The notes under the pieces: generated by a model
The model's database searches: none
What the model saw: only the letters and a program-made list of their open reading frames with translations
What the model was told of the DNA's origin: nothing
Translations under genes and position numbers: made by a program
In this document: positions 1 to 64,000 of the stretch, piece by piece
Layout of the letters: each line of letters begins with the position of its first letter
Position numbering within the stretch: the stretch's first letter is position 1
Assembly (NCBI RefSeq): GCF_002285285.1
Contig: NZ_NSJF01000003.1
Location: 124,001-188,000, forward strand
Direction of reading: 5' to 3'
From: Vandammella animalimorsus
Lineage (GTDB): Bacteria; Pseudomonadota; Gammaproteobacteria; Burkholderiales; Burkholderiaceae_C
Length of the DNA: 64,000 nt

Positions 1-141
1 CTGCACCGACAATTGCCCGCCGGCCGCCTCGGCAGGCGCAAAGCGCCTGGGCGCATGTGCATAGCGCAGGCCATACCAAGCCTGGACGTCCACGCCATCG
101 ACCCGGGCCTGGGATGAGGGGAAAGCCACGACCGTGCGCAT
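1..141 (-). CDS. Carboxylesterase type B family protein, N-terminal fragment
   Basis: The first 47 residues of a protein that leaves the window at base 1. The fragment reads MRTVVAFPSSQARVDGV, then WYGLRYAHAP and RRFAPAEAA. This matches the start of type-B carboxylesterases (para-nitrobenzyl esterase family), where a short strand leads into a GIPYA-x-PP-x-G-x-RF-x-P signature. Those enzymes hydrolyse carboxylic esters with a Ser-Glu-His triad, but all catalytic residues lie outside the window. The ATG is only 3 bases after the stop of the monooxygenase gene, so the two are probably co-transcribed and this would be the last visible gene of the catabolic group. Family assignment rests on a short segment. 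Confidence 0.6.
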   Translation of the reverse strand, partial: MRTVVAFPSSQARVDGVDVQAWYGLRYAHAPRRFAPAEAAGGQLSVQ

Positions 142-144
142 CGT

Positions 145-1383
145 TTACAGCTTCAATGAAATATAGGGCGTGCCCGTCAGCGCATTGCCGTGCAGCTCAT
201 ACCCCATCGGGGCAGTGATGGAGGCATGGCGGGTGCCCGTATTGATGTCACGCCACATGCGGCCCAGCAGACTGTTCTCGGCAAAAGCGGCTGTGCCATG
301 CAACCAGCACAAATCGTTGACGGCATCGACCAATTCATGTCCAGCATGGCCAATGCCTCCCCGATGCGCGGCCCGGTATTCCAGCGGAATGGGGACGACG
401 CCGCACGCGGCCGCATCAATCGCATCGGCCGCGCGCTCCAGCAGCAGGCGCGCGCCATCCACCTTGGCACTGACCATGCCCAGGTTTTGCACAAAGGCCC
501 CCGAGTCGATTTGCCGTTTGTAGTGGGTATAGGTGATGCCACGCTTGCCAGCCAGCTCGACGACGTGATCGAGCGCAGCATAGGCAGCGCCCAGCGAGGG
601 GGCCTGGATCGTGGTGGACATGGTCAGATGCGGTGTCAGCCGACGCCCGAAGGTCGCCGAGCCATCCTGCTCCATTCCGGGGCCCATCAATTGCTCAAAG
701 GTGATGACCCGATCTCTGGGCACCCAGAGGTTTTCGGTCGCCATGGTGTTGGAGCCCGAGCCGCGCATGCCGATCGTGAACCAGGTGTCTTCCAGCCTGT
801 ATTCGCTGCGGTGCATCAGCACAAAGCCCACCTGCGGCACAGTCTGGTTCGCTGGTGCCGCCTCGGAATCCTGGATGAACAGAATGCCCAGCGCCCACTC
901 GGCATGGCTGCTGTTGGAGGCAAATGGCCACTTGCCGGTAATACGCCAGCCATCACCATCTGGCGTGGCCGTGCCCTGTGGTTGCGCAAAGATGGAGGCT
1001 GCGCGAATCGGCCCATTGGCAAAGACCTCGTCGAGCACGGCATCGCCAAAGCGATTGGCCAGCATGACCGAGCCGTTGGAGATGACTACGCACCAGGCAG
1101 CCGCAGGATCGTAATAGGCCACCGTCCTGGCCACATCCAGCAGCATGCGCGCCCCGCCCTCGTAGCCACCATAGCGCTTGAGCGCAGAAATGCGCCACAC
1201 ATCGGCCTGCTCCAGCGCCTCGACGCTGGCCAGGGGCAAATCCCGCTCGCGATCGGCAACCACTGCCTGCTCTCGCAGTCGCGCTCCGACCTGATGCACA
1301 CGCTCAATCAGCTCTGCCGTCGCGTCGGGCACAGGCGCCTGGGTAACAGTCAGGCGTTGATGGGTTGCAGTCACATCAGTCAT
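145..1383 (-). CDS. Acyl-CoA-dehydrogenase-fold flavin-dependent monooxygenase (oxygenase component)
   Basis: A 412-residue protein of the acyl-CoA dehydrogenase superfamily, of the type with a C-terminal Acyl-CoA_dh_2 domain. That branch includes FMN/FAD two-component hydroxylases such as HsaA, DszC and NcnH, which take reduced flavin from a separate reductase and hydroxylate aromatic substrates. Visible signatures are the central strand segments (ASIFAQPQGTA, WRITGKWPFASNSSHAEW) and the GMRGSGSNT turn near residue 205. The ATG at 1383 is preceded by AAGGAGAGG; longer upstream frames lack a ribosome site. A flavin reductase gene lies 1.4 kb upstream on the same strand, which favours a two-component monooxygenase over a true acyl-CoA dehydrogenase. 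The substrate is unknown; a pyridine- or phenol-type ring is inferred from the NicX-like neighbour. Confidence 0.75.
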   Translation of the reverse strand: MTDVTATHQRLTVTQAPVPDATAELIERVHQVGARLREQAVVADRERDLPLASVEALEQADVWRISALKRYGGYEGGARMLLDVARTVAYYDPAAAWCVVISNGSVMLANRFGDAVLDEVFANGPIRAASIFAQPQGTATPDGDGWRITGKWPFASNSSHAEWALGILFIQDSEAAPANQTVPQVGFVLMHRSEYRLEDTWFTIGMRGSGSNTMATENLWVPRDRVITFEQLMGPGMEQDGSATFGRRLTPHLTMSTTIQAPSLGAAYAALDHVVELAGKRGITYTHYKRQIDSGAFVQNLGMVSAKVDGARLLLERAADAIDAAACGVVPIPLEYRAAHRGGIGHAGHELVDAVNDLCWLHGTAAFAENSLLGRMWRDINTGTRHASITAPMGYELHGNALTGTPYISLKL

Positions 1384-1712
1384 GGCCTCTCCTTCCTTGT
1401 CAATCATCTTCAATCGAATCTCGCGAGAACAGGCCCTGGGGATGCTCTGCACGAATCGCCGCGTCGTGTGCATTTGCGAATTCGGGCAGCCCGCTTCGTG
1501 ACTTCATCCTCGCAATGGCCGAGGCCGTTGCTGCGCCTCGCGCCTCGCGCCTCGCGCTCCATCCCGAACCGCAACGCACACTGGCCGCTGATTCATGCAG
1601 AGCACCCCCTGTGTGTTGTCCCGCAGGCGCCTGCCCACAATCGAACCGATGGCTTTCGCGTCGGGGCAAGGCGCAGTTTGATGTGCAGGCATTTGCAGCA
1701 GACAGCAGCACA
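1384..1712. other. 329-base spacer between the monooxygenase and NicX-like genes
   Basis: No gene is recognised here. On the minus strand one frame stays open to a stop at 1400-1402, but its translation resembles no family I know. The stretch contains a heptamer repeat (1533-1553) and the good ribosome site of the monooxygenase gene at its left end. It may hold a promoter or be the remains of a lost gene. Confidence 0.4.
1533..1553. repeat. Tandem heptamer GCGCCTC x3
   Basis: Three exact consecutive copies of GCGCCTC followed by a partial fourth (GCGCT). The array lies in the non-coding spacer, so copy-number change would not affect a protein. Confidence 0.8.
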
Positions 1713-2759
1713 CTAGGCCAATACCCCTTGCAGCACACCTTCGCGCACCACCTCTTGCCCGTCCAGGCTCACCGTGCAATTGCGCATGGGGTAATCGAAG
1801 TGGCAGGACGTAAAGCGCCCAGCGGCCGGATTGGCTCCGGTGGAGATCAGAAAATTACCGGCAAAGGCGCGCAGTTCCGTACCGTTCGTATCGCGCTTGT
1901 CATACATCACCAATGCATCCCAACGCGCCGCTGGCGCCATGCCCCAACCCACGTGGCTGATAGCATAGGCATCACGACCTTCCCAACTGCTGTAGTACGA
2001 GCACAGCAATTGCGCGTCCAGTCCATCGCCCTCTATGGCAACGACGAAGTCGTTCTCGATGCGCAGCGTCACCGGCGCCTCCAGATAGCGCTTGAAGGTC
2101 AGATTCACATCCCCACAATCGAGCACCAGCGTGCCGTTGACGCTGCCATTGCTGGGATAGCAAATGCACAGGCCTGCAGGCCAATAGCCAAAACTGCCTG
2201 GACGATCCGCAATGCCGGCGCTGCCCCGGCCAGGCACCTGTGTCAAGTCCACCGTCAGATCCGTGCCGGCACGGGATGTGACGCGCATGGTGCGTGCATC
2301 GGTAATCATCTGCGCGCCCAGCTGGCATTTCTCATGCACCACGGGACAAGGCTTGAGCCGCTCCAGAATCTCCGGGTGCTCGTTGCTGATCATCATGATG
2401 CGCGCGCCCCTGGCCAGCAAAGCCGTGCGCTCCACCGCATGCAGCAAACCCTCCACCGTGCAATCGACGATGAAGTCACTGGAAGACAAGGCCGCAATGA
2501 CCGGCTCCAGACCCTCGATGGCCAGTGAGGTGCCCGTGGAGCGCAACGGCGCCGCCTCCTTCAGCCGCGGCGAGGGCAAGCGGACATGAAACACCTTCGC
2601 CCCCATTTGCTCAAGCGCCAGCTCAGCCAGCTCCACCAACACCGAGCGCGACTGCGACTCCGACAAAATTGCCGCCACCTCGCCGCGCCGAACTTTGCAC
2701 AAACCGAACACCTGCACAAAGTCGGCAACCCATTTGCCTTCCACACGCTCGATCAACAT
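1713..2759 (-). CDS. NicX-like 2,5-dihydroxypyridine 5,6-dioxygenase family protein
   Basis: A 348-residue protein closely resembling Pseudomonas NicX (about 350 residues), the Fe(II) enzyme that opens 2,5-dihydroxypyridine to N-formylmaleamate in nicotinate catabolism. The fold is shared with M29 aminopeptidases. The three metal ligands of NicX (His265, His318, Asp320) have clear counterparts at His269 in SHVGWG and at His320 and Asp322 in SCHFDYPMRNC. The NFLISTG segment (302-308) and GTLVLDCGD (209-217) are also family-like. The ATG at 2759 follows GAAGGGGGTG; an upstream extension in the same frame looks non-coding. It lies 59 bases after the flavin reductase and on the same strand as the monooxygenase. 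Ring cleavage of a dihydroxylated N-heterocycle is the likely role, but the exact substrate is inferred. Confidence 0.8.
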   Translation of the reverse strand: MLIERVEGKWVADFVQVFGLCKVRRGEVAAILSESQSRSVLVELAELALEQMGAKVFHVRLPSPRLKEAAPLRSTGTSLAIEGLEPVIAALSSSDFIVDCTVEGLLHAVERTALLARGARIMMISNEHPEILERLKPCPVVHEKCQLGAQMITDARTMRVTSRAGTDLTVDLTQVPGRGSAGIADRPGSFGYWPAGLCICYPSNGSVNGTLVLDCGDVNLTFKRYLEAPVTLRIENDFVVAIEGDGLDAQLLCSYYSSWEGRDAYAISHVGWGMAPAARWDALVMYDKRDTNGTELRAFAGNFLISTGANPAAGRFTSCHFDYPMRNCTVSLDGQEVVREGVLQGVLA

Positions 2760-2818
2760 CACACACCCCCTTCGCCGTCCCTGGCCTCGATAGCAAAAAC
2801 AATCGGCAGACCCACCCA

Positions 2819-3349
2819 TTAAGGCGCACCACCCGCACAAGACGCCTGCTGCACCGGTGGCATCAAATGGGTGAATCGAGAGCAGTGAAACACCAGCGGA
2901 TCCACCGCTTCATCAATGCGAAAGTCGTGCACCAGCAGCTGCACGGCATCGTGGTCCCCCGCATCGTGCAAGGCATGCACGCTGCAATCGAACCAGACCG
3001 AAGCCCCTTCGATCCGCACAGCCCCCATCGGAGTCTCCCGCGTTGGCACTCCGCAAAACCGCACCTCCTTGTCGCGACAGGCCAACTGCCGGCAAATGGC
3101 CGCATGCTTGGCCCCCAGGATGGACACGCCCAACCGAGGAGCTCGAACAAGCACCCTCCAGGTCGATGAGCCCTTTTGCACAAAAACACCAGCCAACGGA
3201 GGATCCAATGAGACCCCCACCGTGAAGCTCGATGCGACCAGCACCTGCAAGCGCCCCTCGCACCGTGCCGCAATGGCCGCCACTCCCGAAGGAAAGCGGC
3301 TGAACGCATCTCGCACCCGCTTGCCATCAAGCATCACCGACTTGCACAT
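2819..3349 (-). CDS. Flavin reductase-like (FMN-binding split barrel) protein
   Basis: A 176-residue protein of the flavin reductase-like family. It shows AFSRFPSGVAAIAA near the N-terminus, a VASSFTVGVSLDPPLAGVFV strand pair that normally contacts flavin, and LGVSILGAKHAAIC later on. Such proteins reduce FMN or FAD with NAD(P)H and hand the reduced flavin to a partner oxygenase. The partner is probably the monooxygenase at 145-1383. Several in-frame starts exist; the ATG at 3349 was chosen because GGAAGGGG lies upstream at a usable distance, and the ATG at 3334 is a possible alternative. It is the first gene of the leftward group, divergent from the Dabb gene. Confidence 0.75.
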   Translation of the reverse strand: MCKSVMLDGKRVRDAFSRFPSGVAAIAARCEGRLQVLVASSFTVGVSLDPPLAGVFVQKGSSTWRVLVRAPRLGVSILGAKHAAICRQLACRDKEVRFCGVPTRETPMGAVRIEGASVWFDCSVHALHDAGDHDAVQLLVHDFRIDEAVDPLVFHCSRFTHLMPPVQQASCAGGAP

Positions 3350-3668
3350 CTCCCCCACCCCTTCCATCAGACACATCCCCAACATCCATACATTCATGAC
3401 GATCGAAAGATTAATGCAATAAGCAGATACGCAAAACAGGGGTTAACACCTAACTCCCCATGCGCCAAAGATATCAACATCAACCTAAGAATTGGAACAG
3501 CGTCCGCTCCGATCAGAGAGACGCCTTTTTGGTCTTTGGCAAAGAATGTCTTCCAACGCTGACGATCGCAACAATATCGATGAACACATTTTTTTCTGCA
3601 TCATGCAGACAATCCCAAGGCGACAAGCCCTCCTCTGTAATGTCGCCGCCGCTACAAGGAGATCCCCG
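3350..3668. promoter_or_regulatory. Divergent control region between flavin reductase and Dabb genes
   Basis: A relatively AT-rich 319-base spacer with no convincing gene. It holds an interrupted palindrome at 3439-3459 (GGGGTTA, then TAACTCCCC) that could be an operator. On the plus strand, at 3500-3530, a stem (GCGTC/GACGC with an inner CTC/GAG pairing) is followed by five T residues, like a weak terminator or attenuator ahead of the Dabb gene. No textbook -35/-10 pair stands out on either strand. Confidence 0.4.
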
Positions 3669-3986
3669 ATGCAACTACACATCGTCCTGATGGCCTTCCA
3701 CGCCACTCCATCCGACGAGCTGCAGCAACACATCGACACTGCATTCCGGCGCATGCCCGCCCTTTGCGAAGGCCTGCTTCGCTATGAATTGGTGAAAAAC
3801 CATTCCTCCACCTCCGCCGAGTACAGCCATGCCCTGCTTTCCGTCTTTGCCAGCCCTGGCCACCTCAGCGCCTATCGCGTCAGCCCTGAACACGATGCCT
3901 TGATGCAACTGCTCAAGCCCCATGTCCGGGAAATCGTCGTGCTCGACACTCCCTGGCCCGCCAGCCTGTCCACACTGCCCGCCTGA
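3669..3986 (+). CDS. Dabb (stress-responsive alpha/beta barrel) domain protein
   Basis: A 105-residue single-domain protein. It begins MQLHIVLMAF and continues with the pattern of the Dabb family: a charged helix, a strand (EGLLRYELVKNHS), the YSHALLSVFAS strand, and the H-x-A-x-x-x-L-L-K-P helix (HDALMQLLKPHV) leading to VVLDT. Dabb proteins form dimeric ferredoxin-like barrels and occur in stress and catabolic operons, sometimes as small enzymes. The ATG at 3669 is preceded by AAGGAG; the frame is open further upstream but without a ribosome site. It is divergent from the catabolic genes and probably controlled from the same spacer. The molecular role is not known. Confidence 0.75.
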   Translation: MQLHIVLMAFHATPSDELQQHIDTAFRRMPALCEGLLRYELVKNHSSTSAEYSHALLSVFASPGHLSAYRVSPEHDALMQLLKPHVREIVVLDTPWPASLSTLPA

Positions 3987-4190
3987 AGCCAGGGTCGTTC
4001 GGTGCCTGGCCCATGGCCTCAGTCGGCGGCAATAGGCGCGCGCCTGCGCTCTTGGCAAGCCTAAACCCTTGATGAACGCGGGCTTCAGGCTTGATTTAAA
4101 GGTCACGGCCTATCATCGGTTCTTTATGCGCTGCCTGGGCTCCGGCTTGGGTGCCACGCTCTCATTCAACATACTTTGGAGGATTTCCCC

Positions 4191-4778
4191 ATGAACCGTG
4201 CATTCCTGCTGGCGTTTCTGGTTGGTCTTGGCGCTACTGCCTGTGGCGGCGGCTCGGACAGCCCTGCTCCCGCTCCGGCCCCTGCTCCGGCACCGGCGCC
4301 CACACCTGCGCCGACGCCTGCGCCCACCCCGGCACCGACACCTGCGCCAGCGCCAGGCCCGCAGCAGCCTGCGGCAGCTTTGTTCGACTACTCGGGCACC
4401 TGGAGGGAGCACGATGAACGCTGCGAGTGGAGCAGCGCCGGTTACTACAAATGGGATGTGGATGTGGTGACGAAGAAGTCCGCCACCTTCTTCGAGCGCC
4501 AGGAACACACCCTGGCCTACAACAACCCACAGTGCACGGGCACGGTGTTGCACACCATCCCGAAAGAGGTGGAATACCTGAGCGTAGTGGGCCAGGGCCA
4601 GCTGGCCGATGGCACGCGCGTGGACTTGATCGACGAGAAGCGCCACCCCAATGGCCCGGTGGTCGAGAAGTGCGTGGCCGTCATTCAGGATGGCAAGCTG
4701 TTCTCCGAGTGCCATGATGCGCCTCGTGGTTACCCCACGTATGTGGAGCGCCATGAGTGGGACGTGCGTCTGCCCTGA
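4191..4778 (+). CDS. Putative lipoprotein with Pro-Ala linker
   Basis: A 195-residue exported protein of unknown function. Residues 1-17 form a short signal peptide ending in GATA before Cys18, consistent with signal peptidase II processing and lipid attachment. A Gly/Ser tail and a long Pro-Ala / Pro-Thr linker (about residues 25-57) separate the anchor from a C-terminal domain of about 135 residues. That domain starts LFDYSGTWREHDERCEW and contains several Trp and four Cys residues, so disulfides are possible. The start at 4191 follows GGAGG. It stands alone, convergent with murA, with a bidirectional terminator between them. I do not recognise the globular domain. Confidence 0.7.
   Translation: MNRAFLLAFLVGLGATACGGGSDSPAPAPAPAPAPAPTPAPTPAPTPAPTPAPAPGPQQPAAALFDYSGTWREHDERCEWSSAGYYKWDVDVVTKKSATFFERQEHTLAYNNPQCTGTVLHTIPKEVEYLSVVGQGQLADGTRVDLIDEKRHPNGPVVEKCVAVIQDGKLFSECHDAPRGYPTYVERHEWDVRLP
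4263..4361 (+). repeat. Pro-Ala/Pro-Thr codon repeat inside the lipoprotein gene
   Basis: Imperfect six-base repeats (CCxGCx and CCxACx) encode alternating Pro-Ala and Pro-Thr. The stretch acts as an extended linker and could vary in length by slippage. Confidence 0.7.
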
Positions 4779-4852
4779 TGCTGATCGCCTGATGCCTTTG
4801 GCCGGCCAGCGCCGGTGCAAGGCATCGCAGTGGCCAGAGGCTGCTGCCCAGA

Positions 4853-4897
4853 CATGAAAAAAGCGGCCTTGCCTGTGGGCAAGCCGCTTTTTTCATG
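4853..4897. terminator. Bidirectional rho-independent terminator between the lipoprotein gene and murA
   Basis: An inverted repeat runs from CATGAAAAAAGCGG to CCGCTTTTTTCATG around a short loop, with a GC-rich core. It has an A run on the left and a T run on the right, so it can end transcripts from both convergent genes. Confidence 0.85.
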
Positions 4898-4925
4898 CGC
4901 ACAGGCCGGCGCAGCGTTGCACACC

Positions 4926-6212
4926 TCAACAAGCCGTGTTGCTGCGCTCAATGTCTGCGCCCAGGCCGCGCAGTTTGGTTTCGATGGCTTCGTAGCCCCT
5001 GTCGAGGTGGTGCAGTTCACCCACGATGGTCTGGCCATCGGCCACCAGGCCGGCGATGACCAGGCAGGCCGAGGCGCGCAGATCGGTGGAGCTGACGGCC
5101 GCGCCGCTGAGCTGGGCGCCGCCTTCAATGACGGCGACCTTGCCATCGGCCTGGATGTGCGCGCCCAGGCGCGCCAATTCGCTGACGTGCATGAAGCGGT
5201 TCTCGAAGATGGTTTCGGTGATGGTTGAGATGCCCTGCGCCACGCAGTTGAGCGCCATGAACTGCGCCTGCATGTCGGTCGGGAAGCCCGGGTATTCGGT
5301 GGTGCGAAAGCTTTGCGCCGTGAGCTTGCCCGAGGCCGCTCCCGGGCTGCGCACGCGGATGCCCTGCGGCTTGCACTCGATGTCCACGCCCATGTCGCGC
5401 AGTTTGTCCAGCACGGCGCCCAGGTGCTCGCATCGCGCGCCGCGCAAGAACACGTCGCCGCCGGTGGCGGCCACAGCGCACAGGAAGGTGCCCGCTTCGA
5501 TGCGGTCGGCCACCACGCTGTGGCTGCAGCCCTGCAGTTGCTCCACGCCCTGGATGCGCAAGGTGGCTGTGCCATGGCCTTCGATGCGCGCGCCCATGGC
5601 AATGAGCATCTCGGCCAGGTCGATGATTTCGGGCTCTAGCGCGGCATTGCTCAACACGGTTTCGCCCTCGGCCAGCACGGCGGCCATGAGCAGGTTTTCC
5701 GTGCCGGTGACGGTGACCATCTCGGTGGTGATGTGCGCGCCGCGCAGCCGCGACATGCCCTGGGGCAGGCGCGCGACGATGTTGCCGTGCTCGACCGCGA
5801 TCTCCGCCCCCATGGCCTGCAGGCCGCGGATGTGTTGGTCCACCGGGCGCGAGCCGATGGCGCAGCCGCCGGGTAGGGCCACGGTGGCGCGGCCGGCGCG
5901 CGCCATCAGCGGCCCCAGCGCCAGGATGGATGCGCGCATGCTGCGCACCAGCTCATAAGGGGCTTCGGGCTCGCCCAGCTGTTGCGCCCGCAAGCGCACC
6001 GTACCCTGGGCATCGTGCTCGGCCTGCACGCCCATGTGCTGCAGCAGCTGCAGCATGGTGCGCACGTCCTGCAGGCGCGGAACGTTGTGCAGCGTCACGG
6101 CCTCGCTGGTGAGCAAGGCTGCGCACAGCAACGGCAGCGCCGCATTCTTGGCGCCGGAGATGGGCACTTCGCCCTGCAGGGCTCGGCCGCCACGGATCAA
6201 CAGTTGTTGCAT
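4926..6212 (-). CDS. murA: UDP-N-acetylglucosamine 1-carboxyvinyltransferase
   Basis: A 428-residue MurA of full length. It adds enolpyruvate from PEP to UDP-GlcNAc, the first committed step of peptidoglycan synthesis in the cytoplasm. The catalytic Cys117 lies in [15 protein letters not shown], so the enzyme should be fosfomycin-sensitive in principle. The conserved Lys22-Asn23 pair is in SGAKNAALP, and the C-terminal [15 protein letters not shown] segment is present. The ATG at 6212 is 23 bases from the stop of the BolA gene, and the gene is last in a leftward run with BolA and the ABC-2 exporter. The BolA-murA pairing is widespread in proteobacteria. Confidence 0.97.
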
Positions 6213-6235
6213 GGTCTTTGTTCAATCGGCAAAGG

Positions 6236-6484
6236 TTATTGCGCGTTCTGCTGGGCTTGCCACTGCGAGGGCGTGAGCGTTTTCATCGACAGGGCGTGCA
6301 CCTCATCGGTGTGCAGGCGCTGGCCCAAAGTGGCATAGACCAAACGCTGGCGCTGGATCAGCCCCAAGCCTTCGAAGGCGGATGAGACGATGGTGGCAAA
6401 CCAATGGCGGCCATCGCCTTGCAGCTCGATGTGCTGGCATTCGAGGCCTTGCTGGATCAGCGATTGAAGTTCTTCGGCGGTCAT
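6236..6484 (-). CDS. ibaG: BolA/IbaG family protein
   Basis: An 82-residue BolA-fold protein. It has the GDGRHWFATIVSSAFEG strand with a conserved His and the EVHALSMKTLTP motif near the C-terminus, which together form the Fe-S ligand and nucleic-acid-binding-like surface of the family. BolA proteins work with monothiol glutaredoxins in iron-sulfur trafficking. The gene directly upstream of murA in many proteobacteria is ibaG, linked to acid stress and envelope maintenance, hence the symbol. It sits between the ABC-2 permease (63 bases upstream) and murA. Confidence 0.88.
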   Translation of the reverse strand: MTAEELQSLIQQGLECQHIELQGDGRHWFATIVSSAFEGLGLIQRQRLVYATLGQRLHTDEVHALSMKTLTPSQWQAQQNAQ

Positions 6485-6547
6485 GGCAGAGGCAATGTGT
6501 GTGAGTGAACGGGGCGAGGGCAGCAGGCCTTGGGCGGCGTGCGGCCA

Positions 6548-7327
6548 TCAATGGCGGATTTTGTAGCCGATCTTGAGCAGGTGCAGCGCCAGCCAGCTCG
6601 TCAACGCCCAGGCGCCGCCGGTGATGGCCAGGCTCAACAGTGGCGAGAAATCGCTGTGCCCCAGAAAGCCGTAGCGAAAACCGTCAATCATGTAGAAGAA
6701 CGGGTTGAGGTGGCTGATGCCCTGCCACAGCGCTGGCAGCGAGTTGATGGAGTAGAACACGCCGGAGAGGAATGTCATCGGCATGATGAGAAAGTTCTGG
6801 AAAGCGGCGAGCTGATCGAACTTATCAGCCCACAACCCGGCGATCAAGCCCAGCGTGCCCAGCAGGCCCGCGCCGATGATGGCAAACAGCAGCGCCCACA
6901 GCGGATGGGCCAGGCGCAAGGATGTGAACAGCAACGTCACCAGCATCACCCCCAGCCCGACGGCCAGACCACGCAGGATGGAGGAGCCCACGAAGGCCAC
7001 GTACCAGGCGCGATGCGACAGTGGCGTGAGCAGCAAGAACACCAGGTTGCCGGTGATCTTGCTCTGGATCAGCGAGGAGGAGCTGTTGGCAAATGCGTTT
7101 TGCAGCACGCTCATCATCACCAGGCCCGGCACCAAAAAGCTGGTGTAGTTCAGACCGCCATAGACGGTGACGCGGCCATCGAGCACGTGGCCAAAGATCA
7201 TCAGGTACAGCAGCGCCGTGAGCACCGGCGCTGCGATGGTTTGGAAAGCCACGCGCCAGAAGCGCTTGACCTCCTTGATCAGCAGCATCTGCCAGCCAAA
7301 GGAAGGTGGGGCGGGGGTCGGGGGCAT
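6548..7327 (-). CDS. ABC-2 type transporter permease
   Basis: A 259-residue inner-membrane permease with about six hydrophobic segments, very similar in layout to E. coli YadH (256 residues). Typical features are an amphipathic N-terminal segment (LLIKEVKRFWRVAFQT), the LVPGLVMMSVLQNAFANSSSS stretch, and the late FLSGVFYSI and LNPFFYMIDGFRYGFLG motifs of ABC-2 permeases. It pairs with the ATPase gene just upstream to form an exporter. The start is uncertain: the ATG at 7327 fits the family length, while a TTG at 7345 would add six residues; neither has a strong ribosome site. The exported substrate is unknown. Confidence 0.85.
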   Translation of the reverse strand: MPPTPAPPSFGWQMLLIKEVKRFWRVAFQTIAAPVLTALLYLMIFGHVLDGRVTVYGGLNYTSFLVPGLVMMSVLQNAFANSSSSLIQSKITGNLVFLLLTPLSHRAWYVAFVGSSILRGLAVGLGVMLVTLLFTSLRLAHPLWALLFAIIGAGLLGTLGLIAGLWADKFDQLAAFQNFLIMPMTFLSGVFYSINSLPALWQGISHLNPFFYMIDGFRYGFLGHSDFSPLLSLAITGGAWALTSWLALHLLKIGYKIRH

Positions 7328-7405
7328 GTTCGATGGAAAAGGCAAAGAGCAAGAGAGGGGCTGGGGTGGCGCCAGGCCGGGCGGCCAGCGCGGGCAGGAT
7401 GGGGG

Positions 7406-8332
7406 TCAGTGGCCGCTGCCGTCTGGCGACTCGCCCATGATGGAGACGAACACATCTTCCAGATCGGCGCGGCGGATTTCCATGTCCTGCAGCTGCACAC
7501 CCGCTTCGCGCAGCTGCGCCAGCAGCCGCTCCACATCACCGGGCTCGCGCGCCGGAATCTGCACCACGCGGCCCGTCACACGCGCCTGTGCCGCCAAGGC
7601 CTCGGGCAGCGGCTGATCGGTTTTGAACTGCAACACGCTTTGCGTGGCGGCCGCCAGCAAGGCGGTGGTGTCTTCCAGAGCGATGATGCGGCCGCGCTTG
7701 AGCATGGCAATGCGATGGCACAGGGCCTCGGCCTCCTCCAGGTAATGGGTGGTCAGCAGCACCGTATGGCCTTCGCGGTTGAGGCGGTCGATGAAGTGCC
7801 ACAGCGTCTGGCGCAGTTCCACATCGACACCGGCGGTGGGCTCGTCCAGCACGATGATCGGCGGCTTGTGCACCAGCGCCTGCGCCACCAGCACGCGGCG
7901 CTTCATGCCGCCCGAGAGCTGGCGCATATTGGCATCGGCCTTGTCGCTCAGCCCCAGGTGGTGCAGCAGCTCGTCGATCCAGGCCTCATTGCGGCGCACG
8001 CCGAAATAACCGGACTGAAAGCGCAGCGTCTCACGCACCGAGAAGAATGGGTCAAAGGCCAGCTCCTGCGGCACGATGCCCAGCCGGCGGCGCGCCTGAG
8101 CGTAGTCTTGCTGCACGTCGAAGCCTTGCACCGTCACTGTGCCCGAAGTGGCCTTGGCCAGCCCAGCCAGAATGGCAATCAGCGAGGTCTTGCCCGCGCC
8201 GTTGGGCCCCAGCAGGCCAAGAAATTCGCCTTCGCGGATCTCCAGGCTGACCTCATGCAAGGCCTGAAACGGGCCTCGCGGCGTGGGATAGATCTTGCTG
8301 ACGGACTGAAAGGAAACGGCGGCATGGGTCAT
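7406..8332 (-). CDS. ABC-2 type transporter ATP-binding protein
   Basis: A 308-residue ABC ATPase of the YadG type. Walker A GPNGAGKT is at residues 42-49, the signature LSGGM at 139-143, and Walker B IIVLDEPTAGVD at 159-170, followed by the H-loop in LLTTHYLEEAEAL. A C-terminal region of about 90 residues follows the nucleotide-binding domain, ending near DLEDVFVSIMGE as usual for drug or glycan exporter ATPases. The ATG at 8332 is chosen because the sequence upstream is not family-like. A TACAAT -10-like box lies at about 8342-8348 on this strand. It is the first gene of the ATPase-permease-BolA-murA run. Confidence 0.9.
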   Translation of the reverse strand: MTHAAVSFQSVSKIYPTPRGPFQALHEVSLEIREGEFLGLLGPNGAGKTSLIAILAGLAKATSGTVTVQGFDVQQDYAQARRRLGIVPQELAFDPFFSVRETLRFQSGYFGVRRNEAWIDELLHHLGLSDKADANMRQLSGGMKRRVLVAQALVHKPPIIVLDEPTAGVDVELRQTLWHFIDRLNREGHTVLLTTHYLEEAEALCHRIAMLKRGRIIALEDTTALLAAATQSVLQFKTDQPLPEALAAQARVTGRVVQIPAREPGDVERLLAQLREAGVQLQDMEIRRADLEDVFVSIMGESPDGSGH

Positions 8333-8485
8333 GGTGGGCGCCGATTGTAGGTCAAGGCCTGATCTGCCGCCCTGCCCGCCCGCAACCGGGCATGGATCGG
8401 CCAGGCGCAACCGATACAATGCCCCGCGCATGATGCCCAGGCCCGGTCGCCGCTGCCTGTTCGCCCATTTTTTCCAGCCATCTTC

Positions 8486-9007
8486 GTGCCTGCCCTACCT
8501 GTTTTGCCATCCCGGCCCGCCGCCCGACCCAAGCGGCAGCGCACGCGCTCCTGGCTGAGTGGCGGCGCCAGCCACGTCCGTTACGACCATCGCCAACGCC
8601 CTGCGCAGCTCGATGTGCGCTGCCCACGCTGTGGCCAGCGCGCGCTGGCCACGCCGCCGCCGGCTCTGCTCGATGCCATGCCTGATGACGATGTGCGCAT
8701 CGCCGCTGACGGCAACGCCTTGTGGGACCAGCCGTTTGACCTGCGCTGCACCGCCTGCCTGTATCGCGCGCAGGGCGTGGCCTACGCCCAGTTGCCTCCG
8801 CTGTTTCACCAAATCAGCGTCGGCGGCCGCACCCTGTGGGCCTGGAACAGCGAGCACCTGGACATGATTGCCCAGGCCCTGCAAGGCCGGGACGTGCGCC
8901 GCCACCCCTATGGCTTTTTTGCCACCTACATCCAGCGTGGTTGGATGCTGTGGCGCCACAAATTCATCCACGCCATTTCCCAACACCAACGAAAGCACAG
9001 CACATGA
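8486..9007 (+). CDS. Hypothetical protein with two CxxC pairs (Zn-ribbon-like)
   Basis: A 173-residue protein of unknown function. Two CxxC pairs, CPRCG near residue 46 and CTAC near residue 88, are spaced as in a treble-clef or zinc-ribbon fold. The C-terminal part has a [17 protein letters not shown] segment and a basic, aromatic end. The GTG at 8486 is the first start in this frame; an ATG pair at 8430 is out of frame. The stop overlaps the leuB start as ATGA at 9004-9007, so translation of leuB is probably coupled to this gene. That pairing is unexpected for leucine synthesis. The basic N-terminus and Zn ribbon suggest nucleic-acid or protein binding, which is inference. Confidence 0.6.
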
Positions 9008-10071
9008 AAATCGCCATCCTCCCCGGTGACGGCATCGGCACCGAAATCGTCGCCGAAGCCGTCAAGGTGCTCCAGGCCCTGGGTCTGCCGCTCGAAATGG
9101 AGCAAGCCCTGGTCGGCGGCGCGGCCTACGCCGCGCACGGCCACCCGCTGCCCGAGGCCACGCTGAAGCTGGCCAAGCAAGCGGACGCCATCCTGTTTGG
9201 CGCCGTGGGCGATTTCAAGTACGACACGCTGGAGCGCCACCTGCGCCCCGAGCAGGCCATCCTGGGGCTGCGCAAGGAGCTGGGGCTGTTTGCCAACTTC
9301 CGCCCCGCCATCTGCTATGAGCAGCTCACCCACGCCTCCAGCCTCAAGCCCGAGCTGGTGGCTGGGCTGGACATCCTCATCATCCGCGAGCTTACCGGTG
9401 ACATCTACTTCGGCCAGCCGCGCGGGCGCCGCACCGCCAGCGACGGGCACTTCCCCGGCAACGAAGAAGCCTTCGACACCATGCGCTACAGCCGCCCCGA
9501 GATCGAGCGCATCGCCCACGTAGCCTTCCAGGCCGCACGCAAGCGCGGCAAAAAAGTGCTGTCGGTGGACAAGGCCAACGTGCTGGAGACCTTCCAGTTC
9601 TGGCGCGACGTGATGACTGAAGTGCACCAGCAATACCCGGACGTGCAGCTCGAGCACATGTACGTGGACAACGCCGCCATGCAACTGGTCAAGGCGCCCA
9701 AGAACATCGACGTACTCGTCACCGGCAACATGTTCGGCGACATCTTGAGCGACGAGGCCGCCATGCTCACTGGCTCCATCGGCATGTTGCCCAGCGCCAG
9801 CCTGAACGAAAAGAACCAGGGCCTGTACGAGCCCAGCCACGGCAGCGCGCCCGACATCGCCGGCCAGGGCATTGCCAACCCGCTGGCCACCATCCTCAGC
9901 GCCGCAATGATGCTGCGCTACTCGCTGAACCAGCCCGAGGCGGCCGAGCGCATCGAGGCCGCCGTCAAGAAAGTGCTGGCCAGCGGCCTGCGCACGGCCG
10001 ACATCTACAGCGAAGGCACGAAAAAAGTCGGCACCGCCGAAATGGGCGACGCCGTGCGCGCCGCGCTGTAA
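9004..10071 (+). CDS. leuB: 3-isopropylmalate dehydrogenase
   Basis: A 355-residue LeuB of normal length. It oxidises and decarboxylates 3-isopropylmalate to 2-oxoisocaproate with NAD in leucine synthesis. It opens with the family strand [15 protein letters not shown]. It carries the substrate-binding [13 protein letters not shown], the Lys-containing [15 protein letters not shown], and the metal-binding Asp cluster in [15 protein letters not shown]. It ends with the NAD-binding [19 protein letters not shown]. The ATG overlaps the preceding gene's stop. leuC and leuD are not in the window. Confidence 0.97.
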
Positions 10072-10116
10072 AAGCCTGTTCAAGGCACACACGCAAGCCC
10101 GCAGCATCAGAACGCC

Positions 10117-10800
10117 ATGAGCCACGCCCTGCCCCCAACGCCAGAACCACCCCAGCCCGCCGCCCAGGGTCACACCGCCAGCCCCGGCCCAGCCGGTCAG
10201 CTCTCGGCCAGCGAAGTGCTGGTGCAACTGCTGGCGCGGCTGGACAAGCCCTCGTTCTCGGTGCGCGAGCTCATGGCCTTGATGGGCGACAAAGGCCTGC
10301 TGATGCTTTGCGCGCTCATGACGCTGCCCTTTCTTTTCCCGGTCTCCATCCCGGGCGTATCCACCGTGTTCGGCTGCGCCATCTTGCTCATTGCGCTGTC
10401 CATCAGCCTGGGCCGGCTGCCCTGGTTGCCGCCCTTCATCGCCGACCGCCAGCTCAGCGCCGAGCGGCTGCGCCCAGTGCTGCAGCGCGGCCTGGGCGTG
10501 TTGCGCAGGCTGGATTCCATCCTCAAACCGCTGCGCATGCACCGCCTCACCGGCGGGCCCATGCGCAACCTCAACGGCCTGGCCATCATGTTTGCCGCCG
10601 TGCTGCTGATGCTACCGTTGGGCCTGGTGCCGTTCTCCAATACCCTGCCGGGCATCGCCATTTTGCTGCTGTCGCTGGGCGTGGCCCAGCGCGATGGCCT
10701 GCTCGTACTGGGCGGCTACCTGGTCACGCTGGGCTCGGTGGTGTACTTCGGGCTACTGGCCTGGGCTGCCTGGAAAGCCGGCAGCCATTTTTTCATCTGA
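10117..10800 (+). CDS. Exopolysaccharide synthesis ExoD family membrane protein
   Basis: A 227-residue protein. After a Pro/Ala-rich N-terminal tail of about 30 residues, it matches the ExoD family: SVRELMALMGDKGLLMLCALMTLPFLFPVSIPGVST, then a long hydrophobic pair, a basic cytoplasmic segment (RRLDSILKPLRMHRLTG) and two further membrane helices. ExoD was named from Sinorhizobium mutants affected in exopolysaccharide and alkaline tolerance; the biochemical role is not known. It lies 45 bases after leuB and may be read with it. A terminator follows. Confidence 0.8.
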   Translation: MSHALPPTPEPPQPAAQGHTASPGPAGQLSASEVLVQLLARLDKPSFSVRELMALMGDKGLLMLCALMTLPFLFPVSIPGVSTVFGCAILLIALSISLGRLPWLPPFIADRQLSAERLRPVLQRGLGVLRRLDSILKPLRMHRLTGGPMRNLNGLAIMFAAVLLMLPLGLVPFSNTLPGIAILLLSLGVAQRDGLLVLGGYLVTLGSVVYFGLLAWAAWKAGSHFFI

Positions 10801-10829
10801 TCTTCATCTGATGGATGGCCCACACGCAA

Positions 10830-10858
10830 AAAAGCCAAGCCCGAAAGCTTGGCTTTTT
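10830..10858 (+). terminator. Rho-independent terminator after the ExoD-family gene
   Basis: The stem AAAAGCCAAGC / GCTTGGCTTTT around a CCGAAA loop is followed by a T run. The left arm is preceded by A residues, so it could also act on leftward transcripts. Confidence 0.85.
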
Positions 10859-10959
10859 CACATTGCAGTGCGATAACTTTTGCGGGAAATAATGCGGGAA
10901 TCTTTGCGGGAAACGTCATTTAAAAATGACGAAAAAAGCACATAACCCATTGATGTATA

Positions 10960-11038
<79 letters not shown>

Positions 11039-11129
11039 GTGTGCCGCTTGCCCCAAAGCCTGCGCCAGGCCTGGGCAAGCCCACGATTGTAGCGGCGATC
11101 AGCTCTGCCAAAGCCTCGCGCGCGCAGGC

Positions 11130-12158
11130 TCATCGGGGCCTGCTGAGCGCATTGCTCAGCAGGCGGGCGGTGATGTCGACGATGTGCACCATGCGCTCAT
11201 AAGGCATGCGCGTGGGGCCGATGACGCCCAGCGTGCCAACGATCTGGCCATCCACTTCGTAAGGGGCGCTGACGATGGACAGCTCGGAAACGGGCACGGT
11301 CTGGCTTTCCCCGCCGATGTAGATCTTCACGCCCTGGGCCTGGCCGGTCACGTCCAGCAGTTGCAGGATCTGGGTTTTTTGCTCGAACAGGTCGAAGGCG
11401 CGGCGGATGCTGTCCATGTCCTTTGAAAAATCGCTCACGGCCAGCAGATTGCGCTCGCCGGAGATGACCACATCCTGACCTGCGGGCTGGGCAGTGCTGG
11501 CCGGGTCGCCAATGGCCGCTTCCATCAGCGCCGCAATTTCGCCGCGCAGGCGGTTGATTTCGCCGCGCAGCCGCTCGCGCACCTGATCGACGCTCAGGCC
11601 GCTGTAGTGGGCGTTGAGGTAGTTGCTTGCCTCCAGCAGGTGCTCTTGCGCGATGTCGTCCTGGGTGTGCACGAGTTTGTTCTGCACATTGCCATCGGGC
11701 GAGACGAGGATGACGAGTACGCGCTGGGCCGACAGGCGCAGAAATTCGATGTGGTGCAGCACAGCGCTTTTTTGCGGCGCCACGACCACGCCAACGAATT
11801 GCGACAGATTGGACAGCAGCTGCGCAGCGCTGGCGATGACGCGCTGGGGCTGGTCGGGGCTGAGCGCAGCCGGGGCGCAGCCCTCGTGCAGCTGCTCGTG
11901 CCAGCGCTCGCGCTGTACGGTCATCATGCTGTCAACAAACAGGCGGTAGCCCTTGGGCGTGGGCACGCGCCCGGCCGAGGTGTGCGGGCTGGCAATCAGC
12001 CCGAGCTCTTCCAGGTCGGCCATGACGTTGCGGATCGTCGCCGCCGAGAGTTCCAGCCCGGAGGACTTGGCCAGCGTGCGCGAGCCCACCGGCTGGCCGT
12101 CCTCGATATAGCGTTCGATCAGTGTGGTCAACAAGACCTTGGCGCGCTCATCCAGCAT
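11130..12158 (-). CDS. hrcA: Heat-inducible transcription repressor HrcA
   Basis: A 342-residue HrcA. The N-terminal winged-helix domain ([20 protein letters not shown], then [21 protein letters not shown] and HTSAGRVPT) binds CIRCE operators of chaperone genes. The C-terminal GAF-like part includes [19 protein letters not shown] and ends in [21 protein letters not shown]. The ATG at 12158 begins [10 protein letters not shown], as in other HrcA proteins, with AAGGAAAG upstream; a longer frame is not family-like. It follows cbpM by 26 bases, so chaperone modulation genes and the heat-shock repressor form one leftward unit. No CIRCE element was seen next to it. Confidence 0.96.
11138..11164 (-). 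other. Perfect 11-bp hairpin in the last codons of hrcA
   Basis: GCCTGCTGAGC and GCTCAGCAGGC are exact inverted repeats around a five-base loop, inside the hrcA 3' end just before its stop. No T run follows, so it is at most a rho-assisted end or an mRNA-stabilising hairpin. Confidence 0.6.
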
Positions 12159-12184
12159 GGCGGCATCTTTCCTTGCAGCGCGCT

Positions 12185-12541
12185 TCAGCAGTCCTGCTGC
12201 CCCGGCCCCACCTGGGCGCCCAGGGCCTGCAGCTGCTGGCGCAATGCCGCCACTTCTTCCATCAGGTCGGTGGTCAATGCGGCCAGTTGCGGGTCGGCAT
12301 CGAAGGTGTGCTCCAGATGGGCGATGCGCCGCGCGCGCACCAGCGTGGCGCTGGCAAAGCGCCATTGGCCTTCGCCGGCGCCCGCTTCGGCCTGCAGCAC
12401 ACCGGCCTGCACGCGCGCGCGCACCCAGTCGGGGGCCATGCGGCAGCCGTTGGCAAATTGCTCCAGCGACAGCGCGGCGTCATCGAGCAGCTCAATCAGT
12501 TCTTCAGAAATCAGCGTCACAGCAGTGGTTGCTCTCGTCAT
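12185..12541 (-). CDS. cbpM: Chaperone modulatory protein CbpM
   Basis: A 118-residue MerR-like helical protein. It has the [23 protein letters not shown] helix-turn-helix-like segment, then an [13 protein letters not shown] helix and a leucine-rich C-terminal helix. CbpM binds the J domain of CbpA and blocks its co-chaperone and DNA-binding activities. It sits 33 bases after cbpA, the usual cbpA-cbpM order. Identity rests on context and the conserved helix pattern. Confidence 0.88.
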
Positions 12542-12574
12542 GGCGTGGGCTCCTCGTTCTGTCCTCGTTCCGAT

Positions 12575-13603
12575 TCAGGCGCGGCGCGGGTCAAAGCCGG
12601 GATAGGCCTCGCGCAGCGCCGCCCAGGCAGCTTGCTGCGCCTCGGTCACGGCGCCAGGCACGGCCAGATCCAGCTCCAGGTACAGATCGCCCGCAGCGCC
12701 TGCGGCATTGGCCGCCGGGATGCCGCGCCCTTTGAGGCGCAACCTACGGCCGCTGTTGGAGCCCGCAGGCACGCCCACCTCCACCGTGGTGCCATCGGGC
12801 GTGCGCACCTGCACGCTGGCGCCAAGCACAGCTTCCCAGGGCGCTACGCGCAGCTTTTGCGTCACGTCGCGGCCCTGCACCTGCCAGCGCGCATCGCTGC
12901 GCAGCTGCACTTCAAGGAACAGGTCGCCGGCAGCGCCGCCGTTCAGGCCCGGGTTGCCCTGGCCGGCCAGGCGGATGAGCTGGCCGGGCTTGACGCCCTT
13001 GGGGATCTTGACTTCCAGGGTGCGCTCCTCGGGCACGGGCTGGCCCTGCGCATCCAGGCGCATACCGCGCAGCGTCAGGGTGCGCATGGCGCCCTGGTAG
13101 GCGTCGGGCAGATCGAGCTCGATGCGCGCGTGCTGGTCCTGGCCGCGCAGCGGCCCGGCCGCTGCGCCCCGCGCCTGGCCCTGGCGGGCACGCGCAGCGC
13201 GGCCGAAAAGCTCCTCGAAAAAAGCACTGCGCGCATCCTCATCGCCTGCGGCATCGAAGCCGCCAAAGCCCCCGAAACCGCCAAAGCCATCAAAGCCTTG
13301 CGCGCCCTCTTGGCCGGAGAAGTCAAAGCCCGCATTCCAGCCCGGCGGCGGGCGAACGTCATCGCCCGAGCGCGCCCCTGCCGCCCAAGCCTGGGCCCCA
13401 ACGGTGTCGTAGGCAGAGCGCTTTTCAGGGTCGGAGAGCACGGCATGGGCCTCGTTGACCTCGGCCATGCGCTGCGCCGCATCGGGCGCCTTGCTCACAT
13501 CCGGGTGGTATTGGCGCGCCAGCTTGCGGTAGGCCTTTTTGATGTCGTCGGCGCTGGCGCTTTTGTCCACACCGAGGATTTGGTAGTAGTCCTTGTATTC
13601 CAT
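12575..13603 (-). CDS. cbpA: DnaJ-class co-chaperone CbpA (curved DNA-binding protein)
   Basis: A 342-residue class II J-protein. The J domain occupies residues 1-70 with the essential HPD at 33-35. A Gly/Phe-rich region with [10 protein letters not shown] follows at about 105-120, then two beta-rich peptide-binding domains ([24 protein letters not shown]). It lacks the Cys-rich zinc domain of DnaJ. It stimulates DnaK and in E. coli binds curved DNA in stationary phase. It is the first gene of the cbpA-cbpM-hrcA unit. The segment between the G/F region and the C-terminal domains carries an extra Arg/Ala-rich stretch (about 135-155). Confidence 0.93.
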
Positions 13604-13759
13604 GCGTTGCTGTGCTGTGGTGCAAGCGGCTGGCGCTTGCTGTCATCTCCCTCATGAGCGCTCAGGCCTTGCTTTGCAAAGCAGCAGGCATATGGCGCAT
13701 CGCATCACGCCCATCACATGGGGACATTGCCGGGCTTGTCAAGCAGCACAGGCATTTTG

Positions 13760-13794
13760 CCCAAAAAGAAAGGCTGCGCCTCGATGCGCAGCCT
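13760..13794 (-). terminator. Rho-independent terminator after the GNAT gene
   Basis: On the minus strand the stem AGGCTGCGC / GCGCAGCCT around ATCGAG is followed by TTTCTTTTTGG. It lies 48 bases beyond the stop of the acetyltransferase gene. Confidence 0.8.
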
Positions 13795-13841
13795 GTTCAT
13801 GCAGATGGTGTGCGCCTGTACAGCGCAGCGGGTGGGCTTTT

Positions 13842-14369
13842 TCAGCGGCCAGTGGTCAGCGATCGCTTGACGCGGATTTCCTCGAATTTGGTGCCGCCGA
13901 TCATGGCGATCTTGGCGCTGCTGGCCTCGCGCTCGAAACCGGCGGTTTCGTGGAATTTCAACGCGCGCTCATTCTGTACCGGCACCCAGGCGGTGACGTT
14001 GGTGCAGCCTTCTTCGTGCAGGCCCTCCCGCGCAGCATCCCACAGCGCAGCGCCCACGCCCTTGTTCCAGTGGTTGGGGGAGATGTAGATGGCCCAGATC
14101 TCGCCGGTGGTGGGGCGGGTCTTCTCGTCGCGCGAGCGGTCAAAGCCGACGAAGCCGACGATCTTGTCGTTCTCGATGGCGACTTTGACCTGAGGCTCGC
14201 AATACTCGATGGCTTCACGCCAGTAGGCGATGCGCTTTTCCAGACTGATGGACTTCAGGTGCTCGTCCGGCACCAAGCCCTTGTAAGCGGCTTGCATGGC
14301 GGCAGTGTGGATCTGGGCGATGGCTTTGGCATCACGAAGCGTAGCGGCGCGAACCTGAATGTCAGACAT
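13842..14369 (-). CDS. GNAT family N-acetyltransferase
   Basis: A 175-residue GNAT protein. It shows the IQVRAATLRDAKAIAQIH N-terminal strand-helix, the central IVGFVGFDRSR strand and the acetyl-CoA-binding region EIWAIYISPNHWNKGVGAALWDA, in which the usual Q/RxxGxG/A loop appears as NKGVGAA. The C-terminal WVPVQNERALKFHETAGFERE is typical. It transfers an acetyl group from acetyl-CoA to an unknown amine. It is a single gene between a terminator and the divergent glycan-export locus. Confidence 0.85.
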   Translation of the reverse strand: MSDIQVRAATLRDAKAIAQIHTAAMQAAYKGLVPDEHLKSISLEKRIAYWREAIEYCEPQVKVAIENDKIVGFVGFDRSRDEKTRPTTGEIWAIYISPNHWNKGVGAALWDAAREGLHEEGCTNVTAWVPVQNERALKFHETAGFEREASSAKIAMIGGTKFEEIRVKRSLTTGR

Positions 14370-14591
14370 AACGAATGCAAAAAAGAACGATCAGTGTGTG
14401 AAAAAACGGCGTATTCTGCACTCAAGGGCTGGCAAATATCAATAGCCAAAAGGGCTTGACAGACAAAATCCGATGACAATTGCGCCGCCCGCTTGCACCC
14501 GCACTGCATTTGATTCAGCACTGTTTTCGCGCCCGGGAAGGTCGGCACGAATCCAGCGGTCAGACTGCGCTGCGATTCGTACAACCCTTTC

Positions 14592-14619
14592 TTGAATTAT
14601 TCAGTGCTTGCTCTACACT
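14592..14619 (+). promoter_or_regulatory. Predicted sigma-70-type promoter of the wzm-wzt locus
   Basis: TTGAAT at 14592-14597 and TACACT at 14614-14619 are separated by 16 bases, about 75 bases before the wzm ATG. A TTGACA at 14456-14461 lies further upstream but has no good -10 partner. Confidence 0.5.
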
Positions 14620-14695
14620 TTCGGGCTTTTTGTGCGCCCTGGTCGGCAGGCTGACGGCATCTGTGGATGCCTGCCAGGGCACTGGTTGTGTGCTC

Positions 14696-15496
14696 ATGAA
14701 ATCGCTGCTCTCGGATCTGACCGTGCTCTGGCGCATGCGTTCACTGCTGCGCGTGCTCACGCGGCGCGAATTGGCCGCGCGCTTTGCCGGCTCGGCCGGC
14801 GGCATCGTCTGGGCCTGGGTGCAGCCGATTTTGACGATCGCCTGCTATTTCATCGTCTTCGATCTGGTGTTTGCCATGCGCCTGGGCGAGCACGCCCCGG
14901 CCGAGCGCGTGGGCACGTTTCTGATCGTGGGCATGGTCGGCTGGATGGCCTTTGCCGAGATGACCCAGCGCGCCATGCACAGTCTTGTGGACGTGGGTGG
15001 GCTGCTGCAGAAGAACCCGCTGCCGCCAGTGCTGTTCCCGACCCGCTCGGTGCTCACCAGCGCCCTGGTCTACATCCCCTTGTTCCTGCTGCTGGCGCTG
15101 GCCTACTGGCCGCAGCACCACGGCCGCAGCGCGCTGCTGGCGCTGCCCGTGCTGGTGGGGCTGCAGGTGCTGCTGGCCTGGATGCTGGGCTTTTTGTTGG
15201 CCATGCTGATGGCGGCGCTGCGCGACGTGGCGCAAATCGTGACCTTTGCGTTTTCAATCGGCGTATTCGCAGCGCCCATCCTGTTTCCGCTGACGATGTT
15301 CCCCGAGCGCTGGCGCTGGCTGCTCTGGCTCAATCCGATGACGCCTTTTGTGCTGGGCTATCAGCATATTTTGCTGGGCGGACAATGGCCACCCGCCAGC
15401 ATTTGGGCGGCCGTGGCTGCGGGGCTGCTGTTGGCGGCCTGGCTGCTCGATACCGTGCTGCGCCGCAGCCGCGATCAATTGGTGGACTGGCTATGA
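14696..15496 (+). CDS. wzm: ABC-2 permease for polysaccharide/O-antigen export
   Basis: A 266-residue polytopic inner-membrane protein of the Wzm/KpsM type. It has an amphipathic N-terminus (VLWRMRSLLRVLTRRELAAR), about six hydrophobic segments, the short cytoplasmic GGLLQKNPLPPVLFP motif and a final WLNPMTPFVLGYQHILLG segment. With Wzt it moves undecaprenyl-linked glycans across the inner membrane. The ATG at 14696 is the first start giving family length; longer in-frame upstream sequence is not membrane-protein-like. Its stop overlaps the wzt start (ATGA). Confidence 0.9.
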   Translation: MKSLLSDLTVLWRMRSLLRVLTRRELAARFAGSAGGIVWAWVQPILTIACYFIVFDLVFAMRLGEHAPAERVGTFLIVGMVGWMAFAEMTQRAMHSLVDVGGLLQKNPLPPVLFPTRSVLTSALVYIPLFLLLALAYWPQHHGRSALLALPVLVGLQVLLAWMLGFLLAMLMAALRDVAQIVTFAFSIGVFAAPILFPLTMFPERWRWLLWLNPMTPFVLGYQHILLGGQWPPASIWAAVAAGLLLAAWLLDTVLRRSRDQLVDWL

Positions 15497-16785
15497 GCAG
15501 CGCCGCCGCCCAAACCCAGCCCAGCAGCAGCGCCATCGTGCTGCGCGCCAGCGGTATCGGCAAGGAGTACAAGCTCTACGACTCGCCGCGCCAGCGCTTC
15601 AAAGCCTTGCTCACCGGACGCGCCTACCACCGCAGCCACTGGGCGCTGCGCGATGTCTCGTTCGAGCTGCGCCGCGGCCAGTGCATTGGCATCATCGGCG
15701 ATAACGGGGCAGGCAAGAGCTCGCTGCTCAAGCTGCTGGCTGGCACGCTGCAGCCCTCGACCGGGAAGATCGAGCGCCTGGGCCGCATCACCGCCATCCT
15801 GGAGCTGGGCGCTGGCTTCCATCCGGAGTTCACCGGGCGCGACAACCTGTATTTCGGCGGCAGCATGATTGGCATCAGCCATGAGCAAATGCGCGCGCTG
15901 GAGCCCGAAATCATCGCCTTTGCCGGGCTTGGCGATGCGCTGCAGCGCCCGGTCAAGACCTATTCCTCGGGCATGGTGGTGCGGCTGGCCTTTGCGCTGA
16001 TGACGGCCGTGCCGCCGGACGTGCTGATCGTCGACGAGGCCCTGGCCGTGGGCGACCAGGTGTTCCAGAAAAAATGCGTCGAGCGCATCATGGCCTTCAA
16101 GGAGCAAGGCTGCACCATCCTGTTCTGCTCGCACAGCCCCTACCACATCCGCACGCTGTGCGACCAGGCCATGTGGCTCGATGGCGGGCGCATCAAGGAG
16201 TTCGGCCCGACCGAGCCCGTGCTGGGCGCATACGAAATGCACACCCGCCTGCGCCAGCAGGCCGAACAAGAACAGGCCGAGCCACCACCCGCACCCGCTG
16301 CGCCTACCGATGCCACCGATGCCATGGCCGGCACCGCGGCCCCCAGTGCAGCGCACACACCAGCGGCTGCGCCCGAGCCCAATGCTGCCCATCTGCTGTC
16401 GGTGGTGATGGCCCACACCGATCCGCACGAAGAGATCCCGCTGCTGCAAAGCCGCGATCTGGTGGTCACCATCACGGCGCGCGGCCAGGGCGATGAGCGC
16501 CCCAACATCGGCTTCATGCTGGAGCAATCCAAGGGCGTGGGCATTACCTCGCTGGCCACGCACGAGGAGGGTGCCGCGCCGCGCCAGCTCGCCGATGGCA
16601 GCTGGCAATCGGTGCTGACATTTCCCGATCTGCCCTTGCACAGTGGCCAATATGTCATCAGCGCCTTTTTGTTCGATGCCAGCGGCCTGGTCGTCTACGA
16701 CGAGTGGCTGCGCTTCAAACACTTTCGCTTCGTCACACCCACGCTGATGCCCGGTCTGGTCAAGCTGCCGCACCATTGGTCCTGA
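15493..16785 (+). CDS. wzt: ABC transporter ATPase with C-terminal carbohydrate-binding domain
   Basis: A 430-residue Wzt-type ATPase. Walker A GDNGAGKSS is at 69-77, the shortened signature SSGM at 158-161, and Walker B VLIVDEALAVGD at 177-188. After the ATPase domain a low-complexity Ala/Pro/Glu linker (about 255-295) joins a beta-sandwich-like C-terminal domain of about 135 residues (HLLSVVMAHTD to the end). In E. coli O8/O9a this Wzt_C domain recognises the capped, often methylated, non-reducing end of the finished glycan before export. The methyltransferase gene 45 bases downstream fits that model. Its start overlaps the wzm stop. Confidence 0.92.
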   Translation: MSSAAAQTQPSSSAIVLRASGIGKEYKLYDSPRQRFKALLTGRAYHRSHWALRDVSFELRRGQCIGIIGDNGAGKSSLLKLLAGTLQPSTGKIERLGRITAILELGAGFHPEFTGRDNLYFGGSMIGISHEQMRALEPEIIAFAGLGDALQRPVKTYSSGMVVRLAFALMTAVPPDVLIVDEALAVGDQVFQKKCVERIMAFKEQGCTILFCSHSPYHIRTLCDQAMWLDGGRIKEFGPTEPVLGAYEMHTRLRQQAEQEQAEPPPAPAAPTDATDAMAGTAAPSAAHTPAAAPEPNAAHLLSVVMAHTDPHEEIPLLQSRDLVVTITARGQGDERPNIGFMLEQSKGVGITSLATHEEGAAPRQLADGSWQSVLTFPDLPLHSGQYVISAFLFDASGLVVYDEWLRFKHFRFVTPTLMPGLVKLPHHWS

Positions 16786-16830
16786 CCGCAGCGCTTGCGG
16801 TTTTCCTGTTGCCCCCCTAAACCCATTGCC

Positions 16831-17730
16831 ATGATGCCCATTACCGACCCCGGCGCCGCGCAACAGTTGTTGGCGCAAGGCCAGGCCGCACTGCAACGCG
16901 GCGATCTTTCGGCCGCAGCCCAAGCCCTGGGCGCCGCCCGCGGCCATGCCGACACGCGGCTTGCGGCCCACAATTTGATCGAGCGCCACCGGCTCGATGG
17001 CGCTTTCGGCGCTTGGACCGGGCTGGACTGCACGATCTCGCCCGCCGACGATATCTTCCATTTCTTCGCCGGCCACCCCACCTCCATCAACCCGCTGCGC
17101 GACTACTTCGCCGATGGTTGGCGCACGCTGGCGGAGTTGATGCTGTTGATGGAGGCCGCAGGCAAGCCGCTTCTAAGCACGCAGCACTTCCTGGAGTTCG
17201 CCAGCGGCCACGGGCGCTTTACGCGGCATCTGGTCAAGGCCCTGGGCGCGCCGCGCGTGACGGTCTCGGACGTGGTGCCCGATGCCGTGGCCTTCGCCCG
17301 CCAGACCTTTGGCGTGGCCGGTTTCGTCTCCAGCAACGACCCGCAGGCCCTGGCCTGGCCGCGCCAGTGGGATGTGGTGTTCGTGCTGTCGCTGTTCAGC
17401 CATTTGCCCGCTTCGCGCTGGAGCCCCTGGCTGGCACATTTGTACGCTGCCGTGCAACCCGGCGGGCTGCTGATTTTCACAACCCACGGCGCCGAGGCGC
17501 TGCGCAAGCAAAACGTCCAGCTCGACGAGGGCGGCTTTCGCTTCTTTGCTTCCAGCGAATCGCACGCCATCGACGCCCAGGAGTACGGCACGACCTTCAC
17601 CTCCAGCCAGTTCGTACGCCAGCAGATCGCGCAGCACCTTCCCGGCAGCCGCCTGCTGTGCCACCAGGAGGCCTGCTTCTGGAGCCATCAAGACGCCTTC
17701 GTGCTGCAAAAGCCGCAGACCGCAGGCTAA
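16831..17730 (+). CDS. SAM-dependent class I methyltransferase
   Basis: A 299-residue protein. An N-terminal region of about 115 residues with TPR-like Ala/Leu helices precedes a Rossmann methyltransferase core. Motif I is FLEFASGHGRFTRHL (120-134), followed by the acidic VTVSDVVPDAV strand and WDVVFVLSLFSHLPASRW, which is motif IV-like. A C-terminal HQEACFWSHQDAFVLQK closes the fold. Lying between wzt and a giant membrane protein, it may methylate the exported glycan, for instance as a chain-terminating cap read by Wzt; this is inference. The ATG at 16831 is the best start. Confidence 0.8.
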   Translation: MMPITDPGAAQQLLAQGQAALQRGDLSAAAQALGAARGHADTRLAAHNLIERHRLDGAFGAWTGLDCTISPADDIFHFFAGHPTSINPLRDYFADGWRTLAELMLLMEAAGKPLLSTQHFLEFASGHGRFTRHLVKALGAPRVTVSDVVPDAVAFARQTFGVAGFVSSNDPQALAWPRQWDVVFVLSLFSHLPASRWSPWLAHLYAAVQPGGLLIFTTHGAEALRKQNVQLDEGGFRFFASSESHAIDAQEYGTTFTSSQFVRQQIAQHLPGSRLLCHQEACFWSHQDAFVLQKPQTAG

Positions 17731-17745
17731 GACAGCTGAGCAGCA

Positions 17746-20517
17746 ATGTGCCGCATGTGCAGCGCCAACCCGAGCATGCCCGCCGCCACAGGCCACGGTC
17801 ACCACCGGCCTGCCCGATCGTTGCCGCCGGCGCGCTGGCTCATGGCCCTAATGCTGGTACTAGCATTGCTGATCGGGCCAGGGCAGGCCCGCGCAACAAC
17901 AGCCCCTGCTGACAGCATCGCCACCGAAGCTGCCAGCCAAGCAGCCCCGCTCAAGGCACAGCAACCGCCGCTGCAGCCCGGTCAGGCTTTTCTGGAGAGC
18001 GTGCAGCTCGATGCCCAACGGCGCCTGACGCTCTCGGGCTGGGCCGGGCTCTACCACGGCAACGCCTTCATCACCCAAGCCACCGTCTGGGTCGACGACA
18101 CCCCCATCTACACCGGCCGCCTGGGCTATGCCCTCGACCGGCCCGGCGTGGCCCAACACACCGGCCGCGCCCTATGGCAAAGCAGCGGCTTTGCCTTGCC
18201 AGTGCGCATCCCGGCGCACATCGCCGCCGGCCCGGCGCGCCTGCGCATGCAGGTGCTGGCCACCGATGGCAGCCGCATTGATGTGGTGCCGCTGCACGGC
18301 AGCGAACAGATCGACATCCCCCCCGCAGCGCAGGCCTCGCTCGCTGCGCGCTGGATGCTGTGGCTGGCTCTGGCGCTGCCCCTGCTGGCCTGGTGCCTGG
18401 GCCTGGAGCGCCCGCGCCGCGCCGCCGACCAGCCCTTGGCAGAGCCGCCCACACAAGCTGGCACCGCGCAGGCTGCCGATACAACAGGCGCACGCCGCTT
18501 CGGCCTGGCCTTGCTGGCATCGCTGGCGCTGCTGGTCGGCGCCGGCTGGACGGGCTCCTCACTGCCGCTGTTGCTGGAGCAAGCCAACCGCACTGCACCG
18601 CTGGTAGCGCACGACGCCCAGCTGCTCTACGGCCAGGCGCAGGCCGTGCGCTCGGACGAGTGGCTGGTGGTCACGCCACTGGCCATCAGCCAGGCGCACG
18701 CCACGCCACGCTGGCCGAGCATCAACCCCTTGCACGGTTGGCCGGGCCAGAACATGAACGTGGTGGGCATGACGGGCGTGCCCATTGCCAACTGGGCTGC
18801 CCTGGCGCGCCCTGCCAGCTGGGGCTTTTTCCTGCTGCCGCTGCGCCAGGCCCTGGCCTGGGCCTGGTGGCTGCCATTCTTTCTGTGCTTTGCCACGCTG
18901 TGGTGGCTGCTGCGCCGCACGTTTGCCCTGCCCTGGCGGCAGGCGGCGCTGCTGGCTGCCAGCGTCAGCGCCTCAGGCTATGCGGTAAGTTGGTCGGGCT
19001 GGCCTGCCTATGCCATTGGCCTGGCTGCGGCCGTTACCCTGGCGGCCCAGCAGCTGCTGCGCAGCCACAACTCCGTGCAGGCCGGGCTGGCCGCCATTGC
19101 CCTGGGCTGGGCCGGCGCGGCGCTGGTGCTGTTGCTTTACCCCGCCTGGCAGGTGCCTCTGGGCTATCTGATGGGGATGTTGGGCCTGGCATGGGTTTGG
19201 CAACAACGCCGCCAATTGCCCATGCTGCAAGCGCCGCAATGGCGGGGCCTGGCCCTGGCTGCCGTGCTGGCAGCACTGACTGCCACCGCCTTGCTGCTGG
19301 CCTGGCTGGGCGAAGGCCGCCCGGCCATCGAGGCCTTGCGCCAGACCATCTACCCCGGCGCGCGCTCCACCGACCTGGGCGGCTATGTCGATCCCTGGCA
19401 CTTGCTCAAGGGCATGACCAACTTGGTGACGCTGCACACCTCGTCGCTGTGGTCCATCCCCAGTGACTCGGGCGGCTATATCTATGTGTTGCCGCCGCTG
19501 GCCCTGGCCACGGCGCTGCGCTGCTGGGCCTTGCGGCGTGTGGATGCCATTGCATTGGCGTTGTGGCTGTTCATCGCCTGGCTGCTGGCCTACATGTTCA
19601 TCGGTCTGCCCGGCTGGCTGAGCAAGGCCTCGCTGTGGAGCCTGGCGCCTGCATTCCGCACCGACATCGCACTGGGCCTGGCCCAGGCCCTGGTGTTGGC
19701 ATGGCTACTTGCACCAGCCAATCAGGCCACGACCGGCCAAGCCTGGCAACAAGCTCCGCGCTGGTTGGCGCTGCTGGCTGGCCTGGGTTTTGCCTGGCAC
19801 ACGCACCAGCTGCTGGGCATGCAACCCCTACCCAGCCAGGATTGGCTGCTGCCCGGCAGCTGGTGGCTGATCTGCGCCCTGGCAGGCCTGATCGCAGCCT
19901 GGTTGGTGCGCGGCCAGACCATGCAGGCCATGACCTTGCTTTGCCTGTGGGGGCTGGCCACGGCCTTGCCCTTCAATCCACTGGGCCTGGCGCCCAGCCA
20001 GCTGCGCCCAGCGCCCGCCTTGCAGCAGGCCCTAAGCGATTGGCCAGCCGCGACAGCCTCATCGCCCCAAGGCAACAACACAACAGGCCCAAGGCTGGCC
20101 GTGGTGGGTCAGCCCGCCTGGGCCAACGCACTGGCTGCCAGCGGTGTGGCAGTGCTCAACACCACCTTCTATGAGCCGCCGCTGGCCTTCTGGCACAGAC
20201 TCGATCCACAGCAGCAGCTGCGCGAGCAATACAACCGCTACCAGCACCTGCATATCGTGCTAAAGCCCCAACCCACAGCAGCTGGCGGCTGGAGCGCTGC
20301 GGCACCAAACATGGATCGGGTCGAGCTGCGCTTGGATGCGGAGCGCTTCGATTTCCGTCTGCTGCCCATCGACGCCGTATTGGCCAACTGGCGCGACGCA
20401 CAGCAACTGCAGGCCAACCCCAGCTTGCAGGAACAGGCCAAGCAAGCCGGCCCCAGCCAGGCCAGGGATGGTGCACAAGACGGCTGGGTACTGTTTGCCG
20501 TGCAGCGCGCTGAGTGA
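17746..20517 (+). CDS. Large polytopic membrane protein of the glycan locus (DUF7657/GT-C-like)
   Basis: A protein of up to 923 residues. The N-terminal 190 residues hold a signal-anchor (MALMLVLALLIGPGQA) and a periplasmic beta-rich domain (RRLTLSGWAGLYHGNAFITQATVWVDD). Then come about a dozen hydrophobic helices with loops such as PSINPLHGWPGQNMNVVGM, and a C-terminal soluble domain (LAVVGQPAWANALAASGVAV). The layout resembles large GT-C-like or DUF7657 proteins in O-antigen and capsule loci that are thought to modify glycans at the periplasmic face. The start is uncertain: ATG 17746 or a Met at 17842. It begins 15 bases after the methyltransferase. Function is not established. Confidence 0.6.
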   Translation: MCRMCSANPSMPAATGHGHHRPARSLPPARWLMALMLVLALLIGPGQARATTAPADSIATEAASQAAPLKAQQPPLQPGQAFLESVQLDAQRRLTLSGWAGLYHGNAFITQATVWVDDTPIYTGRLGYALDRPGVAQHTGRALWQSSGFALPVRIPAHIAAGPARLRMQVLATDGSRIDVVPLHGSEQIDIPPAAQASLAARWMLWLALALPLLAWCLGLERPRRAADQPLAEPPTQAGTAQAADTTGARRFGLALLASLALLVGAGWTGSSLPLLLEQANRTAPLVAHDAQLLYGQAQAVRSDEWLVVTPLAISQAHATPRWPSINPLHGWPGQNMNVVGMTGVPIANWAALARPASWGFFLLPLRQALAWAWWLPFFLCFATLWWLLRRTFALPWRQAALLAASVSASGYAVSWSGWPAYAIGLAAAVTLAAQQLLRSHNSVQAGLAAIALGWAGAALVLLLYPAWQVPLGYLMGMLGLAWVWQQRRQLPMLQAPQWRGLALAAVLAALTATALLLAWLGEGRPAIEALRQTIYPGARSTDLGGYVDPWHLLKGMTNLVTLHTSSLWSIPSDSGGYIYVLPPLALATALRCWALRRVDAIALALWLFIAWLLAYMFIGLPGWLSKASLWSLAPAFRTDIALGLAQALVLAWLLAPANQATTGQAWQQAPRWLALLAGLGFAWHTHQLLGMQPLPSQDWLLPGSWWLICALAGLIAAWLVRGQTMQAMTLLCLWGLATALPFNPLGLAPSQLRPAPALQQALSDWPAATASSPQGNNTTGPRLAVVGQPAWANALAASGVAVLNTTFYEPPLAFWHRLDPQQQLREQYNRYQHLHIVLKPQPTAAGGWSAAAPNMDRVELRLDAERFDFRLLPIDAVLANWRDAQQLQANPSLQEQAKQAGPSQARDGAQDGWVLFAVQRAE

Positions 20518-20800
20518 AACCGCATGTAGAACCACATGCGCAAAATCCCAGCGGAGAGGACAAAAGCGCTTGGAATGGGCAAAGCCGTCGCCTATCCCCC
20601 TTTGAGCAGCGCGGGCGGCTTGCGATCTCCTCATAGCGCGCAGGCTTTGTGCGGCACCACAGGCTGCCGCCCAGGTCACATGACTGCTCGCTTGCAGAGA
20701 TTTTGAGCTGACTCCAAATACGCCAAACCCGAGCGCATCGCATATCACTTGCACTCCTTGCGATTCAGGCCGATAAGCGACAACCAGACAAACAATGCAT
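20518..20800. other. Spacer after the glycan locus
   Basis: No gene is supported in these 283 bases. Directly after the membrane-protein stop a weak inverted repeat (CGCATGT/ACATGCG, 20521-20540) could serve as its transcript end. The rest shows no recognisable signal. Confidence 0.5.
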
Positions 20801-20833
20801 AAAAAAAGCAAGCCACACTTTTGTGTGGCTTGC
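20801..20833 (-). terminator. Rho-independent terminator after tRNA-fMet and the alpha operon
   Basis: On the minus strand GCAAGCCACAC pairs with GTGTGGCTTGC around AAAA and is followed by seven T residues. It lies 7 bases beyond the tRNA 3' end. Confidence 0.9.
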
Positions 20834-20840
20834 TTGCATT

Positions 20841-20917
<77 letters not shown>

Positions 20918-20941
20918 GTAAGCCGCTAGTATAGCACCGTT

Positions 20942-21343
20942 TTATTCTGCTGCTTGCTTTTCAGCAGAAATTTCTTCCTGCTCTTCGGGGCGGTCGACCA
21001 GCTCCATCAGCGCCATGGGGGCGTTGTCGCCCACACGGAAGCCCATTTTCAGGATGCGCGTGTAGCCACCGGGACGGGCCTTGTAACGCGGGCCCAGCTC
21101 GGTAAACAGCTTGGTGACGGCCTCACGATCGCGCAAGCGGCTGAATGCCAGGCGGCGGTTGGCCACCGAGTCGTTCTTGGCCAGGGTGATCAGGGGCTCG
21201 ACCACACGGCGCAGTTCCTTGGCCTTGGGCAAGGTGGTCTTGATCAGTTCATGATGAATGAGCGAATTGCTCATGTTGCGCAGCATGGCTTGGCGATGTG
21301 CGCTGGTACGATTCAATTTACGAAGTCCGTTGCGGTGTCGCAT
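20942..21343 (-). CDS. rplQ: 50S ribosomal protein L17
   Basis: A 133-residue L17. [21 protein letters not shown] is the invariant start and [21 protein letters not shown] the usual end of the globular part; the last 15 residues are an acidic tail. It binds 23S rRNA near the exit tunnel. It closes the alpha operon, 188 bases after rpoA, an unusually long gap that contains an inverted repeat. Confidence 0.98.
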
Positions 21344-21431
21344 AGTGTTTCCTTATCAAAATGGCTGCGGGCCGGATCAGGTACCCGCAGGTGCAACAAA
21401 AACAGGGATAGGTCAAAAAGATTTGTCTGGA

Positions 21432-21453
21432 AGGCCAAAGGCCCTTTGGGCCT
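21432..21453 (-). other. Inverted repeat in the rpoA-rplQ spacer
   Basis: AGGCCAAAGG and CCTTTGGGCCT can pair with a single offset. No T run follows, so a processing or stabilising hairpin is more likely than a terminator. Confidence 0.45.
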
Positions 21454-21531
21454 AGCTGAGCGGCAGGCATAGAGAAGGGGGGCCAGGCGCGGCGCCCTTC
21501 ACACCCAAGCATTCGCCCGCTGCCCAAGGCA

Positions 21532-22518
21532 TCACTCGAGACCAGCAGGCGGCCAGTTCTCCAGCTTCATGCCCAGGGTCAGGCCACGCGAGGCCAGCAC
21601 TTCCTTGATCTCGTTGAGCGATTTGCGCCCCAGATTCGGGGTCTTGAGCAGCTCGTTGTCGGTGCGCTGGATCAGATCGCCGATGTAGTAGATGTTCTCG
21701 GCCTTGAGGCAGTTGGCCGAACGCACCGTCAGCTCCAGCTCGTCCACCGGACGCAGCAGGATCGGGTCGAAGGTCGCGGCGCTGCGCGAGGCAGCAGGCG
21801 CATCGAAGGCGGCCAGATCGCCATCGTCAAGCTGTGCAAACACGGCCAGTTGCTCCACGAGGATCTTGGCCGAGGTGCGCACCGCATCTTCGGCCGTGAT
21901 CGCGCCATTGGTCTCGATTTCCATGACCAGCTTGTCCAGGTCGGTGCGCTGCTCCACACGGGCGTTTTCCACTGTGTAGTTGACGCGCAGCACCGGCGAG
22001 AAGGAGGCGTCCAGCACGATGCGACCGATCGACTTGTTCGACTCATCGCCAAAGCGTCGCACCGTACCGGGCACATAGCCGCGGCCTTTCTCGACCTTGA
22101 TCTGCATATCCAGCTTGGCGCCTTGCGACATGTGGGCAATGACGTGCTCGGGGTTCACGATCTCCACATCGTGCGGCGTCTGGATGTCCGCCGCCGTGAC
22201 CACGCCTTCGCCGTCCTTGCGCAGGCTCAGCGTCACTTCATCGCGGTTGTGCAGCTTGAAGACCACGCCCTTGAGGTTCAGCAAGATGCCGACCACGTCC
22301 TCTTGGATGCCATCGATGCTGGAGAACTCGTGCAGCACGCCCGCGATCGTGACCTCGGTGGGTGCATAGCCAATCATCGACGACAGCAGGACCCGGCGCA
22401 GCGCGTTGCCCAAGGTGTGGCCATAGCCACGCTCGAACGGCTCGAGCTCGACCTTGGCTCGGTTGTGGCCGATTTGTTCCACGCTGATGGTCTTGGGCTT
22501 TAGCAAATTGGTCTGCAT
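21532..22518 (-). CDS. rpoA: DNA-directed RNA polymerase subunit alpha
   Basis: A 328-residue alpha subunit. The N-terminal domain (about 1-230) carries [22 protein letters not shown] for dimer assembly and [22 protein letters not shown] linker leads to the C-terminal domain (about 245-320) with [29 protein letters not shown] and [14 protein letters not shown], which contact UP elements and activators. It lies between rpsD and rplQ, the standard alpha-operon place, but with a 207-base spacer upstream. Confidence 0.98.
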
Positions 22519-22576
22519 ATTTACTTCCTGTCAATACCCCCGGCTCGTTACACCGGTAAGGCTGGTGAAGCGAATA

Positions 22577-22598
22577 AACCGCGAACGGAGTCGCGGTT
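22577..22598 (-). other. Perfect 8-bp inverted repeat between rpsD and rpoA
   Basis: AACCGCGA and TCGCGGTT flank a six-base loop. On the transcribed strand it is followed by TATTCG rather than a T tract. It may adjust the ratio of rpsD to rpoA transcripts or be a processing site. Confidence 0.55.
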
Positions 22599-22725
22599 CA
22601 AATGAGTGATTCCATTTCCCGATGAAGGCTGCACACGAAGTGTTGCTGTAGACATTGGCAGGCCAAGGCCGGCGGGTGCTCCAGCAGCAATGCTTGCATC
22701 GAAAAATGGAATGAATCAGGCCGGA

Positions 22726-23349
22726 TCAACGCGAATACAGTTCGACGATCAGCGATTCGTTGATGTCTGCACCGAACTCATCACGATCGGGAGCCTTCTT
22801 GAAAGTGCCCTCTGCCTTGTCGACAGCCACTTCCACCCAGCCCGGGAAGCCCAGTTGCTGTGCCAGTTGCAGCGCTTCCTGCACACGGGCCTGGTTGCGC
22901 GACTTCTCACGCACAGCCACCACGTCACCGGCCTTGACCTGGTAGGAGGGAATGTTCACCGGCTGACCATTGACCAGGATCGCCTTGTGCGAAACCAGCT
23001 GGCGCGCCTCGGCACGGGTCGAGCCAAAGCCCATGCGGTAAACGACGTTGTCCAGGCGCGACTCCAGCAGCGAAAGCAGATTGGAGCCGGTGTTGCCACG
23101 GCGGCGGTCGGCCTCGGCGAAGTAGCGGCGGAATTGCTTTTCCAGCACGCCATACATGCGGCGAACCTTTTGCTTCTCACGCAGCTGCAGGCCATAGTCG
23201 GAAGTGCGCGCACCCGAAGTGCGGCCATGTTGGCCGGGCTTGGTATCGAACTTGGCCTTGTCGGCAATGGAGCGGCGAGCGCTCTTGAGGAACAGGTCCG
23301 TGCCTTCACGGCGGGACAGCTTGGCCTTGGGCCCAATATAACGTGCCAC
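22726..23349 (-). CDS. rpsD: 30S ribosomal protein S4
   Basis: A 207-residue S4. It opens [21 protein letters not shown] and has the S4 RNA-binding segment [40 protein letters not shown]. It lacks the N-terminal Cys zinc motif seen in some bacteria. S4 nucleates 16S assembly and in E. coli represses its own operon at the rpsM leader. It lies 97 bases after rpsK. Confidence 0.98.
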
Positions 23350-23446
23350 TTGATTTCCTTTGATTCAACTGCTGCATGGCCCAAAGCCATGCAGGAGCCA
23401 CACGCGCCTTGGCGCAGCGACGGTGGCGGTGGTCTTGACGAAGAGA

Positions 23447-23845
23447 TTAGATGCGACGGCGCTTTTGCGGGCGGCAGCCGTTGTGCGGAATCGGGGTCAC
23501 ATCGGAGATCGATGTGATGCGAATGCCCAGGGCGCCCAAGGCGCGCACCGAAGATTCGCGACCGGGGCCAGGCCCCTTGATTTCCACATCCAGATTCTTG
23601 ATGCCGTGCTCGATGGCGGCGCGGCCAGCCACCTCGGAAGCAACCTGGGCAGCAAACGGGGTCGACTTGCGCGAGCCCTTGAAGCCCTGGCCACCGGAGG
23701 AAGCCCACGACAGAGCGTTGCCCTGGCGATCGGTGATGGTGATGATGGTGTTGTTGAACGATGCATGGATGTGAGCAACACCATCCGCAATGTTCTTGCG
23801 GACTTTCTTGCGCACACGCTGCGACGCGGAAGAGCCTTTAGCCAT
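23447..23845 (-). CDS. rpsK: 30S ribosomal protein S11
   Basis: A 132-residue S11 with [37 protein letters not shown] and the basic end [11 protein letters not shown]. It sits on the small-subunit platform near the mRNA exit. It is separated from rpsM by 153 bases containing an inverted repeat. Confidence 0.98.
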
Positions 23846-23931
23846 TGTGTTCCTTCAATGCCAACTGGATGAATCGCGATCCATTCCTATTGCCCACCCA
23901 TAAAAACTGAAGATGGACATACCGCACTCTG

Positions 23932-23951
23932 AGCAGTGCGGCACATATTGC
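23932..23951 (-). other. Inverted repeat in the rpsM-rpsK spacer
   Basis: CCGCACT and AGTGCGG form a perfect 7-bp stem with a six-base loop. There is no T run on either side. Confidence 0.5.
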
Positions 23952-23998
23952 GCCGCGTTTGCTCATGCGACGGCAACAAGAATGGAAGGTCGAGGTAA

Positions 23999-24352
23999 TT
24001 ACTTGACGCCCTTGCGCGGACCCTTGCGGGTGCGGGCATTGGTGCGGGTACGCTGGCCACGCATGGGCAGGCCACGGCGATGACGGAAGCCACGATAGCA
24101 GCCGATATCCATCAGGCGCTTGATGTTCATCGTGGTTTCACGGCGCAGGTCACCCTCGATCGTGAACTGGGCGATCTGGTCGCGGATCTTCTCCAGGTCG
24201 GCATCCGTCAGGTCCTTGACCTTTTTGGAATACTCGATGCCTGCAGCCTCGCAGATCTTGCGTGCGCGCGAGCGACCGATGCCATAGATTGCCGTCAAGC
24301 CGATCTCAGTGTGCTTGTGCGGCGGTACGTTGATACCAGCAATACGTGCCAT
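23999..24352 (-). CDS. rpsM: 30S ribosomal protein S13
   Basis: A 117-residue S13 with [20 protein letters not shown], the helix-two-turn-helix region and the basic tail [18 protein letters not shown]. It contacts the P-site tRNA and forms bridges to the large subunit. It follows rpmJ by 17 bases and begins the alpha part of the run. Confidence 0.98.
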
Positions 24353-24369
24353 AACCGTCCTCTAATTCC

Positions 24370-24483
24370 TCAACCCTGACGCTGCTTGTGGCGCAGGTCT
24401 GTGCAGATCACGCGCACCACACCATTGCGGCGAATGATCTTGCAATTTCTACACATCTTCTTCACAGAAGCGGAAACTTTCAT
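24370..24483 (-). CDS. rpmJ: 50S ribosomal protein L36
   Basis: A 37-residue protein too short for most gene finders. It begins [21 protein letters not shown] and ends RHKQRQG. It is the zinc-binding (C+) type of L36: Cys11, Cys14, Cys27 and a late His can bind Zn. It lies 77 bases after secY and 17 bases before rpsM, its standard place. Confidence 0.95.
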
Positions 24484-24560
24484 TGCGAACTCCCAAAATC
24501 CAAAAAGCCAAGATTCTCAAAAACCAATCCGAGCATGCAGGCATTCAAGACAACAGCACC

Positions 24561-25886
24561 TCAGCGGGCTGTGAGCTTGAAGTTGCCTTTTTTCAGCAGC
24601 GACTCGTACTGCTGCGACACCACATAGTTCTGCACCTGCGCCATGAAGTCCATGGTCACGACGACCAGAATCAGCAACGAGGTACCGCCAAAGTAGAACG
24701 GCACGTTGTACTTCAGTGTCAGGAACTCGGGGAAGAGGCAGACGGCAGTGATATAGATTGCACCTGCCAGCGTCAAGCGGGCCAGGATTTTATCAATATA
24801 TTTCGCCGTTTGCTCGCCTGGACGAATCCCGGGCACGAAGGCGCCGCTCTTCTTCAGGTTGTCTGCCGTTTCACGGCTGTTGAACACCAGCGCCGTATAG
24901 AAGAAGCAGAAGAAGATGATCGCCGATGCCAGCAGCAGCACATAGATGGGCTGCCCTGGCGTGAGCTTGGCCGCCGCATCGCGCAGACCGCGCATGAACC
25001 AGTTCGACGACTCGCCGCTGCTGAGCCAGCTCACCAGGGTGGCCGGCAACAGAATGATCGAGGAGGCGAAAATCGGCGGAATCACCCCTGCCATGTTCAG
25101 CTTGAGCGGCAGGTGCGATGCCGGGCTGGCGTACATCTTGTTGCCGACCTGACGGCGCGCATAGTTCACCAGGATCTTGCGCTGCGCCCGTTCGACGAAA
25201 ACCACGAAATAGGTCACCAGCACCACCAGGGCCATGATGAACAGCAGCGTGACGATGTGCATCGCACCTGTGCGAACCAACTCCAGCGTCCCCGAAATGG
25301 CGCTGGGCAAGCCAGCGGCAATGCCAGCAAAAATCAGAATCGAGATCCCGTTGCCGATGCCTCGTTCGGTGATCTGCTCGCCCAGCCACATCATGAACAG
25401 CGTCCCTGCCGTCAACGACACCATCGTCGTGACCTTGAAGCCCAGGCCTGGATTGAACACCAGACCAGGCTGGCTCTCCAGCATCACGGCAATACCCATG
25501 GACTGGAACAAGGCCAGCACCAGCGTGAAATAGCGCGTGTACTGCGTGATCTTGCGCCGGCCTGCCTCTCCATCCTTTTTCAGGGACACCAGTGCGGGCA
25601 CCACATAGGTCATCAGCTGAATGATGATCGATGCGGAGATGTAGGGCATGATCCCCAGCGCAAGCACCGAGAAACGCTCCAATGCACCACCGGAGAACAT
25701 GTTGAAGAGGTCGAGGATGCCCTGCGAGCCCGAGAACATCTCCTCAAGCCGCGCAGGATTGATCCCAGGCACGGGCACATGCGTGCCGATGCGGTAGACC
25801 ACCAGCGCCAGCAGCAAAAACACCAACCTGCGGCGCAGGTCGGCAAATTTGCCGGGTTTTGCCAATTGAGCGGAATTCGTTGCCAA
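24561..25886 (-). CDS. secY: Preprotein translocase subunit SecY
   Basis: A 441-residue SecY with ten membrane helices, the channel of the Sec translocon. Recognisable parts are [65 protein letters not shown] and the C-terminal SLLKKGNFK. The start is a TTG at 25884-25886: it gives (M)[16 protein letters not shown], the usual N-terminus in this bacterial group, and a GGGG lies a few bases upstream. The longer open frame beyond it is not SecY-like. It follows rplO after a 159-base spacer with a perfect 13-bp stem. Confidence 0.95.
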
Positions 25887-25985
25887 GATCAAGCCCCATT
25901 CATGGTAGGTCGATGCAGTGCAAGCCGTGCTGTGCAGCCTCTGCCTGGCTTTCTTGTGGAAACACCAGAAGAACCACACCCCACA

Positions 25986-26014
25986 GACAGAGCCGGCCGC
26001 TGGCCGGCTCTGTC
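25986..26014 (-). other. Perfect 13-bp hairpin between rplO and secY
   Basis: GACAGAGCCGGCC and GGCCGGCTCTGTC are exact inverted repeats around a GCT loop, the strongest stem in the ribosomal region. On the minus strand it is followed by TGTGGGGTG, not a T tract. It could be a double-stranded processing site or a partial terminator that lowers secY expression relative to the ribosomal proteins. Confidence 0.7.
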
Positions 26015-26045
26015 ACTGCAGCCTTGTCGCGCAAGATGTGCCAAT

Positions 26046-26477
26046 TCAGGCCAGCGAGCCGCCGGCAGCTTCGATCGCAGCCTTTGCCCCGGCCGTGGCG
26101 CCAATGCCTGTCAGCTTAACAGCCCGGGTCAACTCACCGGACTTGACCACTTTGACCACCTTGGCGATGGAGCGCACCAGACCGGCCTGCTTGAGCACCA
26201 GGATATCGACCTCGGCGGCACCCAGGCGCTCCAGTTCGGCGAGTGTGACCTCGGCATTGAACTTCAGCGTCGTGGACTTGAAGCCGCGCTTGGGCAGGCG
26301 GCGTTGCAGCGGCATCTGGCCACCTTCAAAACCGACCTTGTGGTAGCCGCCGGCGCGGGATTTCTGACCCTTGTGACCGCGGCCTGCTGTCTTGCCCAGG
26401 CCAGAGCCAATGCCGCGACCGACACGGCGCTTGGCATGCTTGGCTCCCGCTGCGGGCTTGATGGTATTGAGTTGCAT
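26046..26477 (-). CDS. rplO: 50S ribosomal protein L15
   Basis: A 143-residue L15. The Gly-rich N-terminal extension ([21 protein letters not shown]) threads into 23S rRNA, followed by [17 protein letters not shown]. Two adjacent ATGs are possible; the one at 26477 gives MQLNTIKPA, the conserved start, and sits 6 bases from AAGGGG. Confidence 0.97.
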
Positions 26478-26487
26478 CATCCACCCC

Positions 26488-26670
26488 TTAGAGGACTCGG
26501 ACCAGATAGCTGATCTTGTTAATCATTCCACGCACTTCGGGCGTGTCCTTGAGTTCACTGACGCTGTTGAGCCTGCGCAGGCCCAGGCCGCGCACCGTGG
26601 CGCGGTGCGATTGATTCGTACCAATCGGGCTGCGAACCAGTTGAACCTTGATGGTTTGGTTTGTAGACAT
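26488..26670 (-). CDS. rpmD: 50S ribosomal protein L30
   Basis: A 60-residue L30 with [30 protein letters not shown] and a hydrophobic end. The ATG at 26670 has GAGAGG 8 bases upstream; a GTG three codons earlier overlaps that site and is rejected. It is packed between rpsE and rplO. Confidence 0.95.
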
Positions 26671-26684
26671 CGTGTGCACCTCTC

Positions 26685-27206
26685 TCAGGCCAGCAGGTCT
26701 TCGACCGACAGGCCACGCTTGGCGGCGATTTCTGCCGGCGTCGTCGAGCGCTTGAGCGCATCCAGGGTGGCGCGAACCATGTTGTAGGGATTGCTCGAAC
26801 CGTGGCTCTTGGCCACGATGTCGGTGATGCCGACCACTTCGAACACGGCGCGCATCGGGCCGCCGGCGATGATGCCAGTGCCCTTCGGGGCCGGCGCGAG
26901 CATGACGCGCGCAGCACCGTGCTGACCATGCACGCCATGGTGCAGCGTGCCGTTCTTCAGCGAGACCTTGATCATGTTGCGGCGCGCTTCTTCCATGGAC
27001 TTCTGCACAGCCGAGGGCACTTCCTTGGACTTGCCCTTGCCCATGCCAATGCGGCCATCGCCGTCACCCACGACGGACAGCGCAGCAAAGCCCAGAATAC
27101 GACCGCCCTTGACCACCTTGGTGGTGCGGTTGACGGAGATCATCTTCTCCTTCATGCCGTCATCACGGCTGTCGTCTTGCATTTTTGCTTGGTTTTTGGT
27201 TGCCAT
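26685..27206 (-). CDS. rpsE: 30S ribosomal protein S5
   Basis: A 173-residue S5. It has the double-stranded RNA-binding fold with [40 protein letters not shown] and the [21 protein letters not shown] segment. The Gly-rich loops are where ribosomal-ambiguity and spectinomycin changes map in other bacteria. Start choice: GAGG lies 9 bases from the ATG at 27206 but only 3 from the one at 27212. Confidence 0.97.
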
Positions 27207-27221
27207 TGCCATTCGCCTCAA

Positions 27222-27575
27222 TCAGAACTGCAAGCCTGCTTCGCGCGCGGCTTCCGCCAGCGCCTTCACACGGCCGTGGTATGCAAAGCCAGCGCGATCG
27301 AACGCCACTTTCTCGACACCGGCGGCCTTGGCCTTCTCGGCAATGCGCTTGCCCACAGCAGTGGCGCCTTCGGCGCTACCGCCCTTGACGGAGCCGCGCA
27401 GCTCGCCTTCGAGCGAGGATGCCGTGGCCACGACCTTGGCGCCATCCTCGGAGATCACGGTGGCATAGATATGCTGGTTGGTACGATGCACCGTCAGGCG
27501 TGCGACGCCTTGCTTGGCAATGCGTACGCGGGTTTGACGGGCACGGCGCAAACGCTGTTCTTTCTTGTTCAACAT
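27222..27575 (-). CDS. rplR: 50S ribosomal protein L18
   Basis: A 117-residue L18 with [33 protein letters not shown] and the end [22 protein letters not shown]. It binds 5S rRNA. The spacer to rpsE is about 15 bases, and to rplF 11 bases. Confidence 0.97.
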
Positions 27576-27586
27576 CTTGCAGCCCC

Positions 27587-28120
27587 TTATTTCTTCTTGG
27601 TTTCCTTGATCGTGACCACTTCATCCGAATAGCGGATGCCCTTGCCCTTGTAGGGCTCGGGGGGGCGCACTTCACGCACAACGGCAGCGAACTGACCCAG
27701 CACCTGCTTGTTCGCGCTCTTGAGCACAATCTCGGTGGGCGTGGGCGTTGCCGCCGTCACGCCTTCGGGCAGATCGAATTCGACCGGATGCGAGAAACCC
27801 ACGGCCAGATTGAGCTTGTTGCCGCTGACAGCAGCCTTGAAGCCCACGCCTACCAGGTTGAGCTTGCGCTCAAAACCCTTGGAGACACCGACCACCATGT
27901 TGTTGACCAGCTGACGCAGCGTACCTGCCAGGGCATCGGCCTCGCGCGACTCGTTGGCAGGGGCGAACGTCAGCACGCCACCATCCTGGCTGATCTTGAC
28001 CTGTGCGTTATCGGCCACAGACAGCTGGCCGCCAGAACCCTTGACAGCAATCTGACCATCCTTGATCGTCACTTCGACGCCAGAAGGGATCACCACAGGT
28101 GTTTTTGCAACTCGAGACAT
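27587..28120 (-). CDS. rplF: 50S ribosomal protein L6
   Basis: A 177-residue L6 made of two similar alpha/beta domains. It starts [17 protein letters not shown] and ends with the conserved [15 protein letters not shown] near the sarcin-ricin loop contact. The ATG at 28120 follows GGAGG; an upstream extension of 13 codons lacks a ribosome site. Confidence 0.97.
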
Positions 28121-28143
28121 TTCAATATTCCTCCAATTGCACA

Positions 28144-28539
28144 TCAAGCCACGAAGCACAGCACCTCGCCACCGACACCGGCGGCACGGGCTTTGCGATC
28201 GGTCATCACGCCTTTGGGCGTGGTCACGATGGCCACACCCAGACCATTCATCACCTGCGGAATGGACTTGCTGGGCTTGTAGACACGCAGACCCGGCTTG
28301 CTGACGCGCTCGATGCGCTCGATCACCGGACGGCCTGCGTAGTATTTGAGATCGACGCGGATGTCGGCCTTGGCGCCATCGCGCACAACTTCGAAACCGT
28401 CGATATAGCCTTCGTCCTTGAGCACCTGCAGGATGGCCTGCTTGAGCTTGGAGGAAGGAACCGTCACGGAAGGCTTGGAGACCATTTGCGCATTGCGGAT
28501 GCGGGTCAACAAGTCGGCGATAGGATCACTCATGCTCAT
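28144..28539 (-). CDS. rpsH: 30S ribosomal protein S8
   Basis: A 131-residue S8 with [17 protein letters not shown] and the late [26 protein letters not shown] that binds 16S helix 21. In E. coli S8 represses the spc operon at the rplE start. The ATG at 28539 has GGGAG 9 bases upstream; an internal ATG two codons later is also possible. Confidence 0.97.
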
Positions 28540-28559
28540 GATTCATTACTCCCGTCTGC

Positions 28560-28865
28560 TTACCAGCTTGCCTTGATGACACCGGGGATATCGCCCGACA
28601 TGGCCAGCTCGCGCACCTTGGCACGTGCCAGACCAAACTGGCGGAAGGTGCCACGCGGACGCCCCGTCATTTCGCAACGATTGCGCTGGCGCGTCGGATT
28701 GGCGTTGCGCGGCAGCTTCTGCAGCGCCAGGCGAGCCTGGTAACGCTCTTCGTCGCTGCGCTTGGCGTCATCGACGATGGCCTTCAGTTCGGCGCGCTTG
28801 GCAGCGTACTTGGCCACCAGCTTCGTGCGCTTGAGCTCTCTTTCAATCAATGCTTTTTTAGCCAC
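28560..28865 (-). CDS. rpsN: 30S ribosomal protein S14
   Basis: A 101-residue S14 of the zinc-free long form, without CxxC pairs. It reads [19 protein letters not shown] to [13 protein letters not shown]. The start is GTG at 28865, since GAGG lies 6 bases upstream and translation then begins (M)AKKALIE as in other S14 proteins. A TTG four codons earlier overlaps the ribosome site. Confidence 0.95.
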
Positions 28866-28873
28866 ACTGCACC

Positions 28874-29413
28874 TCAATTCTTGAACGGGAAACGGAACGC
28901 AGCCAACAGCGCCTTGGCTTCCTCGTCCGTCTTGGCTGTGGTCGTGATGCTGATGTTCAGGCCACGCAGCGCATCCACCTTGTCGTACTCGATCTCGGGG
29001 AAGATGATCTGCTCTTTGACGCCCACGTTGTAGTTGCCACGGCCGTCGAAGGACTTGCCCGAAATACCACGGAAGTCGCGCACGCGCGGCAGCGCAATGG
29101 TCACGAAGCGATCAAGGAATTCGTACATGCGCACGCCACGCAGCGTCACCATGCAGCCGATGGGCTGGCCTTCGCGGATCTTGAAGCCCGCAATAGCCTT
29201 GCGCGCCTTGGTCACCACAGGCTTCTGGCCGGCGATCTTGGTCAGATCGGCCACGGCGTTTTCCATGATCTTCTTGTCGGCCACCGCTTCGCCCACACCC
29301 ATGTTCAGGGTGATTTTGGTGATGCGCGGCACTTCCATGACCGACTTGTAGCCAAATTGCTTGGTCAGGTCGCCGACGACTTTTTCACGATAGAACTGTT
29401 GCAGACGCGCCAT
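28874..29413 (-). CDS. rplE: 50S ribosomal protein L5
   Basis: A 179-residue L5 with [36 protein letters not shown] and the end [23 protein letters not shown]. It binds 5S rRNA and contacts the P-site tRNA. Its ATG directly abuts the rplX stop, and it lies 8 bases before rpsN. Confidence 0.98.
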
Positions 29414-29746
29414 TTATGCCACCTTGATCGCTTCACCGCTGGAGCGGAACACGCGCACACGGCGCGCACCCTTGTCCGCCGACAAATCCACCTTGATCGC
29501 CACGCGATCGGCCTTGCCGGTCGCGGGGTTGTAGATCGCCACATTGGACTGATGGATGGGCATGGTCTTGTCCACGATGCCACCCATCTCACCCTTCATC
29601 GGGTTGGGTCGCACGTGCTTCTTGACCACATTGACACCCTCGACGATCAGATAGCTCTCATCCTTGCGGGACAGCACCACACCGCGCTTGCCCTTGTCGC
29701 GACCGGTCAACACGATGACTTCATCGCCCTTGCGAATCTTGTTCAT
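29414..29746 (-). CDS. rplX: 50S ribosomal protein L24
   Basis: A 110-residue L24 with the KOW motif in [20 protein letters not shown] and [15 protein letters not shown]. It starts assembly of the large subunit. The ATG at 29746 has GAGG 6 bases upstream; a longer frame to 29758 overlaps rplN and is rejected. Confidence 0.97.
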
Positions 29747-29754
29747 GCCACACC

Positions 29755-30123
29755 TCAAATCACTTCGGGAGCCAGAGACACGATCTTCATGAAGCGCTCG
29801 CTGCGCAGCTCACGCGTGACCGGGCCAAAAATACGGGTACCAATGGGCTCAAGCTTGGCATTGAGCAGCACAGCCGCATTGCCATCAAACTTGATCAGCG
29901 AGCCATCCTGGCGGCGGATACCCTTGGCAGTGCGCACCACGACGGCGTTGTAGATTTCGCCCTTCTTGACGCGACCGCGCGGCGCAGCCTCTTTGACGCT
30001 CACCTTGATAATGTCGCCAACGCTGGCATAGCGGCGCTTGGAACCACCCAACACCTTGATGCACAGCACGGACTTGGCGCCCGTGTTGTCGGCAACCTCT
30101 AAACGAGATTCTGTCTGGATCAT
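29755..30123 (-). CDS. rplN: 50S ribosomal protein L14
   Basis: A 122-residue L14: [37 protein letters not shown] and the end [13 protein letters not shown]. It forms an intersubunit bridge and binds the silencing factor RsfS. It is the first gene of this ribosomal run. The gene usually just upstream, rpsQ, is absent here; instead there is a 399-base spacer with a promoter. Confidence 0.98.
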
Positions 30124-30374
30124 TTGATTTAATTCCCAACTTAACCTGCGCTCATGAACGCAGCCGCATACGGCAAGCCGTCATGCGCCATGCGCCACAC
30201 AGTCAGTCTTGGACCCGTCGCCGCAATCGACGCCCCTCAGCGCGGAGCACATAGCCCACACCATAAAAGCATCGCCCGCGTCGTTTGGGCAGATACCCAC
30301 CTAAGAACCACCAACAGAGGCCGCCATGCTTTCCACAGCGCCCTATACCAAGCAGTCAAAAGGCGAAGCTGGCG

Positions 30375-30404
30375 ATTATCGCGCGCAATCCTTTTACACG
30401 TCAA
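30375..30404 (-). promoter_or_regulatory. Sigma-70-type promoter for the rplN-rplQ ribosomal operon
   Basis: On the minus strand TTGACG (-35, at 30399-30404) and GATAAT (-10, at 30375-30380) are separated by 18 bases, preceded by an A/T-rich CACAAAAAGTC stretch. Transcription would start near 30367. Confidence 0.75.
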
Positions 30405-30493
30405 GACTTTTTGTGCAATCGGGCCCAGATACGCCCCTATCACGATGGTCTGCCCGTCAAAATATCCCAGCGCAGCACCAGCAAAACCGCAAA

Positions 30494-30511
30494 CGTTGCT
30501 TCTAAGCAACG
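30494..30511 (-). terminator. Inverted repeat after glpD, possible weak terminator
   Basis: CGTTGCTT and AAGCAACG are perfect 8-bp arms with a two-base loop. They lie 12 bases past the glpD stop and are followed on the minus strand by TTTGCGGTTTT. Confidence 0.5.
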
Positions 30512-30522
30512 CGCAGTACGCA

Positions 30523-32163
30523 TCAGGCCAGGCCCTGGTATTGCTGGCACAGCGGCTCGAACTCGGCAGCCGAGACTGGCTGGCCCAACTCTTCGCTGAG
30601 GATTTGCGCTACGCGCGCACTGGCCTGATGCGCCGCGCTGGCGTGCAGAAACAGCAGGCGGCTACGCCGCGCCAGCACGTCTTCCACGGTGCGGGCGTAT
30701 TCGTGCCGTGCGGCAAAGCGCACCATGGCTTCGGTCAGGCCGCTTTGTGGCGCCAGCATGACATCAGCGCCAGGCAGGGCCTGCACCCAAGCGGCCTCAT
30801 CGCCATAGGTGGCCAGGCCTTGCACGTCGCCCAGCCCAGCGGCTGTCGCGGCCTGTGTCTGGCTGCGGTGGCCCAGCAACGGCAGCTGGCGCGTTGCGCA
30901 AGGCGGCAGCTTGGCCGGCAGCAGCTGTGCCAATTGACAATGGCGCAGCACGTCTTCAGCCATAGCGCGATAGGTCGTCCATTTGCCGCCCGTGACCGTC
31001 ACCAGGCCGCTGCTGGCCACGTGCACCGTGTGCTCACGGCTGATGCTCTTGGTGCCGCCCGCATCGCCCAGCGGCTTGACCAGCGGCCGCAGCCCAGCCC
31101 ACATGCTCAACACGTCACTGGGGCCTGGGGCCTGGGCCAGGTAGCGGCGCGCTTCGTCCAGGATGAAGCCCACCTCCTGCTGCAAGGGGTGCGGCTCCAG
31201 CGGGGTGTCGGGCCGGGCCGAGTCGGTCGTGCCCAGGATGACCTTGCCCAGCCAGGGCACGGCAAACAGCACGCGCCCATCGCGCGTCTTGGGCACCAGC
31301 AATGCGTGCTCGCCGGGCCAGAAGCGGCGATCGACCACCACGTGCGTGCCCTGGCTGGGGCTGACCATGGGCTGGGCAGCCTGTCCGTTCTGGGCTTCAT
31401 CGAGGTTGCGCACAACATCGACCCAAACGCCCGTGGCGTTGATCACACAGCCTGCTTCGAGGCGCAACTGCGCGCCCGTTTCCTCATCCTGCGCCTGCGC
31501 GCCGCACACGCGCCCAGCACCGTCCTTGAGCAAGCCGGTGACGCGGCAGTAATTGAGCAGCAGTGCGCCATGCAGCGCAGCCGTACGCGCCAGCGCCAGC
31601 GCCAGGCGTGCGTCGTCGAACTGGCCATCCCAATACTGCACGCCGCCGCGCAGCTGCTGCGGGTTGACGTTGCCCAGCAGCGCCTGCACCTGCGCGCGCG
31701 ACAGGAACTGCGTTGCCCCCAGACCTTGACCAGCGGCCAACATGTCGTACACGCGCAGGCCGGCGCCGTAGAACGGCGTCTCCCAAAGGCGGTATGAGGG
31801 CATGACAAAGGGCAGCGGCCGCGCCAGATGTGGCGCGTTGCGCAACAAGATGGCCCGCTCCTGCAAGGCCTCGCGCACCAGCGCGATGTTGCCCTGCGCC
31901 AGGTAACGCACGCCGCCGTGTACCAGCTTGGTGGCGCGAGAAGAGGTGCCCTTGGCGAAATCGTGCGCCTCCAGCAGCGCCACCGAAAGGCCGCGCGCGG
32001 CCGCATCCAGCGCCACGCCCAGGCCGGTGGCGCCGCCGCCGATGACCAGCACGTCAAAGCGCCCGGCGGCGGCCAGAGATTGCAGGATTTGCGCTCGGTC
32101 GGTCACGGCCGGGGCGGCGGGGTTGTGGGGGGCGGAAGCGGCGGAAGAAGCGGACTCGTTCAT
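30523..32163 (-). CDS. glpD: Glycerol-3-phosphate dehydrogenase (aerobic, FAD)
   Basis: A 546-residue GlpD. It oxidises sn-glycerol 3-phosphate to dihydroxyacetone phosphate and passes electrons to quinone at the inner face of the membrane. The FAD dinucleotide fold is FDVLVIGGGATGLGVALDAAARG (about 36-58), followed by GTSSRATKLVHGGVRYL and the substrate-region WDGQFDDARL. The GGKWTTYRAMAEDV motif near residue 405 and a C-terminal helical domain are present. No other glp genes are adjacent. It lies 51 bases after cobQ on the same strand. Confidence 0.95.
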   Translation of the reverse strand: MNESASSAASAPHNPAAPAVTDRAQILQSLAAAGRFDVLVIGGGATGLGVALDAAARGLSVALLEAHDFAKGTSSRATKLVHGGVRYLAQGNIALVREALQERAILLRNAPHLARPLPFVMPSYRLWETPFYGAGLRVYDMLAAGQGLGATQFLSRAQVQALLGNVNPQQLRGGVQYWDGQFDDARLALALARTAALHGALLLNYCRVTGLLKDGAGRVCGAQAQDEETGAQLRLEAGCVINATGVWVDVVRNLDEAQNGQAAQPMVSPSQGTHVVVDRRFWPGEHALLVPKTRDGRVLFAVPWLGKVILGTTDSARPDTPLEPHPLQQEVGFILDEARRYLAQAPGPSDVLSMWAGLRPLVKPLGDAGGTKSISREHTVHVASSGLVTVTGGKWTTYRAMAEDVLRHCQLAQLLPAKLPPCATRQLPLLGHRSQTQAATAAGLGDVQGLATYGDEAAWVQALPGADVMLAPQSGLTEAMVRFAARHEYARTVEDVLARRSRLLFLHASAAHQASARVAQILSEELGQPVSAAEFEPLCQQYQGLA

Positions 32164-32214
32164 GGATCAAGCAGCCCCGCGCCAGGCGGCGGGACGAAGC
32201 GATGGCAAAGCCGC

Positions 32215-33777
32215 TTATTGTGCCCCGGGATGGGCCGCGCCCTGCCCTGCCGCAGCCTCTGCCACAGGCACAGCAGACCCAGGCGTGGCAAACCACTGGG
32301 GCACGGCATCGGCCATGCGCGCGAACACGGTTTGCACATCCAGCGCATCGGCGCCCAGCAGGGCCTGCAGCGCTGTGCGGTTTTCGAACAGGCCATGCAG
32401 ATAGCAGCCCAGCACGTTGCCCGGGCCATTGGCCCAGGCCAAGCCAGGCAGCAGCGTTTGCAGGCCGTGACCGTTGGCCAGCATGGCCGCGTATGGCTGG
32501 GTCTGGCCCTGGTGGATTTCATAGGCCGTCAGCTCCAGCCCAGCCAGGGCCTGCCAATGGCCTTGCAGCGCGCCCAGGCGATAGCGCCCGTGACGCACCT
32601 GCTTGTGCGGCGCGAACTGCGTCACCAGCGGCAGCAGGCCCAGGCCGGGCTGGTTACCCTGCGTATGCTGCGGGTCGATCAGGCTCTCGCCCAACATCTG
32701 CAGGCCGCCGCAAATGCCCAGCACCGGCTTTCCAGCCTGGGCGTGGCGGGCGATGGCCGCATCCACCCCGTGCTGGCGCAGCCAGAGCAAATCGGCCACC
32801 GTGGCCTTGGAGCCCGGCAGCACGATCCAATCCGCCCCGGCCAGCTCTGCCGCGCTGCGCGCCCACACCAGGCGCACGCCAGGGGCCTGCTTGAGCGGCT
32901 GGAATTCATCGAGGTTGCTGCTGCGCGGATAGGCCACGATGGCCACGGTGCGCAACGTTTCGCCCACGCCGCCTGGCGTGCTGCTGGCGCTGGCGTCGAA
33001 CACCCCGTCTTCCTCAGGCAGGCCGTGGCGCGGCCACATCGGGATGGTGGCCACCACCGGCACGCCGGTGCGCTGCTGCAATTGCTGCGGCGCAGGCGCC
33101 AGCAGGCGGGCATCGCCGCGAAACTTGTTGAGCACAAAGCCCTTGATCAGCGCCCGATCGGCATCATCGAGCAAGGCCCAGGTGCCATACAGGTGCGCGA
33201 ATGCGCCGCCTCGGTCGATGTCCGCCACCAGCAGGCAATGCGCCTGGCAATGGCGCGCCACGCGCATGTTCACCACATCGCTGCGCGCCAGGTTGATTTC
33301 CGCTGGTGAGCCCGCGCCTTCGATCACCACGACGTCGTAGGCGGCGCGCAGCCCATCCAGCGCCTGCGCGATCACTGGCCAGACGCGCGGGCCGCGCTCA
33401 CGCCAGGGCAAGGCCGTCAGCTCGGGCTCGACCTGCCCCAACAGCACCAACTGGCTGTGCGTATCGGCCTCGGGCTTGAGCAGCACCGGGTTCATATCCA
33501 CCTGCGGCACCACGCCCGCGGCCAGTGCCTGGAAATACTGCGCGCTGCCGATCTCGCCGTAGCCGCCGTCAGGCCTGGCCACCACGCGGGCGTTGTTGCT
33601 CATGTTCTGCGCCTTGAATGGCGCAACGCGAAAGCCCTGGCGGCGGTACCAGGCGCACAGCGCCGTCGCCAGCCAGCTCTTGCCAGCGCCACTGCTGGTG
33701 CCCAGCACCATCACGCACAGCGCGCTGCGCTGGCCCGGTTGCGGCACAGGCAGGTTGGGAAGTTCGGAAGCGGACAT
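32215..33777 (-). CDS. cobQ: Cobyric acid synthase
   Basis: A 520-residue CobQ, slightly long. It amidates four side chains (b, d, e, g) of adenosylcobyrinic acid a,c-diamide using glutamine and ATP. The N-terminal synthetase domain has GTSSGAGKS at 26-34 and KAQNMSNNARV near 55-65. The class I amidotransferase domain has the nucleophile Cys356 in VLGICGGLQ. The ATG at 33777 is chosen from family length; no clear ribosome site is seen, so it may depend on coupling with cobC, whose stop lies about 90 bases upstream. It is last in the cobalamin run. Confidence 0.93.
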   Translation of the reverse strand: MSASELPNLPVPQPGQRSALCVMVLGTSSGAGKSWLATALCAWYRRQGFRVAPFKAQNMSNNARVVARPDGGYGEIGSAQYFQALAAGVVPQVDMNPVLLKPEADTHSQLVLLGQVEPELTALPWRERGPRVWPVIAQALDGLRAAYDVVVIEGAGSPAEINLARSDVVNMRVARHCQAHCLLVADIDRGGAFAHLYGTWALLDDADRALIKGFVLNKFRGDARLLAPAPQQLQQRTGVPVVATIPMWPRHGLPEEDGVFDASASSTPGGVGETLRTVAIVAYPRSSNLDEFQPLKQAPGVRLVWARSAAELAGADWIVLPGSKATVADLLWLRQHGVDAAIARHAQAGKPVLGICGGLQMLGESLIDPQHTQGNQPGLGLLPLVTQFAPHKQVRHGRYRLGALQGHWQALAGLELTAYEIHQGQTQPYAAMLANGHGLQTLLPGLAWANGPGNVLGCYLHGLFENRTALQALLGADALDVQTVFARMADAVPQWFATPGSAVPVAEAAAGQGAAHPGAQ

Positions 33778-33865
33778 GGAATTCAATGGACAAGCAAGAA
33801 AGCAGCCGAGGCGCAGCCAGCGCGCATTGTTGCAGGCTGCGGCCCGCGCCCAGCGCATCCGCGCA

Positions 33866-35026
33866 TCACCCCCCGCCCGCACCCAAGGCCTGCCAGGCGC
33901 GCGCCAGGGCCCGCTGGCTGGCCGGCGGCTGCACGCTCAGGCGCCAATGCCCAGGCAGCCCCATGGAGCTGGTGTCGCGCACCTTGATGCCTTGCGCCCG
34001 CAGCGCCTGCTGCCACGCACCCAGCGCCTGCGGCGGGCCGGGTCGCACCACGAAGTAATTGGCCAGGCTGCCCGGCAGCACCTGCCACCCCAGGGAGCGG
34101 CACAGCGCCAGCTGCGCGCGCTTCCAGTCGCGCAGCTGCGCGCGGCTGCCAGCCAGCCACTGCTGCACTGGCGCCTGCATCCAGGCCTGCAGCAAGGCCA
34201 CGCCGTGCGCGCCCAGCGGCCAGGAGGGCGCCAACGCATCGAGCTGCGCCAGCGTGGCCTGCAATTCCTGGCGCGCCGCCGCATTGGCCAGCTGCGGCGC
34301 AATCGCATAGGCCGCGCGCACGCCCGTCAGGCCCAGGGCTTTGTTGGGCGAGAACAGCTGCCAGCAGGCTTTCTGGCGCAGCTGCACGCCGGTCAACCAA
34401 TCGGGCCAATCGGAACCAGGCGCGTCGGGCGCGCCGTCCTCAGGCTCGTCATCGGACCATTCATCGGGTAGCAGCATCAAGGGGGCATAGGCCGCATCCA
34501 GAAAGCGCCGCCCCGCCTGCGGCGAGCCGGCCTGGGCCATCCAGTGGGTCATCCGCGCATCGGCTGCGCCCAGCGGGCTGGAGGGCACGCACAACCATTC
34601 CAAGTCGGCCACGCTGGCTTGCTGCCCTGGGCCATCCTGCACGGGCCGGTGCGGCACATGCCGCACATTCAGCCCCAAGGCCTGGGCCTGCTGGGCGTAG
34701 TCGCCGTAGGCTGGGCTGGGCACTGCCACCGTGTGTAAGCCATGCAGCCGCGCCCAGACGTGGATGCGATGAATCAACTCGCTGCCGCTGGCGCCCAGCA
34801 GCAGCCGCTGCACCGGCACGCCATGCCAGGCGGCCAGCGCGGCGCGCAGCTCGGTGTAGTGCGGGTCCGGGTAGTGGCGCGCATCGGCCTGCTGCACTGC
34901 CTGCAAGGCCTGCGGGCAAGGGCCGCAGGCATTGCTGTTGGTGGAAAAGTCCAGCGGCGCCAGGCCCTGCGCATCGGCCCCGCCATGCTGGCGGCCCAGC
35001 CCTAGGCTCTTTCCGGTCAGCGGCAT
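33866..35026 (-). CDS. cobC: Threonine-phosphate decarboxylase (cobalamin aminopropanol arm)
   Basis: A 386-residue PLP enzyme of fold type I that makes (R)-1-aminopropan-2-yl phosphate from L-threonine phosphate (CobD in Salmonella naming, CobC in Pseudomonas naming). Conserved points are LDFSTNSNACGP (25-36), the HYPDPHYTELRAALA segment, Asp177, and the Schiff-base Lys229 in SPNKALGLTGVRAAY. An acidic insertion (SDDEPEDGAPDAPGSDW) lies at 191-207. The ATG overlaps the cbiB stop as TGATG, indicating coupled translation with the enzyme that uses its product. Confidence 0.88.
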   Translation of the reverse strand: MPLTGKSLGLGRQHGGADAQGLAPLDFSTNSNACGPCPQALQAVQQADARHYPDPHYTELRAALAAWHGVPVQRLLLGASGSELIHRIHVWARLHGLHTVAVPSPAYGDYAQQAQALGLNVRHVPHRPVQDGPGQQASVADLEWLCVPSSPLGAADARMTHWMAQAGSPQAGRRFLDAAYAPLMLLPDEWSDDEPEDGAPDAPGSDWPDWLTGVQLRQKACWQLFSPNKALGLTGVRAAYAIAPQLANAAARQELQATLAQLDALAPSWPLGAHGVALLQAWMQAPVQQWLAGSRAQLRDWKRAQLALCRSLGWQVLPGSLANYFVVRPGPPQALGAWQQALRAQGIKVRDTSSMGLPGHWRLSVQPPASQRALARAWQALGAGGG

Positions 35027-36096
35027 CACAACGCTCCTTTGACGCTGGCGCTGGCCGCCAGCGCCCACAGCCCACACAACGCAGCCAACAGCCAGGCAGC
35101 CAGCAGCCACAGGGCCAGCGCGCGGCCAGCCAGGGCTAGGGCCTGCGCCGTTTGCGCCGGCTGGGGTGCGGGCGCTTGCGGGTGCAGCACATAGGCCCCG
35201 GGCTTGCCCAGCCGGCAGCCCAGCAGCAAGGCCGTGGCGGCCATGGGCCAGCCGCCGTTGGGCGAAGGGGTCTTGCGCGCCTGCGCGCCCAGCTGCTGCC
35301 AGGTGCGCCTGCGCCAGCCGCCCTGGGCCGGGTTGGCCAGCAGCAGCAGCAGCGCCGTCAGGCGCGCCGGCAGCCAGGACAGCACGTCATCGGCGCGCGC
35401 AGCCCATTTGCCGGCCCATTGCCAGTCGCGCCCGCCGCGCTGGCCTGGGTAGCCCCACATGGCATCGGCAGTATTGGCAAAGCGGTACAGCGCCGCGCCG
35501 GGCAGGCCCAGCAGGGCGAACCAGAACAGCGGCGCAATCACCGAATCGCTGAGGTTTTCCGCCAGGGTTTCGATGGCGCTCTCGCGCACCTGGGCCGCGT
35601 CGAGCCGGGCTGTCTCGCGGCTGACCAGCCGCGCCAGCTGCGCCCGCCCGGAGGGCAGCGATTGGCCCAGCGCCTGCTCCACGGCCTGCACCTCCTGGCG
35701 CAGCATGCGCCAGGCCAGCAAGGGCTTGAGCAGCGCGCCCAGCAGCAGCGCCAGAGCCAGGCCGACCAGCAGCGGCGGCACGCGGCCCTGGGCCTGCCAG
35801 GCTGCCTGCAGCAAGGCGGCTTGCAGCGCCCAGGCCAGCGCCGTCCACAGCAGCGCCAGCGCCAGCCAGGCCAGCGCACCGCGCCGCAGCCGCTGACGCT
35901 CCTGGGCCGCGCCCTGCGCCCGGCCGCCAAACAGCCAGGGCTGCAGCCGCTGCAGGCTGCGCCCCATCCAGACCACTGGGTGCCAGCGCACGGGCGGCTC
36001 GCCCAGCCAGCGGTCCACGAGCAGCGCCACGCTCATGCCCAGCGCCAGCATCAGCGGCCAGGCGCCTGGGGGCCAATGCCATGCGTCCGTCATCAA
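35026..36096 (-). CDS. cbiB: Adenosylcobinamide-phosphate synthase
   Basis: A 356-residue membrane protein of the CbiB/CobD family that joins aminopropanol (phosphate) to adenosylcobyric acid. Signatures are DRWLGEPPVRWHPVVWMG near residue 28, the VRESAIETLAENLSDSVIAPLFWFALLG core, ALYRFANTADAMWGY and PSPNGGWPMAATALLLG. Several hydrophobic helices anchor it in the inner membrane. It is overlapped by cobC and preceded by a 75-base gap to cobO. The start may be either of two adjacent ATGs. Confidence 0.92.
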   Translation of the reverse strand: MMTDAWHWPPGAWPLMLALGMSVALLVDRWLGEPPVRWHPVVWMGRSLQRLQPWLFGGRAQGAAQERQRLRRGALAWLALALLWTALAWALQAALLQAAWQAQGRVPPLLVGLALALLLGALLKPLLAWRMLRQEVQAVEQALGQSLPSGRAQLARLVSRETARLDAAQVRESAIETLAENLSDSVIAPLFWFALLGLPGAALYRFANTADAMWGYPGQRGGRDWQWAGKWAARADDVLSWLPARLTALLLLLANPAQGGWRRRTWQQLGAQARKTPSPNGGWPMAATALLLGCRLGKPGAYVLHPQAPAPQPAQTAQALALAGRALALWLLAAWLLAALCGLWALAASASVKGAL

Positions 36097-36171
36097 TGCC
36101 GCCCGTTGGTGGATTCGTTATTTGCCCCAACCACTGCTCTTGCTCATCGCGCAAAGACCATGAGCAGGCGC

Positions 36172-36747
36172 TCAGTCTTCAATACCGCGCTGCGCGGGCA
36201 CGCCAGCCTGGTAGGCGTGCTTGACCAGCTGCATTTCCGTAACGGTGTCGGCCAGCTCGATCAAGGCCTGCGGGCAGCGCCGGCCGGTGAGCACCACGTG
36301 CACCTGCTGCGGGCGCTCGCGCAGGGTTTGCAGCACCTCCTCCAGCGGCAACCAGCCGTAGATCAGAGGGTAGGTGATTTCATCGAGCACGACCATGAAG
36401 TATTCGCCGCCAAGAATGGCCTGGCGCGCCTTGGCCCAGCCCGCGCGCGCCAGCTCGGCCGAGTGCTCCAGGTCGCGGCTCTTCCAGCTAAAGCCATCGC
36501 CCAGCCCTTCGATGGGCAAGCCCAGCTGCTCGAAACTGCGATGCTCGCCAAAGCGCGCCGAAGGCACTTTGACGAACTGATAGATTTGCACCGCCTTGCC
36601 GCGCCCATGCGCGCGCAGCGCCAGCCCGAAGGCCGCGGTGCTCTTGCCCTTGCCGTTGCCGGTATTGATCAGGATCAGCCCTCGGCGCTCGCCCTGGGGC
36701 TTTTGCCGCACCCGATCTACCGGGGGTTGCTCGATCTGGATGTCCAT
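36172..36747 (-). CDS. cobO: Cob(I)yrinic acid a,c-diamide adenosyltransferase
   Basis: A 191-residue CobO/BtuR-type ATP:corrinoid adenosyltransferase. The P-loop GNGKGKST is at 30-37 and the family strand [20 protein letters not shown] near 120-138. [22 protein letters not shown] follows. It attaches the upper adenosyl ligand of B12. It lies 24 bases after cobU and 75 bases before cbiB. Confidence 0.95.
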
Positions 36748-36771
36748 TGCATTGCTCCTTGTCTTGAGGGT

Positions 36772-37458
36772 TCAAAGCCGCGGCAAGGGCTGGGCCAGGG
36801 CCTTGATGTCGATGGCCTGGCCGGCTGCCACCAGCAGCACATGGCGGCAGTGCTGCGCCAGGGCCTGATTGAGCAGGCCCAGCTCATCGGCATAGGCGCG
36901 CACGGCCCGCCCCAGCGGCATCACGCCCCAGCCCATTTCATTGCTCACCAGCACCACCGGCCCGCGCGCCTGGGCCAGGGCCTGCAGCAGCGCGGCCTTG
37001 GCAGTGGCCAATGCGGCGCGGCGCTGGCGCAGCAGCGCGGCCTCGTCCGGCGGTGCGTCCAGCAATCCGCCCTGCGTTGCACCCTGCGCCGGGGCGGGCG
37101 CGGCGGGCTCGGCGGGCATCAGCCAGTTGGTCAACCACAGCGTCAGGCAGTCCACCAGCAGCAGGCGCTGCGGCCCGCTGTGCGCGGCAATGCTGGCGGC
37201 CAGCTGCAGCGGCTCTTCCAGCGTCTGCGCCGCCGGCAGGCGCTGGAGGCGCTGCTGGCGGTGGCGCGCGATGCGTGTGCGCATTTCCTCGTCCAGCGCC
37301 TGGGCCGTGGCGATCACCAGCACCTCGCGCCCGGGCTGCTCGGCCAGCCAGGCGGCGGCCAGTTGCTCGGCATGGCCGCTCTTGCCGCTTTTCTGGCCGC
37401 CCAGCAGCAGCACATGGGCCGGGCCAGGCGACCGCTGCGGCACGGGCTCATGCGACAT
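36772..37458 (-). CDS. cobU: Adenosylcobinamide kinase / guanylyltransferase
   Basis: A 228-residue CobU (CobP). It phosphorylates adenosylcobinamide and then transfers GMP to give adenosylcobinamide-GDP. The P-loop GGQKSGKS is at 20-27; LLLVDCLTLWLTNWL is the second family motif and VLVSNEMGWGVMP the third. Between the second and third motifs is a Pro/Ala-rich insertion of roughly 30 residues not usual in CobU. The ATG at 37458 lies inside the end of cobB, an 11-base overlap; the long open frame upstream is a shadow of cobB. Confidence 0.92.
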   Translation of the reverse strand: MSHEPVPQRSPGPAHVLLLGGQKSGKSGHAEQLAAAWLAEQPGREVLVIATAQALDEEMRTRIARHRQQRLQRLPAAQTLEEPLQLAASIAAHSGPQRLLLVDCLTLWLTNWLMPAEPAAPAPAQGATQGGLLDAPPDEAALLRQRRAALATAKAALLQALAQARGPVVLVSNEMGWGVMPLGRAVRAYADELGLLNQALAQHCRHVLLVAAGQAIDIKALAQPLPRL

Positions 37459-39112
37459 GGCCGGCTCCTGCATGCGCTGCCGCCGCTTGCGCCGCGCCTG
37501 CCGCATCATCTGCGGCCCCTGGCCCAAGCAGGCGCAACACGGCCTGCGGGCTGGAGGGAAACCAGGCATGAAAGTAGCTGGCCGTGAGGCTGCCCAGGCG
37601 ATAGACGGCCTCGCCCGCATCGGCGCGCGCTGCGGCCGTGGCGCGGCGGTGCGCCGGGCGCTGCGTGCGGCCCCAGGCCGGTAGCTCGGTCTGCAGGCGG
37701 CTGTAGTGGAAGGTGTGGCCGCGCAGCGCAGGCTCTCCCGCAGCGGCATCGGGCGGCAGCCACTGCTGCGGCCCCAGGCCGGCCAGGCGCGGCTGCATCA
37801 CGGCCTGGGCCGGCAGCAGGCCCCACAGCGGTTGTAAAGCCCCATCGACCTGCTGCAGCTCGGTACACAGCGCCACCATGCCGCCGCATTCGGCCCAGAT
37901 GGGCTTGCCCTGCGCCCAGTGATCGTGCAGGGCCTGGCGCAGCCCGGCATTGGCGTGCAGGCGCGCGGCATGCAGCTCGGGGTAACCGCCAGGCAGCCAC
38001 AGCGCATCGCAGGCCGGCAAGCCATCGCCGGCCAACGGCGAGAACCACGCCAACCGTGCGCCCAGCGCCTGCAACAGCTCCAGATTGGCCGCGTAGATGA
38101 ATGCGAAGGCCGCATCGCGGGCAATGGCCACGGTCTGCCCGCGCAGCGGCTGGCGCTGCAGCAGCGCCGGGGCGGCGGCCAGCGCCAGGGCGTGTTCGGG
38201 CGGCTGGACATGGCGCTGCGGGCCGCTGCTCACGCCCGCAGCGCCAGCGTCTGACGCGGGCGCGGCTGCGCGCGGCTCTTGCGCTGGCGCAGGCTCAGCA
38301 AGCGCAAAGGCTGTCTGCCAACGCTGCAGGGCGGCGCCATCCATCTGGCCCAGCGGCGTCTGGGCCAACGCATCGGCGGCCAGATCCAGACGCGCCAGCG
38401 CATCACGCAGCTCACCGCTGGGCACCAGGCCCAGGTGGCGCTCGGGCAGCAGCGACAGCGGCTTGGCGCCCGATGCGCCCTGCGGCGGCTGCGGCGGCTG
38501 CGGCACATCCTGCAGCTGCAAGGGCGGCAAGGCCCCGAGCCAATCGCCGCTGGGCTCCAGCGCCGCCTGCAGCAATTGCGCATGGTGGGCGCTGGCCACG
38601 CCATTGCACAGCACGCCGGCCCAGCGCAGGTCGCTGCGGTAATGCTTGAGGCCATACACCAATGCCGCGCAGGTCTGCGCCATGGCACCGGCCTGCAGCA
38701 CCGGCATCACGGCAATGCCCCATTGCTGCGCCAAATCGGCGGCGCTGGGCGTGCCATCAAACAACCCCATCACGCCTTCGATGAGGATCAGATCGGCCTG
38801 GCAGGCGGCCGCGTGCAGACGCGCAGCCACGTCCTGCGGACCGGTCATCCACAAATCCAGGTTCTGCACCGGCGCGCCACTGGCCAGCTCGTGCCAGTGC
38901 GGATCGAGAAAATCCGGCCCGCACTTGAACACCCGCACCCGACGCCCCTGACGGCTGTGCAGGCGCGCCAGCGCCGCCGTCACCAGGGTCTTGCCCTGGC
39001 CCGAGGCCGCAGCCGCCACCAACAAGGCCGGGCAATGGGCCACGGCGGCGGACTGGGCCTGCTGCGGCCCGGCGGCCTGAACGCCCACTGCGGGCTGCTG
39101 CTGCGCTGGCAT
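37448..39112 (-). CDS. cobB: Cobyrinate a,c-diamide synthase
   Basis: A 554-residue CobB/CbiA, longer than the usual 430-460. The N-terminal dethiobiotin-synthetase-like domain has the P-loop ASGQGKT (36-42), KCGPDFLDPHWH and LILIEGVMGLFDG. The C-terminal glutamine amidotransferase has GLPACDALWLPGGYPELHA and the catalytic Cys in IWAECGGMVAL. Extra length comes from Ala/Pro/Gln-rich stretches between the domains. The ATG at 39112 is 12 bases after AGGAG; an ATG at 39124 abuts that site and is less likely. It heads the six-gene cobalamin run. No B12 riboswitch was seen upstream. Confidence 0.9.
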   Translation of the reverse strand: MPAQQQPAVGVQAAGPQQAQSAAVAHCPALLVAAAASGQGKTLVTAALARLHSRQGRRVRVFKCGPDFLDPHWHELASGAPVQNLDLWMTGPQDVAARLHAAACQADLILIEGVMGLFDGTPSAADLAQQWGIAVMPVLQAGAMAQTCAALVYGLKHYRSDLRWAGVLCNGVASAHHAQLLQAALEPSGDWLGALPPLQLQDVPQPPQPPQGASGAKPLSLLPERHLGLVPSGELRDALARLDLAADALAQTPLGQMDGAALQRWQTAFALAEPAPAQEPRAAAPASDAGAAGVSSGPQRHVQPPEHALALAAAPALLQRQPLRGQTVAIARDAAFAFIYAANLELLQALGARLAWFSPLAGDGLPACDALWLPGGYPELHAARLHANAGLRQALHDHWAQGKPIWAECGGMVALCTELQQVDGALQPLWGLLPAQAVMQPRLAGLGPQQWLPPDAAAGEPALRGHTFHYSRLQTELPAWGRTQRPAHRRATAAARADAGEAVYRLGSLTASYFHAWFPSSPQAVLRLLGPGAADDAAGAAQAAAAHAGAGHVA

Positions 39113-39295
39113 GGTCTTGGTCATCTCCTGTGGGGGGCTGGTGCGGCGGCGATTGTAGGGCGCACAGGCCGGCCTGCCGCGCCCTGCGCTGCCGGTGCTT
39201 GCCAGAGTTGGCCGATTGCGCTGCAATGACCGGACCGCGCCAGCCCGGCGTGGCATGACCACAAAGCCTGGCAACCTGCCCAAAGGAGATGAAAG

Positions 39296-40186
39296 ATGCC
39301 TGAATTTCGCACGCTGCTGTCTGGCTACAGCTTTCTTGAGGGCCCGCGCTGGCGCGAGGGCCGCCTGTGGCTGTCGGACTTCTACACCCACCAAGTGCTG
39401 GCCTGTGACATGCAGGGTCAGGTCGAGCAGATGGCCCACGTGCCGGGCCAGCCCTCCGGCCTGGGCTGGCTGCCCGGCGGCCGCCTGCTCATCGTCTCCA
39501 TGCGCGATCGCAAGATCCTGCGGCGCGAGCCGGACGGCCAATTGGCGCTGCACGCCGATCTTTCACACATTGCCAGTGGCCATTGCAACGACATGGCCGT
39601 GGATGCCCAGGGGCGCGCCTGGGTGGGCAATTTCGGTTTTGACCTGATGGGCGGCGCGGCGGTGCGCACTGCCGCACTGGCGCGCGTCGATCCCGACGGG
39701 CAGGTGCATCAGGCTGCCAGCGGGCTGTACTTTCCCAACGCCATCCTGCCCACGCCCGATGGCCGCTCGCTGATCGTCAACGAGACCCTGGGCAATCGCC
39801 TGTCGGTATTCGACATCGCCGCCGACGGCAGCCTGGGGCCGCGGCGCGACTGGGCCGTGTTCGGCCCGCTGGTGCAAAGCGCCGCGCTGGACGATTTCAT
39901 CGCCGGCGGCAAGGTGGCGGCTGACGGCGCAGCGCTGGACGCCGAAGGCGCCGTCTGGGTGGCCGACGCCATCGGGCAACGCGTGCTGCGCGTCGCCCAG
40001 GGCGGGCGCATCCTGCAGGAGGTCTCCACCGGCGCCATGGGCTGCTTTGCCTGCGCGCTGGGCGGCCCAGACGGGCGCACACTGTTTCTGTGCGTGGCGC
40101 CCGACTTCCTGGAGCACCAACGCCGGGCCGCGCGCGAGGCCCAGGTCTGGACGCTGCAGGTCGATGTGCCAGGACTGTCAGGCTGA
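39296..40186 (+). CDS. SMP-30/gluconolactonase/LRE family protein
   Basis: A 296-residue six-bladed beta-propeller of the SMP-30/gluconolaconase family, calcium-dependent lactonases of sugar or aromatic lactones. Metal-ligand signatures are the N-terminal FLEGPRWREGRLWLSDFY (Glu), HCNDMAVDAQGRAWVGNFG (Asn, Asp) and the later GAALDAEGAVWVADA (Asp). The ATG at 39296 follows AAGGAG. It is divergent from cobB and may be read with the solute-binding protein 197 bases downstream. The substrate is unknown. Confidence 0.85.
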   Translation: MPEFRTLLSGYSFLEGPRWREGRLWLSDFYTHQVLACDMQGQVEQMAHVPGQPSGLGWLPGGRLLIVSMRDRKILRREPDGQLALHADLSHIASGHCNDMAVDAQGRAWVGNFGFDLMGGAAVRTAALARVDPDGQVHQAASGLYFPNAILPTPDGRSLIVNETLGNRLSVFDIAADGSLGPRRDWAVFGPLVQSAALDDFIAGGKVAADGAALDAEGAVWVADAIGQRVLRVAQGGRILQEVSTGAMGCFACALGGPDGRTLFLCVAPDFLEHQRRAAREAQVWTLQVDVPGLSG

Positions 40187-40383
40187 AACCCCCTGCATGC
40201 CAGCGGCACACGCCTGCACCGCTGTCGCGGCAAGCGCTTTCCCGCATTGCATTCGGGCATGCTCGCCGCTATGCTGCGCGGCCCGCAGCGTTGGCGCTGC
40301 CTGCGCGCGCCTTGATGAATCGAACCCGGTCGGGCTTCGTGGCGCGACCCTCATCCCATTGCAACCGAAAGGAGACTTTTTCC

Positions 40384-41640
40384 ATGACACAGAACTCTTC
40401 CCGCCCCAGCCGTGGCCTGGCCCTGCGCGGCATTGCCTGCGCCAGCATGCTGGCCCTGGCCGCTGGCGGCGGGGCCCAGGCCGCCGAGCCCAAGCTGACC
40501 GATGGCCTGGTCAAGATCGGCGTGCTGACCGACATGGCCGGCCCTTACTCCAGCATGGGCGGGCCAGGCTCGGTGGTGGCCGCGCGCATGGCCGTGGAGG
40601 ACTGCCTCAAGGCCGAGTGCAAGGGCATGAAGATCGAGGTGGTCAGCGCCGACAACCAAAACAAGGCCGACATCGCCGCCTCGCGCGCGCGTGAGTGGCT
40701 GGATGTGCAGCAGGTCGATGCGCTGGTGGATTTGACCAATTCCGCTGGCGCCCTGGCCGTGCAGCAGATCATCAAGGAGCGCGGCGGCATCGCCATGTAC
40801 TCCGGCCCAGCCACCACGCGCCTGACCAATGCCGACTGCGCGCGCAATGGCTTTCACTGGATGTTCGACACCTATTCGCTCTCGGCCGCGCCCGTGGCGG
40901 CCATGACTCAAGCCGGCGCGAAGAAGTGGTTTTTCGTAACGGTGGATTACGCTTTCGGCCACTCGCTCGAAAAGGACGCCACCGAAGTGCTCAAGGCCAA
41001 CGGCGGCGAGGTGGCCGGCTCGGTGCGCCACCCGCTCAATGCCAGCGACTTCTCCTCCTTCTTGCTGCAGGCCCAGGCCTCGGGCGCCGATGCCATCGCG
41101 CTGGCCAATGGCTCGCAGGACACGGTCAACGCCATGAAGGGCGTGCATGAGTTCGGCCTTTCGAGCGGCAAGCAACAGGTCACGGCGCTGCTGGTGTTCC
41201 TCTCGGACGTGCACGCCATGGGGCTGGAGACGGCCAAGGGCCTGAAGTTCTCTGAAGGCTTTTACTGGGATCTGGACGACAAGACGCGCGAGTTCTCCAG
41301 CCGCTTCGAGCAGCAGCACCGCGGCAACAAGCCAACCATGGTGCACGCCGGCGTGTATTCGAGCACGCTGCACTATCTGAAATCGGTGGCCGCCGCCGGC
41401 ACCGACGACTGGAAGGTCGTGGCCGAGAAAATGCGCGAGCTGCCCATCGAGGACGCGGTGATGCGCAATGCCTCGATCCGCGACGATGGCCGCGTGATCC
41501 ACGACATGTATGTGTTCCAGGTCAAGACGCCCGAGGAATCCAAGGGCGCCTGGGATTACTACAAGCTGGTCAGCACCATCCCGGCCGACAAGGCCTTCCA
41601 GCCGCTGGCCACATCCAGCTGCCCGCTGGTGAAGAAGTAA
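40384..41640 (+). CDS. Branched-chain-amino-acid-type ABC transporter substrate-binding protein (orphan)
   Basis: A 418-residue periplasmic binding protein of the LivJ/Peripla_BP_6 type. A signal peptide ends in GGGAQA before AEPKL. The family start VKIGVLTDMAGPYSSMGGPGSVVAARMAVED, the AIALANGSQDTVNAMKG hinge region and the YSSTLHYLKSVAAAGTDDW segment follow. The ATG at 40384 has AAAGGAG upstream. No permease or ATPase genes are adjacent, so it must use a transporter encoded elsewhere or have a sensory role. In Comamonadaceae such orphans often bind aromatic acids; here that is only a possibility. Confidence 0.85.
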   Translation: MTQNSSRPSRGLALRGIACASMLALAAGGGAQAAEPKLTDGLVKIGVLTDMAGPYSSMGGPGSVVAARMAVEDCLKAECKGMKIEVVSADNQNKADIAASRAREWLDVQQVDALVDLTNSAGALAVQQIIKERGGIAMYSGPATTRLTNADCARNGFHWMFDTYSLSAAPVAAMTQAGAKKWFFVTVDYAFGHSLEKDATEVLKANGGEVAGSVRHPLNASDFSSFLLQAQASGADAIALANGSQDTVNAMKGVHEFGLSSGKQQVTALLVFLSDVHAMGLETAKGLKFSEGFYWDLDDKTREFSSRFEQQHRGNKPTMVHAGVYSSTLHYLKSVAAAGTDDWKVVAEKMRELPIEDAVMRNASIRDDGRVIHDMYVFQVKTPEESKGAWDYYKLVSTIPADKAFQPLATSSCPLVKK

Positions 41641-41716
41641 GCGCCAGCTCGCCCGCAAGTAGCCTGCAGCTGGCCTGCGCTGCACGCGCAGGCCAGTTGC
41701 AGATCTTCTCTTGCAC

Positions 41717-41760
41717 ACACGCCCCCACCGGCTTGCCCAACAGGCCCGGCGGGGGCGTGT
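41717..41760 (+). terminator. GC-rich hairpin after the solute-binding protein gene
   Basis: ACACGCCCCC and GGGGGCGTGT are perfect 10-bp arms with additional inner pairing (ACCGG with CCCGG partly). There is no T run, so it is a terminator-like hairpin only. Confidence 0.5.
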
Positions 41761-41779
41761 GCCTTCATAGAATCGTGGC

Positions 41780-41844
41780 TTTGCGCCTTGCAGCCCATCC
41801 CAAGCCGCTGCTTGCCCACTCGCCCCAGATTTTGAGCAGGCTCT
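41780..41844 (-). repeat. Partial copy of the intergenic repeat found at 49384-49544
   Basis: This segment matches, in reverse orientation, the first 65 bases of the repeat at 49384 with only scattered differences. Shared blocks include TTTGCGCCTTGCAGCCCA and CTTGCCCACTCGC. It ends with the same inverted-repeat tip (AGATTTTGAGCAGGCTC). It lies directly upstream of the aminotransferase start. Confidence 0.8.
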
Positions 41845-41863
41845 CAGCGCCTGCCGAACACAC

Positions 41864-44850
<2,987 letters not shown>

Positions 44851-44933
44851 ACCAAGGGCGGCTTGCCAAGCCCGCGCCCGGCATCTAGCATCGTTGCGTC
44901 AGCATGATGCTTTGATGCAAAGGAGAACACCCC

Positions 44934-45179
44934 ATGCGCAGCACCTTCAACCTGGACGACGACATGCTCATCCTCGCGCAGCAAACCGCCCAGCGCGAGC
45001 GCATCACGCTGGGCCAGGCCGTCTCGCAATGGATGCGGCGCGGCGCGCAGCACATGGCCGACGCCCCTGCGCCCCTGGCCAGCCAGCCGCGCAGCCCTTA
45101 CAGCGTGTACCCAGCGCGTAGCGGCCCGCCCATCACCTCGCAAGATGTCTATCGCCTGATGGACGAGGACGGCGTGTGA
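44934..45179 (+). CDS. vapB: VapB-type ribbon-helix-helix antitoxin
   Basis: An 81-residue protein. The N-terminal half (MRSTFNLDDDMLILAQQTAQ, then ITLGQAVSQWMRRG) looks like a ribbon-helix-helix DNA-binding domain. The C-terminal half (SVYPARSGPPITSQDVYRLMD) is an extended toxin-neutralising tail. Upstream, 44885-44920 has several GCATC/GATGC repeats that may be its operator, and AAGGAG precedes the ATG. Its stop overlaps the toxin start (TGATG). Confidence 0.8.
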   Translation: MRSTFNLDDDMLILAQQTAQRERITLGQAVSQWMRRGAQHMADAPAPLASQPRSPYSVYPARSGPPITSQDVYRLMDEDGV

Positions 45180-45625
45180 TGCCAGCCACTTCCCGCCGCC
45201 TGCTGCTGGACGTGAACGTCTGGGTCGCGCTGCTCGACGAGCAGCACGTGCACAACCAGACCGCCATCGCCCTGTGGCAGCGCCCCGGCCTGCGCATCGC
45301 CACCTGCCCGCTGACCGAAAACGGCGCGCTGCGCATCTGCGCCATGCCCGGCCTGGGCCGGGGGCGGCCCGCCAGCCTGGCCACCATCCGCGCGGCCATG
45401 CAGCGCGCCTGCGGCGACGTGGACCACCAATTCTGGCCCGATGCCCTGTCACTCATCGGCGGCGACGCGCTGGACTTCAACCGCATCAGCGGCCACAACC
45501 AAATCACCGACGCCTACCTGCTGGCCCTGGCCGTCCACCACGGCGGCACCCTGGCCAGCTTCGACCAGCGCATCGCCCTCTCGGCCGTGCGCGGCGCCAC
45601 CTCTGACCACTTGCTCCTGCTATGA
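45179..45625 (+). CDS. vapC: VapC-type PIN-domain toxin
   Basis: A 148-residue PIN ribonuclease. The four acidic active-site residues are all present: Asp11 in [13 protein letters not shown], Glu47 in [10 protein letters not shown], Asp111 in [11 protein letters not shown] and Asp129 in ASFDQRIAL. VapC toxins cut tRNA or rRNA when freed from VapB. It is coupled to vapB by a TGATG overlap, and its own stop overlaps the kdsA start as ATGA. An essential Kdo gene is thus translated from a toxin-antitoxin message. Confidence 0.88.
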
Positions 45626-46479
45626 ACCTCTGCGGCTTTCCCATCGGCCTGGATCGGCCCTTCTTCCTCATCGCCGGCCCCTGCGTGGTCGAATCCGAAC
45701 AGCTGCAAATGGACGTGGCCGGGCAGCTCAAGGAGATCACCGCGCAGCTGGGCATCCCCTTCATCTTCAAAAGCAGCTACGACAAGGCCAACCGTTCCAG
45801 CGGCGCGAGCTTTCGCGGCCCCGGCATGGAAAAGGGGCTGGAAATCCTCGCCAAGGTGAAGAAAGAACTGGCCGTGCCCGTGCTCACCGACGTGCACACC
45901 GAGGCCGAAATCCCTCAAGTTGCCACCGTGGTGGACGTGCTGCAAACCCCCGCCTTCCTGTGCCGCCAGACCGATTTCATCCGCGCCGTGGCGCAGTCGG
46001 GCAAGCCGGTGAACATCAAGAAAGGCCAGTTCCTCGCGCCCCACGACATGAAAAACGTCATCGACAAGGCCCGCGCCGCCGCGCGCGAAGCGGGCCTGCC
46101 CGAAGACAACTTCATGGCCTGCGAGCGCGGCGCCAGCTTTGGCTACAACAACCTGGTGTCCGACATGCGCTCACTTGCCATCATGCGCGAGACCGGCGCG
46201 CCCGTGGTGTTCGACGCCACCCACAGCGTGCAACTGCCCGGCGGCCAAGGCACCTCAAGCGGCGGCCAGCGCGAAATGGTGCCCGTGCTCGCGCGCGCGG
46301 CCGTGGCCGTGGGCGTGGCTGGCCTGTTCATGGAAACCCACCCCGACCCGAACAAGGCCCTCTCCGACGGGCCCAACGCCGTGCCCCTCAAACACATGAA
46401 GGCGCTGCTGCAAACCCTGCTGGCGCTGGATGCGGTGACCAAGCGAAACGGTTTTCTGGAAAACGACTTCAGCGCATGA
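45622..46479 (+). CDS. kdsA: 3-deoxy-8-phosphooctulonate synthase (metal-dependent class)
   Basis: A 285-residue KDO-8-phosphate synthase. It condenses PEP with arabinose 5-phosphate to make the Kdo precursor of lipid A inner core. It has Cys21 in IAGPCVVES where E. coli has Asn, together with the His in [11 protein letters not shown], Glu in METHPDP and Asp in ALSDGP. That ligand set marks the metal-dependent class known from Aquifex. The ATG overlaps the vapC stop and the stop overlaps the mntA start. Confidence 0.96.
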
Positions 46480-46898
46480 GCGAGCACGCCCCGCCCAGCC
46501 CACAGCAAGCCCGCCAGGCCATCCGCCAATGCCTACCGCAGGCGCGTGCGGCCTGGCTGTTTGGCAGCGCCGCGCATGGCGGCGCGCGCTTTGGCGCGGG
46601 CAGCGACATTGACATTGCCGTGCGCCTGCCACACCCCCTGGGCGGGCCAGCGCAGCTGCACGCCGCAGAACAGCTGGCGCAGCGCCTGGGGCATGAGGTG
46701 GACTTGCTCGACTTCGACCGCCTGCCCACCGTGATGCAGGTGCAAATCATGTACACGGGCGAGCTGCTGTTCAACGACAGCGGCGCAGAGCACCTGGACC
46801 ACTGCAGCCGCATCCTGACCGAATACCAGCACATCCAGCGCTGGCGCCAGCCCATGGTGCAGCAGCTGCTGGCGCAACTGCAGCAGGCCCAGCCATGA
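46476..46898 (+). CDS. mntA: MNT-domain nucleotidyltransferase antitoxin (MntA-like)
   Basis: A 140-residue minimal nucleotidyltransferase. The catalytic motif is GS at 30-31 followed by SDIDIAV at 43-49, the GSx(10-12)DxD pattern of this family. MntA proteins neutralise HepT by adding AMP groups to a tyrosine near its active site. It is coupled to kdsA upstream and to hepT downstream by ATGA overlaps. Confidence 0.85.
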
Positions 46899-47341
46899 AC
46901 GCCGCCTTGCAAGACGCCCTGGCCCAAAAAGCCGACCGCATGCAGCGCTGCATCGCGCGCGCCCGTGAGGAGCTGCGCCTGGCCGGGGCGCATTTTGCCA
47001 GCGATTTCACCCGGCAGGATGCCGCTATCCTGAACGTGCAACGCGCCTGCGAGCTGGCCATCGACATGGCCAATATGTTCATCGCCCACCATCAATGGGG
47101 TCTGCCGCGCAGCGCGCGCGAGGCCTTTGCGCTGCTGGGCGAGCACCAGTTGCTGCAAGGCGAGCAGGTGCAGGCGCTGCAGCACATGGTCGGCTTTCGC
47201 AACATTGCCGTGCACCAGTACGATGCGCTGGACATGGACATCGCCGCCGCCGTCATCGCCCATCGGCTCGATGCCCTGACCCAGTTGGCCGCCGTGCTGC
47301 TGCAGCGCAGCCTCGATAGCAGCGCCCCTGAAAGCCCCTGA
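46895..47341 (+). CDS. hepT: HEPN-domain toxin (HepT/DUF86 family)
   Basis: A 148-residue all-helical HEPN protein. The RNase motif R-x4-H-x-Y is present as RNIAVHQY (Arg102, His107, Tyr109); the tyrosine is the site AMPylated by MntA in studied systems. NVQRACELAIDMANMFIAHH is the typical dimer-forming helix. It overlaps mntA by ATGA, giving a complete MntA-HepT module. Confidence 0.85.
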   Translation: MNAALQDALAQKADRMQRCIARAREELRLAGAHFASDFTRQDAAILNVQRACELAIDMANMFIAHHQWGLPRSAREAFALLGEHQLLQGEQVQALQHMVGFRNIAVHQYDALDMDIAAAVIAHRLDALTQLAAVLLQRSLDSSAPESP

Positions 47342-47389
47342 TCCATGCCGCCAACGGCGGCCACCGCCCCAAAAAAGAGGAACAAACCC

Positions 47390-47677
47390 ATGCCCTACGG
47401 CTACGTCATCGCCAACGTCCACGTCACCAACCCCGAGCAAATGGCCGAGTACCGCGAATGGAGCACCCAGGCCGCCCAAGCCCACGGTGGCGAGTTCATC
47501 GTGCGCGGCGGCCAGCAGCAGGTGCTCGAAGGCCAGGCCCACGCACGCACCGTGGTGCTGCGCTTTCCCAGCTACGCAGCGGCGCAGGCGTTCTATGATT
47601 CGCCCGAATACCGCAAGGCGCGCCAGGTACGCGAAGGCGCGGGCGTGTTCAATATGCTGTGCGTCGAAGGGCTGTGA
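47390..47677 (+). CDS. DUF1330 family protein
   Basis: A 95-residue ferredoxin-like alpha/beta barrel protein of the DUF1330 family: YGYVIANVHVTNPEQMAEYREW, then GGEFIVRGGQQQVLEG and VVLRFPSYAAAQAFYDSPEY. The function is unknown; some members bind small ligands. The ATG at 47390 follows AGAGGA. In related genomes a DUF1330 gene commonly lies between kdsA and eno, so the MntA-HepT module appears to be the inserted part. Confidence 0.85.
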   Translation: MPYGYVIANVHVTNPEQMAEYREWSTQAAQAHGGEFIVRGGQQQVLEGQAHARTVVLRFPSYAAAQAFYDSPEYRKARQVREGAGVFNMLCVEGL

Positions 47678-49042
<1,365 letters not shown>

Positions 49043-49089
49043 GCGCTGGCGCGCCCCCAGTCTGAACCCACTGCAAGACGGCCCCTGCC

Positions 49090-49383
49090 ATGCGACTGCC
49101 CCTGCGCCTGCGCCATCTCACCACCGTCGCGCTGCTGCTGCTGCTGGCTTGGCTGCAGTGGCAACTCTGGACTGGGCGCGGCAGTTACCCCAACGTCGAG
49201 CTGATGCGCGAGGAAATTGCCGTGCAGCGCCACTCCAACGCGCTGATGCGGCAGGACAACGAGCGCCTGCTCAACGACATCGCCGACCTGCGCGAAGGCC
49301 GCGAGATGATGGAGGAAATCGCCCGCCAGGAGCTGGGCATGATCCGCCCCAACGAAGTCTTCGTGCAATACACCAAGCCCTGA
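49090..49383 (+). CDS. ftsB: Cell division protein FtsB
   Basis: A 97-residue bitopic membrane protein. A short cytoplasmic tail and one membrane helix (TVALLLLLAWLQWQLW, about residues 12-27) are followed by a coiled coil (LMREEIAVQRHSNALMRQDNE) and the EEIARQELGMIRPNEVFVQY end typical of FtsB. It joins FtsL and FtsQ to activate septal wall synthesis. The eno-ftsB order is normal for proteobacteria. A repeat element begins one base after its stop. Confidence 0.93.
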   Translation: MRLPLRLRHLTTVALLLLLAWLQWQLWTGRGSYPNVELMREEIAVQRHSNALMRQDNERLLNDIADLREGREMMEEIARQELGMIRPNEVFVQYTKP

Positions 49384-49544
49384 GAGTCTGTTCAACATCT
49401 CGGTGCGAGTGGGCAAGAAGCGGTTTGGGGTGGGCTGCAAGGCGCAAAACGCAGCCATAGCTGGGGCTATGGCGAGGCTTTGCAACGAAGCAGAGCGCCC
49501 AAATCCGCTCTCTTGACCGCCGTGCAAAGATTTTGAACAGGCTC
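49384..49544. repeat. 161-bp MITE-like repeat with terminal inverted repeats
   Basis: The two ends, GAGTCTGTTCAACATCT (49384-49400) and AGATTTTGAACAGGCTC (49528-49544), are inverted repeats with two mismatches in 17. Inside is a stable hairpin, GCCATAGC/GCTATGGC. A partial copy occurs at 41780-41844. No transposase is encoded, so it would be non-autonomous. The position directly after the ftsB stop suggests it may also act as a transcript end. Confidence 0.75.
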
Positions 49545-49547
49545 TGT

Positions 49548-49574
49548 GAGTCTGTTCAACATCTCGGTGCGAGT
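49548..49574. repeat. Second direct copy of the repeat's left end
   Basis: Twenty-seven bases identical to 49384-49410, three bases after the right end of the element. It looks like the stub of a second, deleted copy. In-frame reading through it would add a false N-terminus to the glycerate kinase. Confidence 0.85.
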
Positions 49575-49602
49575 TCGGATTGGGCAGGCCAAACCCGCTG
49601 CC

Positions 49603-50915
<1,313 letters not shown>

Positions 50916-50919
<4 letters not shown>

Positions 50920-52412
50920 CGCACGCCGCACGCCGCCGCCCGAACGCGCCCCCCAGCGCCCTCCACACCCAGGCCAAGATCGTGGCCACCATCGGCCCGA
51001 CCACCGACGACAAGGAGCGCATCCGTGCGCTGCACGAGGCCGGCGCCAACGTATTCCGCCTGAACTTCAGCCACGGCAGCCATGCCGACCACCAGCGCCG
51101 CCACGCCTGGATCCGCGAGATTGAGGCCGAGAGCGGCCGCCCCATCGCCATCCTGATGGACCTGCAAGGCCCCAAGCTGCGCATTGGCAGCTTCGCGCAA
51201 GGCTCGGCGCTGCTGGAGCCAGGCCAGCCCTTCCGGCTCGATATGGACACGGCCACCCCCGGCAGCGAGCAGCGCGTGGCCATGCCGCACCCGGAAATCT
51301 TCGCCGCGCTGCGCCCGGGCACGGAGCTGCTGCTCGACGACGGCCGGCTGCGCCTGCGCGTGGCGCACTGCGGCGCGGACTATGCGCACACCGTGGTGAC
51401 CGTGGGCGGCGTGCTCAGCAACCGCAAGGGCGTGAACGTCCCGGGCGTGCTGCTGCCCATCTCTGCGCTGACCGACAAGGACTGCGCCGACCTGGAATTC
51501 GGCCTCTCGCTGGGCGTGGACTGGATAGCCCTGTCCTTCGTGCAGCGCGCCAGCGACATCGCCCAGCTGCGCCAGCGCATCGCCGGGCGCGCGGCCATCG
51601 TCGCCAAGCTGGAAAAGCCTGCCGCCATCGACGCGCTGGAGAGCATCGTCGCCGAAACCGATGCCGTGATGGTCGCGCGCGGCGACCTGGGCGTGGAAAT
51701 GCCCGCCGAGCAAGTGCCCGCCATCCAACGCCGAATCATCCGCGCCTGCCGCCGCCAGGGCCGCCCGGTCATCGTCGCCACGCAAATGCTCGAATCCATG
51801 GTCGGCTCGCCCGTGCCCACGCGCGCCGAAGCCTCGGACGTGGCCACCGCCATCTACGAAGGCGCCGATGCCGTCATGCTCTCGGCCGAATCGGCCTCGG
51901 GCCACTACCCGCTGCAGGCCGTGCAGATGATGCAACGCATCATCGAGCACAGCGAAGCCGACCCCACCTGGCGCGAAGGCCTGCAGGCCAGCCAATCGCC
52001 CCCCGAAGCCACCGTTGCCGACGCCATCGGCCTGGCCATGCGCCACGCCATCGCGCTGCTGCAAGCCTCGGCCACCGTGGCCTACACCAGCTCCGGCTAC
52101 GCCGCGCTGCGCACCGCACGCGAGCGCCCAGCCGCGCCCATCATCGGCCTGACCCCACACCTGACCACCGCACGGCGGCTGACGCTGGTCTGGGGCGTAC
52201 ACCCCATCGTCACCCCAGAGCTGGCCGTGGGCACCAGCGTCGAACACATGGCCGAGGTGGCCGAGCGCAGCGCCTGCGACGCCGGCTTTGCCGGCCCGGG
52301 CGACTATTTGGTGATCTCCGCCGGCCTGCCCTTTGCCACGCCCGGCACCACCAACCTGCTGAAAATCATCCGCATCGCCGCGCCCGCCGCCGGCAGCGCA
52401 GCAGCGCCATGA
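50916..52412 (+). CDS. pyk: Pyruvate kinase
   Basis: A 498-residue pyruvate kinase converting PEP and ADP to pyruvate and ATP. Signatures are KIVATIGPTTDD, NVFRLNFSHGSH, IAILMDLQGPKLRIG, the catalytic Lys in VAKLEKPAAIDAL, the metal-binding VARGDLGVEMPAEQVP and IVATQMLESM. The start overlaps ttuD, so glycerate entering through TtuD can be carried to pyruvate by eno and pyk from one neighbourhood. Confidence 0.97.
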
Positions 52413-52419
52413 AAGTGCC

Positions 52420-52875
52420 ATGAAGATCGACCTGACTTGCCAACTGCCCTGCAGTCTGGCCCAAGCCGCCGCCCAGGCCCGGCGCCCCGGGCTGCTGCAC
52501 CACGTGGCCCACCCGCTGGTGCAGTTTCGCGCCCAACAACCGCCGCAACTGCCGGACACCTGGCAGGAAGGTTGCTATGAGATGCGCATGTATTTATTCA
52601 GACTGATTCCGCTGGGGCGGCAGACCATCGTGATTACATTTCCGGACCACGGCGGCGGCTTTGCGCTGCGCGACAACGGCCATGGAAGCCTGGTGCGCCG
52701 CTGGGATCACCTCATCACCCTCACCCCCAACGATGCCGGCACCTGCTACCGCGATCAGGTCGCCATCGAAGCTGGCTGGCTGACTGGGCCGGTATGGCTG
52801 TTTGCCCAGCTGTTCTACCGCCACCGCCAGCGGCGCTGGCGGCAATTGGCAGCGCGGGATTTCAAGGGGATTTAA
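52420..52875 (+). CDS. Small SRPBCC-like hypothetical protein
   Basis: A 151-residue protein whose layout (beta strands with a long C-terminal helix, ending VAIEAGWLTGPVWLFAQLFYRHRQRRWRQL) resembles SRPBCC/START-like ligand-binding proteins of about 150 residues. No catalytic motif is visible. It begins 7 bases after pyk and is probably co-transcribed. It is convergent with the PHP phosphatase gene. The family call is tentative. Confidence 0.55.
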   Translation: MKIDLTCQLPCSLAQAAAQARRPGLLHHVAHPLVQFRAQQPPQLPDTWQEGCYEMRMYLFRLIPLGRQTIVITFPDHGGGFALRDNGHGSLVRRWDHLITLTPNDAGTCYRDQVAIEAGWLTGPVWLFAQLFYRHRQRRWRQLAARDFKGI

Positions 52876-52971
52876 GAATCTGCTCAAAAGCACTCCACCG
52901 CGCCGCGACCAGAAATGAGGCGAGCGGCAAGCTCACAGATGTTGAGCGACGCGCCCCCACGCGTTCACCGT

Positions 52972-53940
52972 TCACGCCCCGAGAGCCTGGGCCAGTGGCG
53001 GCTGCGTCCACACCGGTTGCAGATCGGGCGGCAGCGGCGGCAGGCGGCCCAGCTCCACGCCGCAGTCGGTGGCAGGCGGGCGGTGGAAGTCGCTGCCGCG
53101 CGAGGCCAGCAGGCCGTGGCTGCGGGCCATGGCGGCCAGCTCGGCGATGTGCTCGGCCGGCTGTGGGCCGGAGATGACTTCAATGCCCTGGCCGCCGCTG
53201 GCCTTGAAGTGCTGCAGCAGGGTTTGCAGAGCTGGCGGCGGCAAGTCGTAGGCCAGCGGATGCGCCAGCACGGCCAGGCCGCCGGCGGCGCGGATGGCGG
53301 CGATGGCCTGCTCCAGCGGCAGCCATTGCGTGGGCACGAAGCAGCGGCCCTGCTCGCCCAGATAGCGCTGGAAGACCTGCTGCTCGCTGCCGGCCTGGCC
53401 GCTGTGTACCAGGTAGCGCGCCAGGTGCGGCCGCGCCAGCTGGCTGGGCTGGCCGCCGGCCTGCGCCAGCGCGCCTTGCCAGACGCCGCGAAAGCCGGCC
53501 TGCTCCAGGCACTGCGCCATGCGCCAGGCGCGCTGCACGCGCAGTTGCTGGTTGGCCGCCAGCGCCTGCTGCAGCGCGGCGTGGTCAATGTCCATGCCCA
53601 GGCCGACGATGTGCAGGGTGCGGCCTTGATACAGCGCCGAGATTTCCACCCCGCTGACCCAGGCCAGCCCCAGCGCACGTGCGGCCTGTGCAGCCTGCCG
53701 TTGGCCGGCCAAGGTGTCGTGGTCGGTCAGCGCCCACAGCGCCACGCCCTGGCGTTGCGCGCGCGCGGCCAGCTCGGCCGGAGCCAGCGTGCCGTCCGAT
53801 GCGGTGGAGTGGCAGTGCAGATCGGCCGCCAGCGCGGCAGCATCGCCCTGCGCCGGCGCGCCGGGCCGAGGATCCGGCCAATGTGCTGGCCCATCAGCCG
53901 GCCGATCGGTCTGCCTATCAGTCTGCGTAGGGGTTGGCAT
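52972..53940 (-). CDS. PHP-domain phosphatase (RNase AM / YciV-like)
   Basis: A 322-residue PHP protein. The metal-binding motif ADLHCHSTASDG (His42, His44) is followed by WALTDHDTLAGQ, GVEIS and, near the C-terminus, SRGSDFH. This matches 3',5'-nucleoside bisphosphate phosphatases of the YciV/RNase AM type, which remove pAp and process rRNA 5' ends. The N-terminal 35 residues are Pro/Asp/Ala-rich and are encoded partly within ybeY, a 23-base overlap. A role with YbeY in rRNA maturation would be a natural inference. Confidence 0.85.
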   Translation of the reverse strand: MPTPTQTDRQTDRPADGPAHWPDPRPGAPAQGDAAALAADLHCHSTASDGTLAPAELAARAQRQGVALWALTDHDTLAGQRQAAQAARALGLAWVSGVEISALYQGRTLHIVGLGMDIDHAALQQALAANQQLRVQRAWRMAQCLEQAGFRGVWQGALAQAGGQPSQLARPHLARYLVHSGQAGSEQQVFQRYLGEQGRCFVPTQWLPLEQAIAAIRAAGGLAVLAHPLAYDLPPPALQTLLQHFKASGGQGIEVISGPQPAEHIAELAAMARSHGLLASRGSDFHRPPATDCGVELGRLPPLPPDLQPVWTQPPLAQALGA

Positions 53941-54376
53941 AGCCCAGCCGCTCGAGGATGCGCACTTCCTGCGCCTCCATGGCTTGTGCGTCGGCCTCGC
54001 TGGTTTCGTGGTCCCAGCCCTGGGCGTGCAGCACACCATGCACCACCATGTGCGCGTAGTGCGCCTCCAGCGTCTTGCCTTGCTGGAGCGCCTCTTGAGC
54101 GATGACAGGGGCGCACAGCACCAGATCGGCCATGACCAGCGGCTGCTGCGCGTAGTCAAAGGTCAGCACGTTGGTGGCGTAGTCCTTGTGACGGTAGCTG
54201 TGGTTGAGCGCGCGCCCTTCCTCGGCATCGACGATGCGCACGGTGATTTCGGCATCGCAGTCCAGCGCGTGGCGTATCCAGCGTGCCACGCGGTGGCGCG
54301 GCAGGGCCTGGCGGTGCTGGCGCACCTGCTCGGTGGATGCGAATTGCAATGACAGCGACAGTTGCGGCAAGGCCAT
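53918..54376 (-). CDS. ybeY: Endoribonuclease YbeY
   Basis: A 152-residue YbeY, the single-strand endoribonuclease needed for 16S rRNA 3'-end maturation and ribosome quality control. The zinc site H-x3-H-x5-H is complete: His113, His117 and His123 in VVHGVLHAQGWDH. The conserved Arg and NHSYRHKDYATNVLTF segment lies near 59-73. It follows the lipoprotein gene by 4 bases and overlaps the PHP gene. Confidence 0.95.
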   Translation of the reverse strand: MALPQLSLSLQFASTEQVRQHRQALPRHRVARWIRHALDCDAEITVRIVDAEEGRALNHSYRHKDYATNVLTFDYAQQPLVMADLVLCAPVIAQEALQQGKTLEAHYAHMVVHGVLHAQGWDHETSEADAQAMEAQEVRILERLGYANPYAD

Positions 54377-54380
54377 GGCG

Positions 54381-54923
54381 TCACTCCTGCGGCGCGCCTG
54401 ACGCCCCTGCGGCGTGCTGGCAGCCCTGCAGCAGCGGCACTTCCATGGCGGTGCTGCCTGGGGCCTTGATGCTCAGGCCGCCAGCGCCATCGCCCTGCCC
54501 TGCGTGCCAGCGGTAGCTGGCCTGCTGCGTACTTTGCGCCTGGGCCACGTAGTGCGGCTGCAGCGCTTGCTCCACGTGCTGCATGGCGATGCGCTGCCCG
54601 CCAAACTCCACGATGGCGTTGCCTGCCGGGCTGCTGCCCTGGTGTTCATAGCGCACCTGCAGTTGCTGGCCATCGGCGCAGCGGTACTGCACTTGCCGCA
54701 CCTGAGCGGGGCGCTGCGGCTGCGAACGTGAGGAGGGCTTCGCCAGCGCGGCAGCCGCCGTGCGCGCCGACGGGCGGTCGGCCTGGCCTGTCGGCGCGGC
54801 ACTGCAAGCGGCCAGCAGCAGCGCGGCGCTCAGCCAAAGTCCTGCCCAAGGCCATGCGGCGCGGCGCGCCTGCATGGTTGCGACTGCGGCGATGGCGGGG
54901 GTGGGGGGCGGTACGTCACGCAT
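54381..54923 (-). CDS. Putative MliC-like lipoprotein
   Basis: A 180-residue lipoprotein. The signal helix and lipobox AALLLAAC place the lipidated Cys at residue 40, which is late; a start at 54875 would shorten the leader by 16 residues. The ATG at 54923 was chosen because AGGAG lies 10 bases upstream, inside the end of phoH. The C-terminal domain (VQYRCADGQQLQVRYEHQG to VPLLQGCQHA) has two Cys placed as in MliC/PliC inhibitors of C-type lysozyme, but the central SGxxY signature is not clear. It interrupts the usual phoH-ybeY pair. Confidence 0.5.
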   Translation of the reverse strand: MRDVPPPTPAIAAVATMQARRAAWPWAGLWLSAALLLAACSAAPTGQADRPSARTAAAALAKPSSRSQPQRPAQVRQVQYRCADGQQLQVRYEHQGSSPAGNAIVEFGGQRIAMQHVEQALQPHYVAQAQSTQQASYRWHAGQGDGAGGLSIKAPGSTAMEVPLLQGCQHAAGASGAPQE

Positions 54924-55971
54924 GGCCGGCCTGCTCCTGCGCGTCGTCACTGCCTGCTGCCGCTGCTGCGGCGCGGGCCGGGCTGGCGGCCTTGGCCCCT
55001 GCCTTGCCCCCGGTTTGAGCGGCAGCGGGACGCGGGGTCACGCGGTCGTAGGCATCAACGATGCGCGCCACCAGCGGGTGGCGCACCACGTCGCCGCTGT
55101 CGAACTGCGTGAAGGCAATGCCCTGGACGTTCTTGAGCACGCGCCGCGCATCGAGCAGGCCGCTGACCGCGCCCTTGGGCAGGTCGATCTGGCTGGCGTC
55201 GCCGGTAATCACCGCCTTGGCGCCAAAGCCGATGCGGGTGAGGAACATCTTCATCTGCTCTGGCGTGGTGTTTTGCGCCTCGTCAAGGATGACGAAAGCG
55301 TTGTTGAGCGTGCGCCCGCGCATGAAGGCCAGCGGCGCGATCTCCAGCGCGTTGCGCTCAAAGGCTTTTTGCACGCGCTCAAAACCCATCAGCTCATAGA
55401 GCGCGTCGTACAGCGGGCGCAGGTAGGGGTCAACCTTCTGCGTCAGATCGCCGGGCAGAAAGCCCAGGCGCTCGCCGGCCTCCACCGCCGGGCGCGTGAG
55501 CACGATGCGCTGCACGGCATTGCGTTCCAGCGCATCGACCGCGCAGGCCACAGCCAGATAGGTCTTGCCAGTGCCGGCCGGGCCAATGCCGAAGGTGATG
55601 TCGTGCTCGGCAATGTGGCTGAGGTAAACGCTCTGGTTGGGCGTGCGGGCGCGCAAATCACTGCGCCGCGTGGACAGCCGGGCCACGCCGTCCTCGCCCT
55701 CGTTTACGCTGGCCGCATCACCCGCAAGCATCAGCTGCACGTGCTCGGCCGAGATGGCGCGGCCGGCCATCTCGTACAGCGCCTGCAGCACCTCCAGCGC
55801 CTTTTGGGCATTGCGCTTGGCCCCTTCGATCTTGAAGGCGCCCTCGCGGCGGCTGATGGCCGTTTGCGTGGCCGCCTCGATGGTGCGGATGTGGGACTCC
55901 ATCGGCCCCACCAGATTGGCCAGGCGCTGATTGCTGGCCGGCACGAAAGCATGGCGCAAGACTGTGGACAA
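54916..55971 (-). CDS. phoH: PhoH family ATPase
   Basis: A 351-residue PhoH-like protein. Walker A GPAGTGKT is at 130-137 and Walker B FVILDEAQ at 226-233, with TRPAVEAGERLGFLPGDL between them and GDASQIDLPKG after. The family is linked to RNA metabolism together with YbeY. The start is taken as TTG at 55969-55971: GGGAGAG lies upstream at a normal distance and the product then begins (M)STVLRHAFVP, the family start. The open frame continues further to an ATG that would overlap ruvA. It has a lysine/alanine-rich tail. Confidence 0.9.
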   Translation of the reverse strand: MSTVLRHAFVPASNQRLANLVGPMESHIRTIEAATQTAISRREGAFKIEGAKRNAQKALEVLQALYEMAGRAISAEHVQLMLAGDAASVNEGEDGVARLSTRRSDLRARTPNQSVYLSHIAEHDITFGIGPAGTGKTYLAVACAVDALERNAVQRIVLTRPAVEAGERLGFLPGDLTQKVDPYLRPLYDALYELMGFERVQKAFERNALEIAPLAFMRGRTLNNAFVILDEAQNTTPEQMKMFLTRIGFGAKAVITGDASQIDLPKGAVSGLLDARRVLKNVQGIAFTQFDSGDVVRHPLVARIVDAYDRVTPRPAAAQTGGKAGAKAASPARAAAAAAGSDDAQEQAGHA

Positions 55972-56098
55972 GTGCGGACTCTCCCAAAGTGAAAAAACTC
56001 CAGCCGGACTCTGCGGCACCCTCTGCCGTGCAAAGTAGACTGCGCCTGCATTATCGCGGCGGCCGCAGCCTCTGCAGCCCAGTTCAAACAAGCTTGCC

Positions 56099-56686
56099 AT
56101 GATCGGAAAACTCACTGGAACCCTGGCGGAGAAAAACCCGCCGCATATCCTCATCGACTGCCAAGGCGTGGGCTACGAGGTGCTGGTGTCGATGAACACC
56201 TTCTACCACCTGCCCGCACCGGGCGAACGCGTCAGCCTGGCCACGCAGCTGATCGTGCGCGAGGACGCCCACCTGCTCTACGGCTTTGGCAGCGCGCAAG
56301 AGCGCAGCTGCTTTCGCGAGCTCATCAAAGTCTCAGGCCTGGGGCCCAAGACGGCGCTGGCCGTGCTCAGCGGACTGACGGTGCAGGAGCTGGCCGCGGC
56401 CATTGCCCAGCAAGAGCTCGGCCGCCTCACGCGCATCCCCGGCATTGGCAAGAAAACCGCCGAGCGCCTGCTGCTGGAGCTCAAAGGCAAGATCGGCGAC
56501 GCCGCCGATGCCAGCCTGCCTGCAGCGGCCGGCCAGCAGGCCTCGCCAGAGCATGCCGACATCTTGCAAGCGCTGCTGGCGTTGGGTTATTCCGACAAAG
56601 AGGCCCAACAATCGTTAAAAAATCTACCAAACGCGATAAGTGTAAGTGAAGGTATCAGGTTCGCCCTAAAATCGCTCTCGAAGTGA
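56099..56686 (+). CDS. ruvA: Holliday junction branch migration protein RuvA
   Basis: A 195-residue RuvA. Domain I has MIGKLTGTL and [18 protein letters not shown]. Domain II holds two helix-hairpin-helix motifs ([18 protein letters not shown] and [20 protein letters not shown]). The C-terminal domain III ([20 protein letters not shown]) contacts RuvB. It is divergent from phoH with a 127-base shared spacer. ruvB and ruvC are not next to it. Confidence 0.96.
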
Positions 56687-56763
56687 GTTTGCGCATTGCC
56701 ACGGCGCCCCGCTCTGGCCATGCGGGCAGAGGCATACATCGTTTTCCAACTGGAGAGGCACAT

Positions 56764-58716
56764 ATGAAGAAACTGAACATCCATGCCGCGTTGGCTGCAG
56801 CCATCGGCCTGACTGGCGCGCACTGCGCCAGCGCCCAGGAGGCCGCGTTTGCGCCGTCCTATTACGCCCACGAGCAGGCCCCGCAGGCCAATGCCACATT
56901 CACGCCCGCCGTTGCCAAGCAGGCCCGCGTCGCCCCCGCCGCCAAGCTGATCGCGCTGGGCGCCATGGATGAGCAGGCCCTGTTCACCAAGCTGGCCAGC
57001 GCCCCCATGGCCGGCGCGCACCAGGTCGGCGCGGCCCGCGCCAGCGCCGCCACCGGCACCGCCAAGGCCACGGCCCAAAACCTGCAGTGGCAGGCCCTGC
57101 CCAGCGGCGCGCACGCCGCCGCGCTGCAATACCAGTCGGACAACGCCTTCGCGCTGCGCCTGGGCCTGCTGGTCGATGCCCTGCCGGCCACAGCCATCGT
57201 GCGCGTTTACGCGCCCGGCCAGGCCGATGCCGCCATCGAAATCAGCGGCGCGCACATTCAGGAAACCCTGGCTCTGAACGCCAGCAACAGCGTCGGCGCC
57301 GCTGGCCTGACACCCGAGCAAATCAACACCTACTGGCTGCCCACCGTCGCTGGCGATGCGGCCGTGCTTGAAATCGAAGTGCCCGCCGGGCTGGATCCGG
57401 CCGGCGTGCAGGTGGCCATGCCCACGCTGTCGCACTTCTTTGAGTCGCCCGAGCTGGCCCTGGCCCAGATGGAGAAGCTCGAACGCATCGGCATGTCCGA
57501 AGGCTGCAACTACGACGCCACCTGCGCCACGGAAATCAGCGAAGTGCGCAAATCCGTAGGCCGCATGCTGATGACCGTGGACGGCAACAGCGGCTACTGC
57601 ACCGGCACTCTGGTGGCCGATCAGGCGCGCTCGGGCACGCCTTACTTCATCACGGCCGAGCACTGCATCAGCACCCAGCCCGTGGCCTCCTCGCTGGAGA
57701 CCGACTGGCGCTTCCACACCGAGACCTGCACGCCTGACAGCGGCGTCTCCAAGGAGCACAACCGCCTGTTTGGCATCGAGGCCGGCGCGCGCCTGGTCTA
57801 TTCCGAGCGCCGCTTCGACACCACCTTGCTGGTGCTCAACGCGCTGCCGCGCGGCAATGTGCTGTTCTCCGGCTGGTGGGCCAGCCGCGAGCTGAACCAA
57901 TCGGTCTATGGCATCAGCCACCCCAGGGGCGACCTGCAAAAAGTCAGCTACGGCCGCATCAGCAGCTACGCCGTGTGCACGCCCTTCAATGCCGACGGCC
58001 TGACCTCCTGCCGCCCCGGCACGGCCGACTACAGCGATTTCTTCAACGTCAACTACAGCTACGGCACCACCGAGCCCGGCAGCAGCGGCTCGGGCCTGTT
58101 CGCGCGCCATGCCGACGGCAACCACTACCTGATCGGCGTGCTCAGCTCCGGCAGCGCCTCGTGCAGCATGCGCGATGGCTCCAGCGTCTATGGCCGCTTC
58201 GACATGGCCTATGCCGATGGCCTGAAGTACTTCCTGGGCGAGAAAAACAGCACCTATGCCACGCTGCGCCCGATCTACCGCTTCTACAACCACGCCAGCG
58301 ATTCGCATTTCTACACCCAAAGCCCTGAGCAGCGCGACATCGTGATCCGCAACATGCCGGGCTTCACCTACGAGCATGAGCAATTCATGGCCTACACCTA
58401 CCAGGCCCCTGGCACCGTGCCGGTGCACCGCTTCTACAACCATGTGGTCGGCTCGCACTTCTACACCGCCAATGAGGCCGAAGCCCAGACCATGCGCACC
58501 CAGTTCGCCGACAGCCACGTCTATGAAGGCGTGGCCTGGTTCGCCCGCACCACCCCGGGCGATGGCACCAGCCCGGTGATGCGCTACTTCAACACCCATC
58601 GTGGCACCTACTTCTACACCATGATCCCCGAACAGCAACGCATCATCGAGCTGATCATGCCCTACTTCCGCAAGGATGGCGCGGCCTACTACGCCTGGCC
58701 CATGACCAGCCAATGA
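56764..58716 (+). CDS. Secreted trypsin-like (lysyl-endopeptidase type) serine protease with C-terminal repeats
   Basis: A 650-residue exported protease. Residues 1-25 form a signal peptide (cut after CASAQ); a pro-region of about 220 residues follows. The S1-type catalytic domain (about 245-495) has His300 in FITAEHCI, Asp352 in RFDTTLLVL and Ser441 in TEPGSSGSG, the arrangement of Achromobacter protease I. Several Cys residues (248, 254, 279, 301, 322, 405, 416) allow disulfides. Three C-terminal repeats of about 50 residues start RFYNHASDSHFYT, RFYNHVVGSHFYT and RYFNTHRGTYFYT (DUF5648-like). The ATG follows GGAGAGG. Specificity is not proven. Confidence 0.85.
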   Translation: MKKLNIHAALAAAIGLTGAHCASAQEAAFAPSYYAHEQAPQANATFTPAVAKQARVAPAAKLIALGAMDEQALFTKLASAPMAGAHQVGAARASAATGTAKATAQNLQWQALPSGAHAAALQYQSDNAFALRLGLLVDALPATAIVRVYAPGQADAAIEISGAHIQETLALNASNSVGAAGLTPEQINTYWLPTVAGDAAVLEIEVPAGLDPAGVQVAMPTLSHFFESPELALAQMEKLERIGMSEGCNYDATCATEISEVRKSVGRMLMTVDGNSGYCTGTLVADQARSGTPYFITAEHCISTQPVASSLETDWRFHTETCTPDSGVSKEHNRLFGIEAGARLVYSERRFDTTLLVLNALPRGNVLFSGWWASRELNQSVYGISHPRGDLQKVSYGRISSYAVCTPFNADGLTSCRPGTADYSDFFNVNYSYGTTEPGSSGSGLFARHADGNHYLIGVLSSGSASCSMRDGSSVYGRFDMAYADGLKYFLGEKNSTYATLRPIYRFYNHASDSHFYTQSPEQRDIVIRNMPGFTYEHEQFMAYTYQAPGTVPVHRFYNHVVGSHFYTANEAEAQTMRTQFADSHVYEGVAWFARTTPGDGTSPVMRYFNTHRGTYFYTMIPEQQRIIELIMPYFRKDGAAYYAWPMTSQ

Positions 58717-58762
58717 CCGACCAGTAGGCACGCCAGTGCGGCCCAGCGCCCCACTGCCCACA

Positions 58763-58789
58763 CAGGCCCCGCAAGGGGCCTGTTTTTTT
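58763..58789 (+). terminator. Rho-independent terminator after the protease gene
   Basis: CAGGCCCC and GGGGCCTG form a perfect 8-bp stem with a GCAA tetraloop, followed by seven T residues. It separates the protease from the alpha-2-macroglobulin gene. Confidence 0.95.
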
Positions 58790-58911
58790 GCGCTGGCAGC
58801 TTGTGCATGGCGGCCCTTGCCCAGCCCTACAATGATTCGCAACAGGTTTTCAGGCGCGCCGCAGCGCGCGGCTGCAAGCCTTTGCCAACAACACCAAAGA
58901 GGGGCAAATCC

Positions 58912-61900
58912 ATGGCACACAGGCAGACACCGATCCGCACCCACCTGCGCCGCAGCCGCGCATGGCTGGCCGGGGCCCTGGGCGCGCTAACAGCGCTGGC
59001 AGCGCTGGGCGCGCAGGCAGCGCAGATCACCTCCATCACCCCCGCAGACGTGGCCAACCACCCCAGGCAGGTGCTGGTGACGCTGAGCGAGGCGGTCGTG
59101 CCCATCGGCCAGCCGCAGGCCACGCCGCCGGTAACGCTGCAATGCGATGGCGCCCAGCCCAAGGGCCAGGGCCGCTGGCTGCACGAGCGCCAATGGGCCT
59201 ACCAGTTCGAGCAGCCGCTGCCCGGCGGCATGCGCTGCCAGGTGGCGCGCAACCCGCAGTTTCGCGACCTGGGCGGCCAGCCCCTGGCCGAGCTGGCCGA
59301 ACACCGCTTCAACACCGGCGGCCCCAGCATTGTGGACATCCACCCCTCGCACTGGGATGGCGTGATCGAGGAGGAGCAGTACTTTCTGCTCACGCTCAAC
59401 AGCCCCGTCGATCCGGCCAGCCTGGCCAAGCACGCCTGGTGCCAGATCGAGGGCGTGGGCGAGCGCGTTGCGCTGCGCGTGCTGCCCGATCAAGAGCATC
59501 AGCAGATGCGCGAGCTGCTGCGCGAGCGCCGGCGCAGGCACGATGAGCACACCGGCCCAACCCTTGCCGTGGCCTGCCAGCGGCGCATGAGCCCCGGCGC
59601 CACCTTGACGCTGGTCTGGGACAAGGGCATGGCCGCCCCCAACGGCGTCACCACCGAAAAACGCGAGCACTACGACTACACCGTGCGCCCGCAATTTGCC
59701 GCCACCTTCAGGTGCACGCGCGAGAACGCCAGCAAGAAATGCATCCCCATGCTGCCCATGGATTTGCACTTCAATGACGACGTGCCCATGCAGTGGCTGC
59801 CGCACATCGTGCTGCGCGCCGGCGATCGGCAATGGCTGCCCAGCGTGGAGCTCGATGACGGCAGGCTCACGCCCGAGCAATGGCAGGCCCAGGCCAAGCA
59901 GCTCGAAGGCCGCCACATGAATTGGCTGCGCTTTGATGGGCCATTTCCTGAGAACACGCGCTTTGAGCTCGTGCTGCCCACCGGGCTGCAGGACGACTCC
60001 CAGCGCCTGCTGAGCAATGCCAGCGCCTTCCCACTGCAGGTGGCCACCGATGCCGCGCCAGCGCTGGCCAAGTTCGCCACCGGCGACTTTGCCATCATCG
60101 AGCGCTTTGCCGAGGGCTACCACCAGGCGCCGCTGCTGCCCATGACGCTGCGCAGGGTCGAGCAGGAGCTGCCGCTGCGGGTGCTGCGCCTGGACAGCGA
60201 TGCCGAGATCATCGAGTGGATGTACCGCACCGAGCAGCTGCGCCCGGGCGACTACGTGCATCGCCACTATGCACAAAGCCTGGGCCTATCGCCCCTGCCC
60301 ACGCGCTCGAAATTGAGCGACCCGGACGAGCGCGAGCCCAAATTCATCCGGGCGCGCATGCTCGGCCTGCTGGAGCGCCAGCCCCAGGCGCAAAGCCGCA
60401 GCATCGCCCCCAGCCCAGGCAATGCCGATCGCCAGGCCACGGAGGTCATCGGCATCCCGCTGGAGCCGGGCTTTCAGGTCATTGAAGTGGCCTCGCCGCT
60501 GCTGGGCAGCGCGCTGCTCGACCCCAAGTTCGATGCGCCGCGCACGCTGTACGCGCGCACCACGGTGCTGGTGACCAACCTGGCCGTGCACTTCAAGCTC
60601 GGCGCGCACAACTCGCTGGCCTGGGTCACCTCGCTGGACACGGGCAAGCCCGTGGCCGGCGCGCGCGTGCAGGTCAACCAATGCGATGGCAGCGTGGTCG
60701 CCCAGGCCACCACCGATGCGCAAGGCCTGGCGCGTTTCGACGACGTGGCCGGCATGCCCGAATGCGAGCGCGCCGAAACCCGCTACTGGCACCGCAACGC
60801 CTACCTGGTCAGCGCGCGCTCGCCCGACGGCAAGGATCTGGCGCTGGTCTGGAGCGACTGGCAGCGCGGCATCGAGCCCTGGCGCTTCCAGCACAGCTAC
60901 AGCGACCACCTCCAGCCCCAGAGCAAGACCAAGCTGCACACGGTGCTCGATCGCAACCTGCTGCGCGCCGGCGAAACCGTGTCCATGAAACACTACGCCC
61001 GCGCCGAGGTGCCCAGCGGCCTGGCCAGCCCGGCCGCCGATGCCCTGCCCGAGACCTTGTTCGTGCGCCACCACGGCAGCCAGCGCGAGTTCGAGCAAAA
61101 GCTGCAATGGGAGCGCACCGCCGGCGGCGGCATGGTGGCCACCAGCAGCCTGAAGCTGCCGGCCATGGCCCCGCTGGGGCGTTACAGCATCAGCCTGCAA
61201 CGCCAGGGCCCCAACCATATGGATACCACCACCGCCCAGTTCCGGGTCGAGGAATTTCGCCTGCCGGTGCTGGAGGGGCGCATCACGCCCCTGGCCGCAG
61301 CCGAGGGCAAAGCGGCCGAGGGCGGGGCGCTGGAGATGGCCCTGCAGCTGTCCTACCTCAGCGGCGGCCATGCCTCGAACTGGCCGGTGAAGATCTCGGC
61401 CATGCTCGAGCCGCATTGGCTGCAATTCGACGACTACCACGACTACCAATTCACGCCGCCGGCCCGGCCCAGCGAGCGGCCAGATGGCCACGGCCCACAC
61501 GAGCAGGACGGGCCATCGTCCAGCGAGCCGCGCCGCCTGCTGCTGGACAAACACCCGCTGACGCTGGACGCCCAGGGCCAGGGGCGCTTTACCGTGCCGG
61601 CCGCGCCCGCGCAGTATGCGGCGCAGCCGTACCAACTGCGCATCGAGGCCAACTTCGAAGACCCCAGCGGCGAGACGCAGACCATCACCCGCCTGCAGCC
61701 CGTCTGGCCCAGCGATGTGCTGGTGGGCATCGCCACCGAGGAGTGGATCTCGGTCAAAAAGCCGCTGAAGGTGCGCGCCATCGCGCTCTCGCCCCAGGGC
61801 CAGCCGCTGGCAGGCCAGGCCATCACCGTGCGCGCCCGCGCCCACACCACGCTGAGCACGCGCAAGCGCATGGTCGGCGGCTTCTACAAGTACGAGCACC

Positions 61901-64000
61901 ACCACGAAACCCAGGATCTGGGCACCGTCTGCGAAGGCCGCAGCGACGCCCTGGGCCGCTTCGATTGCACGGCCGAGCTGACGCAGCCCGGCGAGATCGA
62001 ACTGGTGGCCAGCGTGCAGGATGCGCAGGCGCGCCCCTTCAGCGCCGCCACCAGCATCTGGGTCACGCGCGAGGGCGAGCAGTGGTTCGATGCCGACTCC
62101 TCCGACCGCATGGACGTGTTGCCCGAAAAGCCCAGCTACCAGCCCGGCGAGACTGCACGCTTCCAAGTGCGCATGCCCTACCGCCAGGCCCAGGCGCTGC
62201 TGACCGTCGAGCGCGAGGGCGTGCTGCACAGCCAGATCATCGAACTCTCGGGCAAGGACCCGAGCTTCTCCCTGCGCATCGACCCGAGCTGGAGCCCCAA
62301 CGTCTACGTCAGCGTGCTGGCGCTGCGCGGGCGGCTGCGCGAGGTGCCCTGGTACAGCTTCTTCACCTGGGGTTTTCGCTCGCCCATCCTGTGGTGGCGC
62401 GCCTGGCGCAGCGACACTGGTGAGGCCGTGCCGCCCACTGCGCTGGTGGACTTGAGCAAGCCCAGCCACCGCCTGGGCGTGGCGATGCTGCGTGTGGGCG
62501 ACGACGGCCACCGGCTGCGCGTGCAGGTCACGTCCGACAAGCCGCGCTACCAAAGTGGCGAGACCGCCACGCTGACGCTGCAGGCCCAGCTGCCCGATGG
62601 CCAGCCCGCAGCCCATGCCGAGGTGGCGCTGGCCGTGGTGGACAAGGCCTTGCTGGAGCTCTCGCCCAACCCCAGCTGGGCGCTGCTCAAAGCCATGATG
62701 GGCGAGCGCGCCTGGCGCGTGCAAACCGCCACCGCGCAGATGGAAGTGGTCGGCCGGCGCCATTACGGCCGCAAGGCCGTGGCCGCAGGCGGCGGCGGCG
62801 GCGAGGGCGAAGGCCAGCACGCCACGCGCGAGCTGTTCGACACCCTGCTGCTGTGGCAGCCGCGCATCGCGCTGGACGCCAACGGCCGCGCCAGCGTGCA
62901 GGTGCCGCTCAACGACAGCGTCACCACCTTCCACGCCCAGGCCGTGGCCGATGCGGGCGTGCAGTTCTTCGGCGAAGGCAGCGCCGAGCTGCTGGCCACG
63001 CGCGATCTGCAAATCATCAGCGGCCTGCCGCCCGTGGTGCGCGAGGGCGACCGCTACGACGCACGCTTCACGCTGCGCAACACCACCGACCAGCCGCTGA
63101 CCGTGCAGCTCACGGCGCGCCACGGTCAGCAGGAGCTGCCCGCCAGCAGCGTCAGCCTGGCCGCCGGCGCAGCGCAAACCGTGCAGTGGCAGGTCACCGC
63201 GCCCATGCTGGAGGGCGACTTGGCCCAGGCCAGCCTGGACTGGCAGCTGCAGGCACAGGCCCAGCAGACTCAGGGCAATGACAAGGCCGCCCCGCAGGAC
63301 AGCCTGCGCATCACGCAAACCCTGCTGCCGGCCGTGCCCATGACGGTGCGCCAGGCCAGCCTGCGCCAACTGGGCGCGGCCAGCGAAGCGCCGTTGCAAC
63401 TGCAAGTGGCCATGCCCGAGGGCGCGCTGGAGGGGCGCGGCGGCATCGTGCTGCAGGCCCAGAGCCAGCTCGGCGGCGACCTGCTGCCTGGCCTGCAGCG
63501 CTGGTGGAAGCACTACCCCTACGCCTGCCTGGAGCAGCGCCACAGCAAGGCCATCGGCCTGCTGGACGAGCAGCTGTTCCAGTCCGTGCAGGCCGATCTG
63601 CCCAGCTTCCTGGACGACAACGGCCTGGCTGGTTACTTCCCGCCCAGCAGCCGCTACCCAGGCAGTGTGCCCTTGACGGCCCATTTGCTGCAGGTGGATG
63701 CCGTCATGCAGCAGCTGGACATGCGCCACATGCGCATCAACGCCGACTCGCGCCAGCGCATGCTCAAGGCGCTGGAAGACTTCGTGGTCGGCCGGCTCGA
63801 TCTCAAGGCCCCGCCCTACTACCCGAGTGCGCCGCATGAGCGCAGCGCCGAGCGCCTGATGGCCCTGGCCGCACTCAGCATGCACGGCGCGGCCCAGCCC
63901 AGCATGATCGAAAACCTGCAGATCACCCCCAGCGCCTGGCCCACCTACGCCGTGCTGGACTGGCTGCAAACCCTGCGCAATCTGCCCAGCCTGCCCCAAC
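58912..64000 (+). CDS. Bacterial alpha-2-macroglobulin with thioester motif, 3' end outside the window
   Basis: An open frame of 1696 codons that continues past the window. A signal peptide (arginine-rich, then AGALGALTALAALGAQA) is followed by AQITSITP, so it appears to be cut by signal peptidase I, without a lipobox. Macroglobulin-type beta domains follow; NLAVHFKLGAHNSLAWVTSLDTGKPV and LHTVLDRNLLRAGETV are typical. The thioester motif CLEQ is at residues 1539-1542 (YPYACLEQRHSK), inside the alpha/alpha toroid region. Such proteins trap attacking proteases in the periplasm; many are paired with pbpC downstream, which cannot be seen. The ATG at 58912 follows AAAGAGGGG. Confidence 0.9.
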   Translation, partial: MAHRQTPIRTHLRRSRAWLAGALGALTALAALGAQAAQITSITPADVANHPRQVLVTLSEAVVPIGQPQATPPVTLQCDGAQPKGQGRWLHERQWAYQFEQPLPGGMRCQVARNPQFRDLGGQPLAELAEHRFNTGGPSIVDIHPSHWDGVIEEEQYFLLTLNSPVDPASLAKHAWCQIEGVGERVALRVLPDQEHQQMRELLRERRRRHDEHTGPTLAVACQRRMSPGATLTLVWDKGMAAPNGVTTEKREHYDYTVRPQFAATFRCTRENASKKCIPMLPMDLHFNDDVPMQWLPHIVLRAGDRQWLPSVELDDGRLTPEQWQAQAKQLEGRHMNWLRFDGPFPENTRFELVLPTGLQDDSQRLLSNASAFPLQVATDAAPALAKFATGDFAIIERFAEGYHQAPLLPMTLRRVEQELPLRVLRLDSDAEIIEWMYRTEQLRPGDYVHRHYAQSLGLSPLPTRSKLSDPDEREPKFIRARMLGLLERQPQAQSRSIAPSPGNADRQATEVIGIPLEPGFQVIEVASPLLGSALLDPKFDAPRTLYARTTVLVTNLAVHFKLGAHNSLAWVTSLDTGKPVAGARVQVNQCDGSVVAQATTDAQGLARFDDVAGMPECERAETRYWHRNAYLVSARSPDGKDLALVWSDWQRGIEPWRFQHSYSDHLQPQSKTKLHTVLDRNLLRAGETVSMKHYARAEVPSGLASPAADALPETLFVRHHGSQREFEQKLQWERTAGGGMVATSSLKLPAMAPLGRYSISLQRQGPNHMDTTTAQFRVEEFRLPVLEGRITPLAAAEGKAAEGGALEMALQLSYLSGGHASNWPVKISAMLEPHWLQFDDYHDYQFTPPARPSERPDGHGPHEQDGPSSSEPRRLLLDKHPLTLDAQGQGRFTVPAAPAQYAAQPYQLRIEANFEDPSGETQTITRLQPVWPSDVLVGIATEEWISVKKPLKVRAIALSPQGQPLAGQAITVRARAHTTLSTRKRMVGGFYKYEHHHETQDLGTVCEGRSDALGRFDCTAELTQPGEIELVASVQDAQARPFSAATSIWVTREGEQWFDADSSDRMDVLPEKPSYQPGETARFQVRMPYRQAQALLTVEREGVLHSQIIELSGKDPSFSLRIDPSWSPNVYVSVLALRGRLREVPWYSFFTWGFRSPILWWRAWRSDTGEAVPPTALVDLSKPSHRLGVAMLRVGDDGHRLRVQVTSDKPRYQSGETATLTLQAQLPDGQPAAHAEVALAVVDKALLELSPNPSWALLKAMMGERAWRVQTATAQMEVVGRRHYGRKAVAAGGGGGEGEGQHATRELFDTLLLWQPRIALDANGRASVQVPLNDSVTTFHAQAVADAGVQFFGEGSAELLATRDLQIISGLPPVVREGDRYDARFTLRNTTDQPLTVQLTARHGQQELPASSVSLAAGAAQTVQWQVTAPMLEGDLAQASLDWQLQAQAQQTQGNDKAAPQDSLRITQTLLPAVPMTVRQASLRQLGAASEAPLQLQVAMPEGALEGRGGIVLQAQSQLGGDLLPGLQRWWKHYPYACLEQRHSKAIGLLDEQLFQSVQADLPSFLDDNGLAGYFPPSSRYPGSVPLTAHLLQVDAVMQQLDMRHMRINADSRQRMLKALEDFVVGRLDLKAPPYYPSAPHERSAERLMALAALSMHGAAQPSMIENLQITPSAWPTYAVLDWLQTLRNLPSLPQ

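Follow-up and report, generated by a model that had tools for sequence, protein, structure and literature searches.

A NicX-like dioxygenase from an apparently uncharacterised branch of its family, encoded beside a XiaF-type flavin monooxygenase in a putative catabolic operon

Which ring does the gene cluster at the left edge of the window attack, and do its oxygenase and its dioxygenase serve the same pathway? The window is the whole 64,000-nucleotide stretch of Vandammella animalimorsus DNA that was analysed, and the cluster straddles its first base. At C7:~120680-127350 (-) of the genome, a run of genes on one strand specifies a flavin reductase together with a NicX-like dioxygenase and an AcdH-fold oxygenase, followed by a type-B esterase, a TctC receptor and a PaaX-type regulator; a Dabb gene diverges from the run. 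Likely gene starts were placed from homologue lengths and ribosome-binding sites. On the minus strand of the window lie the flavin reductase (Flavin_Reduct, HsaB/FerA-like; ~3349-2819, open frame to 3397), the putative small partner of the oxygenase; the NicX-like non-heme Fe(II) ring-cleavage dioxygenase, assigned by homology to NicX (2759-1713); the oxygenase component (1383-145, open frame to 1473); and the first 47 residues of the type-B carboxylesterase (141..1, continuing leftwards; whole gene L007:13750-15141 (-)). The Dabb (stress responsive A/B barrel) protein is encoded on the plus strand (3669-3986, open frame from 3492). An earlier note on this DNA had named these five genes, and all five are present where it placed them and were correctly read. 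Left of base 1, the esterase is followed by TctC and the PaaX-type regulator and then, on the opposite strand, by an Abhydrolase_3 (HSL-type) hydrolase and a LysE-type exporter. Neither an isochorismatase-type amidase nor a maleate isomerase is found among the genes there, and nicC, nicD, nicE and nicF are absent from the cluster neighbourhood, as that note had observed for its own stretch. A frame at L007:10575-11675 (-) was rejected as a gene, being antisense to the Abhydrolase_3 gene.

Because ~330 nt separate the stop of the NicX-like gene from the oxygenase start, a single-transcript operon is only putative. We found no sigma-70-like sites (1.1 expected). A candidate operator shared by the intergenic regions of three genomes, the 8-mer TTATTGCA (with its complement), was discarded as too weak, its count being matched in 20 of 400 shuffles.

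From its sequence and its predicted structure, we assign the oxygenase as a XiaF-type group D two-component flavin monooxygenase. Its best solved structures (phmmer, PDB) are XiaF (240.8 bits), HsaA (132.6 bits) and C2-HpaH (71.9 bits). No classical acyl-CoA dehydrogenase appears among its PDB matches at E<=1e-3; two chains named ACAD type 2 score 50.5 bits, and the title of one calls it a monooxygenase. Its best NCBIfam family is HsaA (166.8 bits, under the cut-off of 450), and one ACAD family, FadE16, is weakly matched (40.3 bits). In a tree that included 22 ACAD-like proteins picked at random within the 380-520 aa size range, and from which two short L078 oxygenase frames were omitted for their length, the oxygenase groups with XiaF (support 99/95) and away from SCAD. 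Its model (pLDDT 73) is closest to XiaF (Z 46.1), followed by HsaA (41.0) and C2-HpaH (40.9), while the best chain named acyl-CoA dehydrogenase reaches 35.8. The PDB search, the tree and the fold comparison all reject an acyl-CoA dehydrogenase, the outcome that the earlier note had regarded as fatal to its proposal.

The relation to XiaF, the indole hydroxylase of xiamycin biosynthesis (5lvu/5mr6), extends from the common group D AcdH fold to the flavin pocket, the two proteins sharing 37% of 388 aligned residues. Ten XiaF residues, whose roles are described in PMC5481743, were compared; seven are identical, including His371 and the indole contacts Ser121 and Phe123; the changes are Y144F, T146S and I237H. 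His371 corresponds to H416 of the 442-aa frame and is invariant across 10 aligned oxygenases. Unlike XiaF, the window oxygenase is encoded in an apparently catabolic operon, together with an esterase and a ring-cleavage enzyme. The secosteroid hydroxylase HsaAB and C2-HpaH are likewise two-component group D hydroxylases with a separate flavin reductase, but both are less similar to the window system. HsaAB works with an extradiol enzyme, whereas the dioxygenase in the window is NicX-type.

The remaining genes fit their family assignments. The reductase matches Pfam PF01613 (91.7 bits) and NCBIfam HsaB (84 bits, under the cut-off of 230), is 56-66% identical to Alcaligenaceae orthologues, and is encoded near the oxygenase as expected of a group D system. 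The whole esterase protein matches COesterase (154 bits; orthologues at 58-60% in Alcaligenaceae), and the Dabb protein matches Pfam Dabb (47.9 bits) and, at 47%, the Dabb gene of Alcaligenes clusters.

We found the oxygenase, esterase, regulator, reductase and NicX-like genes together in three other species, Paenalcaligenes (L073), Alcaligenes faecalis (L074) and A. pakistanensis (L075). Since the set recurs in a different order, it is not a chance assembly. Genes in all compared loci were called by open frames and similarity, not annotation. A Dabb gene accompanies two of the three sets (the Paenalcaligenes locus is an 8-kb contig), and the Alcaligenes clusters carry an MFS carrier where the operon of the window genome has TctC. 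The NicX homologue occurs in 1 of 10 genomes of the genus, and an oxygenase match in 2 of 399 genomes of the family, namely the window genome and another with a match at 35% (E<=1e-60 in both searches). GC3 is 0.70-0.76 in seven cluster genes and 0.81-0.90 in eight flanking genes of our choosing; the GC contents themselves (62.0% versus 66.1%) lie only about one standard deviation apart, measured on 2-kb windows of the region, where lower-GC stretches also occur elsewhere. The operon looks horizontally acquired. We lean towards reading it as an acquired catabolic operon for a probably nitrogen-containing aromatic, in which the XiaF-type oxygenase would hydroxylate the ring and the NicX-like enzyme would open it.

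The gene content also permits a different division of labour, in which the XiaF-type oxygenase and the esterase feed an unlinked cupin pathway and the NicX-like enzyme has another substrate or a side substrate. The oxygenase might, for example, hydroxylate an anthranilate-type ester on the way to a 5-hydroxyanthranilate-like acid. In Shinella PSBB067 (L072:8977-16653, one strand), a related oxygenase (48%), an adjoining esterase (41%) and a reductase (30%) are encoded directly upstream of genes for a cupin, an FAH hydrolase, a CN hydrolase and a maleate isomerase, and the clade's NicX-like gene is on that circular replicon too, but 0.85 Mb away by the shorter arc; the oxygenase-esterase pair may therefore work independently of NicX. 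The same four proteins are encoded in the window genome at C7:301463-310125, the cupin at 70%, the FAH hydrolase at 73%, the CN hydrolase at 78% and the isomerase at 79%, and this cupin and CN hydrolase are present in all four genomes with the window-type set. However, 174 kb separate the two clusters in the window genome, and the cupin set is retained, with no NicX match, in the sister genome G792 (77% complete). In A. faecalis the cupin set comes with a salicylyl/anthraniloyl-CoA-type hydroxylase, a thioesterase and IorAB-like genes of its own, and the Paenalcaligenes set with the hydroxylase and the thioesterase, so that in these organisms it needs no XiaF-type enzyme. We consider this division unlikely.

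Returning to the reading in which the NicX-like enzyme opens the ring, we compared it with NicX of Pseudomonas putida KT2440 (7cn3/7cup). It matches 7cn3 at E 2.1e-59 (phmmer), and its model (pLDDT 91.2) superimposes on 7cn3 with Z 45.4 and rmsd 2.0 over 341 aligned residues at 35% identity. By alignment, its predicted iron ligands H296, H347 and D349 correspond to NicX H265, H318 and D320, which bears out the intact metal site of the earlier note, and the fourth NicX ligand, S302, is also kept, as S333. According to PMC7910607, these four NicX residues are iron ligands, Glu177 binds N1 and O1 of 2,5-dihydroxypyridine, NicX is strongly specific for that compound, and an obvious full-length structural homologue is said to be absent. 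In the window protein, Glu177 is replaced by S207 and His189 by Y219, while His105 is kept as H134; consequently, the His105-Glu177-His189 substrate-binding network is not preserved. His105 is no general mark of NicX, since it is Phe in 15 of 17 NicX-type (T2) rows (NicX, eight rows from L060-L067, one from L045, three from plasmids and four from Alcaligenaceae genomes).

The NicX homologue falls in a clade apart from NicX (99% SH-aLRT), the kind of result that the earlier note would count as support for a new pathway. The L045 row entered the NicX tree twice, once unlabelled, and one row was thus reported on the wrong side. We examined 106 clade loci: the window, 21 loci from 399 same-order genomes, four plasmid loci and the best 80 of at least 580 stretches that encode relatives in one genome scan. 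Close relatives are over-represented by this sampling, and L039 and L139 are one identical sequence. All four iron ligands are present in 106/106 loci, and Glu at the Glu177 position in 0/106, compared to 15 of the 17 NicX-type rows. A partner gene (ACAD-like, XiaF/HsaA-type or FAD monooxygenase) lies within 8 kb in 81 of the 106; the same three sets were found at none of 11 T2 loci (L060-L067 and L160-L162; E<=1e-8). The partners include XiaF-type (Alcaligenaceae), Rv3094c-type (Acidimicrobiia), a third group D line (Bradyrhizobium), FAD_binding_3 type (13 loci) and ACAD-like proteins (60 loci). The last, the majority, match 5gj7/5z8t and SCAD about equally, form their own clade in the tree and could be true dehydrogenases. 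Among the 25 loci without a partner of the three sets, nine are under 12 kb long, two (L076 and L077) hold the nearest relatives after Alcaligenes and Paenalcaligenes, and one (L048) was counted as partnerless, yet another FAD_binding_3 gene adjoins. The clade's alpha/beta hydrolase is no NicD orthologue; six T2 hydrolases match clade hydrolases at 50-57 bits (24-37%) at best, which indicates no special kinship.

These comparisons bear on whether the pathway runs through 2,5-dihydroxypyridine, or some simple derivative of it, formed by the oxygenase as a new hydroxylase, with the NicX homologue as an ordinary 2,5-dihydroxypyridine 5,6-dioxygenase. The NicX fold, the four iron ligands and the kept His105 would all suit such an enzyme, as would the unlinked NicE-like maleate isomerase gene in the genome (C7:301463; 65-69% identity). 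However, single Ala variants of the two replaced residues, Glu177 and His189, retain 2.7% and 6.9% of NicX activity (PMC7910607), and homologues of NicE or NicF were found at 0/106 clade loci (E<=1e-20). Besides the clade gene, the genomes of A. faecalis, A. pakistanensis and Paenalcaligenes also encode other members of the NicX family (33-45%, some of them partial). We regard this route as quite improbable, and 2,5-dihydroxypyridine as an intermediate is not supported. That the NicX homologue is instead an aminopeptidase-like hydrolase of an amide or peptide product is a very remote prospect: clade members on Ensifer and Aminobacter plasmids are annotated 'peptidase M29' and the fold is common to AmpT/PepS (Z 20-21), but the window protein has no Pfam match at E<=1e-3, M29 included, it fits NicX far better (Z 45.4 against 21.1 for AmpT), and the NicX Ser ligand is kept at every clade locus. 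These data suggest that the database name is wrong for clade members, and they speak against the other outcome that the earlier note had regarded as fatal, a NicX homologue grouped with M29 peptidases.

The earlier interpretation therefore stands in part. Its coupling of a reductase and an AcdH-fold oxygenase to a NicX homologue is borne out by context and differs from the NicC-type arrangement, and its separate clade and oxygenase identity hold. Its suggested substrate, a hydroxypyridine or pyridine ester, is disfavoured by the Glu177 and His189 replacements, by the lack of nicD, nicE and nicF nearby, and by the best contextual link of the oxygenase-esterase pair, an aminogentisate-type cupin pathway in Shinella.

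Under the favoured operon reading, the reductase would supply reduced flavin, with which the XiaF-type oxygenase would hydroxylate the ring; the NicX-like enzyme would then open it with O2 at a mononuclear iron on H296/S333/H347/D349. Free 2,5-dihydroxypyridine would not be its substrate, since the residue that grips the pyridine N-C-O edge is gone; a substituted pyridine or an aminophenol-type ring is a candidate. The esterase may free the substrate from an ester first, or take over from NicD by hydrolysing the product of ring opening; either it or the Abhydrolase_3 protein could take the NicD role. The PaaX-type protein would keep the operon repressed in the absence of the substrate or a CoA derivative, and uptake may proceed via TctC (the MFS carrier in Alcaligenes). 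A role for the Dabb protein in this pathway is likewise conjectural. That a hydroxylase feeds a NicX-type ring opener is supported by context, since partner genes of several unrelated lineages adjoin most clade loci.

Nicotinate-type clusters of Azospirillum (L160) and Pseudomonas BYT-5 (L161) resemble the window cluster in that genes for a NicX-family dioxygenase and an alpha/beta hydrolase lie close to one for a flavin hydroxylase. They differ in their FAD-dependent (in L161 also molybdopterin) hydroxylases and their amidase-type and Asp/Glu racemase genes, which the window cluster lacks; its NicX-like gene is instead paired with a two-component oxygenase. We recognised no characterisation of this clade or cluster from titles and abstract beginnings in the open-licence literature, and the available text on indole and skatole pathways, examined as models, names no NicX-type gene. 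Ring cleavage by the clade is thus assigned by homology, with no paper on a clade enzyme in the searched literature.

Judged from sequence, the NicX-like enzyme belongs to an apparently uncharacterised branch of a known family, and its pathway probably oxygenates and then splits an aromatic ring. A broader proposal, which we offer tentatively and would not be surprised to see fail, is that the Glu177-less clade comprises widespread, unrecognised NicX-fold ring-cleaving iron dioxygenases that open other para-hydroxylated rings, not 2,5-dihydroxypyridine, have been recruited repeatedly by unrelated flavin hydroxylases, and complete a XiaF-type, ester-initiated pathway in the window. Such rings may be aminophenol- or hydroquinone-type carbocycles, or ring-carboxylated pyridines. 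The named Alcaligenes strains offer concrete genes with which to find the substrate. If the proposal is true, a sister clade that has the iron site, lacks the pyridine-gripping residue and changes its hydroxylase partners would make the NicX fold a general ring opener.

The window lies inside contig C7 (C7:124001-188000) of a 3.08 Mb genome in 13 contigs, so the genes to the left of its base 1 could also be read. On the minus strand, the cluster begins at its 5′ end with a flavin reductase (window ~3349-2819), followed by the NicX-like gene (2759-1713), an AcdH-fold oxygenase (1383-145), a type-B carboxylesterase (from 141 leftwards; L007:13750-15141, on the stretch holding the genes left of base 1), and then a TctC receptor and a PaaX-type regulator (open frames L007:12744-13793 and L007:11679-12722, respectively). 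From oxygenase to PaaX, adjacent genes either overlap or leave gaps of no more than 21 nt, as measured on longest open frames, within which the true TctC and PaaX starts may lie further in; about 330 nt separate the NicX-like stop from the oxygenase start. The divergent neighbours are a Dabb gene (window 3669-3986, plus strand) and, on the left side, an Abhydrolase_3 gene with a LysE-type exporter beyond it. Adjoining the Dabb gene on its right is a plus-strand open frame (4176-4778) with a long Pro-Ala-Thr repeat and a lipoprotein-like start.

The NicX-like protein matches no Pfam or NCBIfam family (E<=1e-3), and a NicX-type Azospirillum protein likewise has no NCBIfam match (E<=1e-5). Its PDB match is NicX (E 2.1e-59), and its predicted model (pLDDT 91.2, pTM 0.88) superposes on NicX with a Z of 45.4 (rmsd 2.0 over 341 residues, 35% identity) and on M29 aminopeptidases with a Z of 20-21. 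We found that the homologue falls in a clade apart from NicX, a comparison that the earlier note had asked for: in a 124-row tree, where the program warns of long branches joining the two groups, 106 clade rows split from NicX and the other NicX-type rows with 99% SH-aLRT support. The window row groups with Paenalcaligenes, two Alcaligenes and one Pusillimonas row (99), nested in a 27-row branch (96) with rhizobial plasmid loci and loci carrying a FAD_binding_3-type partner.

We compared active-site residues across the 106 clade rows and 17 NicX-type rows. According to PMC7910607, NicX binds iron through His265, Ser302, His318 and Asp320 and contacts its substrate through His105, Glu177 and His189, with E177A keeping 2.7% and H189A 6.9% of activity. 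All four iron ligands are conserved in 106/106 clade and 17/17 NicX-type rows. His105, reported as important in P. putida, is His in all 106 clade rows and Phe in 15 of the 17 NicX-type rows; therefore, it is no general mark of NicX. Glu177 is present in 15/17 NicX-type rows versus none of the 106 clade rows. Among the clade rows, column 189 is His in 84, Tyr in 21 and Ser in one; 16/17 NicX-type rows have His there. The window protein has Ser at 177 and Tyr at 189. Tyr189 accompanies a FAD_binding_3-type partner at 12 loci and the Alcaligenaceae oxygenase at four, while the remaining five have no partner from the three sets (ACAD-like, XiaF/HsaA-type, FAD_binding_3 type). The loss of Glu177 argues against 2,5-dihydroxypyridine being bound in NicX fashion, and is no proof of another substrate.

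The oxygenase also stands apart from true acyl-CoA dehydrogenases, in keeping with that note's reading of it as an oxygenase, with XiaF nearest by score, tree and model fit. Its best PDB match is XiaF (240.8 bits), followed by HsaA (132.6), Rv3094c (about 110) and C2-HpaH (71.9); classical acyl-CoA dehydrogenases are missing from the matches (E<=1e-3). HsaA is the best NCBIfam model at 166.8 bits, far under its cut-off of 450. In a 43-row tree, whose program warns of long branches including XiaF, it clusters with XiaF and with its orthologues from Alcaligenaceae and Shinella (support 99/95), and SCAD and the ACAD-like partners of other loci fall apart from it. Its predicted model (pLDDT 73.3) fits XiaF with a Z of 46.1, and the best chain named acyl-CoA dehydrogenase with 35.8. 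Seven of ten XiaF residues named in PMC5481743 are identical, including His371 (= H416), Ser121 and Phe123, whereas XiaF Y144, T146 and I237 are Phe, Ser and His.

We counted gene neighbours within 8 kb of the NicX-like gene at 106 clade loci, which include the best 80 of at least 580 stretches encoding relatives: alpha/beta hydrolase genes occur at 63 loci, AMP-binding CoA ligase genes at 62, ACAD-like genes at 60, flavin reductase genes at 24 (in one sequence cluster that excludes the window's), MarR genes at 22, XiaF/HsaA-type oxygenase genes at 14 and FAD_binding_3-type genes at 13. One or more of the three partner sets are present at 81/106 loci (median gap 770 bases); nine of the 25 partnerless loci are under 12 kb long. 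None of the 11 NicX-type loci carries them (E<=1e-8), with a control NicX search of the same database finding 11/11; these loci have FAD monooxygenases of their own, which show up there only as weak matches. The clade-linked XiaF/HsaA-type oxygenases take three tree positions: those of Alcaligenaceae fall with XiaF, those of Acidimicrobiia with Rv3094c, and Bradyrhizobium takes a third place. In Bradyrhizobium some 7 kb separate the oxygenase from the NicX gene, and an ACAD-like gene lies closer. Whether the ACAD-like partners are oxygenases is left undecided by sequence: their top solved matches are two chains named ACAD type 2 (one titled monooxygenase) and, at near-equal score, SCAD.

Amine-related genes occur at some loci. 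In Acidimicrobiia, the clade gene at L079:1146-6892 sits amid two aminotransferase genes, an arginase-family gene and the gene of an Rv3094c-type oxygenase, an arrangement that L078, L087, L097 and L102 resemble (gene families were checked in L079). On rhizobial plasmids of Ensifer and Aminobacter (L068:9001-16729 and L069:5266-17379), the clade gene is joined by an ACAD-like gene, a glutamine-synthetase-like gene and an APC permease. The database name 'peptidase M29' for the rhizobial-plasmid clade genes looks wrong.

The window-type set recurs, with differing order and orientation, in Paenalcaligenes (L073), A. faecalis AU14 (L074) and A. pakistanensis (L075). Identities to the window are 74-75% (oxygenase), 76-80% (NicX-like), 58-60% (esterase), 60-63% (PaaX-type regulator) and 56-66% (reductase); the Dabb gene (47%) is present in L074 and L075. 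Where the window cluster has TctC, these clusters have an MFS carrier, between reductase and NicX-like gene in L074 and L075 and downstream of the latter in L073. Their genomes hold additional NicX-family genes (33-45% identity, some partial), and the window genome holds only the window's one (E<=1e-10). A NicX homologue occurs in one of ten genomes of the genus (E<=1e-60; eight are >=90% complete), and the oxygenase search matched two of 399 family genomes (E<=1e-60), namely the window genome itself and another at 35%. Cluster GC is 62.0% versus 66.1% for the 94-kb region, a gap close to the standard deviation among 2-kb windows, and such windows dip elsewhere too; GC3 is 0.70-0.76 in seven cluster genes versus 0.81-0.90 in eight flanking genes, and 0.75 in the Abhydrolase_3 gene. 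This base composition mildly fits import of the cluster.

Neither an isochorismatase-type amidase nor a maleate isomerase lies in the window cluster, and the local absence of NicE and NicF homologues, which had already been noticed, extends to all 106 examined clade loci (E<=1e-20). Elsewhere in the window genome, PF00857 has one partial match and PF17645 one gene (C7:301463-302305). Three nicotinate-type clusters encode maleate isomerases of the Asp/Glu-racemase type that are 65-69% identical to the product of this gene. This NicE-like isomerase stands with a carbon-nitrogen hydrolase, a branched-chain-type ABC transporter, a FAH-family hydrolase and a cupin (C7:301463-310125; L177:6461-13810 and L188:927-2126, both minus strand). 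The cupin's best NCBIfam models, gentisate 1,2-dioxygenase (322.6 bits) and 5-aminosalicylate dioxygenase (259.6), are both under cut-off. Because such sets convert maleamylpyruvate through maleamate and maleate to fumarate, the set appears to encode a pathway of the aminogentisate type. Sister genome G792, which is 77% complete, also has the cupin, and its FAH, carbon-nitrogen hydrolase and isomerase are 94-95% identical to the window genome's; it gave no NicX match.

Comparable sets occur in other genomes. In Shinella PSBB067 (L072:8561-16653), a window-related module of oxygenase (48%), esterase (41%) and reductase directly precedes cupin, FAH, carbon-nitrogen hydrolase and maleate isomerase, possibly a complete aminogentisate-type pathway. 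In Aminobacter, cupin, FAH and carbon-nitrogen hydrolase (only 35% to those of other sets) directly precede a reductase and a clade NicX gene. Cupin sets of A. faecalis (L202:6598-18334, minus strand) and Paenalcaligenes (L203:2276-9053, minus strand) have their own salicylyl/anthraniloyl-CoA-type 5-hydroxylase and thioesterase; IorAB-like genes also lie at the former. The window operon and cupin cluster may therefore cooperate.

The best reading, which we consider somewhat probable, is that the XiaF-type oxygenase and its reductase hydroxylate a substrate whose ring the NicX-type enzyme then opens. An N-heteroaromatic compound and an aminophenol-type carbocycle are both candidate substrates. 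Of these findings, the Glu177-less clade most deserves to be pursued.
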